Assembly: GCF_002097715.1 (NCBI RefSeq)
Contig: NZ_CP020737.1
Coordinates: 1,178,001-1,242,000 of the forward strand
Source of the DNA: Burkholderia ubonensis subsp. mesacidophila
GTDB lineage: Bacteria; Pseudomonadota; Gammaproteobacteria; Burkholderiales; Burkholderiaceae
Reading direction: 5' to 3'
DNA length: 64,000 nt
The notes below the pieces were generated by a model. That model had not been told where the DNA came from. It searched no databases and was given only the letters and a program-made list of their open reading frames with translations. Both the position numbers and the translations under genes were made by a program. Position 1 is the first letter of the stretch; every line of letters starts with the position of its first letter. This document shows, one piece after another, positions 1 to 64,000 of the stretch.

Positions 1-36
1 TTCCTGCTGACGACGTGGCTCTTCTTCACGGCGTAA
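1..36 (+). CDS. C-terminal end of an unidentified gene (truncated by window edge)
   Basis: Frame 1 is open from the window edge to a TAA at 34-36 and encodes FLLTTWLFFTA. The hydrophobic, aromatic ending suggests the last membrane segment of an integral membrane protein. It is on the same strand as the following dehydrogenase, about 66 bp upstream. Too little is present to name a family. Confidence 0.35.
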   Translation, partial: FLLTTWLFFTA

Positions 37-102
37 GCTGACGGTTTTCAACAAGGCGCGGACGGCCGGCGAACGAGCCGCCCGCGGCATGCGGAGATGG
101 CG

Positions 103-1092
103 ATGCAGAAGATCCTGGTCGCGCGTCCGATCTTCCCGGACGTGATCGAACGGCTCAAGCAGTATTTCGAGGTCGATTGGAACAATGGCGATGCGCTCGC
201 GCCCGACGCGCTCGCCGCGCGCCTGGCCGACAAGGACGGCGCGCTGACGGCCGGCGACCCGATCGGCGCGGCCACGCTGGCGGCGGCGCCGCGCCTGCGC
301 GTCGTGTCGAACATGGCGGTCGGCTACAACAACTTCGACATGGCCGCGTTCAACGCGGCGAACGTGCTCGGCACCAACACGCCGGACGTGCTGAACGAAT
401 CCACCGCCGATTTCGGCTGGGCGCTGATGATGGCGGCCGCGCGGCGCATCGCCGAATCCGAGCACTGGCTGCGCGCCGGGCGCTGGCAGAAGTGGGAATA
501 CGACGGCTTTCTCGGCCACGACATCTACGGCTCGACGCTCGGCATCATCGGCATGGGCCGCATCGGGCAGGCGCTCGCGCGCCGCGCGCAAGGCTTCGGC
601 ATGCAGGTGATCTATCACAACCGGTCGCGGGTCGCGCCCGAGATCGAAGCGGCGCTGAGCGCCGAGTATGTGTCGAAGGAAGCGCTGCTGTCGCGCGCCG
701 ACCACGTCGTGCTCGTGCTGCCGTATACGAAGGACAACCATCACACGATCGGCGCGGCGGAGCTCGCGCTGATGAAGCCCACCGCGACGCTGACCAACAT
801 AGCGCGCGGCGGGATCGTCGATGACGCGGCGCTGGCTGCCGCGTTGCGCGACCGGAAGATCGCCGCGGCCGGCCTCGACGTGTACGAGGGCGAGCCGAGC
901 GTGCATCCGGCGCTGCTCGAGGTGCCGAACGTCGTGCTGACGCCGCACATCGCGAGCGCGACCGAGAAGACCCGCCGCGCGATGGCGAACCTTGCCGCCG
1001 ACAATTTGATCGCCGCGCTGGGCGAAGGGCCGCGCGCGGGGCGTCCGCCGAATCCGGTCAACCCGGACGTGATCGGGAAGGCGCGCGCATGA
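103..1092 (+). CDS. 2-hydroxyacid dehydrogenase (glyoxylate/hydroxypyruvate reductase type)
   Basis: D-isomer-specific 2-hydroxyacid dehydrogenase, a cytosolic NAD(P)H-dependent enzyme that reduces glyoxylate, hydroxypyruvate or related 2-ketoacids. The Rossmann glycine motif GMGRIG lies near residue 150. The family catalytic residues follow: Arg in NIARGGIVDD, Glu in the DVYEGEP region, and His in LTPHIAS. At about 330 residues it has normal family length. An in-frame ATG at 97 directly abuts GGAG (93-96), so the ATG at 103, six bases downstream of GGAG, is the better start. The stop overlaps the rmuC start (ATGA), indicating translational coupling. The exact substrate cannot be read from sequence; GhrB-like is the best guess. 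Confidence 0.9.
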   Translation: MQKILVARPIFPDVIERLKQYFEVDWNNGDALAPDALAARLADKDGALTAGDPIGAATLAAAPRLRVVSNMAVGYNNFDMAAFNAANVLGTNTPDVLNESTADFGWALMMAAARRIAESEHWLRAGRWQKWEYDGFLGHDIYGSTLGIIGMGRIGQALARRAQGFGMQVIYHNRSRVAPEIEAALSAEYVSKEALLSRADHVVLVLPYTKDNHHTIGAAELALMKPTATLTNIARGGIVDDAALAAALRDRKIAAAGLDVYEGEPSVHPALLEVPNVVLTPHIASATEKTRRAMANLAADNLIAALGEGPRAGRPPNPVNPDVIGKARA

Positions 1093-2558
1093 CGATGACG
1101 TTGTTGCTCGCGGCGGTCGCCGTGCTGGCCGTCGCACTGGCGGTGGCGATCGTCGCAATCGTGCGGGGCGGCGGCCGCCACGACGACGTGGCGGTGCTCG
1201 GCGACCAGATCGAGGACGCCGCGCACGCGCAGGCGCGCGCGGTCGAGCGGCTCGAGCGCGAACTGCGCGGCGAGATCGTCGAGGGCGCGCGCGGCTCGCG
1301 CACGGAACTGGCGGGCAGCTTCGCGCGGCTGCAGCAGACGCTCGCCGCGCAGCTGACGAGCGTCGCCACCGTGCAGAACAACCAGATCGACGGTTTCGCA
1401 CAGCAGCTCGCGAAGCTCGTCGCCGGCAACGCGCAGCAGTTCGACGCGATGCGCGACAGCCTGCAGCGCCAGGCGCAGCAGGCGCGCGAGGAGCAGACCG
1501 CGGCGCTGCGGATGTTCGGCGACACGCTGAACCGCCAGCTCACGCAGCTCACCGAAGCGAACGACCGCCGGATCGGCGAAGTGCGCGCGACGCTCGAGCA
1601 GCGCCTGAAGGAAATCGAGACGAACAACGCGGCGAAGCTCGAGGAGATGCGGCGCACCGTCGACGAGAAGCTGCACGCGACGCTCGAGCAGCGGCTCGGC
1701 GAGTCGTTCAAGCTGGTGTCCGACCGGCTCGAGCAGGTGCATCGCGGGCTCGGCGAGATGCAGACGCTGGCGGCCGGCGTCGGCGACCTGAAGAAGGTGC
1801 TGACCAACGTGAAGACGCGCGGCACCTGGGGCGAAGTGCAGCTCGAGGCGCTGCTCGAGCAGATGCTGACGCCCGACCAGTACGCGAAGAACGTCGCGAC
1901 CGTGCCGAAGAGCAGCGAGCGGGTGGAGTTCGCGATCAGGTTGCCGGGGCGCGGCGCCGGCGCGAGCGACGCGCCGCCGGTCTGGCTGCCGATCGACGCG
2001 AAATTCCCGCGCGAGGACTACGAGCGGCTGATCGACGCGCAGGAGCGGGCCGACGCGGCCGCGGTCGACGAGGCTGCGCGCGCGCTCGAGGCGCGCGTGA
2101 AGGCGGAGGCGCGCACGATCGCCGAGAAGTACGTCGCGCCGCCGCACACGACCGATTTCGCGCTGCTGTTCCTGCCGACCGAAGGGCTGTACGCGGAGAT
2201 CCTGCGCCGCCCGGGGCTGACCGACCTGCTGCAGCGCGATTACCGCGTGACGGTGGCGGGCCCGACGACGCTCACCGCGTTGCTGAACAGCCTGCAGATG
2301 GGTTTCCGGACGCTCGCGATCGAGAAGCGTTCGAGCGAGGTGTGGCAGGTGCTCGGCGCGGTGAAGACGGAATTCGGCAAGTTCGGCGACGTGCTCGCAC
2401 GCACGAAGTCGCAGCTGGAGACGGTCACGCGTTCGATCGAGGCGGCCGAGCAGCGCACGCGCGTGATGAACCGCAAGCTCAAGCAGGTGGAGGCGCTGCC
2501 CGGCGATACGGCGGCCGGTCTGCTGGGCGCGGACGGTGTCGATCCCGACGATGCGTGA
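1089..2558 (+). CDS. rmuC: DNA recombination protein RmuC homologue
   Basis: RmuC-family protein, implicated genetically in limiting inversions at short inverted repeats and carrying a nuclease-like core. Residues 1-26 form one N-terminal membrane anchor. Residues about 35-235 are Gln/Glu/Arg-rich and predicted coiled coil. The conserved RmuC core follows from about residue 242 (TRGTWGEVQLEALLEQML) and includes DAKFPREDY near 305. The length, 489 residues, is typical. The ATG overlaps the upstream stop codon (ATGA). The gene ends 33 bp before a strong hairpin terminator. A biochemical role is inferred from the family only. Confidence 0.92.
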   Translation: MTMTLLLAAVAVLAVALAVAIVAIVRGGGRHDDVAVLGDQIEDAAHAQARAVERLERELRGEIVEGARGSRTELAGSFARLQQTLAAQLTSVATVQNNQIDGFAQQLAKLVAGNAQQFDAMRDSLQRQAQQAREEQTAALRMFGDTLNRQLTQLTEANDRRIGEVRATLEQRLKEIETNNAAKLEEMRRTVDEKLHATLEQRLGESFKLVSDRLEQVHRGLGEMQTLAAGVGDLKKVLTNVKTRGTWGEVQLEALLEQMLTPDQYAKNVATVPKSSERVEFAIRLPGRGAGASDAPPVWLPIDAKFPREDYERLIDAQERADAAAVDEAARALEARVKAEARTIAEKYVAPPHTTDFALLFLPTEGLYAEILRRPGLTDLLQRDYRVTVAGPTTLTALLNSLQMGFRTLAIEKRSSEVWQVLGAVKTEFGKFGDVLARTKSQLETVTRSIEAAEQRTRVMNRKLKQVEALPGDTAAGLLGADGVDPDDA

Positions 2559-2591
2559 CCGGCAGCGCTCACGCGAGCGGTCGTCGAAACG

Positions 2592-2621
2592 AAAATGGGC
2601 TCAATGAGCGCCCATTTTTTT
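2592..2621. terminator. Rho-independent terminator between convergent rmuC and the GNAT gene
   Basis: A perfect 9-bp stem (AAAATGGGC 2592-2600 with GCCCATTTT 2610-2618) is closed by a 9-nt loop and followed by Ts on the plus strand. The minus strand also reads into a T-rich tract, so it may serve both convergent transcription units. Confidence 0.85.
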
Positions 2622-2647
2622 GACGGCTGCCGCGGAGGCGGCCGGGT

Positions 2648-3133
2648 TCAGCGCCCGGCGAGCGTATCCAGCGCGTCGCCCGTCACGCGCACGATGCGCC
2701 AGTCCGGCAACACGGTCGCACCCATCTTCTCGTAGAAATCGATCGCGCGCTGGTTCCAGTCGAGCACCGACCATTCGAAGCGCGCGCAGCGGCGCTCGAC
2801 GGCGAGCGCGGCAAGCCGCCGGAGCATCGCGGTGCCGAGGCCCGTGCCGCGCTGCGACGGCTGCACGTAGAGATCCTCGAGATACAGGCCGCGGCGGCCC
2901 ACGAACGTCGAATAGTTGTGGAAGAACAGCGCATACGCGACGAGCGCGCCGTTGCGTTCGGCGACGAGCGCTTCGGCCGCCGGGTGCGCGCCGAACAGCG
3001 CGTCGGCCAGATCGTGCTCGGTCGCGACGAACAGGTGCGTGAGCTGCTCGAATTCCGCCAGCTCGCGCATCAGCGCGAGGATCGCGCCGACGTCCCGCGC
3101 CTCGGCCGGGCGGATCAGCGGCGTGCCGCTCAC
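2648..3133 (-). CDS. GNAT family N-acetyltransferase (diamine/thialysine acetyltransferase-like)
   Basis: A 161-residue GCN5-related acetyltransferase using acetyl-CoA. The block YLEDLYVQPSQRGTGLG contains the acetyl-CoA-binding Q/RxxGxG motif in the form typical of spermidine/thialysine acetyltransferases. A conserved aromatic stretch WNQRAIDFYEKMGA follows near the C terminus. The start is the GTG at 3133-3131, which overlaps the TGA of the preceding small membrane protein (GTGA), so the two genes are probably translationally coupled. It is the last gene of the moaA-mobA-moeA transcript direction. The substrate is uncertain. Confidence 0.85.
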   Translation of the reverse strand: MSGTPLIRPAEARDVGAILALMRELAEFEQLTHLFVATEHDLADALFGAHPAAEALVAERNGALVAYALFFHNYSTFVGRRGLYLEDLYVQPSQRGTGLGTAMLRRLAALAVERRCARFEWSVLDWNQRAIDFYEKMGATVLPDWRIVRVTGDALDTLAGR

Positions 3134-3405
3134 GCTTCCTCCGGCGGATCGGACAGCACGATCTCGATGCCGCCGAAGCGCGACGCGACCCAGTTGTATG
3201 CGTGGCAGGCGATCCACAGCAGCACGAAGCCGACGACCGCGTTCAGCAGCAGCGCGCTCAGGATCGTGCTCAGTTCGACCATCCCGAAGCGGACGTACGC
3301 GACGAGAATGCCGAGCAGCACGATCGGCACGCTGAACGTCAGGTAGACGAGGATCAGCGCCTTGGCGGTCTGTCCTGCTGCGATCGACGAAATTTGTTTC
3401 TTCAT
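3130..3405 (-). CDS. Small two-helix membrane protein, unknown function
   Basis: A 91-residue protein with a basic, polar N terminus (MKKQISS) and two clear hydrophobic segments at about residues 15-38 and 46-68, followed by a polar acidic tail ending SDPPEEA. I do not recognise a family. It lies between moeA (39 bp upstream) and the GNAT gene (4-bp overlap) on the same strand, so it is probably part of the molybdenum-cofactor transcript. There is no obvious molybdate-related motif, and a link to the cofactor is inference from position only. The start ATG is at 3405. Confidence 0.75.
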   Translation of the reverse strand: MKKQISSIAAGQTAKALILVYLTFSVPIVLLGILVAYVRFGMVELSTILSALLLNAVVGFVLLWIACHAYNWVASRFGGIEIVLSDPPEEA

Positions 3406-3443
3406 GTGTGGAGAGCCCCCGTAGTGATACCAATAAGTGGAAT

Positions 3444-4742
3444 TCAGATCAGGCCGTCGAACGGCAGAATGTCGACCGGCGCGCCGGCGTCGATCGGGCC
3501 CGCGTCGTGGCCGAGAACGATGAAGCAGTTGGCGGCCGCGAGCCCGCTCAGCGACGCGGAGCTCTGCGAGCCGGCCGGCGCGACCTGCCAGATGCCGTCG
3601 GCGGCGCGCGTGGCGACGCCGCGCAGGTATTCGGCGCGGCCCGGCCGCTTCTTCAGCGGCTGCGTGCTGAGCGCGCTGTACAGCGCGGGCGGCGGCGTCT
3701 GCGCGCCGGCCATCGCGAGCAGTGCAGGGCGGACGATCGCATAGAACGTGACCGCGGATGCCACCGGGTTGCCGGGCAGGCCGAAGAACAGCGCGCCGCG
3801 TTCGCCAGCGGACGACGGCGCGAGCGTGCCGCACGCGAGCGGCCTGCCGGGGCGCAGCGCGAGGCTGGCGAACGTGACGTCGCCGAGCCGCGCCATCACG
3901 TCGCGCGTGAAATCGGCTTCGCCGACTGACACGCCGCCCGACGTGATCACCGCATCGGCCTGCGCGGCGACCGCGTCGCGCAGCGCCGCTTCGAGCGCGG
4001 CCGGATCGTCGCGGACGATGCCGAGATCGAGCGGTTCGACGTTCAAGCGCACGAGCATCGCGATGAGCATCCCGCGATTGCTGTCGTACAGCGTGCCGCG
4101 GTCGAGCGGCGTGCCCGGCGCACGCAATTCGTCGCCGGTCGAGAACACGGCGACGCGCAGGCGGCGGCGCACGGTCACGTCGGCTTGGCCGAACGACGCG
4201 AGCAGGCCGAGGTCGGCCGGGCGCAGGATGCGGCCCGCGGCGAGTGCGCAGGCGCCGCGCGCGAGATCCTCGCCGGCCTTGCGGCAGTTCGCGCCGCGTG
4301 ACACGTCGCGCGCGGCGAACCGGATCGCGCCGTCCAGCGCCGTCACGCGCTCCTGAGGGATCACCGTGTCGCACCCGGCCGGCAGCGGCGCGCCCGTCAT
4401 GATGCGGATGCAGCCGCGCGCGGGTACGGCGCCGTCGAACGGGTGGCCGGCGAACGCCGCGCCCGCGATCGCGAGCGTCACGTCGCCGTCCGGCGACGCG
4501 TGCGCGCATTCGCCGCCGTCGAACGCGTAGCCGTCCATTGCCGAATTGTCGTACGCGGGGATGTCGAACGGCGCCGTCACGTCGGCCGCCAGCACACGGT
4601 CGAGCGCGTCGCGCAACGGCACGGTGTCGCACGCGTCGACCGGCGCCGCACAGCGGCACGCGAGCGCCTGCGCGTCGGCGAGCGACAGCGGCGCGTCGTG
4701 GTCGGCTGCGGATCGGGAAGCGGGCGAGGATTGCGTGGTCAT
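3444..4742 (-). CDS. moeA: Molybdopterin molybdenumtransferase MoeA
   Basis: A 432-residue MoeA, which inserts molybdate into adenylylated molybdopterin in the last general step of molybdenum cofactor synthesis. The N-terminal domain includes IPAYDNSAMDGYAF near residues 65-78, the family fingerprint. The central molybdopterin-binding fold has STGDEL and DSNRGML, followed by SGGVSVGEADF and LPGNPVA. The start is the ATG at 4742 giving MTTQSSP. It follows mobA by 124 bp on the same strand. Confidence 0.96.
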   Translation of the reverse strand: MTTQSSPASRSAADHDAPLSLADAQALACRCAAPVDACDTVPLRDALDRVLAADVTAPFDIPAYDNSAMDGYAFDGGECAHASPDGDVTLAIAGAAFAGHPFDGAVPARGCIRIMTGAPLPAGCDTVIPQERVTALDGAIRFAARDVSRGANCRKAGEDLARGACALAAGRILRPADLGLLASFGQADVTVRRRLRVAVFSTGDELRAPGTPLDRGTLYDSNRGMLIAMLVRLNVEPLDLGIVRDDPAALEAALRDAVAAQADAVITSGGVSVGEADFTRDVMARLGDVTFASLALRPGRPLACGTLAPSSAGERGALFFGLPGNPVASAVTFYAIVRPALLAMAGAQTPPPALYSALSTQPLKKRPGRAEYLRGVATRAADGIWQVAPAGSQSSASLSGLAAANCFIVLGHDAGPIDAGAPVDILPFDGLI

Positions 4743-4866
4743 GAGTCGGACTGCGCCGCAAGGCTTATCGGGTTGGTGGCCGGGATTCGTGGCCGGCTGG
4801 GCGACGGCGGCGCGGTTGCGCGGGGTCGCAGGCGGCGGGCGGCGCGCGGGAACGGGGCCGGCGCCG

Positions 4867-5484
4867 TTAGCGACGGGCGAGCGCGGCGAGTTCCTGCCAA
4901 GAGTTGGCATTGTAAAACGCACGCTCGTCATGAAACTCGACTTCGACCGTCTTGTGGCGCGCGTACCACGCACGCACCTTGCGGTCGCCGGCGTCGAGCC
5001 GCGCCGCGAGATCGTCGGCAAGCGACGTACGCAGCAGCGCGAACGTCGGCTGCGGGGCGCGCTGGCGCTGCGCGTCGACTGTGACCGCCATCGCGATGTC
5101 GGCGTGCTGTGCGGCGAGCGCCTCATGCAGCCGCGCGACCAGATCATCGGGCAGGAACGGCGAATCGCACGGCGCGCAGGCAACGAGCGGCGCGCGCGCG
5201 GCACGCATGCCGGCGAGCAGGCCCGCGAGCGGGCCGGGGAAGTCGTGCGTCGCATCCGGCACCACGCGCGCGCCGAATGGCGCGCCCAGTTCCGCATAGC
5301 GGTCGGGATGGCGGTTCGCGCTGATCAGCGTTTCGTCGACCTGCGGCGCGAGCCGGCTCAGCACGTGCAGCGCGAGCGGCGTGCCGTCCAGCAGTTGCAG
5401 GCCCTTGTCGACGCCGTCCATGCGCGTCGCGCGGCCGCCTGCGAGCAGCAGGCCGGCGATCGACGGGAGCGGGGATGCGGGCAT
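4867..5484 (-). CDS. mobA: Molybdenum cofactor guanylyltransferase MobA
   Basis: A 205-residue nucleotidyltransferase that attaches GMP to Mo-molybdopterin, forming the bis-MGD cofactor of formate dehydrogenases, nitrate reductases and related enzymes. The N-terminal GTP-binding signature LLAGGRATRMDGVDKGL is at residues 12-28. CDSPFLPDDLV near 110 supplies a metal-binding Asp. It begins only 6 bp after the moaA stop, so the two genes are certainly co-transcribed. Molybdate uptake genes are not in the window. Confidence 0.95.
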   Translation of the reverse strand: MPASPLPSIAGLLLAGGRATRMDGVDKGLQLLDGTPLALHVLSRLAPQVDETLISANRHPDRYAELGAPFGARVVPDATHDFPGPLAGLLAGMRAARAPLVACAPCDSPFLPDDLVARLHEALAAQHADIAMAVTVDAQRQRAPQPTFALLRTSLADDLAARLDAGDRKVRAWYARHKTVEVEFHDERAFYNANSWQELAALARR

Positions 5485-5490
5485 CGCGCG

Positions 5491-6603
5491 TCAGCCGCCG
5501 ATGTAAGACATTTCGACGCGCTTGCCCGCGCGGTCGGCTGCCGTGTCGGCCATTGCGCTGCCGCGCAGTTGCGAGTAGCGGTCGGTGCGGGCCTGCCAGA
5601 TGCGCGCGATCGCGGTGGCGATCTCGGCGTCGCTCGCGCCGTTGCGCACCAGCGCACGCAGGTCGTGGCCGGCCGTCGCGAACAGGCACAGGTATAGCTT
5701 GCCTTCGGTCGACAGGCGCGCGCGCGTGCAGTCGCCGCAGAATGCCTGCGTGACGCTGGAGATCACGCCGATCTCGCCGCTGCCGTCCGCGTAGCCCCAG
5801 CGCTGCGCGGTTTCGGCCGCGGTGTGGGCCTCGAGCGGCACGAGCGGGAAATGTTCGGCGATGCGCGCGACGACGTCGGCGGACGGCAGCACCTCGGTCA
5901 TGTTCCAGCCGTTCGACGTGCCGACGTCCATGTATTCGATGAAGCGCAGCACGACGCCGGTGCCGCGGAAGCGCGCCGCCATCGGCAGGATCTCGCTGTC
6001 GTTGGTGCCGCGCTTCACGACCATGTTGACCTTGACCGGCGCGAGGCCGGCGGCCTGCGCGGCGAAGATGCCGTCGAGCACGTCGGCGCTCGCGAAGTCG
6101 GCGTCGTTCATGCGCCGGAACAGCGTGTCGTCGAGTGCGTCGAGGCTGACCGTCACGCGCGTGAGCCCGGCGTCCTTCAGCGCGCGCGCCTTGCGGGCGA
6201 GCAGCGAGCCGTTGGTGGTCAGCGTCAGGTCGAGCGGGCGGCCGTCGTGGGTCGTCAGGCGCGCGAGGCGCTCGATCAGGAATTCGAGGTTCTTGCGCAG
6301 CAATGGCTCGCCGCCCGTGATGCGGATCTTCTCGACGCCGTGCGCGACGAACAGCCGCGCGACCCGCTCGATTTCCTCGAGCGTCAGCAGCGCGCTGTGG
6401 GGCAGGAACGGATAGTCCTTGTCGAACACCGCGCGCGGCATGCAGTACACGCAGCGGAAGTTGCAGCGATCCGTCACCGAGATGCGCAGGTCGCGCAACG
6501 GACGCGCAAGCGTGTCGTGCAGCAGGCCATCCGGGGTGTGCGCGGCGCCGGAGACATCCGGCAACCCGCTGACGTCGGCGAGGGGAATGATGCGTCGGGA
6601 CAT
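5491..6603 (-). CDS. moaA: GTP 3',8-cyclase MoaA
   Basis: A 370-residue radical-SAM enzyme that converts GTP to 3',8-cyclo-GTP, the first step of molybdopterin synthesis. The SAM cluster motif CNFRCVYC gives Cys47, Cys51 and Cys54. The C-terminal second cluster is CGDC plus a downstream Cys in KLYLCLF. The protein ends in Gly-Gly, a tail required for catalysis in MoaA. The N terminus is about 30 residues longer than in E. coli. It heads the minus-strand moaA-mobA-moeA unit; no moaC, moaD or moaE is in this window. Confidence 0.96.
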
Positions 6604-6687
6604 GTTGAAAGCGGTACGAGCCAGACCTCTATTCTAGCCGCAAGCGCGCGGGCGGGCCGCGGGCGGAAAACCCGCAGCGCGGACGTG

Positions 6688-6711
6688 AAAAAGCCCGCCG
6701 AAGCGGGCTTT
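6688..6711 (-). terminator. Rho-independent terminator of rne
   Basis: The stem AAAGCCCGC/GCGGGCTTT (9 bp, 4-nt loop) is followed on the minus strand by a run of Ts. It lies 20 bp beyond the rne stop codon and separates rne from moaA. Confidence 0.85.
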
Positions 6712-6730
6712 CTCGTGACGGCGGACGCGA

Positions 6731-9700
6731 TCAGTGATGCGTCGTTTCCACCTGCTGCATCGGCGTCGTGTCGACCGGCGGCAGCGCCTTGCGCTCACGC
6801 GGCACGCGAGCCGGCCGCGGGAGCTGCGCGGCGGCGTTCTGGGCGGCGCGGAACTTGTCGGCGTCCGTGTTCACCCAGACGAGCCCGGCTTGCGTCAGCA
6901 CCGTCTCCAGGCTGGCCGAGGCGGGCGCCGCGGCAGCCGGTTGCGCCTGCTCGACGACCGGGGCGGCCACGGCAGCTTCGACCGGCGCCGTTTCGACGCG
7001 AACCGGTTCGGCTGCCACCGCCGGGGCGGCTTCGACCACCGCGACCGGGGCGGCTTCGGCGACCGGTGCAGGTTGCGGCGCTGCGACAGCCGCAGGCGCT
7101 TCCGGCACTTCCAGCGCATCGTTCGGCGAGACCGCGACCGGGGCGGGGCCGGCTTCGACCGCTGCGACCGGCGCAGCGGTTTCGACCGGTTGCGCCGCAA
7201 CGGCGGGCTCGACCGCGGCGACGGCCGGTGCGGCCTCGACGCGAGCCGGCGCCGGCTGCGTGTCGGCAGCGGCCGGCTCGGCCGGTTCCGCGTGCGCGAC
7301 CGCTTCCGCAACGACGGCGCCTGCTGCCGCGACAGCCGCCACGGCTGCCGGTGCAGCAGCGTGCGGTGCTTCGGCGACCGGCGCTGCGTGCGCCACGGGC
7401 TCCGCTGCCGGTGCGACGGCGGCTTCGCCTTCACCTTCACCGTCTTCCGCTGCGTGGGCGACGAGCGTGCCGTCTTCCTCGCGCTCGCGACGACCGCCGC
7501 GGCGGCCGCGACGGCGGCGGCGGCGTTCCTCGCCGTCACGCGCGCCGGCTTCGGCGTCGGCCGTCACCTCGGCGCCCGGCAGGGCGGCGGAAGCGGCGGC
7601 CTGGTCGGCTTCGAGTTCCGGATGGCTTTCGCCGCGGGTGACCGTTTCGAGCGTGGCCGCATGCTGGGTCGGCTTGCGACGCTCGCCACGCTCGCGACGT
7701 TCGCCGCGTTCCTGGCGCTCGCCGCGACCGGCTGCCTCGACGGCTTCCGGCTGCTCGACACGCTCGCGCGGCTCGCGGCTTTCACGCGGCTCGCGGGTTT
7801 CGCGGGCCTCGCGCGCTTCACGCGGCTCGCGCTGGCCACGGCCCTCGCGGCCTTCACGGCTCTCGCGACCTTCGCGACCTTCGCGAGTCTCGCGACCTTC
7901 ACGAGCCTCACGGCCTTCACGCGGCTCGCGTGCTTCCTTGCCTTCGCGTTCCGCACGCTGCGGCTGGCCACCGCGGCCGGCTGCGGCCTGGTCGCGGCCG
8001 CCTTGCGGCTGCTGGGCGCCGCCGCGGCGGTTGCGATTGCGATCGCCGCCGCGTTCGCCGCGCTGCTCGGACTTCTCGGTGCGCTCGCGGGCCGGGCGGG
8101 CGGCCTGTTCCTTCACGGGGGCCGGAGCCGGGGCAGGCGCGGGTGCCGGCTGGATGCCGAACAGGCCCTTCAGCCAGCCGATGATGCCGCCGCTTGCAGC
8201 GGCGACCGGGACGGGCGGGGGCGTCGGCTCGACCGGACGCTGCGGAGCCGGGCTCGGCGCCGGGCGCTCGGGCGTGATGCCCTTGACCGCGGCTTCCTGC
8301 TTCGGCTTCACTTCGGCGGCGCGCTTGCTGTAGCCGGTTTCCGATTCCAGCTCGCGGGCGGCTTCCTCGGCCATCTTCCACGATGCGCGCGGATCGTCGA
8401 GGCGCGCGTCGTCGTGACGCAGGCGCTCGAGCTTGTAGTGCGGCGTATCGAGGTGCTTGTTCGGGATCAGCACGATGCCGACCTTGAAGCGCGACTCGAT
8501 CTTGTTGATTTCCTGGCGCTTTTCGTTGAGCAGGAAGGCGGTCACCTCGACCGGCACCTGGCAGTGGATCGCCGCGGTGTTTTCCTTCATCGCTTCTTCC
8601 TGAATGATCCGCAGGACTTGCAGCGCGGACGATTCGGTGTCGCGGATGTGGCCGGTGCCGTTGCAGCGCGGGCAGGTCACGTGGCTGCCCTCGGACAGCG
8701 CCGGGCGCAGCCGCTGGCGCGACAGCTCCATCAGGCCGAAGCGCGAGATCTTGCCCATCTGCACGCGGGCGCGGTCATGCTTGAGCGCGTCCTTCAGGCG
8801 CTGCTCGACCTCGCGCTGGCTCTTGGCCGATTCCATGTCGATGAAATCGATCACGATCAGGCCGCCGAGGTCGCGCAGGCGCAGCTGGCGGGCGACTTCG
8901 TCGGCCGCCTCGAGGTTGGTGCGGGTCGCCGTTTCCTCGATGTCCGCGCCCTTGGTCGCGCGCGCCGAGTTCACGTCGATCGCGACGAGCGCCTCGGTGT
9001 GGTCGATCACGATCGCGCCGCCCGACGGCAGCGGCACCGTGCGCGAATACGCGGTCTCGATCTGGTGCTCGATCTGGAAGCGGGAGAAGAGGGGCACGTC
9101 GTCGTGGTAGCGCTTCACCTTCGACACGTTGTCCGGCATCACGATGTCCATGAACGCACGGGCCTGATCGTGGATCTCGGTCGTGTCGATCAGGATTTCG
9201 CCGATGTCAGGCTGGAAATAGTCCCGGATCGCGCGGATCACGAGGCTCGATTCCAGGTAGATCAGCATCGGCTCGCCCGAGCGGCCGCTCTGCGACGCGG
9301 CTTCGATCGCGCGCCACAGCTGCAGCAGGTAGTTCAGGTCCCACTGCAGTTCCTCGGCGCTGCGGCCGATGCCCGCGGTGCGGGCGATCATGCTCATGCC
9401 GTCCGGAATCTGCAGCTGCGCCATCGTTTCGCGCAGCTCCTGGCGCTCGTCGCCCTCGATGCGGCGCGACACGCCGCCGCCGCGCGGGTTGTTCGGCATC
9501 AGCACGAGGTAGCGGCCGGCGAGCGAGATGAACGTCGTGAGCGCCGCGCCCTTGTTGCCGCGCTCTTCCTTCTCGACCTGGACGATCAGCTCCTGGCCTT
9601 CGCGCAGCGCATCCTGGATGCGCGCGGAGCGCATGTCGATGCCTTCCTTGAAGTACTGGCGGGCGACTTCCTTGAACGGCAGGAAGCCGTGGCGGTCTTC

Positions 9701-9883
9701 GCCGTAGTTGACGAAGCAGGCTTCGAGCGACGGCTCGATGCGGGTGATGATGCCTTTGTAGATATTGCCTTTGCGTTGTTCGCGTCCGGCGGTTTCGATA
9801 TCGATGTCGATGAGTTTTTGCCCATCGACGATGGCGACGCGCAGTTCTTCCTGCTGCGTCGCGTTGAACAACATGCGTTTCAT
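6731..9883 (-). CDS. rne: Ribonuclease E
   Basis: A 1050-residue RNase E, the endoribonuclease and degradosome scaffold for mRNA turnover and rRNA/tRNA maturation. The N-terminal half has an S1 RNA-binding domain (about 35-120), catalytic-site aspartates in VAIDVNSA (about 303) and VIDFID (about 345), and the zinc-link CPRCNGTG near 403. The C-terminal half is disordered: an Arg/Glu tract built of REGRE/REPRE-type repeats (about 640-715), then a long Ala/Pro/Glu-rich tail. The start [22 protein letters not shown] matches the family N terminus; the frame is open upstream but that part is not family-like. A long 5' leader precedes it, as expected for an autoregulated rne. Confidence 0.96.
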
Positions 9884-10602
9884 GAACGACTCCAGGCGGC
9901 TCTGCTGCCGGCGCCTCGCGGTTGTCAGCCGCAAGGGCGGGAACGACGGCAGGCCGCGCCTTGTTGTGTTGTCACAAGCACGCTGGAGCGGGAACGATGG
10001 CGGGGAGAATTGCCTGAAGAGGCGCTTGGGTCCCGAACGACGGGGCCGGCGGCCATAGGGCACCTGCGAATACGGCTTCAAAGCACGGCGTCGACACTCC
10101 GCACGCTGCACAAGCGCGCTAAGCCTCAGACCGGGCACTGCCGCGGGCGCGCACAGAAAGTCGCGCGCGCCGACGGGCGGCAGATGCTGCGGCTTGGGCC
10201 GCAGCGGGGAGTATCGAATCCAGCCCGACTTTCCCGCCTGGGGTGTTCTTCCTTTGCTTGACGTCGCCAGTCCCCGCACGCTTCGCGGGGCCAAATCGGG
10301 CGCAACGCCGTTTTTCGCAACCGGCAGCCGGGTCGGGCGCATCGCGCCGCCCGGCTGCCAATTAAATTCTTTTCAACCAACTTTCCGTTACCGCGGCGCC
10401 TTGCCGACCGAATCCGCCTGTGGGCGGGATCCCTGCCGGCGGCCGGCGCCGTGCGTGCAACTTGCTGCTTCTCTTTGTTCGGGGCGAGCAGCCAGCCCCC
10501 GGCGCAAGTAAAATGACGGTTTGCGCTTGCGCCTTGCCCAATCCGTCCGGGTTGGCCGATCAGGCCGCCCGCTACGTCAGGCTGGGCAAAATTATATTCA
10601 GT
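9884..10602. promoter_or_regulatory. 719-bp divergent rne/rluC intergenic region with presumed rne leader
   Basis: No supported gene lies here. The open frames that cross it are extensions of rne and rluC without family sequence. In enterobacteria rne and rluC are likewise divergent, with a long structured rne leader that senses RNase E activity. A locally AT-rich patch at 10359-10385 and TATATT at 10593-10598 are promoter candidates, but neither has a convincing -35 element. The leader function is inferred by analogy. Confidence 0.5.
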
Positions 10603-11607
10603 ATGAATGAGTTAGGCAAAATATCCCAGAATTCGGTCGCAAGCGGCCAGGTCTCGATGGTCGAGATCGACGAAAGTTCAGCCGGTCAGCGGATCGACAA
10701 TTTCCTGTTGCGCGTCTGTAAAGGCGTGCCGAAAAGCCATATTTACCGGATCCTGCGCAGCGGGGAAGTGCGCGTGAACAAGGGTCGGGTCGACGCGCAG
10801 TATCGACTCGCGTACGGCGATATCGTACGGGTGCCGCCCGTGCGGATGGCCGCGGCCGACCTGGCGCGCGCCGACACGCCGGTCGTGCCGCCCGCGCATT
10901 TCGACGTGCTGTTCGAGGACGACGCGATGCTCGTGATCAACAAGCCGGCCGGCGTCGCGGTGCACGGCGGCAGCGGCGTCGCGTTCGGCGTGATCGAGCA
11001 GTTGCGCCAGGCGCGCCCGCGCGCGAAATTCCTCGAACTCGTGCATCGTCTCGACCGCGAGACGTCCGGCGTCCTGATGCTCGCGAAGAAGCGCGCCGCG
11101 CTCGTCGGCCTGCACGAGATGATCCGCGAGAACCGGATGGACAAGCGCTATTTCGCGTGCGTGCACGGCGAGTGGCAGTCCGACTGGGGCCGCCGCCGCG
11201 CAGTGAAGGCGCCGCTGTTCAAGTACACGACCCCGGAAGGGGAGCGCCGGGTGCGGGTGCAGGACGACGGCCTGCCGTCGCATACCGTATTCAACCTCGT
11301 CGAGCGCTGGCCCGACTATGCACTCGTCGAAGCGGAACTCAAAACGGGTCGGACCCATCAGATTCGCGTGCACCTCGCGCATCTCGGCCTGCCGATCGCC
11401 GGCGACGCCAAATATGGCGATTTCGCACTGAACAAGGCGCTGTCGCGCGCGAACGCGCAGCCGTCGCTGAAGCGCATGTTCCTGCATGCGCACCGGCTGC
11501 GGCTCGCGCATCCGCTGACCGGCGAGGCGTTGCAGTTCGACGCGCCGCTGCCGGACGAATGCCGGCGTTTCCTCGACCAACTGAGCGCATTGCGCGATAC
11601 CGCTTGA
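10603..11607 (+). CDS. rluC: 23S rRNA pseudouridine synthase RluC
   Basis: Pseudouridine synthase of the RluA family, expected to modify 23S rRNA uridines 955, 2504 and 2580 (E. coli numbering). An N-terminal S4 RNA-binding domain spans AGQRIDNFLLRVCKGVPKSH onward, and the catalytic Asp lies in HRLDRETSGVL. The start at 10603 gives 334 residues, close to the family, but has no clear ribosome-binding site. An in-frame ATG at 10657 with AGG upstream is the alternative and would remove 18 residues. It leads a plus-strand run with the HAD phosphatase, Rieske protein and sppA. Confidence 0.93.
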   Translation: MNELGKISQNSVASGQVSMVEIDESSAGQRIDNFLLRVCKGVPKSHIYRILRSGEVRVNKGRVDAQYRLAYGDIVRVPPVRMAAADLARADTPVVPPAHFDVLFEDDAMLVINKPAGVAVHGGSGVAFGVIEQLRQARPRAKFLELVHRLDRETSGVLMLAKKRAALVGLHEMIRENRMDKRYFACVHGEWQSDWGRRRAVKAPLFKYTTPEGERRVRVQDDGLPSHTVFNLVERWPDYALVEAELKTGRTHQIRVHLAHLGLPIAGDAKYGDFALNKALSRANAQPSLKRMFLHAHRLRLAHPLTGEALQFDAPLPDECRRFLDQLSALRDTA

Positions 11608-11612
11608 ACCGC

Positions 11613-12272
11613 ATGGCACGACAGCAATTTGACCTGATCGTCTTCGACTGGGACGGCACGCTGATGGATTCGACGGCGCACATCGCCTTCAGTATCCAGG
11701 CGGCATGCCGCGATCTCGGCCTGCCTGCGCCGTCCGACGAGGCGGCCCGTTACGTGATCGGCCTCGGCCTGCGCGACGCGCTGCAGATCACGGCTCCGAC
11801 CCTCGATCCGTCCGACTATCCGCGGCTCGCCGAGCGCTACCGCTATCACTACCTGATCAAGGACCAGCGCATCGAGCTGTTCGCCGGCGTGCGCGAACTG
11901 CTCGCCGAGCTGCGCGACACCGGCTACCTGCTGGCTGTCGCGACCGGCAAGGGCCGGGTCGGGCTGAATCGCGCACTCGACCAGGCGAAGCTGACGAGCC
12001 TGTTCGACGCGACGCGCTGCGCGGACGAGACGTTCTCGAAGCCGCATCCGGCGATGCTTCAGGAACTGTGCCGGGAACTGGGGCAGGATCTGGCGCGCAC
12101 CGTGATGATCGGCGACACGACTCACGACCTGCAGATGGCGGCCAGCGCGGGCGCGGCCGGCATCGGCGTCGCGTACGGCGCGCATTCGGCCGACGCGCTC
12201 GCCGCGCTGGCGCCGCGTTTCGTCGCATCGGACGTCGAGGCGCTGGCCGGCTGGCTGCGCGAGTTCGCATGA
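11613..12272 (+). CDS. HAD-superfamily IA hydrolase (phosphoglycolate phosphatase-like)
   Basis: A 219-residue haloacid dehalogenase-type phosphatase. Motif I is VFDWDGTLMDS with nucleophile Asp12 and acid Asp14, motif II lies near VATGKGR, the motif III Lys is in FSKPHPAML, and motif IV is MIGDTTHDLQMA. An alpha-helical cap lies between motifs I and II. It starts 5 bp after rluC and overlaps the Rieske gene by ATGA, so it belongs to the same operon. The substrate is unknown; phosphoglycolate or a nucleotide monophosphate is plausible for the family. Confidence 0.88.
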   Translation: MARQQFDLIVFDWDGTLMDSTAHIAFSIQAACRDLGLPAPSDEAARYVIGLGLRDALQITAPTLDPSDYPRLAERYRYHYLIKDQRIELFAGVRELLAELRDTGYLLAVATGKGRVGLNRALDQAKLTSLFDATRCADETFSKPHPAMLQELCRELGQDLARTVMIGDTTHDLQMAASAGAAGIGVAYGAHSADALAALAPRFVASDVEALAGWLREFA

Positions 12273-12670
12273 GCGCCGACGTTCCCGCCCCGGACGCGGT
12301 GCGCGTCTGCGCATCGGACGCGCTGGCCGACGGCGGCGCTGGCGTGCGCGTCGACGCGACGCTGCGCGGCGAGCAGGCCGTCGTGTTCTTCGTGCGTTAC
12401 GACGGTCGCGCGTACGGCTACCTGAACCGCTGCGCGCACGTGCCGATGGAGCTCGACTGGGCCGAGGGCCAGTTCTTCGAATCGTCGGGCTTATACTTGA
12501 TGTGCGCGACGCATGGCGCGATCTATGCGCCGGACACCGGCAAATGCGTCGGCGGCCCGTGCCGCGGCGGCCGCCTGCGGCCGGTCGAGGTCGACGAGCG
12601 AGACACGCCCGACGGCCGCGCGATATTCTGGGTGCCCGACGCCGATTTGCGTCCCGCCACGACTGACTGA
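12269..12670 (+). CDS. Rieske [2Fe-2S] ferredoxin-like protein
   Basis: A 133-residue soluble Rieske domain protein. Cluster ligands are visible as CAH (Cys55, His57) and CATH (Cys79, His82), and the two further cysteines of GKCVGGPCRG (93, 98) follow. No membrane anchor or catalytic domain is present, so it is a free-standing electron carrier or cofactor-type subunit. It overlaps the HAD gene by 4 bp and is followed 12 bp later by sppA. Partner proteins are not evident. Confidence 0.88.
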   Translation: MSADVPAPDAVRVCASDALADGGAGVRVDATLRGEQAVVFFVRYDGRAYGYLNRCAHVPMELDWAEGQFFESSGLYLMCATHGAIYAPDTGKCVGGPCRGGRLRPVEVDERDTPDGRAIFWVPDADLRPATTD

Positions 12671-12682
12671 CTACAACCACGC

Positions 12683-13672
12683 ATGGCCGACCAACCGACC
12701 CCTCCCGATTCCTCCTCCCGCCCCGACGGCCGCGAACCGAACTGGGAGCGCGCGGCGCTCGAGCGGATCGCGCTCGCGGCGGTGAAGGAGCAGCGCGCGG
12801 CACGGCGCTGGAAGATCTTCTTCCGCTTCGCGTTCCTCGGCGTGTTCCTGCTGCTCGCGTTTGCGCTGATCGATTTCTCGAGCGATTCGAAGTTCTCGAC
12901 GAGCGGCCGGCACACGGCTGTCGTGACGATCGACGGCGAAATCGCGGCCGGCGTCAACGCGAACGCCGACGACATCAACACGGCGCTCAACGCCGCGTTC
13001 GACGACGACGGCACGGTCGGCGTCGTGCTGCAGATCAACAGCCCGGGCGGCAGCCCGGTGCAGGCGGGCATGGTCTACGACGAGATCAAGCGCCTGCGCG
13101 CGAAATACCCGAGCAAGCCCCTGTACGTGGTCGTGACCGACATGTGCGCATCGGGCGGCTATTACATCGCGGCGGCGGCCGACCGGATCTACGTCGACAA
13201 GGCGAGCATCGTCGGCTCGATCGGCGTGCTGATGGACGGTTTCGGCTTCACCGGCCTGATGAACAAGCTCGGCATCCAGCGGCGCCTGCATACGTCGGGC
13301 GAGAACAAGGGCTTTTACGATCCGTTCTCGCCGGAAACCCCGAAGATGGACACGCACGCGCAGGCGCTGCTCGATCAGGTGCACGCGCAATTCATCAAGG
13401 CAGTGAGGGACGGGCGCGGCGCGCGCCTGCACGAGACGCCGGACATGTTCTCGGGCCTGTTCTGGACCGGCGAGAAGGGCGTCGAGCTCGGGCTCGCGGA
13501 CGGCTTCGGCACGACCGACTCGGTCGCGCGCGACGTGCTGAAGGCGCCCGACCTCGTCGACTACACGGTGAAGGAGAGCCTGACGAACCGCGTCGCGCGC
13601 AAGTTCGGCGCAGCCGTCGGCAACGCTGCGATGAAGGCGCTGGCCGCGGGCGCGCAGCTCAGCCTGCGCTAG
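12683..13672 (+). CDS. sppA: Signal peptide peptidase SppA (S49 family)
   Basis: A 329-residue single-unit membrane serine protease that degrades cleaved signal peptides and membrane protein fragments. One N-terminal transmembrane segment is at about residues 45-65. The nucleophile Ser157 lies in CASGGYY and the general base Lys209 in GENKGF; the 52-residue spacing equals that of the short B. subtilis SppA dyad. A second conserved block is VGSIGVLMDGFGF. The TAG stop at 13670-13672 is immediately followed by a perfect 8-bp tandem repeat. Last gene of the rluC unit. Confidence 0.92.
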   Translation: MADQPTPPDSSSRPDGREPNWERAALERIALAAVKEQRAARRWKIFFRFAFLGVFLLLAFALIDFSSDSKFSTSGRHTAVVTIDGEIAAGVNANADDINTALNAAFDDDGTVGVVLQINSPGGSPVQAGMVYDEIKRLRAKYPSKPLYVVVTDMCASGGYYIAAAADRIYVDKASIVGSIGVLMDGFGFTGLMNKLGIQRRLHTSGENKGFYDPFSPETPKMDTHAQALLDQVHAQFIKAVRDGRGARLHETPDMFSGLFWTGEKGVELGLADGFGTTDSVARDVLKAPDLVDYTVKESLTNRVARKFGAAVGNAAMKALAAGAQLSLR

Positions 13673-13760
13673 GCCCGGCACCCCGGCACCCCGGCACCCC
13701 GGCACCCCGGCACCCCGGCACCCCGGCACCCCGGCACCCCGGCACCCCGGCACCCCGGCA
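13673..13760. repeat. Tandem 8-bp repeat (CCCCGGCA)
   Basis: Ten perfect copies of CCCCGGCA run from 13681 to 13760, preceded by a one-mismatch copy GCCCGGCA at 13673-13680. The array begins on the base after the sppA stop and ends 37 bp before the stop of the convergent methyltransferase gene. It is not a CRISPR, since there are no spacers, and is a likely variable-number locus. Each unit contains CCGG. A short GC-rich hairpin follows at about 13770-13790. Confidence 0.95.
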
Positions 13761-13796
13761 CGGCCATGCGCCGCCCGCCGGGGGCGGGTTCCGCCG

Positions 13797-14519
13797 TCAG
13801 TTCGCCAGCAACAGGAAGATCGCAGGGCGCTTGTGCAGATCGGGCACAGGCGCCTTTTTCCATTCCGCCACGGTGCGGCTCGCGATGGTCTCGGTCGCGA
13901 GCGTCAGGTCGGCCGCGACGCAGATCAGCGTCGACGGCGCGCAGGTCGCGACGAGCGTGTCGAGCATCGCGTGATTGCGGTACGGCGTCTCGATGAAGAT
14001 CTGCGTCTGACGCGCCTTGCGCGACAGCTGCTCGAGTTCGCGCAGCCGCTTCGCGCGCGCACCGGCGTCGACCGGCAGGTAGCCGTTGAACGCGAAGCTC
14101 TGGCCGTTCAGGCCGGACGCCATCAGCGCCAGCAGGATCGAGCTCGGCCCGACGAGCGGCACGACCTTCACGCCGCGCTCGTGCGCGCGGCGCACCAGCA
14201 GCGCGCCCGGGTCGGCGACGGCCGGGCAGCCGGCCTCCGACACGAGCCCGGCGTCCGCGCCGGCCAGCACCGGCGCGAGCAGCCGGTCGATCTCGCCGGC
14301 CGGCGTGTTGACGTTCAGTTCACGGATCTCGATTTCCTGGATCGGCCGCGTCGTGCCGATCTTCTTCAGGAACGCGCGCGTCGTTTTCGCGTTTTCGCCG
14401 ATGTAGTAGCCGAGCGCGCCGGCTTGCGCCTGCACTGCGGCGGGCAGCACGGAGGCCAGCGTCGATGCGTCGCCGTCGCCGAGCGTGTTCGGCACCAGAT
14501 AGAGCGTGCCGGCCGTCAT
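13797..14519 (-). CDS. SAM-dependent methyltransferase, tetrapyrrole methylase family (RsmI-like)
   Basis: A 240-residue methylase of the TP-methylase superfamily. It shows the glycine/serine-rich SAM-binding blocks GLVSEAGCPAVADPG and VVPLVGPSSILLALMASG, and FNGYLPVD further on. This resembles RsmI (16S rRNA 2'-O-methylation of C1402), but it is shorter and its N terminus (MTAGTLYLVPNTLGD) differs from classical RsmI, so it may be the separate RsmI-like paralogue that accompanies maf in Burkholderiales. It overlaps maf by 4 bp. Confidence 0.82.
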   Translation of the reverse strand: MTAGTLYLVPNTLGDGDASTLASVLPAAVQAQAGALGYYIGENAKTTRAFLKKIGTTRPIQEIEIRELNVNTPAGEIDRLLAPVLAGADAGLVSEAGCPAVADPGALLVRRAHERGVKVVPLVGPSSILLALMASGLNGQSFAFNGYLPVDAGARAKRLRELEQLSRKARQTQIFIETPYRNHAMLDTLVATCAPSTLICVAADLTLATETIASRTVAEWKKAPVPDLHKRPAIFLLLAN

Positions 14520-15145
14520 GCGCGGTCTCCGCGGGCGGCGAACAACGGGAAGTGCGCGGCGCGCAGCATCCGCGTCAGCGCGATCAGCGGCAGCCCGACG
14601 AGCGCGGTCGGGTCGTCCGAGTCGATCGCGTCGAGCAGCGCGATGCCGAGCCCCTCGGACTTCGCGCTGCCGGCGACGTCGTAGGGCGTCTCCGCCCGCA
14701 GGTAGGCGTCGAGTTCGGCCTCGGGCAGCGAGCGGAAGCGCACGCGCGTCACGACATCCTCATCCTGCGATTCGCCGGTGCGGCTGTCGTACAGGCTGAG
14801 CGCGCTGTGGAACTCGACCTCGCGGCCCTGCATCGCGACGAGCTGCGCGAGCGCGCGCTCGTGCGTGCCGGGCTTGCCGATCTGCAGGCCGTCGAAGGTC
14901 GCGACCTGATCGGAGCCGATCACGAGCACGCCGTCCGGCGCATCGATCGCGGCGGCAACCGCGCGCGCCTTCGCGCCGGCGAGGCGCAGCGCGGTCGCGG
15001 CGGGCGTCTCGCCGGGCCGCGGGGTTTCGTCGAGGTCGGGCGACATGACGTCGAACGGCACGCAGAGCCGCTCGAGCAGCGCGCGGCGGTAACGGGAACT
15101 GGAGGCGAGAATCAGCCGCGGCGAGCGGCAAAAGGTGTCCGGCAT
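14516..15145 (-). CDS. Maf-like nucleotide pyrophosphatase (7-methyl-GTP type)
   Basis: A 209-residue Maf/HAM1-fold house-cleaning pyrophosphatase that hydrolyses modified nucleotides such as m7GTP. The N-terminal motif LILASSSRYRRALLE is diagnostic, followed by SDQVATFDG and the ETPYDVAGSAKSEGLG block. The start is set at the ATG at 15145 (MPDTFCRSP), because the upstream open frame has no family sequence. It is co-transcribed with the methyltransferase through an ATGA overlap and is divergent from the yceD-rpmF unit. Confidence 0.88.
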   Translation of the reverse strand: MPDTFCRSPRLILASSSRYRRALLERLCVPFDVMSPDLDETPRPGETPAATALRLAGAKARAVAAAIDAPDGVLVIGSDQVATFDGLQIGKPGTHERALAQLVAMQGREVEFHSALSLYDSRTGESQDEDVVTRVRFRSLPEAELDAYLRAETPYDVAGSAKSEGLGIALLDAIDSDDPTALVGLPLIALTRMLRAAHFPLFAARGDRA

Positions 15146-15209
15146 GGTCGGTTGGAGATGAGTCGTCGGGACGCGGCGCGACGGCGCGCGCGGGCGTAAG
15201 CTTAAGTGA

Positions 15210-15238
15210 TTGACCGGAAAAGGTAAAACGGGTATGCT
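15210..15238 (+). promoter_or_regulatory. Predicted sigma-70 promoter of the yceD-rpmF unit
   Basis: TTGACC (15210-15215) and TATGCT (15233-15238) are separated by 17 bp, a close match to the housekeeping consensus. It lies about 90 bp upstream of the DUF177 start. Confidence 0.65.
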
Positions 15239-15330
15239 TTCCCGCTTTTCATCGGCAGGCTCCTGATTGGGCGTCTGCCGGGTCTTCGGAAGTTCACGGC
15301 GCACGGCCGGATCGATACGCAGGAGCGCAC

Positions 15331-15966
15331 ATGAGCACCTCTTCTGGCAAACCTGCTGTTTTGCTCGATCCGCACGCGGTCGACCTGTTCGAATTCGCCC
15401 GCAGCGGGCGGCAGGCGGCCGGCGCGGTGCGCCTTTCGCAGCTGCCGCGCATGTTAAACGAAGTGCCGGCGGACGCGCCAGATCGCGACACGGTCTTCAC
15501 CTGGCAGGCGGAAGGGTTCACCCAGAACGAGCTGCAGGACGATGGCGCCGAGGGGCAGCAGCCGTATCTGCGCCTTGCGCTGCACGGCCATGCGTGGCTC
15601 ACGTGCCAGCGCTGCATGAGCCCGTGCGATCAGGCGTTCGACGTCGACATGACGTACCGGATCGTCGCGACCGAAGAAGAAGCTGAAGAATTCCCGCTCG
15701 ACGAGGATGAAGCCGATGTGATCGTGGGCTCGCGCCAGTTCGATCTCGTCGACTTGATCGAGGAGGAGCTGCTGCTTTCGCTGCCGCTCGTGCCCAAGCA
15801 CGAGGTTTGCCCGGCGGTTCACGAAAGCCTCGTGTCGGGTGCGAGCGGTCCCACGGCCGAAACGGACGAAATGTCCGAAGAAGACGGGGACGAAGGCAAA
15901 CAGCCGAATCCGTTCGCGGCGCTCGAAGCGCTGAAGAAGGGCGGGGACGGCAACAAGAAACACTGA
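15331..15966 (+). CDS. yceD: DUF177/YceD family protein, 23S rRNA accumulation factor
   Basis: A 211-residue YceD protein, which in bacteria and chloroplasts promotes 23S rRNA accumulation and is almost always encoded just before rpmF. Features include a CQRCMSPCDQAF cysteine block near residues 92-103, the acidic stretch EEEAEEFPLDEDEAD, and the DLVDLIEEELLLSLPLVP core. The last 30 residues are low complexity (Glu/Gly/Lys). The gene lies 95 bp before rpmF on the same strand. Confidence 0.9.
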   Translation: MSTSSGKPAVLLDPHAVDLFEFARSGRQAAGAVRLSQLPRMLNEVPADAPDRDTVFTWQAEGFTQNELQDDGAEGQQPYLRLALHGHAWLTCQRCMSPCDQAFDVDMTYRIVATEEEAEEFPLDEDEADVIVGSRQFDLVDLIEEELLLSLPLVPKHEVCPAVHESLVSGASGPTAETDEMSEEDGDEGKQPNPFAALEALKKGGDGNKKH

Positions 15967-16061
15967 GCAGTGTGGCGCGGGAAGGCGTAGGGCCGTGGGC
16001 CAGGGTAGTTAAGCGCCGGATCGGGCTGTGTTAGAATCCGGAAAATTTTTAGGAGTTAGTC

Positions 16062-16241
16062 ATGGCAGTCCAGCAAAACAAGAAGTCGCCGTCGAAGCGC
16101 GGCATGCATCGTTCGCACGATTTCCTGACGGCAGCGCCGCTGGCAGTCGAGTCGAGCACGGGTGAAGTGCATCTGCGTCACCACATCAGCCCGAACGGCT
16201 ACTATCGCGGCAAGAAAGTCGTCAAGACGAAGAACGACTAA
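16062..16241 (+). CDS. rpmF: 50S ribosomal protein L32
   Basis: A 59-residue L32 starting [20 protein letters not shown], the canonical form, with GYYRGKKVV near the end. It lacks the CxxC zinc pairs seen in some L32 paralogues, so it is a zinc-independent version. AGGAG at 16051-16055 sets the ATG at 16062. A possible extra promoter with TAGAAT at 16032-16037 lies upstream. A hairpin terminator separates it from plsX. Confidence 0.97.
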
Positions 16242-16312
16242 GCGTCATGTCACGCGTGGTGCGATCGCCGTTCGCGTGACCACTGGTTCGCTTGACACTT
16301 TCCTGGCTCGAC

Positions 16313-16342
16313 AAAAAGGCGGCATTCAACTGCCGCTTTTTT
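16313..16342 (+). terminator. Terminator or attenuator between rpmF and plsX
   Basis: Inverted arms starting AAAAAGGCGGCA (16313-16324) and ending GCCGCTTTTTT form a 12-bp stem with one G-T pair around a TTCAAC loop, directly followed by Ts. Readthrough would feed the plsX-fab genes, so it may set the ratio of ribosomal protein to lipid gene expression. Confidence 0.75.
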
Positions 16343-16365
16343 GTGCCTGAAATTCGTCGCATTCC

Positions 16366-17472
16366 ATGACTGTAAAGCTCACAATCGATTGCATGGGAGG
16401 CGACCACGGCCCGTCCGTGACCGTTCCCGCGGCAGTCAAGTTCGTTCGCGCGCACCCCGATGCGCACCTGATGCTCGTCGGCATCGAGAGTGCGATCCGT
16501 ACGCAGTTGAAGAAGTGCAAGGCGCTCGACGACCCTGCGCTCACCATCGTGCCCGCCACCGAAGTCGTGGCGATGGACGATCCGGTCGAAGTGGCATTGC
16601 GCAAGAAGAAGGATTCTTCGATGCGCGTCGCCCTCAACCAAGTCAAGGAAGGCCAGGCCCAGGCCTGCATCTCCGCCGGCAACACCGGCGCGCTGATGGC
16701 CGTCTCCCGTTACGTGCTCAAGACGCTGCCCGGCATCGAGCGGCCCGCGATCGCGTTCGCGCTGCCGAACCCGACGGGCTACACGATGATGCTGGACCTC
16801 GGCGCGAACGTCGACTGCGAGCCGCAGCACCTGCTGCAGTTCGCAGAGATGGGGCACGCGCTCGTGGCGGCGCTCGAGGGCAAGGAGCGGCCGACCATCG
16901 GCCTGCTGAACATCGGCGAAGAAGTCATCAAGGGCAACGAGACGATCAAGCGCGCGGGCGAACTGCTGCGCGCCAGCACGCTCAATTTCCGCGGCAACGT
17001 CGAGGGCAACGACATCTACAAGGGCACGGTCGACGTGATCGTCTGCGACGGCTTCGTCGGCAATGTCGCGCTGAAGACGTCGGAAGGCCTCGCGCAGATG
17101 CTGTCCGACATCATCCGCGAGGAGTTCGGCCGCTCGCTGCTGTCGAAGCTGATGGCCGTGCTCGCGCTGCCGGTGCTGCTGCGCTTCAAGAGGCGCGTCG
17201 ACCACCGCCAGTACAACGGCGCGGCGCTGCTGGGCCTGAAGAGCCTCGTGATCAAGAGTCACGGTTCCGCGGACGCTTACGCGTTTGAGTGGGCGATCAA
17301 ACGCGGGTATGATGCCGTCAAAAATGGCGTCCTGGAGCGACTCGCGCGTGCGATGGCGGACAATTCCGGATCGCTCGGCGACACCGGGCATGACGCGAGC
17401 GGCGCGGGCCAGGCGAGTCCCGCCGCAGGCCAGCACGCCGAGCCTTCCGCTGCGCTATCCTCTAAGGCATAA
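16366..17472 (+). CDS. plsX: Phosphate acyltransferase PlsX
   Basis: A 368-residue peripheral enzyme that transfers acyl groups from acyl-ACP to phosphate, giving acyl-phosphate for glycerol-3-phosphate acylation by PlsY. The N terminus [17 protein letters not shown] and the blocks [11 protein letters not shown] and [12 protein letters not shown] are family signatures. The last 35 residues are a Gly/Ala/Ser-rich tail beyond the usual family end. fabH begins on the next base after the stop, so coupling is tight. Confidence 0.96.
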
Positions 17473-18462
17473 ATGGCCCAATCGACTCTCTATTCCCGCG
17501 TGCTTGGCACGGGCAGCTTCCTGCCGCCCGACCGGGTCACGAACCAGCAGCTGGCCGATCGTCTCGCGAAGGACGGCATCGAGACGAGCGACGAGTGGAT
17601 CGTTGCGCGCACGGGCATCCATGCGCGCCATTTCGCCGCACCGGACGTCACGACGAGCGACCTCGCGCTTGAGGCGTCACGGCGTGCGATCGAGGCGGCT
17701 GATATCGATCCGCAGTCGATCGACCTGATCATCGTCGCGACTTCGACCCCTGATTTCGTGTTCCCGAGCACCGCGTGCCTGCTGCAGAACAAGCTCGGCA
17801 TCAAGAACGGCGGTGCCGCGTTCGACGTGCAGGCCGTGTGTTCCGGCTTCGCGTACGCGGTGGCGACGGCCGACAGCTTCATCCGCAGCGGTCAGCACCG
17901 CACGGCGCTCGTCGTCGGCGCGGAGACGTTCTCGCGCATCCTCGACTTCAAGGACCGCACGACCTGCGTGCTGTTCGGCGACGGCGCGGGCGCGGTGATC
18001 CTGTCCGCGTCGGAAGAGCCGGGCGTGCTCGGCAGCGCGCTGCACGCGGACGGCAGCTACTCGAACATCCTGTGCACGCCGGGCAACGTCAATCGCGGCG
18101 TGATCGAAGGCAGCGCGTTCCTGCAGATGGACGGCCAGGCCGTGTTCAAGCTCGCGGTCAACGTGCTCGAGAAGGTCGCGATCGAGGCGCTCGCCAAGGC
18201 GAACCTCGCGCCCGAGCAGGTCGACTGGCTGATTCCGCACCAGGCGAACATCCGCATCATGACGAGCACTTGCCGCAAGCTGGGCCTGCCGCAGGAGCGC
18301 ATGGTCGTGACGGTCGGCGAGCACGGCAACACGTCGGCCGCGTCGATCCCGCTCGCGCTCGACGTCGCGGTGCGCGACGGCCGCATCAAGCGCGGCCAGC
18401 ACGTGCTGATCGAGGGCGTCGGCGGCGGCTTCACATGGGGCGCGTCGGTGTTCCGCTTCTGA
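17473..18462 (+). CDS. fabH: 3-oxoacyl-ACP synthase III
   Basis: A 329-residue KAS III that condenses acetyl-CoA with malonyl-ACP to start fatty acid synthesis. The catalytic triad is visible: Cys123 in AVCSGFAYA, His in [11 protein letters not shown] and Asn in [12 protein letters not shown]. The C-terminal [13 protein letters not shown] is typical. The ATG directly follows the plsX stop. Confidence 0.97.
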
Positions 18463-18558
18463 TCCGTCACACGCGACTCCTGCGCGTGTCTGCTGCGCGT
18501 GCTCCCATCCGGCGCGCCGCTCGCGCGCGCCGTCTGAATCGATTCAATTGGGGACGAT

Positions 18559-19491
18559 ATGAAATTTGCGTTCGTTTTTCCGGGGCAGGGCTCGCAGTCG
18601 GTCGGCATGCTCAATGCATTCGCCGATCTGGCTGTCGTGCGCGAAACGCTCCAGGAAGCGTCCGATGCGCTCAACCAGGATCTCGGCAAGCTGATCGCCG
18701 AAGGTCCGGCTGAAGAGCTGAATCTCACCACCAACACCCAGCCCGTGATGCTGACGGCCGCGTACGCGTGCTACCGCGCATGGCAGCAGGCGGGCGGCCC
18801 GGCGCCGTCGATCGTCGCCGGCCACAGCCTCGGCGAATACACGGCGCTGGTTGCCGCCGGCGCGATCGCGTTCAAGGACGCGGTGCCGCTCGTGCGCTTC
18901 CGCGCGCAGGCGATGCAGACCGCGGTGCCGGTCGGTCAGGGCGGCATGGCCGCGATCCTCGGCCTCGACGACGACACGGTGCGCGCGGTGTGCGCCGAAG
19001 CCGCGGAAGCGGGCGTCGTCGAAGCGGTGAACTTCAACGCGCCGGCGCAGGTCGTCATCGCCGGCAACAAGGCAGCCGTCGAGAAGGCCTGCGAGATCGC
19101 GAAGGCGAAGGGCGCGAAGCGCGCGCTGCCGCTGCCGGTGTCGGCGCCGTTCCACTCGTCGCTGCTGAAGCCGGCATCGGACCAGCTGCGCGACTACCTT
19201 GCGAACGTCGACGTGAAGGCGCCGCAGATCCCGGTGGTCAACAACATCGATGTCGCGGTCGTGAGCGATCCGGCCGCGATCAAGGACGCGCTGGTGCGCC
19301 AGGCCGCGGGCCCGGTGCGCTGGGTCGAGTGCGTGCGGCACATCGCCGGCACCGGCGTCACGCACGTGATCGAATGCGGTCCGGGCAAGGTGCTCGCGGG
19401 CCTGACGAAGCGCATCGACGCCAATCTGACGGGTGCGTCGGTGTTCGATCCGGCGTCGCTCGACGAAGCGCTCAAGCTGGCGGCTGCCTGA
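18559..19491 (+). CDS. fabD: Malonyl-CoA:ACP transacylase
   Basis: A 310-residue FabD that loads malonyl groups onto ACP. The active-site GHSLG gives Ser90, the N terminus FVFPGQGSQSVGM is canonical, and a catalytic His lies in SAPFHSSLLKP. A 96-bp gap separates it from fabH, but no convincing terminator lies there. fabG follows by 39 bp. Confidence 0.97.
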   Translation: MKFAFVFPGQGSQSVGMLNAFADLAVVRETLQEASDALNQDLGKLIAEGPAEELNLTTNTQPVMLTAAYACYRAWQQAGGPAPSIVAGHSLGEYTALVAAGAIAFKDAVPLVRFRAQAMQTAVPVGQGGMAAILGLDDDTVRAVCAEAAEAGVVEAVNFNAPAQVVIAGNKAAVEKACEIAKAKGAKRALPLPVSAPFHSSLLKPASDQLRDYLANVDVKAPQIPVVNNIDVAVVSDPAAIKDALVRQAAGPVRWVECVRHIAGTGVTHVIECGPGKVLAGLTKRIDANLTGASVFDPASLDEALKLAAA

Positions 19492-19530
19492 CCCGGCGGC
19501 GCCTTTCCACCAGAGACGGATATTCGATCC

Positions 19531-20280
19531 ATGGAAAAGACTCTCGATAAACAGGTTGCGATCGTGACCGGCGCGTCGCGCGGCATCGGCCGGGCGATCG
19601 CGCTCGAGCTGGCGCGCCTTGGCGCGATGGTGATCGGCACGGCCACGAGCGAATCGGGCGCGTCCGCCATCACCGCGACGTTCGCGGAAGCGGGCGTCAC
19701 GGGCCGCGGCGCGGTGCTGAACGTCAACGACGCGGCGGCGGCCGAAGCGCTGATCGACGCGACGGTCAAGGAATTCGGCGCGCTGCACGTGCTCGTCAAC
19801 AACGCAGGCATCACGCAGGACCAACTCGCGATGCGCATGAAGGACGAGGACTGGGACGCCGTGATCGACACCAACCTGAAGTCGGTGTTCCGCCTGTCGC
19901 GCGCGGTGCTGCGCCCGATGATGAAGGCGCGCGGCGGCCGCATCATCAACATCACGTCGGTGGTCGGCTCGGCCGGCAACCCCGGCCAGGCGAACTACGC
20001 GGCCGCGAAGGCCGGCGTCGCGGGCATGACCCGCGCGCTCGCGCGCGAGATCGGCAGCCGCGGCATCACGGTCAACTGCGTGGCGCCGGGCTTCATCGAC
20101 ACCGACATGACGAAGACGCTGCCGGAAGAACAGCAGGCCGCGCTCAAGACCCAGATTCCGCTTGGCCGCCTCGGCAGCCCGGAAGACATCGCCCATGCCG
20201 TCGCGTTCCTTGCGTCGCCGCAGGCCGGTTACATCACCGGCACGACGTTGCACGTGAACGGCGGCATGTACATGTCGTAA
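19531..20280 (+). CDS. fabG: 3-oxoacyl-ACP reductase
   Basis: A 249-residue short-chain dehydrogenase that reduces 3-oxoacyl-ACP with NADPH in the elongation cycle. The cofactor motif is TGASRGIG (13-20), NNAG is at 90-93, and the catalytic residues are Ser143, Tyr156 and Lys160. The C terminus TLHVNGGMYMS is the usual FabG ending. Confidence 0.97.
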   Translation: MEKTLDKQVAIVTGASRGIGRAIALELARLGAMVIGTATSESGASAITATFAEAGVTGRGAVLNVNDAAAAEALIDATVKEFGALHVLVNNAGITQDQLAMRMKDEDWDAVIDTNLKSVFRLSRAVLRPMMKARGGRIINITSVVGSAGNPGQANYAAAKAGVAGMTRALAREIGSRGITVNCVAPGFIDTDMTKTLPEEQQAALKTQIPLGRLGSPEDIAHAVAFLASPQAGYITGTTLHVNGGMYMS

Positions 20281-20356
20281 GGATTTTCGTTTACCATCCG
20301 CGCCGTATCCGGTTATTGGCGGATCGGCGCTTGATCGACCATCAAGCCAACGCGCG

Positions 20357-20384
20357 TTTTGGCCGGCACCAAACCTGATAAAAT
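20357..20384 (+). promoter_or_regulatory. Possible promoter for acpP
   Basis: TAAAAT (20379-20384) follows a weak -35 (TTTTGG, 20357-20362) with 16-bp spacing in the 143-bp fabG-acpP gap. acpP usually has its own strong promoter because ACP is needed in excess. GGAGGGG at 20415-20421 is a near-perfect ribosome-binding site for acpP. Confidence 0.4.
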
Positions 20385-20423
20385 GCGCGCACTTGTAAAT
20401 CTGAACTTTCCCTCGGAGGGGTA

Positions 20424-20663
20424 ATGGACAACATCGAACAACGTGTCAAGAAGATCGTCGCTGAGCAACTGGGCGTCGCAGAAGCCGAGATCAAGAACGA
20501 AGCTTCGTTCGTGAACGACCTGGGCGCTGACTCGCTCGACACGGTTGAACTGGTGATGGCGCTGGAAGACGAGTTCGGCATGGAAATCCCGGACGAAGAA
20601 GCCGAAAAGATCACGACGGTTCAGCAAGCGATCGACTACGCTCGCGCAAACGTCAAGGCGTAA
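20424..20663 (+). CDS. acpP: Acyl carrier protein
   Basis: A 79-residue acidic ACP. The phosphopantetheine attachment site is Ser37 in [12 protein letters not shown]. The holo form is made by AcpS, which is encoded at 33.6 kb in this window. Codon use is less GC-extreme than in its neighbours, consistent with high expression. A strong GGAGGGG ribosome-binding site precedes the ATG. Confidence 0.98.
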
Positions 20664-20813
20664 GCGCCGTCCGCGCTTTTCGCGACTGTCGCATTTGACG
20701 CGCCATCCTGCCGGCATCATCGCCGGACGGAGTAACAGCCACAGGGCTTGCAGGGCTGGTTCCTGTGGCCGCTGTGGCTTTTGTTTTTGTCATCCAATGG
20801 AAAAGAGGTTACC

Positions 20814-22046
20814 GTGAGCCGCCGTCGTGTTGTCGTTACAGGCCTGGGGCTAATTTCGCCTGTTGGCAATAGTGTTGCCGACGGCTGGGCCAATCTCGTC
20901 GCCGGCAAGTCCGGCATCGCCACCGTCACCAAATTCGATCCGTCGAACCTGGCCGTGCATTTCGCAGGCGAGGTGAAGGGCTTCAGCGCCGAGGAGTACA
21001 TCCCGGCGAAGGAAGCCCGCAACATGGATACCTTCATCCATTACGGCATTGCCGCCGGCGTGCAGGCGTTCAAGGACAGCGGGCTGGAAGTGACCGAAGC
21101 CAATGCGGAACGCATCGGCGTCATGGTCGGCTCCGGCATCGGCGGCCTGCCGATGATCGAGGATACCCACCAGACCTACATCGATCGCGGCGCGCGCCGG
21201 ATTTCGCCGTTCTTCGTGCCGGGTTCGATCATCAACATGATCTCGGGCCACCTGAGCATCATGTTCGGCCTGAAGGGCCCGAACCTCGCGGCCGTCACGG
21301 CCTGCACGACCGGCCTGCACAGCATCGGCCTCGCCGCGCGCCTGATCCAGGCCGGCGACGCCGACGTGATGGTCGCGGGCGGCGCCGAATCGACGGTGTC
21401 GCCGCTCGGCATCGGCGGCTTCGCGGCGGCGCGTGCGCTGTCGACCCGCAACGATGATCCGGCGACCGCGTCCCGTCCGTGGGACAAGGACCGCGACGGC
21501 TTCGTGCTGGGCGAGGGCGCCGGCGTGATGGTGCTGGAAGAGTACGAGTCGGCGAAAGCGCGTGGCGCGAAGATCTACGCGGAAGTCGCGGGCTTCGGCA
21601 TGACGGGCGACGCGTACCACATGACCGCGCCGAACATGGACGGTCCGCGCCGCTGCATGGTCGCGGCGCTGCGCGACGCCGGCATGAACCCGGACGAAGT
21701 TCAGTACCTGAACGCGCACGGCACGTCGACGCCGCTGGGCGACAAGAACGAGTCCGATGCCGTCAAGGCCGCGTTCGGCGACCACGCGTACAAGCTCGTC
21801 GTGAACTCGACGAAGTCGATGACGGGCCACCTTCTGGGCGGCGCGGGCGGCCTCGAATCGGTGTTTACGGTGCTGGCGCTGCACAACAACGTGTCGCCGC
21901 CGACGATCAACATCTTCAACCAGGATCCGGAGTGCGATCTCGATTACTGCGCGAACACCGCGCGTGACATGAAGATCGACGTGGCCGTGAAGAACAATTT
22001 CGGCTTCGGCGGAACCAACGGCACGCTGGTGTTCAAGCGCGCCTGA
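20814..22046 (+). CDS. fabF: 3-oxoacyl-ACP synthase II
   Basis: A 410-residue KAS II, the elongating condensing enzyme. The catalytic Cys164 lies in [11 protein letters not shown], with the two histidines in [11 protein letters not shown] and [10 protein letters not shown]. The start is taken as the GTG at 20814 ([12 protein letters not shown]) preceded by GAGG at 20805-20808. The frame is open for 22 further codons upstream, but that peptide is hydrophobic and unlike FabF. Confidence 0.96.
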
Positions 22047-22057
22047 CGCGGAATCGC

Positions 22058-22522
22058 TTGACGAATCCTGTCGGAATCACGGCCGGGTGCCCGCAGCGTT
22101 TCACGCTGCGGGCCTCGGCCGTGTTGTACGTGGTGCTTGCCGTTTTCGTCGCGTCGGCTGCAGTGGCGGTGCACCTGTTCGTCGCGCCGCGCGCCGGTGT
22201 CGCGGCCGGGGCGGGTGCGATGGCCGCGACGGCGGCGCTGCTGGCCTTCGGCACGGTGCGGGCCTGTGCGCGACGGCTGCCGGCCGAGTTGCGGGTCGAT
22301 GCGTTCGGCGAGGTTGCGGCATTCGGTCGCGCCGGGCAATTGCTCGCGCGCGGCCGCGTGACCGGTTACGCTCACTGGAGCAGCCTGTTGCTCGTGCTGT
22401 CGGTCGGGCAGGGCGGGCGCCGCGCGCGGCCGTTGCTGCTTCCGGCCGATGCGCTCGACGCGCCGTCGTTCAGCGCGCTGTCCGTGCTGGCGAGAACCGC
22501 GACGGCGGAGCGGCCGGCGTGA
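22058..22522 (+). CDS. YgfX-like small membrane protein (hypothetical)
   Basis: A 154-residue protein with two transmembrane helices at about residues 22-42 and 46-66, then a soluble beta-rich C-terminal part. Length and topology resemble YgfX/CptA-type proteins, some of which have been described as toxins or membrane-linked factors; the match is by eye and weak. The start used is TTG at 22058, 11 bp after the fabF stop. A very strong hairpin (22078-22123) covers codons 8-22, and an in-frame GTG at 22121 is an alternative start. It lies between fabF and rpoE. Confidence 0.6.
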   Translation: MTNPVGITAGCPQRFTLRASAVLYVVLAVFVASAAVAVHLFVAPRAGVAAGAGAMAATAALLAFGTVRACARRLPAELRVDAFGEVAAFGRAGQLLARGRVTGYAHWSSLLLVLSVGQGGRRARPLLLPADALDAPSFSALSVLARTATAERPA

Positions 22523-22531
22523 CGGCGCCAC

Positions 22532-22574
22532 GGTTACGCATCGTAACCAGCGGCCGGCGCGGGAACGCTACAAT
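22532..22574 (+). promoter_or_regulatory. rpoE upstream palindrome and -10 element
   Basis: A perfect inverted repeat GGTTACG-CAT-CGTAACC (22532-22548) lies just upstream of a TACAAT -10 candidate (22569-22574) that has no recognisable -35. This is the layout of a promoter governed by a dimeric DNA-binding protein near -35. I cannot name the protein, and no clear sigma-E type (GAACTT/TCTGA) promoter is visible. Confidence 0.45.
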
Positions 22575-22613
22575 AGCCTTCCGCGTTGCATCCCTAGTTA
22601 ACGGATTTGTCAG

Positions 22614-23213
22614 GTGAGTGAAAAAGAAATCGATCAGGTTCTGGTCGAGCGCGTTCAGAAAGGCGACAAGGCAGCGTTCGAACTCCTGGTCTCCAAATAC
22701 CACCGCAAGATCATTCGGCTGATCTCGCGCCTCGTGCGGGATCCCGCCGAGGTCGAGGATGTGGCCCAGGACGCGTTCATCAAGGCGTACCGTGCGCTGC
22801 CGCAGTTCCGCGGCGAGTCCGCGTTCTACACGTGGTTGTACCGGATTGCCGTGAACACGGCGAAGAACTACCTTGCGACGCAGGGCCGCCGGGCGCCGAC
22901 CTCGACCGAGGCGGATGCCGAGGAAGCGGAAACTTTCTCCGACGCAGACCAACTAAGGGATATCAACACGCCTGAGTCGATGTTGATGAGCAAGCAGATT
23001 GCCGAGACGGTCAATGCTGCAATGGCCGTTCTGCCCGAGGAGCTGCGCCAGGCGATCACGCTGCGCGAGATCGAAGGCCTGAGCTACGAGGAAATCGCGG
23101 AAATGATGGGCTGCCCGATCGGGACGGTCCGCTCGCGGATCTTCCGGGCGCGCGAGGCAATCGCGGCAAAATTGCGTCCGCTGCTCGATACGCCCGAAGG
23201 CAAGCGCTGGTAA
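22614..23213 (+). CDS. rpoE: RNA polymerase sigma factor RpoE (AlgU/sigma-E)
   Basis: A 199-residue ECF sigma factor of the RpoE/AlgU group controlling the envelope-stress response. Region 2 contains DVAQDAFIKAYRALPQFRG, and region 4 has the helix-turn-helix LSYEEIAEMMGCPIGTVRSRI. The start is GTG at 22614 (MSEKEIDQVLVERV, as in the family). It is followed by its anti-sigma factor rseA, mucB and mucD, the classic sigma-E operon order. Confidence 0.96.
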   Translation: MSEKEIDQVLVERVQKGDKAAFELLVSKYHRKIIRLISRLVRDPAEVEDVAQDAFIKAYRALPQFRGESAFYTWLYRIAVNTAKNYLATQGRRAPTSTEADAEEAETFSDADQLRDINTPESMLMSKQIAETVNAAMAVLPEELRQAITLREIEGLSYEEIAEMMGCPIGTVRSRIFRAREAIAAKLRPLLDTPEGKRW

Positions 23214-23285
23214 GCGCATCGGGCGGGCCGGCGCGGTCGGGGTCTAGTTACGATAGAGTCGTGAAGTCACGACGGGGTGTGCAAG

Positions 23286-23918
23286 ATGGGGAGCATCATG
23301 GGGTCGGTCAATACGCAGTCGCAGGCGTGCCCGCGCGGCGAACGCCTTTCCGCTCTGGTCGACGGAGAAATGTTCGACGGCCCGGATCACGGGCAGTTTC
23401 TGGCTGAGCTCGATCGCGCGGATCGCGCTGCGTGGGCCCACTACCACCTGATCGGCGACGCGTTGCGCTCGGACGAGCTGGCGCTGGCGCCGGCGATGAG
23501 CGCATCGTTCACCGCGCGCCTGTCGGTGCGACTCGAAGCCGAGCCGCACCTGCTCGCGCCGGCTGCTGCGCCGGTTTCCCGCAGGCTGCTGTCGTTGCGC
23601 CGGCGGGTCGTGCCGGCCTTCGCGGTCGCCGCGGCCGCCGCGACGCTGACGTGGATCGTCGTCCCGCAGATGCAGACGGCCAGCGCGCCGGGCGCCGTCC
23701 AGGTCGCATCGGCCGGTGCGCCGCAGCAGAACGGCCTGCAGCGCGTGACGGTCGCGCAGGCGCCGTCGCAGCAGGGGCTGCAGGAGGCGAACATCATCCG
23801 TGACGCAAGCCTCGACCAATACCTTGAAGCGCATCAGCAATTCGCGCAGCAGCCCGTCGTCACGGGCTCGATGCCGCTGATTCGCGCTGCCGTGACCACG
23901 ACGACGCCAAGCCAATAA
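23286..23918 (+). CDS. rseA: Anti-sigma-E factor RseA/MucA
   Basis: A 210-residue single-pass inner membrane anti-sigma factor. The N-terminal cytoplasmic sigma-binding domain contains ERLSALVDGEMF and AAWAHYHLIGDALRS; the transmembrane helix is at about residues 108-127, followed by a Gln-rich periplasmic tail. Regulated proteolysis of this protein would release RpoE under envelope stress. The start is ATG 23286, eight bases after GACGGGG; ATG 23298 with a nearer GGGGAG is an alternative. mucB follows after 4 bp. Confidence 0.9.
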   Translation: MGSIMGSVNTQSQACPRGERLSALVDGEMFDGPDHGQFLAELDRADRAAWAHYHLIGDALRSDELALAPAMSASFTARLSVRLEAEPHLLAPAAAPVSRRLLSLRRRVVPAFAVAAAAATLTWIVVPQMQTASAPGAVQVASAGAPQQNGLQRVTVAQAPSQQGLQEANIIRDASLDQYLEAHQQFAQQPVVTGSMPLIRAAVTTTTPSQ

Positions 23919-23922
23919 CCCG

Positions 23923-24978
23923 ATGCGGACATTGCGGTTGAATCACACCATCTCCGGATGGAAGCGGCTGCCGGCCCTCCTGCTTTGCGCAGCCGCGTTG
24001 TTGTCCGTTCAATCCCTTCAAGCCAACGCTCAGCAGCCGGACGATCCCGTCGCGACCCGCAAGGCCGTCGCGGACTGGCTCGACCGCATCCAGCAGGCGG
24101 CGCAGCAGCAGAGTTACGAAGGCACGTTCGTCTACCAGCGCGGCGGATACGTGCAGTCGTCGCGGATTGCGCATGTCGCCGCCCGCGACGGCGAATTCGA
24201 GCGGATCGAGAGTCTTGACGGCAAGCCCCGCAAGCTGCTGCGGCATAACGACGAGCTGTACACGTTCGTGCCCGAGCGCAAGCTGTGCGTCGTCGAGCGC
24301 CGGCAGGCCCGCGACTCGTTCCCCGCGCTGCTCGGCGCGAGCGGCGAGCACGTGATGTCGGTCTACGATGCGAAGCTGCTCGGCAAGGATCGCGTGGCGG
24401 GGCTCGATGCCCAGGTCGTCGAACTGGCGCCGAAGGACGGGTACCGCTTCACCTACAAGCTGTGGGCCGATGCCCGCACCGGCCTGCTGCTGCGCTCGCA
24501 GACGCTCGACGCGAGCGACCACGTGCTCGAGCAGATCGCGTTCTCGCAGTTGCAGATGGGCGGCGCGGGCGCGGCCGACAAGTCGGCGATCATGTCCGGC
24601 ATGCGCAACCTGGGCGGCTGGACGGTCGTGCGCCCGCCGGTGGCGCCGGTCGACATGGAGGCGCAGGGCTGGCAGCTCGCGCCGAGCATCGCCGGCTTCC
24701 AGAAGATCCGTGAGGTGCGGCGGCCGATGGCCGCGCGCGATGCGGGCGACCCGCCGATTCCGGTCGATCAGGCCGTCTTTACCGACGGGCTCGCGACGGT
24801 TTCGGTGTTCGTCGAACCAGCCGAGAAGAATACGCGCAAGGAAGGCGCGGGCAGCACCGGCGCGACGCACGTGCTTGTGAAGCGGCGCGGGGGCTACTGG
24901 ATCACCGTGCTCGGCGAAGTGCCGCCGGCCACGTTGCAGCAGTTCGCGTCTGCCATAGAATACAAGTCTTCCAAGTAA
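23923..24978 (+). CDS. mucB: Sigma-E regulatory protein MucB/RseB
   Basis: A 351-residue periplasmic protein that binds the RseA periplasmic domain and protects it from proteolysis, sensing lipid or lipoprotein signals. The signal peptide ends at ANA (34-36). The MucB/RseB N-terminal lipoprotein-like domain contains SYEGTFVYQRGGYVQSSRI; the C-terminal domain includes the WQLAPSIAGFQKIREVRR region. It lies 4 bp after rseA and 17 bp before mucD. Confidence 0.93.
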   Translation: MRTLRLNHTISGWKRLPALLLCAAALLSVQSLQANAQQPDDPVATRKAVADWLDRIQQAAQQQSYEGTFVYQRGGYVQSSRIAHVAARDGEFERIESLDGKPRKLLRHNDELYTFVPERKLCVVERRQARDSFPALLGASGEHVMSVYDAKLLGKDRVAGLDAQVVELAPKDGYRFTYKLWADARTGLLLRSQTLDASDHVLEQIAFSQLQMGGAGAADKSAIMSGMRNLGGWTVVRPPVAPVDMEAQGWQLAPSIAGFQKIREVRRPMAARDAGDPPIPVDQAVFTDGLATVSVFVEPAEKNTRKEGAGSTGATHVLVKRRGGYWITVLGEVPPATLQQFASAIEYKSSK

Positions 24979-24995
24979 CGCTTTCCCTTTCCGAC

Positions 24996-26468
24996 ATGAT
25001 GAAACTCACGCTGCGCAAATGGCTGGCCGTTGCGGCGGTGGCGGCTTGCCTGCCGCTCATGCCGCATTCCGCGGCGGCGGCGCCCGCCGCCAGCCTTCCC
25101 GATTTCGCGGACCTGGTCGAAAAGGTCGGGCCGGCCGTCGTGAACATCCGGACGACCGCCAACGTGCCGACGGGCGGCCCGCGCGGCGTGCTCCCGCCGG
25201 GTTTCGACAATGGCGACATGTCGGAATTCTTCCGCCGCTTCTTCGGCATTCCGCTGCCGCAGGCGCCCGGCAACCCGAAGAACGCACCCCAGCAGCCCGA
25301 CAATCCGCCTGACACCGAGCAGAATCGCGGCGTCGGCTCGGGCTTCATCGTGTCGGCCGACGGCTACGTGATGACCAATGCGCACGTCGTCGACGACGCC
25401 GACACGATCTACGTGACGCTGACCGACAAGCGCGAGTTCAAGGCGAAGCTGATCGGCGTCGACGACCGCACCGACGTCGCGGTCGTCAAGATCCAGGCGT
25501 CGAATCTGCCGGTCGTCGCGATCGGCGATTCGAACAAGGTGCGCGTCGGCGAGTGGGTCGTCGCGATCGGCTCGCCGTTCGGCCTCGACAACACGGTGAC
25601 GGCCGGCATCGTCAGCTCGAAGAGCCGCAACACGGGCGACTACCTGCCGTTCATCCAGACCGACGTGGCCGTGAACCCCGGCAACTCCGGCGGCCCGCTG
25701 ATCAACATGCAGGGCGAGGTGATCGGCATCAATTCGCAGATCTACAGCCGCACGGGCGGTTTCATGGGCATCTCGTTCGCGATTCCGATCGACGAGGCGA
25801 TGCGCGTGGCCGACCAGCTGAAGGCGACCGGCAAGGTCACGCGCGGCCGGATCGCGGTGGCGATCGGCGAGGTGACGAAGGACGTGGCCGACTCGATCGG
25901 CCTGCCGAAGGCGGAAGGCGCGCTCGTCAGCAGCGTCGAGCCGGGCGGGCCGGCCGACAAGGCGGGCGTCCAGCCGGGCGACATCATCCTGAAGTTCAAC
26001 GGCAAGCCGGTCGACACGGCGTCGGACCTGCCGCGCATGGTCGGCGACACGAAGCCGGGCGTGAAGGCGACGATCAGCGTGTGGCGCAAGGGTCAGGCGC
26101 GCGATTTGCCGATCATGATCGCCGAGACGCCGGCCGATACGGCCGCGAAGGCCGATCCGGGCAAGAAGACGCCGCAGAAGCCGCGCCAGAGCAATGCGCT
26201 CGGCTTGACGGTCAGCGACATTTCGGCCGACCAGCTGAAGGCGCTGAAGCTGAAGAGCGGCGTGCAGGTCGACGGCGTCGACGGTCCGGCGGCGCGCGCG
26301 GGGCTGCAGCGCGGCGACATCGTGCTGCGCGTCGGCGACACCGACATCACGAGCGCGAAGCAGTTCGCCGACGTCACCGCCCAGCTCGATCCGCAGAAGG
26401 CGGTCGCGGTGCTGGTGCGGCGCGGCGACAATACGCAGTACTTCCCGCTGCGTCCGCGCCAGAAATAA
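24996..26468 (+). CDS. mucD: Periplasmic Do-type serine protease MucD/DegP
   Basis: A 490-residue HtrA-family protease/chaperone for misfolded envelope proteins. The signal peptide ends around AAA (residues 26-29). The catalytic triad is His130 (TNAHVV), Asp160 (DRTDVAVVK) and Ser231 (GNSGGPL). Two PDZ domains follow, centred near residues 310 and 430. A Gln/Pro/Asn-rich insert (about 85-110) corresponds to the LA-loop region. As the last sigma-E operon member it provides feedback by removing damaged proteins. Confidence 0.95.
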   Translation: MMKLTLRKWLAVAAVAACLPLMPHSAAAAPAASLPDFADLVEKVGPAVVNIRTTANVPTGGPRGVLPPGFDNGDMSEFFRRFFGIPLPQAPGNPKNAPQQPDNPPDTEQNRGVGSGFIVSADGYVMTNAHVVDDADTIYVTLTDKREFKAKLIGVDDRTDVAVVKIQASNLPVVAIGDSNKVRVGEWVVAIGSPFGLDNTVTAGIVSSKSRNTGDYLPFIQTDVAVNPGNSGGPLINMQGEVIGINSQIYSRTGGFMGISFAIPIDEAMRVADQLKATGKVTRGRIAVAIGEVTKDVADSIGLPKAEGALVSSVEPGGPADKAGVQPGDIILKFNGKPVDTASDLPRMVGDTKPGVKATISVWRKGQARDLPIMIAETPADTAAKADPGKKTPQKPRQSNALGLTVSDISADQLKALKLKSGVQVDGVDGPAARAGLQRGDIVLRVGDTDITSAKQFADVTAQLDPQKAVAVLVRRGDNTQYFPLRPRQK

Positions 26469-26478
26469 CGCGCCGCCG

Positions 26479-26715
26479 ATGTTCACGCTCTACGGCCGCG
26501 GCTGGTGCCACCTGTGCGACGACATGCGCGACGCACTGGCGCCGGTGGCGGCCGAATTCGGCGTCGCGGTCGACTATGTCGACATCGACGCGGACGCGGC
26601 GCTCGTCGCCCGCTATGACGAGGACGTGCCGGTGCTGCTGCTGGATGGCGCGGAAGTGTGCCGTCACCGCTTCGACGAGATACGGGTGCGGAACGCGCTC
26701 GCCGCCCGGCGCTGA
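26479..26715 (+). CDS. Glutaredoxin-like thiol protein (DUF836 family)
   Basis: A 78-residue thioredoxin-fold protein with an N-terminal CHLC redox motif (GWCHLCDDMRDAL) and a conserved cis-Pro region DVPVLLLDG. It starts 10 bp after mucD on the same strand and is probably cotranscribed. Family function is reduction of small disulfides or glutathione-mixed disulfides; the partner is unknown. Confidence 0.88.
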   Translation: MFTLYGRGWCHLCDDMRDALAPVAAEFGVAVDYVDIDADAALVARYDEDVPVLLLDGAEVCRHRFDEIRVRNALAARR

Positions 26716-26765
26716 GGCCCGGCAGAGGCCGGTCGCCAAAATGCCGCCCGGCGGGGGGGCTTTTC

Positions 26766-26786
26766 GGCTAAAATAAGCCGTTTTTT
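26766..26786 (+). terminator. Terminator between the sigma-E operon and lepA
   Basis: CGGCT and AGCCG arms (26766-26780) are followed by six Ts. The loop contains TAAAAT, so part of it could also act as a -10 element for lepA; a matching -35 is not obvious. Confidence 0.55.
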
Positions 26787-26849
26787 CACCGACTTACAAG
26801 GCGTGCTCCGCGGTCGTCGAGCGCGCCTTTTTCGCTTGATCGGCACTGA

Positions 26850-28643
<1,794 letters not shown>

Positions 28644-28659
28644 CAGGACTGATCCTTTT

Positions 28660-29553
28660 ATGAATTTTGCGCTGATTCTTTTTGTGCTCGTCGCACTGAC
28701 GGGCGTGGCGTGGGTTGCAGACAAGATGGTGTTCCTGCCGCAGCGCCGGCGGGCGGCCGATGCGGCGATCGACGCGTTCGACCAGCAGCAGTCGCGCATC
28801 GACAAGCGTTTCGCCGACGAGAACGCGGTGCAGACCCGCTCGAAGCTGCGCGACGAGAAGCTGCGCCAGCCGTGGTGGCTCGAGTACACCGCAAGCTTCT
28901 TCCCGGTGATCCTCGCGGTGTTCGTCGTGCGTTCGTTCATCGTCGAGCCGTTCAAGATTCCGTCGGGCTCGATGGTGCCGACGCTGCTCGTCGGAGACTT
29001 CATCCTCGTCAACAAGTTCGACTACGGCCTGCGCATGCCGATCACGAACACGAAGATCACGCAAGGCCGTCCGCTCGAGCGCGGCGACGTCGTCGTGTTC
29101 CGCTATCCGAAGGACGAGTCGGTCGACTACATCAAGCGCGTGATCGGCCTGCCGGGCGACACGGTCGCTTACCAGGACAAGCAGCTGACGATCAACGGCA
29201 AGCCGGTGCCCGAAACGCCGCTGGCCGACTTCTTCGACGACGAGCGGCAGAACTACGCGAAGCAGTTCGAGGAGTCGCTCGGCGGTCGCAAGAACGCGAT
29301 CCTCAACAACCCTGCAGTTCCGCCGTTCGTGATGGGCGCGTACGACTACCCGTATCGCGACAATTGCACGTACAACAGCCGCGGCGTGATCTGCAAGGTG
29401 CCGGCAGGCCACTACTTCATGATGGGCGACAACCGCGACAACAGCGCGGACAGCCGCTACTGGGGCTTCGTGCCGGACCAGAACATCGTCGGTCGCGCGT
29501 TCTTCATCTGGATGAACTTCAGCGACCTGAAGCGGATCGGCTCCTTCAACTGA
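28660..29553 (+). CDS. lepB: Signal peptidase I
   Basis: A 297-residue type I leader peptidase, anchored by hydrophobic segments at residues 3-20 and about 77-95 with the catalytic domain in the periplasm. The dyad is Ser104 ([11 protein letters not shown]) and Lys159 ([12 protein letters not shown]), spaced exactly 55 residues as in E. coli LepB. The C-terminal [17 protein letters not shown] box is present. Confidence 0.97.
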
Positions 29554-29707
29554 TCCCGATCGATGCACGCGCAACACGCGACGCCCGGGCCGCGTCGCGT
29601 ATTGCCGAACGACTTTAAGAACCGGCGGTAACACCGCCTCGTCATGCCTTTTCGGGGCCGGCCCGCGTCGTTTCGGCGCGACCGGCGCCCGCGTTATACT
29701 CCTGCAC

Positions 29708-30919
29708 ATGCCCCTATCTCAGTTGGAAAGCCGGCTGCGCTATGAATTTCGCAATGCGGAATTGCTGCGCCAGGCTTTGACCCATCGCAGTCACAGTGCC
29801 ACGCACAACGAGCGGCTCGAGTTTCTCGGCGATTCCGTTCTCAATTGCGCGGTGGCCGCCCTTTTGTTCCAGCGTTTCAGCAAGCTGGACGAAGGCGATC
29901 TGTCGCGGGTGCGGGCGAACCTCGTCAAACAGCAGTCGCTGTACGAAATTGCTCAGGCCCTGAATATCTCGGACGGGCTGAGGCTGGGCGAGGGCGAGCT
30001 GCGCAGCGGCGGGTTCCGCCGGCCGTCGATTCTCGCGGACGCGTTCGAAGCCATCATCGGGGCCGTGTTCCTCGATGGCGGCTTCGAAGCCGCCCAAGGG
30101 GTGATCAAGCGGCTCTACATCCCGATTCTCGACCACATCGATCCGCGTACGCTCGGCAAGGACGCGAAGACGCTGCTGCAGGAATACCTGCAGGGGCACA
30201 AGATCGCGCTGCCGACCTACACGGTCGTCGCGACGCATGGTGCGGCGCACAATCAGCAGTTCGAGGTCGAATGCACGGTGCCGAAGCTGGACGTCAAGGT
30301 GTCCGGTTCCGGCGCGAGCCGTCGTGCGGCCGAGCAGGCCGCCGCGAAGAAGGCGCTCGACGAGGTGATGGCGGCCGCGCCGATGCTCGCCGCGAAGCCG
30401 AAACGTTCGAAGAACGCCCGCGCGGCCAAGCACGTCGAGCCGGAAATCGTACCCGGCGTGAAAGGCGTGCAGGAAGCGCTCGACTTGCGCTCGCCCGAGC
30501 GGAAGGAGCGTGCCGCGGCGCGCACCGAAGCGAAGGCCGCGGCGGTTCCGGCCGCCGCGAGCGGCGTGGCGGAGGCGGTCGAGCGTGCGGTGCAGGCGCC
30601 GGTGGCCGCGATTCGCGCCGCGCATGTCGAGCACGGCGCGGACAAGGTCGAGCGGGTGGCGAAGCCGGCGGCCGACAAGCCTGCCGACCGCGCCGATGCC
30701 GCCCCGAAACCCGCCGACAAGGCCGTCGAGCGGACCGATGCCGCGCCGCGTGCAGCCGACAAGCCTGCCGACCGCGCCGACACCGCGCCTCACGCGGCCG
30801 ACAAGGCCGCCGAGCGCGCCACGCTGCGCGTGCGCGACGTGACGCCCGGCCAGGACGCGTCGTCCGGCGAAACGAGCCTCGCCGCTGCGTCGGCGCGCGT
30901 GGCCGATGCCGGTCACTGA
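29708..30919 (+). CDS. rnc: Ribonuclease III with long repetitive C-terminal extension
   Basis: A 403-residue RNase III that cleaves double-stranded RNA in rRNA processing and mRNA decay. The catalytic signature [11 protein letters not shown] is at 35-45, a second acidic site is [16 protein letters not shown] near 110-125, and the double-stranded RNA-binding domain is about 155-225. The usual family length is about 225, so residues 226-403 are an extra low-complexity tail. It ends in about three and a half imperfect 14-15-residue Ala/Asp/Lys/Pro repeats (for example [14 protein letters not shown]). Era lies 60 bp downstream, the usual partner. Confidence 0.95.
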
Positions 30920-30979
30920 ATTGCCCATCGATCGTGCCGCGCGCCGCGCGGCCGGTTCCGAACCTGTCTCCCAATCGAT

Positions 30980-31879
30980 ATGAACGCTACCGCTCCCACT
31001 GGTTTCCGCTGCGGCATGATCGCGATCGTGGGCCGTCCGAACGTCGGCAAGTCGACGCTGATGAACGCGCTCGTCGGCCAGAAGATCAGCATCACGTCCC
31101 GCAAGGCGCAGACGACCCGCCACCGCATCACCGGCATCAACACGACCGAAGACGCGCAATTCATCTTCGTCGATACGCCGGGCTTCCAGACCCGCCACAG
31201 CACCGCGCTGAACCGCTCGCTGAACCGCGCGGTCACGTCGACGCTGACGTCGGTCGACGCGATCCTGTTCGTGATCGAAGCGGGCCGCTTCGGGCCGGAC
31301 GACCAGAAGGTGCTCGACCTGATCCCGCCCGGCGTCCCGACGCTCCTGATCGCGAACAAGCTCGACCGCGTGAACGACAAGACGACGCTGTACCCGTTCA
31401 TGCAGCAGGTGAGCGCGCTGCGCGAGTTCACGGAAATCGTGCCGCTGTCGGCGAAGCACGTCGAAGACATCCAGCGCCTGATGCAGACGGTCAAGCCGTA
31501 CCTGCCGGAAGGCGAGCCGATCTACGGCGAGGACGACCTGACGGACCGCAGCTCGCGCTTTCTCGCCGCCGAGATCCTGCGCGAGAAGGTGTTCCGCTGG
31601 ACCGGCGACGAGCTGCCTTACACGAGCACGGTCATCATCGACAAGTTCGAGGAGGAAGGGCGGCTGAAGCGCGTCTTCGCGACGATCCTCGTCGAGCGCG
31701 ATACGCACAAGGCGATGGTGATCGGCAAGAAGGGCGCGAAGCTCAAGCAGATCAGCACCGAGGCGCGGATGGACATGGAAAAGCTGTTCGACGGCCCCGT
31801 CTATCTCGAGACCTTCGTCAAGGTGAAGAGCGGCTGGGCCGACAACGAAGCGGGGCTTCGTGCCTATGGGTACGAATGA
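30980..31879 (+). CDS. era: GTPase Era
   Basis: A 299-residue essential GTPase needed for 30S assembly and 16S rRNA 3'-end maturation. G1 is [10 protein letters not shown]3 DTPGFQ and G4 NKLDRV. The C-terminal KH domain contains [14 protein letters not shown]. recO starts inside its 3' end. Confidence 0.97.
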
Positions 31880-32705
31880 CGCACTGACGTCGACCGAAGA
31901 CGCGGTAGCGCCCGGCGCGGACGACGCGCCGCCGCCTGCCGCGCCCCCCGCACCGCCGCGCAAGGCACGGCGCGCGACCTCGCGCACGTCCGATTTCCGT
32001 GTCGCCGAGCAGCCGGCGTTCGTGCTGCACAGCTATCCCTATCGTGAAACGAGCCTGATCATCGACGTGCTGACGCGCGATCACGGCCGGCTCGCGCTCG
32101 TCGCGAAAGGCGCGAAGCGCCCGCATTCCGCGCTGCGCGGCGTGCTGCAGACGTTCCAGCCGCTGCTGCTGTCGTGGTCCGGCAAGTCCGAGATGCGCAC
32201 GCTGACGGGCGCGGAGTGGGTCGGCGGGATGCTGCCGCTCGCCGGCGACGCGCTGCTGTGCGGCTTCTACGCGAACGAATTGCTCGTCAAGTTCTGTGCG
32301 CGCGAGGATCCGCAGCCGCCGCTCTTCAATCATTACGTCGTGACGCTCACGCGCCTCGCGCATGGCGAGCCCGCGGTGCAGGTGCTGCGCTCGTTCGAGC
32401 GCGTGCTGCTGCGCGAAACGGGCTATGCGATGGCGCTGAACCGCACGGTCGCGCGTCGCGCGGTCGAGGCCGACCGCCTGTACGTGTTCGATCCCGAGCG
32501 CGGCGTGCGCGGCGCGGACGACGACGTGCCGTCGCACTGGCCGGTGGTTTCCGGACAGACGTTGCTCGACATGGAGCAGGACGATTACCATCGAGTCCAG
32601 ACCGTCGCGCAAAGCAAGACGCTGATGCGCTTCCTGCTGAACACCTATCTCGGCGGCACGCCGCTCGCGACGCGCCAGATCCTGATCGACCTGCAAAATC
32701 TATGA
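31866..32705 (+). CDS. recO: DNA repair protein RecO
   Basis: A 279-residue recombination mediator of the RecFOR pathway. After a Pro/Ala/Arg-rich N-terminal extension of about 45 residues, an OB-fold begins at [21 protein letters not shown], followed by the helical RecO domain. The start ATG 31866 overlaps era by 14 bp; GTG 31860 is also possible. The N-terminal extension is unusual compared with E. coli RecO. Its stop overlaps pdxJ (ATGA). Confidence 0.92.
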
Positions 32706-33475
32706 GCTTCTTCCTGACTTCGCCCACCGCCATCGATCTCGGCGTCAACATCGACCACGTCGCGACGCTGCGCAATGCGCGCGGCACGACCTATCCCGAT
32801 CCGATCCGCGCGGCGCTCGCCGCCGAAGAGGCAGGCGCCGACGCGATCACGCTGCATCTGCGCGAGGACCGCCGGCACATCGTCGACGCGGACGTGCGCA
32901 AGCTGCGCCCGCTCCTGAAGACGCGCATGAACCTCGAGTGCGCGGTGACGGCCGAGATGCTCGACATCGCGTGCGAGGTCAAGCCGCACGACGCGTGCCT
33001 CGTGCCGGAAAAGCGCGAGGAGCTGACGACCGAAGGCGGTCTCGACGTCGCGGGCCGCTTCGAGGCCGTGCGCGCCGCATGCAAGCAGCTTGCCGACGCC
33101 GGCGTGCGCGTGTCGCTGTTCATCGATCCGGACGAGACGCAGATCCGCGCCGCGCACGAAGCGGGCGCGCCGGTGATCGAACTGCACACGGGCCGCTATG
33201 CCGACGCGCACGACGCGGCCGAGCAGCAGCGCGAATACGAGCGGATCGTCGCGGGCGTGCAGGCGGGCGCGCAGCTCGGCCTGAAGGTCAACGCGGGGCA
33301 CGGCCTGCATTACACGAACGTGCAGCAGATCGCCGCGATCGACGGCATCGTCGAGCTGAACATCGGCCACGCGATCGTCGCGCATGCGATCTTCGCGGGC
33401 TGGGACAACGCGGTGCGCGAGATGAAGGCGATCATGGTCGCGGCGCGCGTCGCGGCGCTGCACGGCGCACGCTGA
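32702..33475 (+). CDS. pdxJ: Pyridoxine 5'-phosphate synthase
   Basis: A 257-residue TIM-barrel enzyme that condenses 1-deoxyxylulose 5-phosphate and 3-amino-2-oxopropyl phosphate into pyridoxine 5'-phosphate. Signatures are [17 protein letters not shown] near the N terminus, [11 protein letters not shown], and [10 protein letters not shown] with [10 protein letters not shown] near the end. Start ATG 32702 overlaps the recO stop. Confidence 0.96.
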
Positions 33476-33483
33476 CGATGAAC

Positions 33484-33553
33484 TGCCCCCACGCTCGCTT
33501 CGTTCGCTGCCCCCCGAGGGGGCCGTCAGCACCCTTGGGGCGGCCCGGCGGGT
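33484..33553. repeat. REP-like GC-rich palindromic element between pdxJ and acpS
   Basis: A non-coding stretch with CCCCC-CGA-GGGGG and a second hairpin-forming part (CACCCTTGGGGCGGC), flanked by CGCTCGCTTCGTTCGCTG. I recall closely similar sequences being scattered through intergenic regions of Burkholderia and relatives, so I call it a dispersed repeat; copy number cannot be checked here. It interrupts an otherwise tightly packed operon. Confidence 0.6.
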
Positions 33554-33559
33554 ACTGAC

Positions 33560-34009
33560 ATGGCGATCTACGGCATCGGCACCGACATCGTCCAGGTGAG
33601 CCGGATCGCGGCGGTGCTCGAGCGCACCGGCGGCCGGTTCGCCGAGAAAGTGCTCGGGCCTGACGAGCTGCGCGTGTTCCACGCGCGCCGCGCACGCTCC
33701 GAGGCGCGCGGCATCGCGTTTCTCGCGACGCGCTTTTCCGCGAAGGAAGCGTTCTCGAAGGCGATCGGGCTCGGGATGCACTGGCCGATGACGTGGCGCG
33801 CGCTGCAGACCCTCAATCAACCGAGCGGCGAGCCGTATGTCGTCGCGTCCGGCGAGCTGGCCGACTGGCTTGCGGCGCGCGGCATCACCGCCCGCGTGAC
33901 GGTCAGCGACGAGCGCGACTACGCGGTGTCGTTCGTGATCGCCGAGACCGGCATGCGGGCAGCCGACTTGCCCGCGGCGACCCCGCCGGTTCCACGATCT
34001 TCTTCCTGA
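33560..34009 (+). CDS. acpS: Holo-[acyl-carrier-protein] synthase
   Basis: A 149-residue phosphopantetheinyl transferase that converts apo-ACP to holo-ACP. The metal-binding motif [12 protein letters not shown] is at 5-16, and the second signature [15 protein letters not shown] is near 56-70. The C-terminal 20 residues exceed the family norm. Its substrate ACP is encoded at 20.4 kb. Confidence 0.95.
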
Positions 34010-34024
34010 CGGATTCCCGATTCG

Positions 34025-35053
34025 ATGAAAACGACTCCCGGCCCGGTCATGCTCGACGTCGTCGGCACGGCCCTGACGCGCGACGATGCGCGCCGTCTCG
34101 CGCATCCGAACACCGGCGGCGTGATCCTGTTCGCGCGGCACTTCCAGAATCGTGCGCAGCTGACCGCGCTGACCGATGCAATTCGCGCGATCCGCGAGGA
34201 CGTGCTGATTGCCGTCGATCACGAGGGCGGCCGCGTGCAGCGCTTTCGCACCGACGGCTTCACGGTGCTGCCCGCAATGCGCCGCCTCGGCGAGCTGTGG
34301 GACCAGGACGTGCTGCGGGCGACGAAGGTCGCGACCGCGGTCGGCTACATCCTCGCCGCGGAGCTGCGCGCGTGCGGAATCGACATGAGCTTCACGCCCG
34401 TGCTCGACCTCGACTACGGCCACTCGAAGGTGATCGGCGATCGCGCGTTCCATCGCGACCCGCGCGTCGTGACGATGCTCGCGAAGAGCGTGAACCACGG
34501 GCTCTCGCTCGCGGGGATGGCGAACTGCGGCAAGCATTTCCCCGGGCACGGTTTTGCGGAAGCCGATTCGCACGTCGCGCTGCCCACCGACGACCGGCCG
34601 CTCGACACGATCCTCAAGCAGGACGTCGCGCCTTACGACTGGCTCGGCCTGTCGCTGGCGGCGGTGATTCCGGCGCACGTGATCTATACGCAGGTCGACG
34701 CGCGGCCGGCCGGCTTCTCGCGGGTCTGGCTGCAGGACATCCTGCGCGGCCGGCTCGGCTTCACCGGCGCGATCTTCAGCGACGACCTGTCGATGGAGGC
34801 CGCGCGCGAGGGCGGCACGCTGACGCAGGCGGCCGAAGCCGCGCTCGCGGCCGGGTGCGACATGGTGCTCGTCTGCAACCAGCCGGAGGCGGCCGAAACC
34901 GTGCTGAACGGCTTGAAGGCGCAGCCGTCGGCGGACTCGGTGCGACGCCTCAAGCGGATGCGCGCGCGCGGCAAGCCGGCCAGGTGGGACAAGCTGATCG
35001 CGCAGCCCGAGTATCTGGGTGCGCAGGCGCTGCTGCGCGACGCGTTCGCGTAA
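34025..35053 (+). CDS. nagZ: Beta-N-acetylhexosaminidase NagZ
   Basis: A 342-residue cytosolic GH3 glucosaminidase that removes GlcNAc from recycled anhydromuropeptides, producing the AmpR-active signal in beta-lactamase-inducible bacteria. The substrate site includes DHEGGRVQRF, the loop histidine lies in KHFPGHG, and the nucleophile Asp in FSDDLSME. It follows acpS by 15 bp. Confidence 0.95.
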   Translation: MKTTPGPVMLDVVGTALTRDDARRLAHPNTGGVILFARHFQNRAQLTALTDAIRAIREDVLIAVDHEGGRVQRFRTDGFTVLPAMRRLGELWDQDVLRATKVATAVGYILAAELRACGIDMSFTPVLDLDYGHSKVIGDRAFHRDPRVVTMLAKSVNHGLSLAGMANCGKHFPGHGFAEADSHVALPTDDRPLDTILKQDVAPYDWLGLSLAAVIPAHVIYTQVDARPAGFSRVWLQDILRGRLGFTGAIFSDDLSMEAAREGGTLTQAAEAALAAGCDMVLVCNQPEAAETVLNGLKAQPSADSVRRLKRMRARGKPARWDKLIAQPEYLGAQALLRDAFA

Positions 35054-35068
35054 GCGCGAGAAACGAAA

Positions 35069-35092
35069 AAGCCGCGCAACGCGCGCGGCTTC
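35069..35092 (-). terminator. Terminator for the minus-strand response-regulator gene
   Basis: AAGCCGCGC/GCGCGGCTT stem; on the minus strand it is followed by a T-rich tract, whereas the plus strand has almost no Ts. Confidence 0.65.
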
Positions 35093-35117
35093 AGGATGCC
35101 GGTCAGGCTGACCGGAG

Positions 35118-35153
35118 CAGCCCGATCGGCAGACGCCGATTCGGGCTGTTTCA
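35118..35153 (+). terminator. Terminator of nagZ
   Basis: A long stem made of CAGCCCG plus ATCGGC, with the complementary GCCGAT and CGGGCTG and one bulged T, is followed by TTTC. It lies 65 bp after nagZ. Confidence 0.6.
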
Positions 35154-35164
35154 TGTGCGGCGGC

Positions 35165-36550
35165 TCAGTTCACCTTCATCCGCTGCAGCTTGTTGTACAG
35201 CGTCTTCGGGCTGATACCGAGCAGCGTCGCCGCGCGATGGCGCGTGCCGCCGACCGCATCGAGCGTCGCGCGGATCAGCAGGTCCTCGACGTCCGACAGC
35301 GGCGTGCCGACCTTGATCTGCACGCTGCTGCCGTTCAGCGCGGCGCCCGCCGAGAAGCTCGCTTCGCCGGCGCGCAGCGTGTCGATGAAGTCGCCGGACG
35401 CGTCGTACGCGAAGCGCACGCGCTCCTGCAGCTCGCGCACGTTGCCCGGCCACTCGTAGGACAGGCATTCGCGCACGAAACCCGGTGCGGCGCGCTTGTC
35501 GGTCGTGCTGCGGCCGGTCGCGCGCGCTTCGCGGTTCAGTTCGTCGATCAGCGCATCGGCGATCGACAGCGCATCGCCGTCGCGTTCGCGCAGCGGCGGC
35601 ATCGTGATCGACGCCGCGTCGAGGCGCAGCCACAGATCTTCACGCAGCGTGCCGCTCGCGACCGCTTCGCGCGCCGGGCGGCGCGTGGCGGCGATCAGCC
35701 GGAAGTCGCTCGCGACCGGGCTCGTGCCGCCGATGCGCATGAAGTTCTGCGAGTCGAGCGCCTGCAGCAGCGCTTCCTGCAGCACGAGCGGCAGCGCGGT
35801 GATCTCGTCGAGGAACAGCGTGCCGCCGCTCGCCTGCTCGAACAGGCCGGACTCGCGCCGCTCGGCGCCGTCGTATGCGCCGCGCTCGTGGCCGAACAGC
35901 ACGCTGTCGAGCGCCGCGCCGTGGTGCTCGACCTGCGCGAGCGTGCGGCAGTCGAACGCGACGAACGGCCCCTTGCGGCGGCGGCTCAGGTCATGCAGCG
36001 TGCGCGCGGCCAGCTTCTTGCCGGTGCCGGCCTCGCCCGAGAACAGCACGGCCGTTTCGGTGCGCGCGTTGTGCTCGATCATGTCGCACACGTGCTGCAT
36101 GGCTTCGCTGCGGCCGACCAGCGCGCCGAAGCGGCCGAGGTGCCGCAGCGACGCGCGCAGCGACTGCACTTCGTCGATCAGTTCGTAGGGCCGGGGAATG
36201 CGCGCGAGCAGGCTGCGCAGGCGCGGAATGTTGATCGGCTTGAGGAGGTAGTCCCAGATTCCGTGGCGCAGGCCTTCGATCGCGCTTTCGACCGTCGCGT
36301 TGCCGGTCAGCACGATGACCGGCAGCGAGCCGTTCGGCTGCTGCTGCGGCAGGTGCTGAAGCAGGTCGAACCCGCTGCCGTCCGGCAGGTTCAGGTCGAC
36401 GAGGACGACATCGGGGATCGAGCGGCCGAGCGCGGTGCGCGCTTCGGCGAGCGACGTGGCCGTGTCGACCGAGAAGCCGTCCGCAGCGAGGAGCGCGGTG
36501 AGGCCGGACAGACTGTTGGGATCGTCTTCGACAATCAGGGCGTGTGGCAT
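35165..36550 (-). CDS. NtrC-family response regulator with altered sigma-54 contact loop
   Basis: A 461-residue protein with a receiver domain (phospho-acceptor Asp in [11 protein letters not shown]), an AAA+ domain (Walker [11 protein letters not shown], Walker [10 protein letters not shown], sensor region RLIAATRR) and a Fis-type helix-turn-helix ([18 protein letters not shown]). The sigma-54-binding GAFTGA loop reads GAYDGA, with the key Thr replaced by Asp, so classical sigma-54 activation may be lost or changed. No histidine kinase is adjacent. The start ATG is at 36550 ([10 protein letters not shown]). Target genes are unknown. Confidence 0.88.
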
Positions 36551-36767
36551 GGTGGACGCGTGTCGTGTCAAGAGAGGCGGGCCATCGGCCAAAAATCCGC
36601 AGCCGCATTTCGAGATTAAAAACTGATTTTATGCCCCGGCGAACGCGTAACGAAGATTATTTCTCCATCGCTATAAAACAGTTACCGATGATACAAATTG
36701 AATATCTTTATGCGTCGCTTTTGTGGTGCATTCCGGTGTCGGGCAGGGGCGTGCCGTTGGCGCCGAC

Positions 36768-36795
36768 AAAACAAAAGCGCCCCGAAGGGCGCTTT
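36768..36795 (-). terminator. Terminator of efp
   Basis: The AAAGCGCCC/GGGCGCTTT stem (9 bp, CGAA loop) is followed on the minus strand by a T-rich run. It is 26 bp beyond the efp stop. The 36605-36720 region beyond it is clearly AT-rich relative to its surroundings and holds no recognisable gene. Confidence 0.8.
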
Positions 36796-36820
36796 GTTCG
36801 ATGCGGATACCGCCCGGCGA

Positions 36821-37378
36821 TTACGCGCGGCTGCGGTATTCGTGCGTACGCGTGTCGATTTCGATCTTGTCGCCGGTGTTGCAGAACAGCGGAACCTGCA
36901 GTTCGAAACCGGTTGCGAGCTTCGCGTTCTTCAGCACCTTGCCCGACGACGTGTCGCCCTTGACGGCCGGCTCGGTGTAGGTGATTTCGCGCACGAGGAT
37001 CGTCGGCAGTTCGACCGAGATCGCCTTCTCGTTGTAGAACACGACTTCGCAAGCCATGCCGTCTTCGAGGTAGTGGAGCGCGTCGCCCATCATTTCCGCT
37101 TCGACTTCGAACTGGTTGTAGTCGGCGTCCATGAACACGTACATCGGGTCGGCGAAGTACGAGTACGTCACTTCCTTGCGGTCGAGCACGACGACGTCGA
37201 ACTTGTCGTCGGCCTTGTAGACCGACTCCTGGCCTGCGTTGGTCAGCAGGTTCTTCATCTTCATCTTGACGACGGCGGCGTTACGGCCCGACTTGTTGTA
37301 TTCCGTTTTCGCGATGACCCAAGCGTCGCTGCCGATCTGCACGACGTTGCCTACGCGGAGTTCCTGTGCGGTTTTCAT
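36821..37378 (-). CDS. efp: Elongation factor P (arginine-type, EarP substrate)
   Basis: A 185-residue EF-P that relieves ribosome stalling at polyproline. The tip of domain I reads [11 protein letters not shown], placing Arg32 where E. coli has modified Lys34. This is the arginine-type EF-P that is activated by rhamnosylation. The modifying enzyme gene earP lies 130 bp upstream on the same strand, which supports that assignment. The terminator is adjacent. Confidence 0.97.
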
Positions 37379-37508
37379 AAAAAAACTGTCCTGATCAAAT
37401 CAAATAAATAGGTGCCTGAGCGTTGCGCAACGGCTGACGGCGCAAGCAGGTGCGTTCCGGGCGGGCGCCAAAAGCAAGCGCTTGCGTGGTCAGCCGTCGG
37501 ATAACCGC

Positions 37509-38702
37509 TTATTTTAACTGAGATTTTGCATATTCGGCCAGCTTTCCGGCGAGATCGCCGACGGCCGCCAGCGCGTCGGCCCAGTGGTCCGCATTCGCCT
37601 GCAGCGCCGCGCGATGCTGCCAGAAATCGGCCCAGTCGGGCGTGCCCGCGCCGTTCCAGGCGTGCCAGAAGCGGGCGAGCGCGTCGCGCGGCGCGTCGGC
37701 GAGGCCGGCGCCGACATGCGCGAGCGCGGCGTCGAGCTTCGGCAGGTGCGCGTCGTCGGCCTGCGGATAGATGTGCCACACGAACGGCTTGCGCGCCCAT
37801 TGCGCGCGGACGAACGAATCCTCGCCGCGCACGAGGTTCAGGTCGCCGACCCACAGCAGCGGATCGTAGTCCGACTGCGGGACGAATGCGAGCCCGTACG
37901 CGGCGAGATTGCCGCGGCTCGCCCGAGCGCCGGCGCCGAACGACTCGACCCCGAAAAAACGCGCGACGGCGGGCGATACGCGCCCCTCCGGCACGAGCGC
38001 GACGACCGGCGACGGGCTGTCGCGCCACTGCGCGAGGAGCGCGTCGACGGCCGGGTTCTCGTACGCGAACAGGCTGATGACCGTCGTGCCCGGCGCGGGC
38101 GGCGCGTCGCCCGTCGCGCGCCGCCACCAGGCGGCACGCGCGTGCGTGTCGGCGTCGAAGGCCGCGCGGCGCGCGTCGAGGTCGCGTTCCTTCAGCACGC
38201 CGCCGGTGCCGGCCGACAGGCCGGGGAAGAAGAACGTCTTGACGAGCGGGTAGCGCGGATGCGGCGACGGCCGCAGATGGAAGTCGGCGACCCAGTCCTC
38301 GGCGCTCAGGTATTCGAGGTTGATCCACACGGGCCGGCGCTCGCGGCGCGCCATCGCCGCGAGATACGGGGCCGGCAACTCGCACGCGAACGCCTCGATC
38401 ACGACGTCGGCGATCTCGATCGCGTCGCCGACCTCGGCGTGCCAGTGTTCTATCACGACCCCGTCGGCGGTCTGCCGCAGCGCGTCGGGCTCGACGCCGG
38501 GCAAGAGGCGCGCGAACGTGCGCAGGTCGTCGACGATGAGCCGCACCTGCCAGCCGTGCTCGTGCGCGAGCTGGCGCGCGAGGCGCCAGCACACGCCGAT
38601 GTCGCCGAAGTTGTCGACGACGGTGCAGAAGATGTCGCAGGCGACGGTTTCGTCCGGCGCGCGCGGCGTCGGGTCGTGGGGGCGGGGGGCGGTGCGTGGC
38701 AT
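37509..38702 (-). CDS. earP: EF-P arginine rhamnosyltransferase EarP
   Basis: A 397-residue inverting glycosyltransferase (GT-B fold) that transfers rhamnose from dTDP-rhamnose to Arg32 of EF-P. The N-terminal [20 protein letters not shown] contains the conserved catalytic-site Asp of the family, and [18 protein letters not shown] is another family block. It is upstream of its substrate gene efp in the same direction and divergent from uvrC. dTDP-rhamnose synthesis genes are not in the window. The first 20 residues are Pro/Arg-rich, so the true start may be slightly downstream. Confidence 0.94.
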
Positions 38703-38780
38703 CGAAGCGGGCAGGTGGAATGCTCTAAACTGGCGATTCTAATAGACCCGTTCGCGCGCCTCGCGGCGCCCGGATCACGC

Positions 38781-40793
38781 ATGACATCCCCAGAAGCCCC
38801 CGAAGCCCCGTTCGAACCGAAGAAGATCCTCGCGCAGCTGCCGCACCTGCCCGGCGTCTACCGCTATTACGACGCGGCCGGCGCGGTGCTCTACGTCGGC
38901 AAGGCGCGCGACCTGAAGAAGCGCGTGTCGAGCTATTTCACGAAGACGCAGCTGTCGCCGCGCATCGCGATGATGGTCACGCGCATCGCGCGCGTCGAGA
39001 CGACCGTCACGCGCTCGGAGGCCGAAGCGCTGCTGCTAGAGAACAACCTGATCAAGGCGCTTGCGCCGCGCTACAACATCCTGTTTCGCGACGACAAGTC
39101 GTATCCGTACCTGAAGCTGACCGCGCACCGCTTTCCGCGGATGGCGTATTACCGCGGCGCGGTCGACAAGCAGAACCAGTATTTCGGGCCGTTCCCGAGC
39201 GCGTGGGCCGTGCGCGAGAGCATCCAGATCCTGCAGCGCGTGTTCCAGCTGCGCACCTGCGAGGATTCGGTGTTCAACAACCGCACGCGGCCGTGCCTGC
39301 TGCACCAGATCGGGCGCTGCACCGCGCCGTGCGTCGGCGCGATCTCCGATGAGGACTATGCGCGCGACGTGTCGAACGCCGCGCGCTTCCTGCTCGGCCG
39401 GCAGTCCGAAGTGATGAAGGAGCTCGAACAGAAGATGCACGGGTTCGCGGCGGAGCTGAAGTTCGAGCAGGCGGCGGCCGTGCGCAACCAGATGAGCTCG
39501 CTTGCGACCGTGCTGCATCAGCAGGCGATCGAGGTCGGCAGCGATAGCGACGTCGACATCCTCGCGGTGGTCGCGCAGGGCGGGCGCGTGTGCGTGAACC
39601 TCGCGATGGTGCGCGGCGGCCGGCATCTCGGCGACAAGGCGTATTTCCCGACGCACGTCGAGAGCGCGCTGACGCTTGCGGAAGGCGGGCTCGAGGTCGA
39701 GGCCGAGCCGGCGGTCGAGGCGTTGCCCGACCAGCCGGAGGAAGACGCAGCCGGCGCGCGCCATGCGCAGGCGTCGGTCGAGGCCGAGGTGCTCGACGCG
39801 TTCATCGCGCAGCATTACCTCGGCAACCGCGTGCCGCCGGTGCTCGTCGTGAGCCATGCGCCCGCGAGCCGCGACCTGCTCGACCTGCTGTCCGAGCAGG
39901 CCGGCCACAAGGTGGCCCTGGTGCGGCAGCCGCAGGGCCAGCGGCGCGCGTGGCTGTCGATGGCCGAGCAGAACGCGGGCCTCGCGCTCGCACGGCTGCT
40001 GTCCGAGCAGGGCTCGCAGCAGGCGCGCACGCGCGCGCTTGCCGACACGCTCAGCTTCGAGAACGACGACCTCGCGCATCTGCGGATCGAGTGCTTCGAC
40101 ATCAGCCACACGATGGGCGAGGCGACGCAGGCATCGTGCGTCGTCTATCACCACCACAAGATGCAGTCCGGCGAATACCGCCGCTACAACATCACCGGCA
40201 TCACGCCCGGCGACGATTACGCGGCGATGCGGCAGGTGCTGACGCGCCGCTACGAGAAGATGGTCGAGCAGGCGGCGCAGGCGGCGGCGGTCGACGACGC
40301 GGCCGGCATCGACGGCGAGACGACGCGCCAGGCCGAGGCCGCGAGCCTGTTGCCGAACATCGTGCTGATCGACGGCGGCAAGGGGCAGGTCGAGATCGCG
40401 CGGCAGGTGTTCACCGAGCTGGGCCTCGACACGTCGATGCTGGTCGGCGTCGCGAAGGGCGAGGGGCGCAAGGTCGGGCTCGAGACGCTCGTGTTCGCCG
40501 ACGGCCGCGCGCCGCTCGAGCTCGGCAAGGAGAGCGCCGCGCTGATGCTCGTCGCGCAGATCCGCGACGAGGCGCACCGGTTTGCGATCACCGGAATGCG
40601 CGCGAAGCGGGCGAAGGCCCGCCAGACGTCGCGGCTCGAGGAGCTCGAAGGGGTCGGCGCGAAACGCCGGCAGCGGCTGCTCGCCCGCTTCGGCGGGCTG
40701 CGCGGCGTCGTCGCGGCGAGCGTGGACGAACTCGCGAGCGTCGAGGGCATCTCGCGCGCGCTCGCCGAGCAGATCTACAGGCAACTGCACTGA
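38781..40793 (+). CDS. uvrC: Excinuclease ABC subunit C
   Basis: A 670-residue UvrC that makes both incisions in nucleotide excision repair. The N-terminal GIY-YIG nuclease starts near [20 protein letters not shown]. The UVR motif [20 protein letters not shown] is near 215-235, the RNase H-like C-terminal nuclease contains [11 protein letters not shown] and LIDGGKGQ, and two helix-hairpin-helix motifs close the protein. An Ala/Glu-rich insert is present at about 300-340. The start ATG is 38781. Confidence 0.97.
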
Positions 40794-40874
40794 CCGGCGT
40801 CGCGGCCGCCCGCCTCGCTTGTGGCAGGGCGGTCGACGCGGCACAATTGCGAATCCTTTACTGTCCCGGATGCC

Positions 40875-41462
40875 ATGCCGTTCAATTTCCCGATTTTCCT
40901 GACGTGGGTGCGGATCGTGCTGATTCCGCTCGTCGTCGGCGTGTTCTATCTGCCGGACACGGTGATGGGCGGCGCGCACCGCAACCTCGCGGCGGCGCTG
41001 ATCTTCATCCTCGCCGCGCTGACGGACTGGTTCGACGGTTACCTGGCCCGCAAATGGAATCAGACGTCGTCGTTCGGCGCGTTCCTCGACCCGGTCGCGG
41101 ACAAGCTGATGGTGACGGCCGCGCTGCTGATCCTCGTGCAGATTTCACGCGTCGACGCGGCGATCGCGCTCGTGATCGTCGGCCGCGAAATCGCGATCTC
41201 GGCGCTGCGCGAATGGATGGCGCAGATCGGCGCATCGAAGAGCGTCGCGGTGAACCAGCTCGGCAAGTTCAAGACCGCATGCCAGATGGTCGCGATTCCG
41301 ATGCTGCTGTACTACGGGCCGCTGCCGCTCGGTTTCGCGACGCTCGACACGCGCGTATGGGGCGAGTGGTTGATGTATCTCGCGGCAGTGCTGACGATCT
41401 GGTCGATGCTGTACTACATGAAGCTCGCGTGGCCGCAGATTCGCGAGCGCAGCCGCGTGTGA
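40875..41462 (+). CDS. pgsA: CDP-diacylglycerol-glycerol-3-phosphate 3-phosphatidyltransferase
   Basis: A 195-residue integral membrane enzyme making phosphatidylglycerophosphate, the committed step to phosphatidylglycerol and cardiolipin. The CDP-alcohol phosphatidyltransferase motif spans DWFDGYLAR and FGAFLDPVADK. About five hydrophobic segments are visible. It is 81 bp downstream of uvrC, a common pairing, and upstream of the tRNA genes. Confidence 0.96.
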   Translation: MPFNFPIFLTWVRIVLIPLVVGVFYLPDTVMGGAHRNLAAALIFILAALTDWFDGYLARKWNQTSSFGAFLDPVADKLMVTAALLILVQISRVDAAIALVIVGREIAISALREWMAQIGASKSVAVNQLGKFKTACQMVAIPMLLYYGPLPLGFATLDTRVWGEWLMYLAAVLTIWSMLYYMKLAWPQIRERSRV

Positions 41463-41517
41463 CGCGGCTTGCGATGCCGGGGCGGAGAATTTTTTGGAAA
41501 AAGGGCGCGAAAAACCC

Positions 41518-41546
41518 TTGACACCCGAATGCGCCTTCGACATAAT
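41518..41546 (+). promoter_or_regulatory. Strong sigma-70 promoter of the tRNA-Gly cluster
   Basis: A perfect TTGACA (41518-41523) and CATAAT (41541-41546) are separated by 17 bp. Transcription would start near 41553, 45 bp before the first tRNA-Gly. Confidence 0.85.
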
Positions 41547-41597
41547 CTCGCTTCTCCGCTGCACGACGAAGTGAGTGTGGCGAAGCAGAAGCAGCAT

Positions 41598-41673
41598 GCG
41601 GGAGTAGCTCAGTTGGTAGAGCGCAACCTTGCCAAGGTTGAGGTCGCGAGTTCGAGACTCGTCTCCCGCTCCA
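41598..41673 (+). tRNA. tRNA-Gly (GCC), copy 1
   Basis: A 76-nt tRNA: acceptor GCGGGAG pairs with CTCCCGC, discriminator T, and an encoded CCA at 41671-41673. The anticodon loop TTGCCAA gives anticodon GCC. Confidence 0.97.
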
Positions 41674-41721
41674 GGTTTCTGGCGGCGCGTTGTACGGCAA
41701 GCGCTGCAATTGCAGGGCAAC

Positions 41722-41797
41722 GCGGGAGTAGCTCAGTTGGTAGAGCGCAACCTTGCCAAGGTTGAGGTCGCGAGTTCGAGACTCGTCTCCCGCTCCA
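41722..41797 (+). tRNA. tRNA-Gly (GCC), copy 2
   Basis: Identical in sequence to copy 1. The preceding spacer is nearly identical to the spacer between copies 2 and 3, which shows tandem duplication of a unit of about 124 bp. Confidence 0.97.
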
Positions 41798-41846
41798 GGT
41801 TTTTTGGCGGCGTGTTGTACGGCAAGCGCTGCAATTGCAGGGCAAC

Positions 41847-41922
41847 GCGGGAGTAGCTCAGTTGGTAGAGCGCAACCTTGCCAAGGTTGAGGTCGCGAGT
41901 TCGAGACTCGTCTCCCGCTCCA
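41847..41922 (+). tRNA. tRNA-Gly (GCC), copy 3
   Basis: Third identical tRNA-Gly with encoded CCA. All three probably form one transcript that continues to tRNA-Cys and ends at the terminator at 42097. Confidence 0.97.
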
Positions 41923-42020
41923 GACACTGGGGAAGCAACGCTTCCCTTTTTGTTTGATGAACCGACGGTCATCAAATAAATCTGTTGCTTGCCGGCATGG
42001 CGAGTGAACAGTCCGCTTAC

Positions 42021-42094
42021 GGCGCGATAGCAAAGCGGTTATGCAGCGGCCTGCAAAGCCGTTTAGGCCGGTTCGACTCCGGCTCGCGCCTCCA
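42021..42094 (+). tRNA. tRNA-Cys (GCA)
   Basis: A 74-nt tRNA: acceptor GGCGCGA with TCGCGCC, encoded CCA, and the anticodon loop CTGCAAA gives GCA. A degenerate copy of its 3' half lies 2.5 kb downstream (44579-44621), marking it as a probable insertion target. Confidence 0.96.
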
Positions 42095-42096
42095 GA

Positions 42097-42128
42097 AAAA
42101 GCCCCGCTCAGGCGGGGCTTTTCTTTTT
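42097..42128 (+). terminator. Terminator of the tRNA transcript
   Basis: AAAAGCCCCGC/GCGGGGCTTTT stem with TCAG loop and a T-rich tail, immediately after tRNA-Cys. A related hairpin follows the tRNA-Cys remnant at 44625. Confidence 0.9.
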
Positions 42129-42266
42129 TCTGCGCCGTTTCTCCCTAAGCCACTCCCTGACGTTCCTGTCGACGCGTATGTCGCTCGCGTCGCGCAACGG
42201 GAAACGATCTCGACGACGCTGGACGCCATTCGCGAGTATCTGCGTCGCGCATCGGTGCCCGAATGA
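42129..42266 (+). pseudogene. Possible C-terminal coding remnant
   Basis: A 45-codon stretch ending in TGA has coding-like, GC3-rich codon use. Its sequence (for example VDAYVARVAQRETI and LDAIREYLRRASVPE) loosely resembles the C-terminal helices of a glutathione S-transferase-like protein. It has no own start or ribosome-binding site and begins just past the tRNA terminator. The rest of 42267-42354 shows nothing recognisable. Confidence 0.2.
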
Positions 42267-42434
42267 CGTTGGAGCGAACGACCGCCGCCCCAAAAAGCAG
42301 GACAACCAGAGGTCAATTCCACCCAGGACTGATCGATCTGGTCTCGCGCCAATGAACTGACAAAAATGCTGCTATTTGTTGAAAGGCGAGATGCATTATA
42401 TGTGTATATTGAAATTATTGCGCTTATATATACT

Positions 42435-42491
42435 TTGACATGAAATTACCCTGAATTTATCGAGATAATGTTATTATATTTTCTCGATAAA
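42435..42491 (+). promoter_or_regulatory. AT-rich promoter and operator-like inverted repeat of the collagenase gene
   Basis: A perfect TTGACA (42435-42440) lies 17 bp before TATCGA (42458-42463). A 10-bp perfect inverted repeat, TTTATCGAGA (42456-42465) and TCTCGATAAA (42482-42491), overlaps the -10 region and ends just before the GAGGG ribosome-binding site. It could be an operator for a dimeric repressor or a 5' leader hairpin. The whole 42355-42505 stretch is far more AT-rich than the genome. Confidence 0.5.
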
Positions 42492-42510
42492 AATAACCGA
42501 GGGTAAGAAA

Positions 42511-44454
42511 ATGCTAATAAGTGAGGTGTCTCGAAAAACCCGTCGCTGGTCGGCCGCCGTGGCGTTGTCGGTATTCGCGGGGCTGGTCGGCACTGCGTCG
42601 GCCAACACGCAGCCGACGCAGCAAAAGCAGGCGCGCATGCCGCGCATGCCGCGCATGCCGCAGAACCTGCCGGTGTCACCTGAACAGGCCGAGTACAACC
42701 TGCCGCTCAGCGAGCAGGATCGCGCGGTGCTGACCAAGCCTTCGCAGCAGAAGCAGTCGCTCAAGCGCAGCAAACGCAGCGCATCGGGTGTCGATTGCCG
42801 CGACATGTCGGCGATGACTCAGTATCGCGGCGCGGCACTCGCCGACTACATCGCGAATCTTCCCGATTACGAATGCCATTACGGCCTGTTTTCAGTCGAT
42901 AAAGCGTTGGCCGCGCAGATTTTTAATGCCGAAAATGTGCACGCCGTCGCGAGTCGTTTCGTGCAGGAGGTATATCGATATGACGCAAGCAATTTGATTT
43001 TGGTCAATTTGCTGATTTATCTGCGTTCCGCATATTATCAGTATGATGTATCGGGCATCGCCAATCCGATTCCGAATCTCGCGGTGCAGCTGCGTCCGTA
43101 TATCAAGCAAAGCCTCGAGGGTGATGCACTCTATCGCGAGAATTCGCGTGCGCCGAGCACCGCGAACGAGCTGATGAAGCTCATCACGAACATGAGGGAC
43201 GAGGCGTACTACCTGCCGTCACTGAAGAACCGTGTTGCCTTCTACACGGCGAGCGCGACGAATCCGCAGGCGGCGGCGCCGCTGCTGCAGCGGAGCGCGG
43301 CGGGCGGTTTCACCGGCTTGCTGACGGTGTTCTTCTACGCGCATCAGCGCAGCGGCGCGCAGCAGATGCTCGACAGCGACGCGACGCTGCCGGAGACGCT
43401 CAATCGCTTCGTCACCGCGAACCGCGCGAGCCTGTCGAACACGAGCGCCGCGTATCAGCTCGCCGACGCGGCGCGTGAGACTTACCGCTTTCTCCGTTAT
43501 CCGACGCAGAAGCCGCGCGTGAAGAAGATGATCCAGGACATGCTCGCGTCGGCGAGCATGACGGGCGCGGACAGCGATCTGTGGCTCGCAGCGGCGGAAG
43601 CGGTCGACTACGGTGACCCCGGCAACTGCGCGGAGTACGGCACGTGCGACTACAAGAAGCGTCTGGCCGACGCGGTGCTGACGCATCGTTACGCGTGCAG
43701 CGCGAGCGTGCGCATTCTCGCGCAGGACATGACGGTGCCGCAGTTGCAGTCGGTATGCACGGCGGTCGCTCGACAGGACGATTACTTTCACCGGATGATG
43801 AAGACCGGACGCAAGCCGGTCGCGGGCGATCGCAACGACACAATCGAGCTCGTCGTCTTCGACGACTACGCGAACTATCGCAAGTACGCGTCGGTGATCT
43901 ACGGAATCAGCACCGACAACGGCGGCATGTATCTCGAAGGCGATCCGTCGGCGCCCGGCAATCAGGCGCGCTTCATCGCCCACGAGGCGTCGTGGCTGCG
44001 ACCGGAGTTCAAGGTGTGGAACCTCGAGCACGAGTTCACGCATTACCTTGACGGCCGCTACGACATGGCGGGCGACTTCACGGCGAGCACCGCGAAGCCG
44101 ACCGTCTGGTGGATCGAAGGCGTTGCCGAATATCTGTCGAGAAAGAACGACAATCAGGAATCGATCGACGTCGCGCACACGGGCGCATACCGCTTCTCGG
44201 ACGTGCTCGAGACGCGTTACTCGTCGAGCGACTACGTCGCGCGCGCATACCGGTGGGGCTATATGGCGACGCGCTTCATGTTCGAGCGCCATCGCGCCGA
44301 TGTCGACACGATCGTTTCTCGCTTCCGCGCGGGCGATTACGACGGCTATGAGAACTATGTCGCGTACATCGGCCGCCGCTACGACAGCGAGTTCGTCGAT
44401 TGGGCGCGCAATGCAACGACGTCGGGCGAGCCGCCGCTGCCGACGGCGCGATGA
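42511..44454 (+). CDS. Secreted collagenase-like metalloprotease (peptidase M9)
   Basis: A 647-residue M9 microbial collagenase-type enzyme predicted to be exported. The signal peptide ends at ASA (about residue 31), followed by a (MPR) triple repeat from ATGCCGCGC units at 42637-42663. The zinc site is HEFTH (His507, Glu508, His511), with the third ligand probably Glu536 in WWIEGVAEY, 25 residues on. The N-terminal activator-type helical region precedes the catalytic domain. PKD and collagen-binding domains of clostridial or Vibrio enzymes are absent. GAGGG lies just upstream of ATG 42511. Codon use is AT-richer around 42890-43080. Substrate specificity is inferred from family. Confidence 0.88.
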   Translation: MLISEVSRKTRRWSAAVALSVFAGLVGTASANTQPTQQKQARMPRMPRMPQNLPVSPEQAEYNLPLSEQDRAVLTKPSQQKQSLKRSKRSASGVDCRDMSAMTQYRGAALADYIANLPDYECHYGLFSVDKALAAQIFNAENVHAVASRFVQEVYRYDASNLILVNLLIYLRSAYYQYDVSGIANPIPNLAVQLRPYIKQSLEGDALYRENSRAPSTANELMKLITNMRDEAYYLPSLKNRVAFYTASATNPQAAAPLLQRSAAGGFTGLLTVFFYAHQRSGAQQMLDSDATLPETLNRFVTANRASLSNTSAAYQLADAARETYRFLRYPTQKPRVKKMIQDMLASASMTGADSDLWLAAAEAVDYGDPGNCAEYGTCDYKKRLADAVLTHRYACSASVRILAQDMTVPQLQSVCTAVARQDDYFHRMMKTGRKPVAGDRNDTIELVVFDDYANYRKYASVIYGISTDNGGMYLEGDPSAPGNQARFIAHEASWLRPEFKVWNLEHEFTHYLDGRYDMAGDFTASTAKPTVWWIEGVAEYLSRKNDNQESIDVAHTGAYRFSDVLETRYSSSDYVARAYRWGYMATRFMFERHRADVDTIVSRFRAGDYDGYENYVAYIGRRYDSEFVDWARNATTSGEPPLPTAR

Positions 44455-44578
44455 TCAAGCGCGGTCGCCTGCGTCCAGGTGCGGGATGACGGCGACGCGT
44501 ACGATGCGGCCCCGGCTGTTGGCGACGATCGTTTTCGGTTCTCGGTAGTCTGCCCATTGACAAGAGCAGCTCGTTGAT

Positions 44579-44621
44579 CTGCAAAGCCGTTCAGGCGAGG
44601 TCGACTCCGGCTCGCACGCCA
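44579..44621 (+). repeat. Degenerate copy of the tRNA-Cys 3' half (att-like)
   Basis: Aligns to 42051-42094 of tRNA-Cys without gaps until the last bases. CTGCAAAGCCGTT (13 bp) and TCGACTCCGGCTCGC (15 bp) are identical, with about six mismatches elsewhere. The 5' half of a tRNA is absent, so it is not a functional gene. The surrounding 44455-44732 region has no other recognisable gene. Confidence 0.85.
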
Positions 44622-44624
44622 CGC

Positions 44625-44656
44625 AAAGCCCCGATGCTTCGGGGCTTTCTCTTTTT
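44625..44656 (+). terminator. Terminator after the tRNA-Cys remnant
   Basis: AAAGCCCCG/CGGGGCTTT stem with a 6-nt loop and a T-rich tail. It shares the GCCCCG core with the genuine tRNA-Cys terminator, so it was probably duplicated along with the tRNA fragment. Confidence 0.75.
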
Positions 44657-44732
44657 CCTGCTTCGCAACGCGTCATTGACGGTTACGCGCGCGCATTGCC
44701 GGGACGCGAACGCGCAGGAATACGCGCGCAAC

Positions 44733-45236
44733 TCAGCCTTGCGCCTTCTCCCATGCGTGCTCGACGAACACGCGGCACAACGCTTCCATCCCTAGCCGGT
44801 CTTCGTCATCGAAACGCGCGGCGACCGGGCTGTCGACATCCCATACGCCGATCAGCGTGCCGTCGCTCGCGACGAGCGGCACGACGATCTCGGATTCGGA
44901 CGCCGCGTCGCATGCGATGTGGCCGGGGAACGCGTGCACGTCGCGCACCACCTGCGTCTCGCGCGTCTGCGCGGCCGTGCCGCACACGCCCTTGCCGAGC
45001 GCGATCCGCACGCACGCGGGCTTGCCCTGGAACGGGCCGACCACGAGCTCGGCGCCGTCGAAGAAATAGAAGCCGGCCCAGTTGAGCCGGTCGAGCGCGT
45101 GATAGACGAGCGCGGCCAAGTTCGCTGCGTTGGCGATCAGGTCGCGTTCCGACTCGACGAGCGAGCGGGCCTGCTCGACGAGCGTCGCGTATTGATCGGC
45201 CTTGGAGGCGTGCGGGTCGTTGGACAGCGTGAACAT
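44733..45236 (-). CDS. msrC: Free methionine-(R)-sulfoxide reductase (GAF type)
   Basis: A 167-residue GAF-domain enzyme that reduces free methionine-R-sulfoxide. Three cysteines at 75, 85 and 109 have the same 10- and 24-residue spacing as the catalytic and resolving cysteines of E. coli fRMsr (84, 94, 118). The surrounding ALGKGVCGTAA and HIACDAASESEIVVPL match the family. The start is ATG 45236 (MFTLSNDPHASK). Monocistronic. Confidence 0.9.
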   Translation of the reverse strand: MFTLSNDPHASKADQYATLVEQARSLVESERDLIANAANLAALVYHALDRLNWAGFYFFDGAELVVGPFQGKPACVRIALGKGVCGTAAQTRETQVVRDVHAFPGHIACDAASESEIVVPLVASDGTLIGVWDVDSPVAARFDDEDRLGMEALCRVFVEHAWEKAQG

Positions 45237-45376
45237 GGCTGGAATGCGGAAGGGTTGTCGAAAATGCGCGATGCGCGCATGCGGCAGTCTACGGCACATG
45301 CCGCCGATGTGCAGCGCGCGTTGACGACGGTTCGCGCGTCATCGCGCACGCGAATGCGCAAGCGCGCGCCGCGGCT

Positions 45377-46294
45377 TCAGTCGGGCTCGAGCTCGCCAAA
45401 GCGCTGCGCCAGGAAATCCAGCAGCGCGCGCACCGCCGGCAGCAAGCCGCGGCGCGATGCGAACACCGCATGCACGATCTCGCGGCGGGGCGCCCAAGCC
45501 GGCAGCACGGCGGTCAGCGCGCCCTGCGCGATCTCGTCGCGCACCATCATCGTCGGCAACTGCACGATGCCGACGCCGGCGACCGCGGCCGCGCGCAACG
45601 CGAGCATCCCGCCCGTGACGAGTCGCGGCTGGTGATGAATCTCCGCGCGCGCACCGTCGGGCCCCTGCAGCCGCCACACGTGGGCGCCCTGCGGCGCGCC
45701 GAGGTCCAGGCTCGGCAGGCGCGCGAGGTCGGCGGGCACTTCCGGCATGCCGCGCTCGCGCAGCAGCGCCGGGCTCGCGACCAGACACTGCCCGCGCTCG
45801 GCCAGCACGCGCAACGCGAGATCGCTGTCCTCGAGCGGCGGCGGGCGCACGCGCAACGCGACGTCGATCCCTTCGCCGACCACGTCGACCCGCCGGTTGG
45901 TCGCTTCCAGATGAATCTCGACGTGCGGGCACGCGTTCATGAACGCCGCGATCATTCCGCCGACGAGCGAGTCGAGCAGCGCGACAGGGCACGTGACCCG
46001 CACGATGCCGCGCGGCTCCTCGTGCAGCAGCGCGATCGCCTCGTCGGCGGCGTCGGCCTCGACGAGCATCGCGCGGCAATGCGCGTAGTAGGTCTGGCCC
46101 ACTTCGGTCACCGTGAAGCGGCGCGTCGAGCGCTGGATCAGCCGCATGCCGACGCGCGCCTCGAGCAGCGCGATGCGCCGGCTCAGCTTCGATTTCGGCA
46201 TGTTCAGCGCACGGCCCGCCGGCGCGAAGCCGCCGTGGTCGACCACCTGCACGAAGTAGTAGAGATCGTTCAGATCCCGCTGGTTATCGTTCAT
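45377..46294 (-). CDS. LysR-family transcriptional regulator
   Basis: A 305-residue LysR regulator. The N-terminal winged helix-turn-helix contains FAPAGRALNMPKSKLSRRIALLE, followed by a linker helix and a periplasmic-binding-like effector domain. The start is ATG 46294; a TTG precedes it directly. It is divergent from the pirin gene with about 106 bp between them, so it probably controls that gene. The effector is unknown. Confidence 0.92.
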   Translation of the reverse strand: MNDNQRDLNDLYYFVQVVDHGGFAPAGRALNMPKSKLSRRIALLEARVGMRLIQRSTRRFTVTEVGQTYYAHCRAMLVEADAADEAIALLHEEPRGIVRVTCPVALLDSLVGGMIAAFMNACPHVEIHLEATNRRVDVVGEGIDVALRVRPPPLEDSDLALRVLAERGQCLVASPALLRERGMPEVPADLARLPSLDLGAPQGAHVWRLQGPDGARAEIHHQPRLVTGGMLALRAAAVAGVGIVQLPTMMVRDEIAQGALTAVLPAWAPRREIVHAVFASRRGLLPAVRALLDFLAQRFGELEPD

Positions 46295-46400
46295 CAAATA
46301 GAACGCTGAGTGCGATTTTCGCAGTCTACCGGATCGATCGTTCTGATTCTATATTCCTATCCATGATGCGAAACACGGGTTTCGCCGCAATTCGGAGAGG

Positions 46401-47276
46401 ATGATGAAGAAGATCCAGGGTGTGTACAGTGCGCCGCGCGGCCATTGGGTCGGCGACGGGTTTCCGGTGCGCTCGATGTTCAGCTACCAGTCGCATGGCG
46501 CGCATCTGAGTCCGTTCCTGCTGCTCGATTACGCCGGCCCGGCGACGTTCGAGCCGGGTTCGTCCTCGGCGCCACGCGGCGTCGGCCAGCATCCGCACCG
46601 CGGGTTCGAGACGGTCACGATCGTCTATGACGGCGAGGTCGCACACCGCGACTCGACGGGTGCGGGCGGCGTGATCGGTCCCGGCGATGTGCAGTGGATG
46701 ACGGCCGCGAGCGGGATCCTGCATGAGGAGTTCCACTCGGAGGCGTTCACGAAGCGCGGCGGGCCGCTCGAAATGGTGCAGCTGTGGGTGAACCTGCCCG
46801 CTGCTGACAAGATGGGCGCGCCCGGCTACCAGGAACTGCTGAACGCCGACATCCCGGTGGTCGAGCTGCCGGAAGGCGCGGGTCGTGCGCGGATCATCGC
46901 GGGCGAACTCGATGGGCGGCGCGGTCCGGCCCGCACGCACACGCCGATCGACGTGTGGGACGTGCGGCTCGCGGCGGGCGGTCGCGCGCGGTTTCCGGTC
47001 GCGGAAGGGCGCACGCTCGCGGTGGTCGTGCTGAGCGGCGCGGTGCTCGTGAACGGCGAAACGGTCGCGCGCGAAGCGCAGTTCGTGCAGTTGAGCCGCG
47101 ACGGTCGTGACGTCGAGCTCGAAGCGAACGGCGACGCGAAGCTGCTGATCCTGAGCGGCGAACCGATCGACGAGCCGGTCGTCGGCTACGGGCCGTTCGT
47201 GATGAACTCGCAAGCGGAGATTCGCGAAGCGATCGACGACTTCAACAGCGGCCGCTTCGGCAGGATGCCGGCGTGA
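46401..47276 (+). CDS. Pirin family protein
   Basis: A 291-residue bicupin of the pirin family. The metal-binding histidines lie in QHPHRGFETVTIVYDGEVAHRDS and the Glu/His block in GILHEEFHSE. Some pirins are quercetin dioxygenases, others regulate pyruvate dehydrogenase or act in redox sensing; the role here is unresolved. ATG codons at 46401 and 46404 are both possible, and GGAGAGG at 46394-46400 favours the second. LysR is divergent upstream. Confidence 0.9.
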   Translation: MMKKIQGVYSAPRGHWVGDGFPVRSMFSYQSHGAHLSPFLLLDYAGPATFEPGSSSAPRGVGQHPHRGFETVTIVYDGEVAHRDSTGAGGVIGPGDVQWMTAASGILHEEFHSEAFTKRGGPLEMVQLWVNLPAADKMGAPGYQELLNADIPVVELPEGAGRARIIAGELDGRRGPARTHTPIDVWDVRLAAGGRARFPVAEGRTLAVVVLSGAVLVNGETVAREAQFVQLSRDGRDVELEANGDAKLLILSGEPIDEPVVGYGPFVMNSQAEIREAIDDFNSGRFGRMPA

Positions 47277-47280
47277 CGGA

Positions 47281-47309
47281 CGGGCCCCGCGCGATGCGGG
47301 GCCCGTTTT
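47281..47309 (+). terminator. Terminator of the pirin gene
   Basis: Perfect 10-bp stem CGGGCCCCGC/GCGGGGCCCG with a GCGAT loop and TTTT, starting 4 bp after the stop codon. Confidence 0.9.
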
Positions 47310-47401
47310 CGTGCGTGCAGGGCGGTCGCGCGATGCTTGCGCTTCAAGGCATAATCGTCGATTGCCGCGCGCCCGCCGGCGCGCCCGAATCAGGACCGCA
47401 C

Positions 47402-47896
47402 ATGAATGCACCCGTAACCGCCGCAAACCCGTCCGCCACCGACGCGCTCGAATGGCGCTGGAAAGCCTTCGACGCGCTGTCGGCGCGCGAGGTCTATACG
47501 ATCCTCGACGCACGCAGCGCGGTGTTCGTCGTAGAACAGAATTGCGTGTACCGCGACATCGACGACGCGGACCAGGCGGCGTGGCACCTGGCCGCGTATG
47601 ACGAAGCGGGCCGGCTGGCCGGCTACCTGCGCGTACTGCTGCCCGATGCGCAGGATCCCGACATCCGGATCGGTCGCGTGCTGACGACCGCCGCGTTCCG
47701 CGGCGCGGGCCTCGGCAATACGCTGCTGTCGCGCGCGCTCGAGCACATCCGCGCGCAATGGCCCGATACGGCGGTCAGCCTGCATGCGCAGGCCCACCTG
47801 CAGCGCTTCTACGGTGCGTTCGGCTTCGCGCCGAGTTCCGACGTGCACGACGAGGACGGCATCCCGCACGTGTGGATGCGCAGCGCGCGCGCCTGA
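47402..47896 (+). CDS. ElaA-type GNAT acetyltransferase
   Basis: A 164-residue GNAT protein of the ElaA subgroup. The ElaA hallmark is the N-terminal FDALSAREVYTILDARSAVFVVEQ, followed by RIGRVLTTAAFRGAGLGNTLL with the acetyl-CoA loop. The start is ATG 47402. Function in the subgroup is unknown. An 11-bp hairpin (47893-47919) covers the stop codons of this gene and of the convergent CtaG-like gene. Confidence 0.88.
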   Translation: MNAPVTAANPSATDALEWRWKAFDALSAREVYTILDARSAVFVVEQNCVYRDIDDADQAAWHLAAYDEAGRLAGYLRVLLPDAQDPDIRIGRVLTTAAFRGAGLGNTLLSRALEHIRAQWPDTAVSLHAQAHLQRFYGAFGFAPSSDVHDEDGIPHVWMRSARA

Positions 47897-47915
47897 CGCG
47901 GCGGCGCGCGCCGCG

Positions 47916-48794
47916 TCAGGGAGCGGTGTGCACGGGGTGCGCGACCGCCTGGCCGGCCTCGCGCTTCGCCGCGCGTTCGTCCAGCAGCCGTCCGCGCGCG
48001 GACAGCCTCAGCCAGTGGCGCAGTGCAATCACCGCGCCGATCACGCTCATCATCGAGCCCGGAATCCACAGCAGCAGGCCGCCGATCTGCTGGTCGCGCA
48101 GCGGGCTTAGCCACGTGAAAGCGCGTCCGCAGATCGAGTAGATCGGATACAGCTCCTGCGGCGTGAAGAAGATCATCGCGCCGAGCACGATCTGCGGCGG
48201 GATCGCCGCGACGACGATCAGGATCCGGCGCCCCGGCGCGAGCCGCGCGGGCGGCGCCGGGCGCGGATCGACGACGAGCCACCAGAACAGCAGGCCGTCG
48301 ATCACCATGCTCCAGTTCATCACGCGATAGAGGCGCCAGTCGAGCATCGCGACGAAGTGGATCGGCGACAGCAGCCAGAAATAGATCAGCCCGACGAACA
48401 GCACGACCGCGACGACCGGGTTGAACACGACGTCGAGCGTCGCGCGCACCGGCCGCCACGCGAGCGCGGGGCGCACGAAGCGCTGCCGCCAGCGGAACGG
48501 AATGCCCGCGCGGATCGCCGCGCCCGGATAGGCGAGCGCGATGAAGAACGGCCCGAGGTGGTGCAGCACGAGGTGCTGCGCGCGATGCAGGAAGAACTCG
48601 TGCTCGAAGAAGTAGTCGAGCCGCGTGTGCAGCGCGACGTACAGCGCCGTCAGCCCGAGCCAGAACGAGAATTGCCGCAGCGGCGTGACCTTGGCCTTCT
48701 TCACGCCGCGCGCGAACAGCACGCCGGCCGCCAGCACCGCGACGACCACGGTCGGCGACGGTTCCCACGGATCGAGCCAGTACAGGAGATCCAT
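47916..48794 (-). CDS. Cytochrome c oxidase assembly membrane protein (caa3 CtaG family)
   Basis: A 292-residue polytopic membrane protein with about seven hydrophobic segments. Conserved histidines lie in EHEFFLHRAQHLVLHHLGPF and in SPIHFVAM, the pattern of the caa3_CtaG family involved in copper delivery to heme-copper oxidases. It is encoded with a PCuAC chaperone (9 bp upstream) and a Sco protein, all minus strand, which strongly supports a role in CuA/CuB site assembly. Confidence 0.88.
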   Translation of the reverse strand: MDLLYWLDPWEPSPTVVVAVLAAGVLFARGVKKAKVTPLRQFSFWLGLTALYVALHTRLDYFFEHEFFLHRAQHLVLHHLGPFFIALAYPGAAIRAGIPFRWRQRFVRPALAWRPVRATLDVVFNPVVAVVLFVGLIYFWLLSPIHFVAMLDWRLYRVMNWSMVIDGLLFWWLVVDPRPAPPARLAPGRRILIVVAAIPPQIVLGAMIFFTPQELYPIYSICGRAFTWLSPLRDQQIGGLLLWIPGSMMSVIGAVIALRHWLRLSARGRLLDERAAKREAGQAVAHPVHTAP

Positions 48795-48803
48795 CGCGCG
48801 GCG

Positions 48804-49244
48804 TTACTTCGCCTGGGCCGGCGACTTCACCGCGAACGGCGTGTCGAGCGTCTCGCCGTCGGAGAATTTCAGGCGCATGCGCACCGTGTCGCCGGGCTTG
48901 ATCGCGTGCTTCGGCTCCTCGAGCATGAAGTGGTAGCCGCCCGGCGCGATGTCGACCTTGCCGCGCGCGGGAATCGTCAGCTTGTCGACCATCTCCATCT
49001 TTTGCGTCGAGCCGTTCGAGACGGTCTGGTGCAGCATCGCCATTCCATAGTCGGGGCTGTCGACGTCGACGAGGTCGACCGGCTTGTCGCTCGTGTTGAC
49101 GAGCGTCACGTAGCCGCCCGCGGGAAGCTTGTTCGGCAGCCAGCGCACCCAGCCGTTCTGCGCGGAGATCGCGCCGGCGGCGTAGGCGTGGGCGCCGACG
49201 GACAGTGCGGCGAGGAGGGCGAGCGTCTTGAGTTTCGTTGTCAT
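48804..49244 (-). CDS. Periplasmic copper chaperone PCu(A)C
   Basis: A 146-residue exported protein; the signal peptide ends near AYA (21-23). The PCuAC copper motif is visible as MLHQTV, KMEM and GGYHFMLEEP, i.e. the H-M...M...H-x-M arrangement that binds Cu(I). It lies in the Sco-PCuAC-CtaG-like minus-strand set, 9 bp after the Sco stop. Confidence 0.93.
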   Translation of the reverse strand: MTTKLKTLALLAALSVGAHAYAAGAISAQNGWVRWLPNKLPAGGYVTLVNTSDKPVDLVDVDSPDYGMAMLHQTVSNGSTQKMEMVDKLTIPARGKVDIAPGGYHFMLEEPKHAIKPGDTVRMRLKFSDGETLDTPFAVKSPAQAK

Positions 49245-49253
49245 GAGTCGGGC

Positions 49254-49907
49254 TCAGGTGGAGGAAGCGGAGTCGAGGATCCGGCGCACATCGGCGGCGA
49301 TGGCGTCGGGCTTGTCGCGGTCGGTCGCGAGCAGACGCGCGCGGCCGTTCGCGTCGAAGATGTAGACCGCCGAGCTGTGCGTCACTTCGTAGCCGCCCGA
49401 CGGATCGCGTTGTTCCATCTGGTACGCGACCCGATAGCGTTTCGCGAGCGATTCGATCTGGCGGTCGGTGCCCGTCAGGCCGCGCGCGTGCTCGGCGTCG
49501 AAAGCGGCCACATACGACTGCATCGCCTGCGGCGTGTCGCGCGCGGGGTCGACCGACACGAACAGGATGCGCACGTCGCGCGCCTGCGGGCCGAGTTGCG
49601 CGAGGACTTCCATCAGCCGCGCCATCGTTTCCGGGCAGACGTCCGGGCAGTGCGTGTAGCCGAAATAGACGAGCGAGACACGGCCGCGGAACGCGGACGC
49701 GTCGACCGGCCGGCCGTTGCCGCCCGTCAGCGTGAACGACAGGTCGGGCAGGTGGCCGGTGACGTCGGTCAGGCGCCAGGGCGGTTCGCCGCGCGTGCAG
49801 GCGGCGAGCGCCACGGCGGCGGCGAGTGCCGCGGCCGTGCGGGCGACGCGGGAGAGGCGCCGGTGCGGGGCGTAATGGGCAGGCGGGACTGGCGGGGCAG
49901 GCGACAT
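49254..49907 (-). CDS. Sco1/SenC-family copper metallochaperone lipoprotein
   Basis: A 217-residue thioredoxin-fold protein. The lipobox LAAC suggests lipoprotein anchoring after a Pro/Arg-rich N terminus. The copper site is CPDVC with the distal His in VTHSSAVYIF. It delivers copper to, or acts as a thiol reductase on, the CuA centre of cytochrome oxidase. First gene of the three-gene copper unit. The 268 bp between it and divergent otsB hold no gene and should contain both promoters. Confidence 0.93.
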   Translation of the reverse strand: MSPAPPVPPAHYAPHRRLSRVARTAAALAAAVALAACTRGEPPWRLTDVTGHLPDLSFTLTGGNGRPVDASAFRGRVSLVYFGYTHCPDVCPETMARLMEVLAQLGPQARDVRILFVSVDPARDTPQAMQSYVAAFDAEHARGLTGTDRQIESLAKRYRVAYQMEQRDPSGGYEVTHSSAVYIFDANGRARLLATDRDKPDAIAADVRRILDSASST

Positions 49908-50175
49908 CCAGGGGCTCGATCGGACGGAACGGACGCACGGCCGACGCGACGCCAAGCGTCGCGCGGCCGGCGGTTGCGACTGTAGCGCAATTCGCCCGCG
50001 ATCGTCCCGGCGAAACGCGGGCGACGCGCCGGGGCGGGGCAATATGTCGCAGAGGCCGCATCGTTCGCGCCGCGCGCCGGTTTCGCCCATCCGGACGCCA
50101 AGGCGCGGTAAGATGCGCACAATTCCTCTCGTGCAGCGGCGGTCTTGCGGGCCACCGCTCAGACTAATCGACTCG

Positions 50176-50928
50176 ATGCAATCCGTCCCGGCTTCCCTGT
50201 CCCTGACCGATACCGCGTTCTTTTTCGACTTCGACGGCACGCTCGTCGAACTGGCGCCGACGCCCGACAGCATTCAGGTGCCGCCATCGCTGCTCGCGCT
50301 GCTCGACGCGCTGCGGCGCCGCTCGCACGGCGCGGTCGCGATCCTGTCCGGCCGCGCCATCGACAACATCGACCAGTACCTGAAGATGCCCGACCTGCCG
50401 GTCGCCGGCCTGCACGGCGCGGAGCGGCGCGACGCCAACGGCGACACGCAGCGCGTCGGCTTCAACGACGCGCGCCTGCTGCGCATCGAGCGCGAGCTCG
50501 CGGACGTCGTCGACCGCTATCCGGGCATGCTGCTCGAAATCAAGGGCGCGGCGGTCGCGCTGCATTACCGCAACGCGCCCGAGCGCGAGGCGATCGCGCG
50601 CGAGGCGACCGAGCGGCTCGTCGCCGAATATGCGGACGCCTATGTGCTGCAGCCGGGCAAGATGGTGTTCGAGATCAAGCCGAAGGGCGTCGACAAGGGG
50701 CGCGCGCTCGCGGCCTTCCTCAACGAGCCGCCGTTCGCGGGCCGCACGCCGGTATTCGCGGGCGACGACCTGACCGACGAGAAGGGGTTCGCGGTCGTCA
50801 ATGCGCGCGGCGGCCTGTCGATCAAGGTCGGCGCGGGCGAGACGTCGGCGCGCGTGCGGCTCGACTCGGTCGATGCGCTGCACGCGCAAATCCGCCGCTG
50901 GCTCGACGTGGAGCCGCAGCACGCATGA
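50176..50928 (+). CDS. otsB: Trehalose-6-phosphate phosphatase
   Basis: A 250-residue HAD phosphatase converting trehalose 6-phosphate to trehalose. Motif I is FFFDFDGTLVELAPTP, SGR is the motif II region, and GDDLTDEKGF is motif IV; LQPGKMVFEIKP is typical of OtsB. The start is ATG 50176; the upstream open frame is Arg-rich and not family-like. It overlaps otsA by 4 bp. Confidence 0.95.
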   Translation: MQSVPASLSLTDTAFFFDFDGTLVELAPTPDSIQVPPSLLALLDALRRRSHGAVAILSGRAIDNIDQYLKMPDLPVAGLHGAERRDANGDTQRVGFNDARLLRIERELADVVDRYPGMLLEIKGAAVALHYRNAPEREAIAREATERLVAEYADAYVLQPGKMVFEIKPKGVDKGRALAAFLNEPPFAGRTPVFAGDDLTDEKGFAVVNARGGLSIKVGAGETSARVRLDSVDALHAQIRRWLDVEPQHA

Positions 50929-52313
50929 GCCGTCTCATCATCGTTTCAAACCGCGTCGCGCCGATTTCCGAAGGCGAGCCGGCGGCGGGCGGGCTTGCAA
51001 TCGGCGTGTACGACGCGCTGAAGGAAACCGGCGGCATGTGGTTCGGATGGAGCGGCGAGGTCGTCGCGTCCGGCGCGCCGCAGATCCGCGTCGAGGAGCA
51101 CGGGCCGGTCACGTTCGCGACGGTCGGCCTGTCGCGCCGCGACTATGACCAGTACTACCGCGGCTTCTCGAACGCGACGCTGTGGCCCGCGTTCCACTAC
51201 CGCGCGGACCTGATCCAGTACGACCGCCACGAGTTCGAAGGCTACGGCCGCGTGAACGTGTGGCTCGCGCAGCAGCTGGTGCCGCTGCTGCAGGACGACG
51301 ACGTGATCTGGGTGCACGACTATCACCTGATCCCGTTCGCCCGTGCACTGCGCGCGGCCGGCGTGAAGAACCGCATCGGCTTTTTCCTGCACATTCCGTT
51401 TCCGGCGGCGCAGGTGCTCGTCAACGTGCCGCCGCATCGCGAGCTCGTCGAGGCGCTGTGCGCGTTCGACCTGCTCGGTTTCCAGACCGAACCCGACCTG
51501 CGCGCGTTCTGCGATTACATCGAATCCGAGGCGGACGGTGCGGTCGAGCGCGATGGGCGTGACGCTCGCGCGGTGACCGTGCGTGCATTCGGCCAGACGC
51601 TGCGCGCGGCCGCGTACCCGATCGGTGTGCATCCGGACGAGATCGCGTCGCTCGCGCAGGCGGGCGAGCACGGCAAGGCGGTGCGCACGCTCGCGACGTC
51701 GCTGCGCGGCCGCCAGCTGATCATGAGCGTCGACCGGCTCGATTACTCGAAGGGGCTCGTCGAGCGTTTCCGCGCGTTCGAAAAGCTGCTCGAGCACGAA
51801 CCGTCGCACCGCAACCGCGTGTCGTTCCTGCAGATCGCGCCGTCGACCCGCGCGGAACTGCGCGCGTACCAGGACATCCGCCTGCAGCTCGAAGCGGAGT
51901 CGGGCCGCATCAACGGACGCTTTGCGGAGCTCGACTGGGCGCCGATCCTCTATATCCACCGCCAGTACGACCGCCAGCTGCTCGCTGCGCTGTACCGGCT
52001 CGCGCGCGTCGGCTACGTGACGCCGCTGCGCGACGGGATGAACCTCGTCGCGAAGGAATACGTGTCCGCGCAGGATCCCGATGATCCCGGCGTGCTGGTG
52101 CTGTCGCGTTTCGCGGGCGCCGCGCGCGAGCTGACGGGCGCGCTGATCGTCAATCCGATCGATATCGCGGGGATGGCCGAAGCGCTGTCGCGGGCGCTGT
52201 CGATGCCGCTCGCCGAGCGGCGCGCGCGCTATGCGGACATGATCGCGCAACTGCGCGAGAACAACGTGTCGGTGTGGCGCGACAACTTCCTGCGCGACCT
52301 GCAGCGCGCTTGA
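50925..52313 (+). CDS. otsA: Trehalose-6-phosphate synthase
   Basis: A 462-residue GT20 enzyme making trehalose 6-phosphate from UDP-glucose and glucose 6-phosphate. Signatures: [12 protein letters not shown] at the N terminus, VWVHDYH-type [34 protein letters not shown], and [15 protein letters not shown]. Together with otsB it supplies the osmo- and desiccation protectant trehalose. Confidence 0.97.
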
Positions 52314-52344
52314 GCCGCCGCCCGCGGCGGCGCCGGAAATGAAA

Positions 52345-52381
52345 AAAGCCGCAGTGCGCGATGCACTGCGGCTTTGTTTTT
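52345..52381. terminator. Bidirectional terminator between otsA and the ABC exporter
   Basis: A 13-bp perfect stem AAAGCCGCAGTGC/GCACTGCGGCTTT with a GCGAT loop, flanked by As on the left and Ts on the right, fits both convergent genes. Confidence 0.9.
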
Positions 52382-52399
52382 GGGCGGATGCGCCGCGCG

Positions 52400-54232
52400 T
52401 CAGGCGACGCGTTCGCCGGGCGCCGGGCCGCCGTCGGGCGCCGCATGATGGCGGCCGTGCTGTTTCGCGAGCAGGTCGCGGTACAGGCCGGGGCGGTTGC
52501 GCAGGACTTCCGGGCTGCCGTCGTCGATCACCTTGCCGCTGCTCATCACGATGATCCGGTCGAAATTGCGCAGCGTCGACAGGCGGTGCGCGATCGCGAT
52601 CACCGTGCGGCCGACCATCAGGCGGTCGAGCGCGCTCTGGATCGCTTCCTCTGACGCGCTGTCGAGCGCGGACGTCGCCTCGTCGAGCAGCAGGATCGGC
52701 GCGTTCTTCAGGATCGCGCGCGCGATCGCGATGCGCTGGCGCTGGCCGCCCGACAGCTTGACGCCGCGGTCGCCGACGATCGTGTCGTAGCCTTCGGGCA
52801 TCGCCTCGATGAACTCCGCGCAGCGCGCGTCGCGCGCGGCGGCGAGCACTTCGTCGCGCGACGCGTCGGGGCGGCCGTACGCGATGTTGTCGTAGATCGA
52901 CCGGTGCATCAGCGAGATGTCCTGCGGAACGAGCGCGATCGCATGGCGCAGGCTGTCCTGCGTGATCGACTTCACGTCCTGGCCGTCGACCTTCACGACG
53001 CCGTCCTGCGTGTCGTAGAAGCGCTGCAGCAGCGCGAGCACGGTCGACTTGCCGGCGCCGGACTTGCCGATCAGGCCGACGCGCTGGCCCGGCTCGATGT
53101 GCAGCTCGAAGTGGTCGAGGATCGGGCGGCGGTGCGGATACGCGAAGGTCACGCGCTCGAAGTCGACGCGGCCGCCGGATGCGGCGAGCGGCACCGCATC
53201 GGAGCGGTCCGGCATCCCGTGCGGCTCGAGCAGCGTCTTCACGGCTTCGGCGAGGCGCGCGATGTGCTGCGTGACGTCGACGAGCGCAACCGCGAGGTCG
53301 CGCGTGCCGTGCAGGATCGTGAAGCCGAGCGAGCTGACCAGCACGATGTCGCCCGACGTCGCCTTGCCCTGGTCCCACAGCCACAGCGCCCAGCCGAGCA
53401 GGCCGGCGGACAGCATCGCGGTGATCACCGCGTGCAGCAGCCGCAGCTTTTCAAGATAGAGCAGGCTCTGCTGGCGCGCGTCCATCTCGGCCTTGACCGT
53501 CGCGCCGAAGCGCTTCTGCTCGCGCAGCGTCATGCCGAACGCGCGCACGAGGCCCATGTTGCCGATCACGTCGACGAGCTCGCCGTCGACCGCGGCGGCT
53601 TTCGCCGCGAAGGTGTGATGGCGCGCGGAGCCGCGTCCGGCGAGCTTGAACAGCACGACGGAGAGCACCGCCGAGCAGCCGAGCAGGCCGGCCGCCATCA
53701 GCGGGTTGACGACGATGATCATCAGGATCGCGCCCATCACCGCGATGCACGGCGGCAGCACGTTCCACGCCATCGTGTTCTCCGACGTGTAGACGGCGTT
53801 CGACGTCGCGGTGATGCGGCTCGCGAGCGTGCCGGGCTGCTTTTCCGCGTAGTACGTCGGCGAGTGGCCGATCAGGTACTGGAACAGGTCGCGCCGCAGG
53901 TCGCCCGTGACCGCGACGAACGTGTGGGCGGCGAACCAGCCGCCGACGCGCCACAGCAGGTTGTCGGCGGCGATCAGGCCGACGAGCAGCGCGAATGCGC
54001 TCCACAGCGGGCCCGGGTGGTGGCGGCCGGTCGCGAGGACGTCGATCAGGTGCTTGATCGCGTATTGCGAGCCGAGCGCGCAGCCGACGGCGGCCAGCAC
54101 GCTGACGAGCACGACGAGGTGCGCGACCGGATGCAGGCGGATGTAACGGAACAGGAACGCGAGTGGCCGGTGCGCGTAGCTCGACAGCTTCGCGTTGTAG
54201 GCGTTGCGCTGGGCAGGGGTGAGAGCTTCCAA
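52400..54232 (-). CDS. ABC exporter, fused permease and ATPase (MsbA-like)
   Basis: A 610-residue half-transporter. About six transmembrane helices occupy residues 25-330. The nucleotide-binding domain has Walker A IGKSGAGKST, signature LSGGQRQR, Walker B ILLLDEATSALD and an H-loop in IAHRLST. It probably works as a homodimer. Substrate is unknown; lipid or peptide export is typical. The start is a TTG at 54232 with no better codon nearby. It faces away from the glycosyltransferase gene. Confidence 0.9.
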   Translation of the reverse strand: MEALTPAQRNAYNAKLSSYAHRPLAFLFRYIRLHPVAHLVVLVSVLAAVGCALGSQYAIKHLIDVLATGRHHPGPLWSAFALLVGLIAADNLLWRVGGWFAAHTFVAVTGDLRRDLFQYLIGHSPTYYAEKQPGTLASRITATSNAVYTSENTMAWNVLPPCIAVMGAILMIIVVNPLMAAGLLGCSAVLSVVLFKLAGRGSARHHTFAAKAAAVDGELVDVIGNMGLVRAFGMTLREQKRFGATVKAEMDARQQSLLYLEKLRLLHAVITAMLSAGLLGWALWLWDQGKATSGDIVLVSSLGFTILHGTRDLAVALVDVTQHIARLAEAVKTLLEPHGMPDRSDAVPLAASGGRVDFERVTFAYPHRRPILDHFELHIEPGQRVGLIGKSGAGKSTVLALLQRFYDTQDGVVKVDGQDVKSITQDSLRHAIALVPQDISLMHRSIYDNIAYGRPDASRDEVLAAARDARCAEFIEAMPEGYDTIVGDRGVKLSGGQRQRIAIARAILKNAPILLLDEATSALDSASEEAIQSALDRLMVGRTVIAIAHRLSTLRNFDRIIVMSSGKVIDDGSPEVLRNRPGLYRDLLAKQHGRHHAAPDGGPAPGERVA

Positions 54233-54807
54233 AATATGCGTGCGGTGAATCGGTGGTTGAACGTCGCGGCCGGACCGGATGCCGACCTGCGGCCGGACGC
54301 AACGTAATCCGGCATTGTAAACAAGGCCGTGCCTCGCGCTGCGCGAATCTTGCCGAAGGCGGGGGATACCCCGTTAATTTTGGGATAGAATCCGGCATCC
54401 CGCGCCGTGCGGCGGGGACCGTGTTCGCGGTCCCGGTCGTGCGAATGGCGGCGAGGAATGCCAAAAACGGGCCTTCCACTCTAGAACGGACACCAAAGTC
54501 CGCGGGTTGCAAAGTGTTGCCGCTTTGTAACAAAGTAAAGAGTTTGAAATGTTGTGCGCCGTATCAGGATTAACCCTAGATAATCGGCTCCGGGTTCGCG
54601 CCTTGCTATTTTTACGAACCCCTGTCAACGGGTCTTCGTTTCAAACGTTCTATGCCTGTCGCGTCGCCGACGCTCCTTGAGCAGCGCGGGTCCGACGCCG
54701 CCAGCAGGCCGATTCGTCCGATTGTCGGACGAGATGCGTCCAGCCAGGATCGCCGGCAGGCTGCTGACCCAACGCTTGGTTTATTGCCGATTTTTTAGGA
54801 GTTACGC
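54233..54807. promoter_or_regulatory. 575-bp divergent intergenic region, AT-richer than its flanks
   Basis: No gene is supported. The centre (54510-54560) is AT-rich and contains the inverted repeat CTTTG-TAA-CAAAG (54523-54535) and GGGGATACCCC near 54362-54372. AGGAG at 54798-54802 serves the downstream gene. Promoters for both neighbours must lie here, and a leader RNA or small RNA cannot be excluded. Confidence 0.5.
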
Positions 54808-55872
54808 ATGCGAATCGCCCAAATCGCTCCGTTGCACGAAGCGGTTCCCCCGAAGCTGTATGGTGGTACCGAACGGGTGGTGTCCTACCTGACCGAAGCA
54901 CTCGTCGAGATGGGGCATGACGTCACGCTCTTCGCGAGCGGCGATTCGCAAACCTCCGCGAAGCTCGAAGCCTGCTGGCCGCAGGCGCTGCGCCTCGACC
55001 CGACGATCCGCGACGTGATGGCGCCGCACATGCTGCTCCTCGAGCAGGTGCGCCGCCGCGCGGAAGAATTCGATGTCCTGCACTGCCACATCGACTACTA
55101 CCCGTTCTCGCTGTTCTCGCGCCAGCCGGTGCCGCATCTGACGACGATGCACGGCCGCCTCGACCTGCCGGAACTCCAGCCGATCTTCAACGCGTTCAGC
55201 GACGTGCCGGTCGTGTCGATCTCCGACAACCAGCGCATCCCGCTGCCGCAGGCGAACTGGCTGTCGACCGTCTACCACGGCCTGCCGGAAAACCTGCTGA
55301 CGCCGATCCCGAACGTGAAGCCGAGCTACCTCGCGTTCCTCGGCCGCATCTCGCCGGAGAAGCGCGTCGACACGGCGATCCGCATCGCCGAGCAGGCCGG
55401 CCTGCCGATCAAGATCGCCGCGAAGCTGGACAAGGCCGACCGCGCGTACTACGAAGAAAAGATCAAGCCGCTGTTCTCGCTTCCGCACGTCGAGTACATC
55501 GGTGAAATCAGCGAATCCGAAAAGACCGAATTCCTCGGCAATGCGCATGCGCTGCTGTTCCCGATCGACTGGCCGGAGCCGTTCGGCCTGGTGATGATCG
55601 AGGCGATGGCATGCGGCACGCCGGTGATCGCGTTCAAGCGCGGCTCGGTGCCGGAAGTCATCGAGAACGGCGTGTCGGGCTTCGTCGTCGAGGACGAGCT
55701 GTCGGCCGTCGCGGCGCTCAAGCGCCTGGACACGCTGCCGCGCGAGAAGGTCCGCGCCGCGTTCGAAGCGCGCTTCTCGTCGAAGGTGATGGCGCGGAAC
55801 TACGTGAAGGGCTACGAAGAGCTGCTGCGCCAGAAGCGCCGCACCGTGCTGCGCGAAGTCAACGCAGGCTGA
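54808..55872 (+). CDS. GT4-family glycosyltransferase
   Basis: A 354-residue GT-B retaining glycosyltransferase. The N-terminal Gly-rich acceptor part is PPKLYGGTERVVSYLTEALVEMGHDV, and the donor-site block is FLGRISPEKRVD; the E-x7-E motif is EPFGLVMIEAMACGTPV. The family covers sucrose/glycogen synthase-like enzymes and lipid or polysaccharide glycosyltransferases; the acceptor cannot be told. Encoded alone, with AGGAG upstream and a terminator just after. Confidence 0.9.
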   Translation: MRIAQIAPLHEAVPPKLYGGTERVVSYLTEALVEMGHDVTLFASGDSQTSAKLEACWPQALRLDPTIRDVMAPHMLLLEQVRRRAEEFDVLHCHIDYYPFSLFSRQPVPHLTTMHGRLDLPELQPIFNAFSDVPVVSISDNQRIPLPQANWLSTVYHGLPENLLTPIPNVKPSYLAFLGRISPEKRVDTAIRIAEQAGLPIKIAAKLDKADRAYYEEKIKPLFSLPHVEYIGEISESEKTEFLGNAHALLFPIDWPEPFGLVMIEAMACGTPVIAFKRGSVPEVIENGVSGFVVEDELSAVAALKRLDTLPREKVRAAFEARFSSKVMARNYVKGYEELLRQKRRTVLREVNAG

Positions 55873-55876
55873 ATCC

Positions 55877-55902
55877 GGCCGGCCGCCTCGGCGGCCGGCT
55901 TC
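55877..55902 (+). terminator. Terminator of the glycosyltransferase gene
   Basis: GCCGGCCGC/GCGGCCGGC stem with a CTCG loop, 5 bp after the stop; only two Ts follow. A second GC-rich hairpin lies at about 55905-55943. Confidence 0.6.
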
Positions 55903-56111
55903 ACGGCGACGCCCCGTCCGGGTCTTCCGGCGGGGCGTCGTCGCATTTGCGGCGCCGATGGCCGATTTGTTGTATTCTCGCCGCGCCCGGCGGCCGCGAC
56001 GGGCCGGAACGCGTCCGCGCACGCGTGCTGTTCGTCTGTCCAGCCGGTAATGTCCCTATAATGGCCGTGCCGTAAAATCCGGCCCCGCAGATCATCGAGA
56101 GGAGAGCAGTC

Positions 56112-56927
56112 TTGGCGAGAACGAAACCCACGCGCGCAGCCCCGGCCCCCGGCGCCGGCGTGATCTTCGCGTTGCGCGCGATCGGTCTCGTGCTGCTCGC
56201 GCGGTGGCTGTTCTCGATGTCGCAGATGGGCTACCGCGAGTCGTTGTCGGCGATGGCGTCGTCGCCGTGGGCGTTCGTCTACCTGGTGCTGATCTTCCTG
56301 CTGCTCGCATTGCCGGGCGCGGCGGCGCGCGCCGAGCGTCCGTTTCATCCGCTGCCGCAATGGCTGCGCCAGGCGCTTCGTTTCTTCGCGCTGATCGGTT
56401 TCCTGTTCGCCGTCTGGTCGATCGGCGCCTACGTGTGGGCGGCCGGCTGGCGCCGGGCGATGCATGCGGTGACCGCGACCAACGGCTGGCTCGTCGCCGC
56501 GCCGGCGCTGTACGCGGCCATCGTCTGGATCTGCCGGCCCCGGCCGCTGTGGCGCACCAACGTCGCCGCGCGGCGGTTCGCGGTCGGCCGCTACGCGATC
56601 TCCCTCGATACGCTCACGCGCACCGTGATTGTCTGGATGGAAAGCCGCAAGGTCGGGCAATACGACGCGCGCGAGCTGTCGGTGCGCTGGCCCGGCCGCC
56701 GCGCCGGCGCGGCGGGCCCGGTTCAGGGCGACCCGCCGCAGGATTGCCCGCCGCCCGTCACGCTGCCCCGCGGCAACTGGTTCAAGCGGCCGAAGGTCGA
56801 GCTGCTGTGGGATTCGCCGGCGGCCGTCGGCCATAACCGGCAGATCGTGATGCGCGCGCCGCTCGCGACCGAGGGTGACCGCGTCGCGGTGCTCGCGCTC
56901 GACGCGGCGCTCAAGCAGATCGTCTGA
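56112..56927 (+). CDS. Hypothetical multi-pass membrane protein
   Basis: A 271-residue protein I cannot assign. Hydrophobic segments are near residues 15-33, 52-75, 95-112 and 125-143, followed by a soluble C-terminal half with a Pro-rich stretch (about 200-220). The TTG at 56112 is preceded by GAGAGGAGAG, a good ribosome-binding site. The DUF2214-like gene follows 40 bp later on the same strand, so the two probably form an operon. Confidence 0.75.
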   Translation: MARTKPTRAAPAPGAGVIFALRAIGLVLLARWLFSMSQMGYRESLSAMASSPWAFVYLVLIFLLLALPGAAARAERPFHPLPQWLRQALRFFALIGFLFAVWSIGAYVWAAGWRRAMHAVTATNGWLVAAPALYAAIVWICRPRPLWRTNVAARRFAVGRYAISLDTLTRTVIVWMESRKVGQYDARELSVRWPGRRAGAAGPVQGDPPQDCPPPVTLPRGNWFKRPKVELLWDSPAAVGHNRQIVMRAPLATEGDRVAVLALDAALKQIV

Positions 56928-56967
56928 TACGTCCGGCGCAGCACGCGGACGACACCGGAGAGAACCG

Positions 56968-57447
56968 ATGATCGTCCGCTGGTTGCTGGCCGCCATCCAC
57001 TTAAGCGCGTTCGGGGCCACTTTCGCGGCGGTCGCCGCGCGCAATCGCGCGTTGCGCCGGGTCATCGCGTCGGCCCAGGCGGCCGACCTGCCGGGCCTGT
57101 TCAAGGCCGACGCGATATGGGGGCTGTCGGCGCTCGTGCTGATCGCGACCGGGCTCGCGCGCGCCTTCGGCGGCTTCGAGAAGGGCAGCGCGTATTACCT
57201 TCACGAGCCGCTCTTTCACGTCAAGATGGCTGCGCTCGTGCTGATCCTGCTGCTCGAACTCGTGCCGATGATCGGGCTGATCCGCTGGCGCGTCGCTGCG
57301 CGCCAGCGGCAGATGCCGGACCTGGGCCGAGCCCGCACGTATGTCCACATCGGCCATCTGCAGGCGGTGCTCGTGATCCTGATCGTGTTCGCCGCGTCCG
57401 GGGATGGCGAGGGGGATTGGGCCGGCCGGGTAGGTGCGGCCGCGTAG
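56968..57447 (+). CDS. DUF2214-like membrane protein
   Basis: A 159-residue predicted membrane protein with about four hydrophobic helices. It begins MIVRWLLAAIHLSAFGATFAAV and includes DAIWGLSALVLIATGLARAF and HVKMAALVLILLLELVPMI, in the style of the DUF2214 family. Conserved His residues (HLSAF, HEPLFHVK) recall heme-binding membrane proteins, but function is unknown. GGAGAG at 56957-56962 supports ATG 56968. Confidence 0.78.
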   Translation: MIVRWLLAAIHLSAFGATFAAVAARNRALRRVIASAQAADLPGLFKADAIWGLSALVLIATGLARAFGGFEKGSAYYLHEPLFHVKMAALVLILLLELVPMIGLIRWRVAARQRQMPDLGRARTYVHIGHLQAVLVILIVFAASGDGEGDWAGRVGAAA

Positions 57448-57488
57448 GCGCGGCCGGCCAGGTCTGGCGGGCAGCGCCCGCCCGCCGC

Positions 57489-58841
57489 TCAGCGCACCAG
57501 GCACGGACGCTTGTTGTCGAACGTCCAGCCTGGAATCAGGTACTGCATCGCCGCCGCATCGTCGCGCGCGCCGAGGCCGTGCTGCTTGTACAGCTCATGC
57601 GCAGCCGCGACCGCGTCCATGTCGATCTCGACCCCGAGCCCCGGCCGCTTCGGCACGTCCACCAACCCGTTCTCGATCTTCAGCGGTTCCCGCGTGAGCC
57701 GCTCGCCATCCTGCCAGATCCAGTGCGTGTCGATCGCCGTGACCTTGCCGGGCGCCGCGGCCGCGACGTGCGTGAACATCGCGAGCGACACGTCGAAGTG
57801 GTTGTTCGAGTGCGAACCCCACGTCAGATCCCAGTCGCGGCACATCTGCGCGACGCGCACCGAGCCCTGCATCGTCCAGAAATGCGGATCGGCGAGCGGG
57901 ATGTCGACCGCGTGCAACTGCACCGCGTGGCCCATCTGCCGCCAGTCGGTCGCGATCATGTTGGTCGCCGTCGACAGCCCCGTCGCGCGGCGGAATTCCG
58001 CCATCACCTCGCGGCCCGAGTAGCCGTGTTCCGCACCGCACGGGTCTTCCGCATACGCCAGCACGTGATGGAGGTCGCGGCACAGCCGCACGGCCTCGTC
58101 GAGCGACCACGCGCCGTTCGGGTCGAGCGTCACGCGCGCGTCGGGGAAGCGCTCGGCCAGCGCGGTCACCGCCTCGATCTCGCGCGCGCCCTCGAACACG
58201 CCGCCTTTCAGCTTGAAGTCGTTGAAGCCGTAGCGCGCGTGCGCGGCCTCGGCGAGCCGCACGACGGCCTCCGGCGTCAGCGCGGGCTCGTTGCGCACGC
58301 GCGTCCAGTCGTCGGTCGCGCTGCTGCTGTCGCGGTAGGGCAGCGCGGTCTGCGTGCGGTCGCCGACGTAGAACAGGTAGCCGAGCATTTCGACCCGCTC
58401 GCGCTGCTGGCCTTCGCCGAGCAGCGCGGCGACGGGCACGCCGAGATGCTGGCCGAGCAGGTCGAGCAGCGCGGCTTCGAGCGCGGTGACCGCGTGGATC
58501 GTCGTGCGCAGGTCGAAGGTCTGCAGGCCGCGGCCGCCCGCGTCGCGGTCCGCGAAGCGGCGGCGCACGTCGTTGAGCACCGCGTGGTAATTGCCGACCG
58601 GCTGGCCGACGACGAGCGCGCGCGCGTCGTCGAGCGTGCGGCGGATGCTCTCGCCGCCCGGCACTTCGCCGACGCCGGTGCGCCCCGCGCTGTCCTTCAG
58701 GATCACCAGGTTGCGGGTAAAGAACGGACCGTGCGCGCCGCTCAGGTTGAGCAGCATGCTGTCGTGGCCGGCAACCGGGATCGCTTGCAGGTCGACGATG
58801 CGCGGCGTGTCGTGTCGGGGCGTGGAAGTGGCGGCGTTCAT
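57489..58841 (-). CDS. gudD: Glucarate dehydratase
   Basis: A 450-residue enolase-superfamily enzyme that dehydrates D-glucarate to 5-keto-4-deoxyglucarate, the entry step of aldarate catabolism. It shows the general-base lysine region FNDFKLKGG, metal-site blocks DPNGAW and AEDPCG, and the His-bearing [13 protein letters not shown]. The start is ATG 58841. A GntR regulator is divergent, separated by 339 bp. No glucarate transporter or next pathway enzyme is in the window. Confidence 0.95.
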
Positions 58842-59074
58842 GGGCGGCGATGGCAAATGGGTGGGCGGCGCCGCGCCCCGCAAAAGCTTTGCCGGGCGCG
58901 GCAGGAGGTGCGATCATTCGACAACCGACGTGCGCGGAACGGCAACGGCCGCGGCAGCGACGCGATGAATCCACGATAGCCGTGCGAATCGTCCGATGCC
59001 AGCGTTGGATGGGATCAGAGTCGGCGCTGAAGCGCCAGCTCCGATCGCCACAGGAGACAAATCGAGCGATCATC

Positions 59075-59105
59075 AGTCGTCGGATGACTTGTGACGCAGT
59101 ATAAT
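59075..59105 (+). promoter_or_regulatory. Operator-promoter of the GntR regulator
   Basis: The near-palindrome AGTCGTCGGATGACT (59075-59089, one mismatch between arms) overlaps the -35/spacer of a perfect TATAAT (59100-59105). This placement is typical of autorepression and could also control divergent gudD. The start site would be near 59112 and the ATG at 59181. Confidence 0.6.
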
Positions 59106-59180
59106 GAATCGACGGCTTTCGCTCAAACCCCGCGTAAACCCTCGGCTTACCGATACGATATTCAAAAAGGAACCGGCCTC

Positions 59181-59942
59181 ATGTCCGTGCCCACGCTCCC
59201 CGCAGCGCCGCGTCGTCGCGCGCGCAGCCTCGCACAAGATGTCGTCGACGCGCTGACCGCGCAGATCGAAAACGGCACGTTGCGTCCCGGCGACAAGCTG
59301 CCGACCGAAACCGAAGTGATGGCGACGCAGGGCGTGAGCCGCACGGTCGTGCGCGAGGCGATCTCACGGATGCAGGCGAGCGGCCTGGTCGAGACGCGCC
59401 ACGGCATCGGCAGCTTCGTGCTCGAGCCGTCGCGCCGCCAGGCGCTCGGCATCGATCCCGCGACGATCACGACGCTGCGCGACGTGCTCGCGGTGCTCGA
59501 GCTGCGCATCAGCCTCGAGAGCGAGTGCGCGAGCCTTGCCGCGCAGCGCGCGAACGACGCGGACCTCGCGGCGCTGCGGCGCGCGCTCGACGCGATCGCG
59601 ACGGGGGCGGGCGGCGGCCGCGACACCGCGCAACTCGACTACCAGTTCCACCTGCAGATCGCGCAATCGACCGGCAACCGCTATTTCGTCGACATCATGA
59701 CGCAGCTCGGCACGTCGATCATTCCGCGCACGCGGGTGAATTCCGCGCGTTTCGCGGGCGACGATCTGGAGCGCTACGTGGGCCGGCTGAACCACGAGCA
59801 CGAGGACATCTACGAGGCGATCGCGCGCCACGACCCGGAAGCGGCGCGTGCCGCAATGCGCACGCACCTGACCAACAGCCGGGAGCGGCTGCGCCGCGCG
59901 CACGAGGCGGCTGAAGCGGAGCGGGACGCGCACGCCGGGTAG
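59181..59942 (+). CDS. GntR/FadR-family transcriptional regulator
   Basis: A 253-residue regulator. The winged helix N terminus contains ENGTLRPGDKLPTETEVMATQGVSRTVVREAISRM (helix-turn-helix plus the GntR signature). The C-terminal all-helical FCD domain has metal-ligand histidines such as DYQFHLQIA, NHEHEDIYEAI and RTHLTNS. Divergent gudD suggests it senses a sugar acid in the glucarate pathway. AAAAGGAAC precedes ATG 59181. A long open extension upstream crosses the promoter and is not used. Confidence 0.93.
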   Translation: MSVPTLPAAPRRRARSLAQDVVDALTAQIENGTLRPGDKLPTETEVMATQGVSRTVVREAISRMQASGLVETRHGIGSFVLEPSRRQALGIDPATITTLRDVLAVLELRISLESECASLAAQRANDADLAALRRALDAIATGAGGGRDTAQLDYQFHLQIAQSTGNRYFVDIMTQLGTSIIPRTRVNSARFAGDDLERYVGRLNHEHEDIYEAIARHDPEAARAAMRTHLTNSRERLRRAHEAAEAERDAHAG

Positions 59943-60004
59943 GCCCGCCTTTCCGCCGACGCGCGCCGTCAGGGTTCGGCGCGTCGGTGGTTCCGTCAAA
60001 TATC

Positions 60005-60019
60005 AGTCATCGTATGATT
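60005..60019. promoter_or_regulatory. Second copy of the GntR-type palindrome
   Basis: AGTCATCGTATGATT matches the operator at 59075-59089 at 12 of 15 positions and shares the flanking ATC upstream. It lies downstream of the regulator gene in a convergent region, where an operator has no obvious gene to control. Confidence 0.4.
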
Positions 60020-60044
60020 GCGTCGCGCATCCCATGGAATGACG

Positions 60045-60084
60045 ACGCCCGCGCCGCCGACGCAAGGCCGGCGCGGGCGTTTTG
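60045..60084 (+). terminator. Terminator of the GntR gene
   Basis: A 12-bp stem ACGCCCGCGCCG/CGGCGCGGGCGT followed by TTTT, about 100 bp after the GntR stop. Confidence 0.8.
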
Positions 60085-60096
60085 CAATCAACCGCC

Positions 60097-61245
60097 TCAA
60101 CCCCCCTTCGTCACGATCGTCTTCCAGGCGCCGCTCTTCACCTGGTAAAGCGTCGACATGCCGCTCTTCAGCGAGCCGTCGTTCGCGAACGAGATGCGGC
60201 CGGTGATGCCCTCGAAGTCGACCTTCTTGAGCGCCGGCCGATAGACCTTCGGATCGGTCGAGCCGGCCGCCTGCATCGCCTTGATCGCGGCCCAGGTCGC
60301 GTCGTAGCCGAACTGCGCATACGACAGCACGTCGACGCCGAAGCGCTTCCTGAAGCGCTGCTCGAAATCCTTCCCTTGCGGCAGCTCGTCGAGCGGCCGG
60401 CCGTATTCCCACGCCATCGCACCTTCCGCGGCGGGGCCGGCGATCTTGATGAACTCGTTGTCCTTCACGCCGCCGCCGCCGACGAACTGCGCGTTCAGCC
60501 CGAGCTGGCGCATCTGCTTGATGAAGTTGGCGGCGAGCGAATCGAGGCCGCCGAAGAAGATCAGGTCGGGGTTCTTGCCTTTCAGGCTGGTGATCTGCGC
60601 GCGGAAGTCGACCGCCTGGTTGCTCGTGAATTCGCGCGCGACGATCGCGCCGCCGGCCGCCTTCACCGCCTTCTCGAATTCGTCCGCTTCGCCCTGGCCG
60701 AACGCGGTGCGGTCGTCGACGATCGCGATGCGCTTCGCCTTCGTCACGTCGACCGCATAGCGGCCCGCATTGCCGGCGTTCTGGCCGTCGGTCGCGATCA
60801 CCATGAACATGTTGGCGAGCCCGCGCGCGGTCAGCGTCGGGTTGGTCGCGGCCGGATCGATCACGGGGATGCCGGCCTTGTCGTAGACGACCGACGCCGG
60901 AATCGTCGTGCCCGAGTTGAAGTGGCCGACGACGACCGACACGTTCTGGTCGACGAGGCTTTGCGCGGCCTGCACGCCGATCCGCGGGTCGGCCTGGTCG
61001 TCCTGCACGACGAGATCGAAGCGCGCCGGCTTGCCGGCAATCTGGATCTTCTGCGCGACGGCGTCGTCGAGCGCGAGCTGGACGCCGTTCTGCAGATCCT
61101 TGCCGTAGCCGGCGTTGACGCCGGTGAGCGGGGCGGCGAAGCCGACCTTGATGTCGGCGTCGCCGGCCGCCTGCGCGGCCTGATGCGAGAGGACGGCAAG
61201 TGCCGCGGCGAGCGAGACGGACAGCAGCGATGGGCGGAATTTCAT
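60097..61245 (-). CDS. Branched-chain amino-acid-type ABC transporter substrate-binding protein
   Basis: A 382-residue periplasmic binding protein of the LivJ/LivK class. The signal peptide ends near AQA (residue 26). The mature start DIKVGFAAPLTGVNAGYGKDL, VVGHFNSGTTIPA and IAIVDDRTAFGQGEADEF are family blocks. AAGGA directly abuts an ATG at 61251, so the second ATG at 61245 (six bases away) is the likely start. No permease or ATPase gene is adjacent, so it is an orphan here. GTTATA at 61348-61353 (TATAAC on the minus strand) could be its -10. Confidence 0.93.
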   Translation of the reverse strand: MKFRPSLLSVSLAAALAVLSHQAAQAAGDADIKVGFAAPLTGVNAGYGKDLQNGVQLALDDAVAQKIQIAGKPARFDLVVQDDQADPRIGVQAAQSLVDQNVSVVVGHFNSGTTIPASVVYDKAGIPVIDPAATNPTLTARGLANMFMVIATDGQNAGNAGRYAVDVTKAKRIAIVDDRTAFGQGEADEFEKAVKAAGGAIVAREFTSNQAVDFRAQITSLKGKNPDLIFFGGLDSLAANFIKQMRQLGLNAQFVGGGGVKDNEFIKIAGPAAEGAMAWEYGRPLDELPQGKDFEQRFRKRFGVDVLSYAQFGYDATWAAIKAMQAAGSTDPKVYRPALKKVDFEGITGRISFANDGSLKSGMSTLYQVKSGAWKTIVTKGG

Positions 61246-61516
61246 ATTCATTCCTTGGGCGGCGAGACACGAAAACGCGCGCAACGGCGCGCGCGGGCGA
61301 CGCTTCTGCGAGCGCGGCCGAAGGCCGGTCCGAGCGTCTGACGACGAGTTATAGGGGGCCAAATTGGACGAGTCTTGTCGATTTGGCGCACGAAACATGC
61401 GGATTTCCGCACAGCATCGGCGCGACAAGGGAAAGCGGCGATGAGGGAATTCCCGCGCCGGGCGGCGGCGGGGCGGGCGCGGCGGCAGATGCCGCGCCCG
61501 CAGCGGTGGGAAGCGG

Positions 61517-61543
61517 GCGCCGGCCGCATCGAACGGCCGGCGC
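61517..61543 (-). terminator. Perfect GC hairpin downstream of the phospholipase C gene
   Basis: GCGCCGGCCG/CGGCCGGCGC (10 bp) with a 7-nt loop lies 18 bp past the phospholipase stop on the minus strand. There is no T-run, so termination is only possible, not certain. The remaining 61246-61516 region contains no gene. Confidence 0.45.
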
Positions 61544-61561
61544 AGCGCGATGGCGTTGGCG

Positions 61562-63721
61562 TTACTCGGACTCGGACTCGGACTCGGCCACGGCCGCGTC
61601 GTCCGCGGCGGATACGGATGCCGGCTCGGTGCGGATCAGCGGATCGCTCGTGCTCGGGCGGCCTGTCTCGACGTGGCCGGCGAAGCGGCGCACGAAGCCG
61701 AGCGGCTTGCCGTCGCTGACGGTCAGGTCGTACCAGCCGTGGCTGCCGCGCAGGTCCCAGTAGTCGTCGACGCGCGCGCCGGGCGCCAGGTCGAACACGC
61801 GCGGATGCGCGTGGCCGTAGGCGCTCGTCACCTTGAGGCGCACCGCCCGGTGGCCGCGGTTCATCAGGCGCAGCGTGATGTTGCCGTTCGCGACGTCGTA
61901 GCCGTAGATCACTTCGGGGTTGACGCTCGCCGGGCCGACCGCCGGCGCCGCCGGGGTGCGGAAGTGGCAGTAGAAGCCGTTCGGGCCGTACACGTCGAGG
62001 TCGTACAGGCCGAGCGACGGCGCGGGGCTCCACGTGTCGGAGATGCGCTTGCCGGCTTCCGCCGTGTAGGTCCACGGGCCGTCGACGCGATTGCGCGCCT
62101 GGACCTGGAACGCCGCGCCCGCGCGGCCGGTGTTCGCGAAGGTCAGCCGGAACTGGCCGCTCGCGTTGTCGATCCGGCCGTACGCAAACAGCTCGTACGG
62201 CAGCGCCCGCGCCGGCCGCAGGCCGGGCTCCTGCTTCGGCAGCTTCTGCGCGAGCGGCGGGACCGGGACGTAGTCGGGATGGCGGTTGCGGTCGGGCGGC
62301 GCGTAGCCGCTCGTGTCCGGCAGTTGCGGCCAGCTCGCGTCGGACGACCCGAAGTCGAACGCGGACGTCAGGTCGCCGCACACCGTGCGCCGCCACGGCG
62401 ACACGTTGCCGGCCGTCACCGCGTACTGCGCGCCGAAGCGCGCCTCGATGAATTGCAGCAGCGACGTGTGATCGAACGTCTGCGAGCAGACCCAGCCGCC
62501 TTTCGTCCACGGCGACACGACGAGCATCGGCACGCGCGGGCCGAGGCCGTACGGGCCGGCCATGTGCGACGCGTCGCCGGGGAACACTTCGTTGGTGGTC
62601 GCGACCGTCGACAGCCCGTTGTCGCGCGACTGCGGCGCGAACGGCGGCGGCACGTGGTCGAAGAAGCCGTCGTTCTCGTCGTAGGTGATGAAGAGCGCGG
62701 TCTTGCTCCACACCTCCGGGTTCGACACGAGCGCCTTCAGCACCTGCTCGATGTACCACGCGCCGTAGTTCGCGGGCCAGTTCGGGTGCTCCGAATACGC
62801 TTCCGGCGCGCAGATCCACGACACCTGCGGCAGGGTGCCGTTCGTCACGTCCTGCTGCAGCACGTCGAACAGCGTGCCGCCCGCGCTGATGTTGGTGCCG
62901 GTGCGCGCCTTCTCGTAGAGCGGCGAGCCGGGCTGCGCGGTGCGGTACTGGTTGAAGTAGAGCAGCGCGTTGTCGCCGTAGTTGCCGATGTACGGGTTCT
63001 GCGTCCAGCCCCACGAGCCGTTCGCGTCGAGGCCCGTGCCGACGTCCTGATAGATCTTCCACGACACGCCGGCCTGCTCGAGCACTTCCGGATAGGTGCT
63101 CCAGCCGTAGCCCTTCTCCTCGTTGCCGAGCACCGGGCCGCCGCCGGCGCCGTCGTTGCCGACGTAGCCGGTCCACATGTAGTAGCGGTTCGGATCGGTC
63201 GAGCTCGGGATCGCGCAGTGGTACGCGTCGCAGATCGTGAACGCGTCGGCGAGCTGGTAGTGGAACGGGATGTCGTCGCGCTTCAGGTACGCCATCGTCG
63301 TCGTGCCCTTGTTCGGCACCCACTGGTCATAGCGGCCCTTGTTCCATGCGGCGTGCATGTCCTGCCAGCCGTGCGGCAGGTCCTGCAGGAACTGCATGCC
63401 GAGCTTGTCGGCGCGCGGATGGAACGGCAGCAGTTCCCCGAGGCCGACCGGCTGGTGGAACACCGACTTGCCGTTCGCGAGGCGCAGCGCGCGCGGGTCG
63501 CCGAAGCCGCGCACGCCGCGCAGCGTGCCGAAGTAATGGTCGAACGAGCGGTTCTCCTGCATCAGGATCACGACGTGTTCGATGTCGCGGATCGTGCCGG
63601 TGCGGCGGTTGGCGGGAATCGCGAGCGCGTCGCGGATCACGGGCGGGAAGAGGTTCAGCGCGGTGGCGCCGGCAGTGCCGGCGGCTACGCGCAGGAAGTC
63701 ACGACGGGTCGATCGGGTCAT
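61562..63721 (-). CDS. Tat-exported phosphocholine-specific phospholipase C
   Basis: A 719-residue bacterial phospholipase C of the acid-phosphatase-like family that hydrolyses phosphatidylcholine-type lipids outside the cytoplasm. The N terminus TRSTRRDFLRVAAG is a twin-arginine signal. The catalytic blocks are MQENRSFDHYFGT, ITYDENDGFFDHVPPP and the SHMAGPYGLGPRVPMLVVSPW region. Two C-terminal domains of about 85 residues each follow (DUF756 type). The protein ends in a Ser-Glu repeat encoded by a hexanucleotide microsatellite. The start is ATG 63721; upstream codons are not family-like. Confidence 0.94.
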   Translation of the reverse strand: MTRSTRRDFLRVAAGTAGATALNLFPPVIRDALAIPANRRTGTIRDIEHVVILMQENRSFDHYFGTLRGVRGFGDPRALRLANGKSVFHQPVGLGELLPFHPRADKLGMQFLQDLPHGWQDMHAAWNKGRYDQWVPNKGTTTMAYLKRDDIPFHYQLADAFTICDAYHCAIPSSTDPNRYYMWTGYVGNDGAGGGPVLGNEEKGYGWSTYPEVLEQAGVSWKIYQDVGTGLDANGSWGWTQNPYIGNYGDNALLYFNQYRTAQPGSPLYEKARTGTNISAGGTLFDVLQQDVTNGTLPQVSWICAPEAYSEHPNWPANYGAWYIEQVLKALVSNPEVWSKTALFITYDENDGFFDHVPPPFAPQSRDNGLSTVATTNEVFPGDASHMAGPYGLGPRVPMLVVSPWTKGGWVCSQTFDHTSLLQFIEARFGAQYAVTAGNVSPWRRTVCGDLTSAFDFGSSDASWPQLPDTSGYAPPDRNRHPDYVPVPPLAQKLPKQEPGLRPARALPYELFAYGRIDNASGQFRLTFANTGRAGAAFQVQARNRVDGPWTYTAEAGKRISDTWSPAPSLGLYDLDVYGPNGFYCHFRTPAAPAVGPASVNPEVIYGYDVANGNITLRLMNRGHRAVRLKVTSAYGHAHPRVFDLAPGARVDDYWDLRGSHGWYDLTVSDGKPLGFVRRFAGHVETGRPSTSDPLIRTEPASVSAADDAAVAESESESE
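61564..61587. repeat. Hexanucleotide microsatellite (ACTCGG)x4 at the phospholipase C 3' end
   Basis: Four perfect copies encode the C-terminal (Ser-Glu) repeat and overlap the stop codon on the minus strand. As the unit is 6 bp, copy changes would lengthen or shorten the tail in frame. Confidence 0.9.
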
Positions 63722-64000
63722 GGTCGGTATCGTGCGGAAAAGGTGGGCGCCGAATGGCGGGGAGTGGTGCAATCGTGCTGCCCCGGCGCGCGAACAGAGG
63801 GGCGTGCCGGGCCGTGCCGCCGCGAGCATAGCGGCGAAACGGTGTCATTCATGTGAAGCGATGGAAACGTTTGCGCAGAGGGGCCGCGCAGCGCGGCGGG
63901 TTGGCGTGCGGACGCGCGCGGCGTCGCGGCCGGTGTATCGGCACGGGCCGCGACGCGGACCGGCGGCGCGCGATGCGCGTCGGGCGTCGTCACGCGGCGA
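63722..64000. other. Upstream region of the phospholipase C gene, no gene seen
   Basis: GC-rich sequence with open frames that are Arg/Ala/Pro-rich and lack ribosome-binding sites. The phospholipase promoter should be here, but I cannot identify a clear -10/-35 pair. Confidence 0.5.

What the first reader, a model, noticed from the sequence alone, without database searches (positions are those of the whole stretch)
42021..44656. Decayed tRNA-Cys island carrying a single secreted collagenase
The tRNA-Cys 3' half (42051-42094) recurs as a degenerate copy at 44579-44621, with 13- and 15-bp identical blocks, and each copy is followed by a related GCCCCG hairpin terminator. The duplicated part runs from the anticodon loop to the 3' end, which is the usual footprint of tyrosine-recombinase integration at a tRNA. 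Between the copies lie an AT-rich stretch and one M9 protease, with no integrase. This looks like an old insertion stripped down to its cargo, and it may be a hotspot with different cargo in other strains.
Basis: partly seen in the sequence, partly recalled or inferred. Interest (0 to 1): 0.75.

Follow-up and report, generated by a model that had tools for sequence, protein, structure and literature searches.

The report
Dead tRNA-Cys island with surviving collagenase
A phage-type mobile element once inserted itself into a cysteine tRNA gene of a Burkholderia and then decayed, leaving a fragment of its integrase, the displaced half of the tRNA gene and one intact collagenase gene, at a site where relatives carry an almost empty spot, other cargo or complete elements.

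Summary
The window has an intact tRNA-Cys (42021-42094) and a decayed copy of its 3' half near 44579-44621; between them lies an intact M9 collagenase gene under purifying selection. "No integrase" needs correcting: 42141-42262 is a fossil of codons ~22-81 of a tyrosine recombinase. Intact members of that integrase family sit directly after the same tRNA-Cys in 5 of 65 Burkholderia genomes, and in 6 of 7 other-genus genomes with a strong match. A tRNA-Cys 3' copy was found in 17 of 65 genomes; identity starts sharply at tRNA nt 27/28. Five genomes have near-empty sites (118-217 nt); the longest tRNA-to-msrC intervals are 46-50 kb, partly prophage. The collagenase is at this site in 3 of 65 genomes. 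In one (G010) it lies in a ~2.5-kb patch resembling G062 inside flanks resembling G008, so the cargo apparently moved on by homologous recombination after its vehicle died; a second apparent swap (G063/G064) supports this. tRNA-sited islands in Burkholderia, one at tRNA-Cys, were described in 2008, so this is a new member of a known kind. Not shown: that the collagenase was the original element's cargo.

The parts
40821..41462 (+). pgsA (CDP-alcohol phosphatidyltransferase), left anchor
   Evidence: PF01066; match in 64 of 65 genus genomes
41598..41922 (+). three tRNA-Gly genes (41598-41673, 41722-41797, 41847-41922)
   Evidence: ARAGORN
42021..42094 (+). intact tRNA-Cys (gca), the attachment site; nt 27-74 (42047-42094) are the part repeated
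42098..42130 (+). GCCCCG hairpin with T run, terminator-like, after the intact tRNA-Cys
   Evidence: no expression data
42141..42262 (+). integrase fossil: codons ~22-81 of the tRNA-Cys tyrosine recombinase with two internal deletions
   Evidence: tblastn E 1.2e-7; protein score 115 against a maximum of 57 in 1000 shuffles and a DNA alignment; not reported by the genome-wide search at E <= 1e-10
42355..42510 (+). AT-rich upstream region of the collagenase (28.8% GC)
   Evidence: partly shared with G010 and G062
42511..44454 (+). M9 collagenase, 647 aa, intact, HEFTH at residue 507
   Evidence: PF01752 and PF08453; dN/dS 0.14-0.15 to G062 and G010
44556..44560 (+). ATTGA, possible remains of the element-end motif
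   Evidence: TTGA at one fixed place in the 12 other aligned copies, 3 nt off here; weak
44579..44621 (+). displaced, decayed tRNA-Cys 3' half (far end of the island)
44625..44657 (+). second GCCCCG hairpin, terminator-like
44658..44732 (.). sequence that in the near-empty site of G048 follows the tRNA-Cys terminator
44733..45299 (-).
   Evidence: PF01590; match in 63 of 65 genus genomes; the name msrC is recalled, not from a call

Best explanation
This is the relic of a mobile element of the phage/island type that used a dedicated tyrosine recombinase to insert into the part of tRNA-Cys from the anticodon arm to the 3' end. The element supplied its own copy of tRNA nt 27-74, so the tRNA stayed whole, and pushed the original 3' half and what followed it to the right (shown by the copies in other genomes and by the near-empty site of G048; the chemistry is inferred from the integrase family). 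The integrase gene next to the tRNA has decayed to a fossil of about 120 nt (shown). What lay between was lost except one collagenase gene, which is intact and under purifying selection (shown; that it was the element's cargo is inferred). Without an integrase the island cannot excise by itself (inferred). Its cargo appears since to have moved between species by homologous recombination with the conserved tRNA-Gly/tRNA-Cys array and msrC as anchors (patch in G010 shown; mechanism and direction inferred).
For: Integrase fossil. The 12 genus genomes with integrase matches of at least 71% identity each have one directly after tRNA-Cys; G013 has further pieces about 9 kb on (positions). Of 7 other-genus genomes at E <= 1e-60, 6 have it directly after tRNA-Gly-Gly-Cys. 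tRNA-Cys 3' copies in 17 of 65 genomes (9 of these built the profile, 8 did not, the window among the 8). Identity begins at nt 27 in 10 of 13 and nt 28 in 13 of 13 aligned copies, 1 of 13 at nt 26. Near-empty sites in G048, G047, G059, G040, G027, G048 tested with a control. Collagenase at this site only in G000, G062, G010, which group together (87/95; G010 with G062 95/99). G010: interval 96-97% like G062, most flank windows 96-99% like G008.
Against: No genome of the 65 has an intact integrase of this family and the collagenase together at this site. The window is the only collagenase interval with a fossil: none was reported for G062 and G010 at E <= 1e-3. Viral contigs gave no match to the collagenase patterns. 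G010 has no tRNA copy detected. The genus search at E <= 1e-10 did not report the window's fossil. The 42 nt after the window's intact tRNA also match G048's, so the left junction is not cleanly element-derived. The seventh other-genus integrase (41-43% identity) is by tRNA-Val.
Confidence: 0.85

Rival explanations
1. An island did insert and decay here, leaving the integrase fossil and the tRNA copy, but the collagenase came later and separately, by recombination or another insertion into the already decaying island.
For: No intact element with both genes was found in the 65 genomes. G062 and G010 carry the collagenase without a detected integrase fossil. Collagenases at 16 other places in the genus stand in mostly unshared neighbourhoods with no tRNA gene in the 11-kb stretches, so this gene moves by other means too.
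Against: In the window the gene lies between fossil and copy, and in G062 between the tRNA and a remnant. The three collagenases at this site form one group. No second junction such as an IS was seen around the gene in the window by reading; this was not searched for with an IS library.
Confidence: 0.25
2. A small element that is still mobile: integrase supplied in trans by other elements moves the interval between the tRNA and its copy.
For: Short intervals without an intact integrase recur between tRNA-Cys and a copy, e.g. G044, G041, G032.
Against: The window's copy is 78% identical over 54 nt with a changed start and lacks the element-side motif at its usual place; strong genus matches to the integrase family are absent from G000, G062 and G010.
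Confidence: 0.04
3. No site-specific insertion: the tRNA fragment is a plain tandem duplication or gene-conversion product.
For: Gene conversion between tRNA regions is possible; terminators on both sides are alike.
Against: Integrase fossil; same sharp start in 13 aligned copies; the near-empty site in G048.
Confidence: 0.03

Closest known systems
tRNA-mediated site-specific recombination islands of Burkholderia pseudomallei (71 islands in five strains; GI8d of MSHR305 listed at tRNA-Cys), PMC2612704 (passages seen)
   Same: Insertion at the 3' part of a tRNA gene that leaves a short direct repeat downstream; tRNA-Cys is one listed site; the paper notes islands whose repeat has disappeared.
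   Different: Here a relic with an integrase fossil and one gene. The paper compares five strains of one species; the genus-wide comparison of this site, the integrase lineage and cross-species swaps were not in the passages I saw. What GI8d contains, and whether it is at this same tRNA-Cys gene, I did not see.
Collagenase BPSS0666 on island GI14, chromosome 2 of B. pseudomallei (PMC2612704 and PMC4275268; passages seen)
   Same: A collagenase by annotation, reported on an island in this genus.
   Different: Another chromosome and island, and no tRNA is given for GI14 in the table passage seen. Whether it is the orthologue of the window genome's second copy (C2:2345595-2347478) was not tested.
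Temperate phages with the same integrase family (35 IMG/VR contigs; Pseudomonas phage 8P, 45.5% identity) and the elements of 43-46 kb between tRNA-Cys and copy in G005, G025, G033
   Same: Same integrase family; in the three genomes the integrase is directly after tRNA-Cys; terminase and portal by Pfam in G025, homologues clustered in G005 and G033. In 27 of 35 viral contigs the integrase match starts within 4 nt of a contig end, in at least 4 of these with the match itself cut.
   Different: No phage structural gene was seen in the window's interval.

Membership tests
tRNA-sited genomic island (tRNA-SSR type) | insertion next to a tRNA gene with a direct repeat of its 3' part at the far end | tested here: met
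tRNA-sited genomic island (tRNA-SSR type) | integrase gene next to the tRNA | tested here: inconclusive
   only a fossil in the window, 42141-42262; intact at the same place in 5 of 65 genus genomes
tRNA-sited genomic island (tRNA-SSR type) | empty site in relatives | tested here: met
   near-empty in 5 of 59 genomes with both anchors on one contig; G048 matched with a shuffle control
tRNA-sited genomic island (tRNA-SSR type) | able to excise or transfer itself today | not testable with these tools
   no intact integrase in the interval; presumed immobile
prophage | phage structural genes within the element | tested here: not met
   ORF list of the interval shows the collagenase as the one clear protein gene; terminase and portal only seen in other genomes
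M9 collagenase | M9 catalytic and N-terminal domains, HEXXH zinc motif | tested here: met
   PF01752 and PF08453; HEFTH at residue 507; best PDB match 7esi_A, collagenase unit, E 2e-91
M9 collagenase | collagen cleavage | not tested
   needs an assay

The most novel reading that the evidence does not exclude
The tRNA-Cys to msrC interval is a two-tier exchange port. First-tier vehicles (phages and islands of one integrase lineage) deliver genes and die there. Afterwards the surviving genes keep travelling between species as alleles, by homologous recombination between the conserved tRNA array and msrC. Evidence: the collagenase patch in G010, and G063/G064, which share a 2,576-nt stretch of this interval at 96.9% and its methionine-aminopeptidase gene at 99.8%, while their pgsA is 94.5% and their msrC 86.6% identical.
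Probability: 0.5. Interest if true: 0.6.

Novelty: new member of a known kind. Interest (0 to 1): 0.45.

Why it matters
It turns a guess from one degenerate repeat into a documented set of states at one site: near-empty, complete element with integrase, truncated integrase, single-gene relic. That gives a place where the decay of islands, and the question of which cargo outlives its vehicle, can be measured across a genus. It also suggests that a gene from a dead island can go on spreading by recombination between conserved flanks, so counting islands without an integrase as immobile would miss part of gene flow.

Tried and rejected
Chance repeat: rejected. Match to unrelated tRNAs: rejected. 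Vertical inheritance of the collagenase at this site across the genus: rejected, 3 of 65. Collagenase as a phage gene: a scan of viral contigs with it found no pattern match, which is weak evidence. Origin from the genome's own second collagenase: not supported; that copy is 83-84% identical while copies at other loci in G034 and G059 are 91-93%. Rfam on 41500-45300: only the four tRNAs reach their gathering score; five other listed matches lie below theirs. Pfam on the 93-aa ORF that holds the fossil: no family. The second unit in G062 (1.4 kb between two remnants): only G062 has it whole among 65, other matches cover parts. The genome-contig scan with msrC returned mostly distant organisms; its loci were not analysed. 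Paper searches: one search listed one paper, on Haloquadratum, not read; PMC7042692 has tRNA-Cys only in a list of core genes.

Limits: one genome per species, so no within-species comparison. The bootstrap of the pgsA+msrC tree had not settled, 8 of its 64 rows (one of 65 genomes had no row) had under half the columns, and msrC is partly recombined in G010. Cargo names rest on single ORFs picked by length; no Pfam match for 5 of 10 and 2 of 8, and some may be shadow frames. Of the 17 copies, 13 were put in the alignment; G013, G019, G035 and G062, whose copies are partial or weak, were left out. G062's second remnant scored only 7.7 bits with the profile, within shuffle range; it rests on the flank match.

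Full report
What is there. The copy is far beyond chance: E 1.9e-12 in a BLAST of the whole genome; 30.6 bits with a profile built without it, against a best of 9.6 bits in five shuffles of all intervals (421,421 bases before shuffling). It fits tRNA-Cys (score 29) and no other tRNA held (at most 11; 28 distinct sequences).

An integrase fossil. Five genus genomes (G005, G025, G033, G036, G053) have an intact integrase of 397-399 aa directly after tRNA-Cys (PF00589 tested on two of the five). The window's 42141-42262 aligns with codons ~22-81 of this gene in the same place and direction, at DNA level too, with two internal deletions; the protein score is 115 against a maximum of 57 in 1000 shuffles. 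Truncated or broken pieces of the same gene after tRNA-Cys were also found in G006, G013, G019, G020, G021, G022, G030, G052 and G064. The 12 genus genomes with matches of at least 71% identity each have one directly after tRNA-Cys; G013 has further pieces about 9 kb on. The other 12 genomes listed there have only matches of 57% or less; G019's 45% piece is after tRNA-Cys too, the others are other integrases elsewhere. Among 249 family genomes drawn (some of them from the genus), 7 of other genera match at E <= 1e-60; 6 of these have the integrase directly after a tRNA-Gly-Gly-Cys array, the seventh and least similar is by tRNA-Val. The family is also on 35 IMG/VR contigs, in 27 of them starting within 4 nt of a contig end.

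The attachment site. In 13 aligned copies identity with tRNA-Cys begins abruptly: 1 of 13 agree at nt 26, 10 of 13 at nt 27, 13 of 13 at nt 28. Before it stands non-tRNA sequence with TTGA at one fixed place in the 12 copies other than the window's; the window has ATTGA 3 nt off. Copies were found in 17 of 65 genomes; nine of those helped to build the profile, so eight are independent finds, the window among them.

The hotspot. In 59 of 65 genomes both anchors lie on one contig; the distance from tRNA-Cys to the msrC match runs from 118 to 50,119 nt. Near-empty are G048, G047, G059, G040 and G027. Without terminator and gene end, the near-empty site of G048 matches what follows the copy in the window (score 17, maximum of 1000 shuffles 9) and not what follows the window's intact tRNA terminator (score -1), as expected if the former is the displaced original. 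The first 42 nt after the two tRNA genes are also alike. A methionine aminopeptidase (PF00557 tested on one) stands in the fetched stretches of 45 of 65 genomes and a GNAT-like protein (my reading of the sequence, no family search) in 46 of 65; the window and G010, G047, G048, G059, G062 lack both (some fetched stretches do not cover the whole interval). Other contents by Pfam: a GGDEF/dCache protein (scanned in G036 and G044; clustered in 7 genomes), TIR-domain proteins in G015 and G053, a LysR regulator in G041, terminase and portal in G025. Distances from tRNA to copy go from 1,449 nt (G019, partial copy) to 45,560 nt (G025); in the five genomes with an intact integrase they are 6,635 nt or more.

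The collagenase. It is intact, with HEFTH at residue 507 and dN/dS of 0.139 and 0.15 to its counterparts at this site in G062 and G010. Of 65 genomes 17 have a collagenase of this type, 3 of them at this site. The three group together (87/95; G010 with G062 95/99), nearest by path to copies at other loci in G059 and G034. At the 16 other places there is no tRNA gene in the 11-kb stretches and neighbours are mostly not shared. That the collagenase came with the integrase-bearing element is likely but not shown.

Movement after decay. In 500-nt windows G010 is mostly 96-99% identical to G008 on both sides (some windows 88-93%), but the collagenase interval has no match there and is 96-97% identical to G062; the change-over lies in the tRNA-Gly/Cys stretch on the left and within about the first 100 nt of msrC on the right, with some windows further out that also favour G062. 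G063, sister of G062 in the pgsA+msrC tree, instead has the aminopeptidase block, 96.9% identical over 2,576 nt to G064 and 99.8% in the aminopeptidase gene, where the other genomes listed reach at most about 87% and 91%; pgsA and msrC of the same two genomes are 94.5% and 86.6% identical, while G063 and G062 are 98.6% and 98.3%. Both cases fit allele replacement between conserved flanks. The direction of either transfer is inferred.

Prior knowledge. tRNA-mediated site-specific recombination with 3'-end repeats, including an island at a tRNA-Cys (GI8d, strain MSHR305), was described for B. pseudomallei in 2008 (PMC2612704, passages). That paper also lists a collagenase on island GI14. My searches (open-licence PMC papers only) listed no paper whose title or shown abstract deals with this genus-wide site, the integrase lineage or the collagenase relic; apart from passages of PMC2612704, PMC4275268 and PMC7042692 I saw listings only. 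I rate it a new member of a known kind, with the two-tier exchange port as its boldest open reading.

Noticed in passing
G062 interval, L170:3641-5092: A second unit of about 1.4 kb with two small ORFs lies between two tRNA-Cys remnants after the collagenase. The window's single remnant has a left neighbour like G062's first and a right neighbour like G062's second, so the unit was gained in G062 or lost in the window.
   Followed up: partly
G015 (L126:2883-3641 -) and G053 (L161:5538-6461 -): TIR-domain proteins, in G053 of the CAP12/Pycsar effector type, between tRNA-Cys and its copy: possible anti-phage defence cargo.
   Followed up: no
G002, G005, G007, G033, G036, G044, G045 at tRNA-Cys: A GGDEF/dCache-type protein recurs at this site in 7 genomes: between tRNA and copy in G005, G044, G045, beyond the copy in G033 and G036, no copy found in G002 and G007.
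   Followed up: partly
G024 contig C13 and G052 contig C4: pgsA lies about 30 kb (G024) and 26 kb (G052) before tRNA-Cys, against about 0.6 kb in the window: possible further islands between pgsA and tRNA-Cys.
   Followed up: no
G010, between collagenase and msrC (L122): A short stretch with inverted ends (TGAACTGCACCC ... GGGGGCAGTTCA) stands where the tRNA copy would be; by reading, an IS-like scar that may have removed it.
   Followed up: no
window 42456-42491: 14-nt inverted repeat just before the collagenase start in the AT-rich stretch, possibly regulatory.
   Followed up: no
G013 contig C109 (L192): Two sets of integrase pieces about 9 kb apart on one contig, suggesting two decayed elements in tandem.
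   Followed up: no
G000:C2:2345595-2347478 (L173): The window's genome has a second collagenase, 83-84% identical, with a counterpart in G062 (C1).
   Followed up: partly
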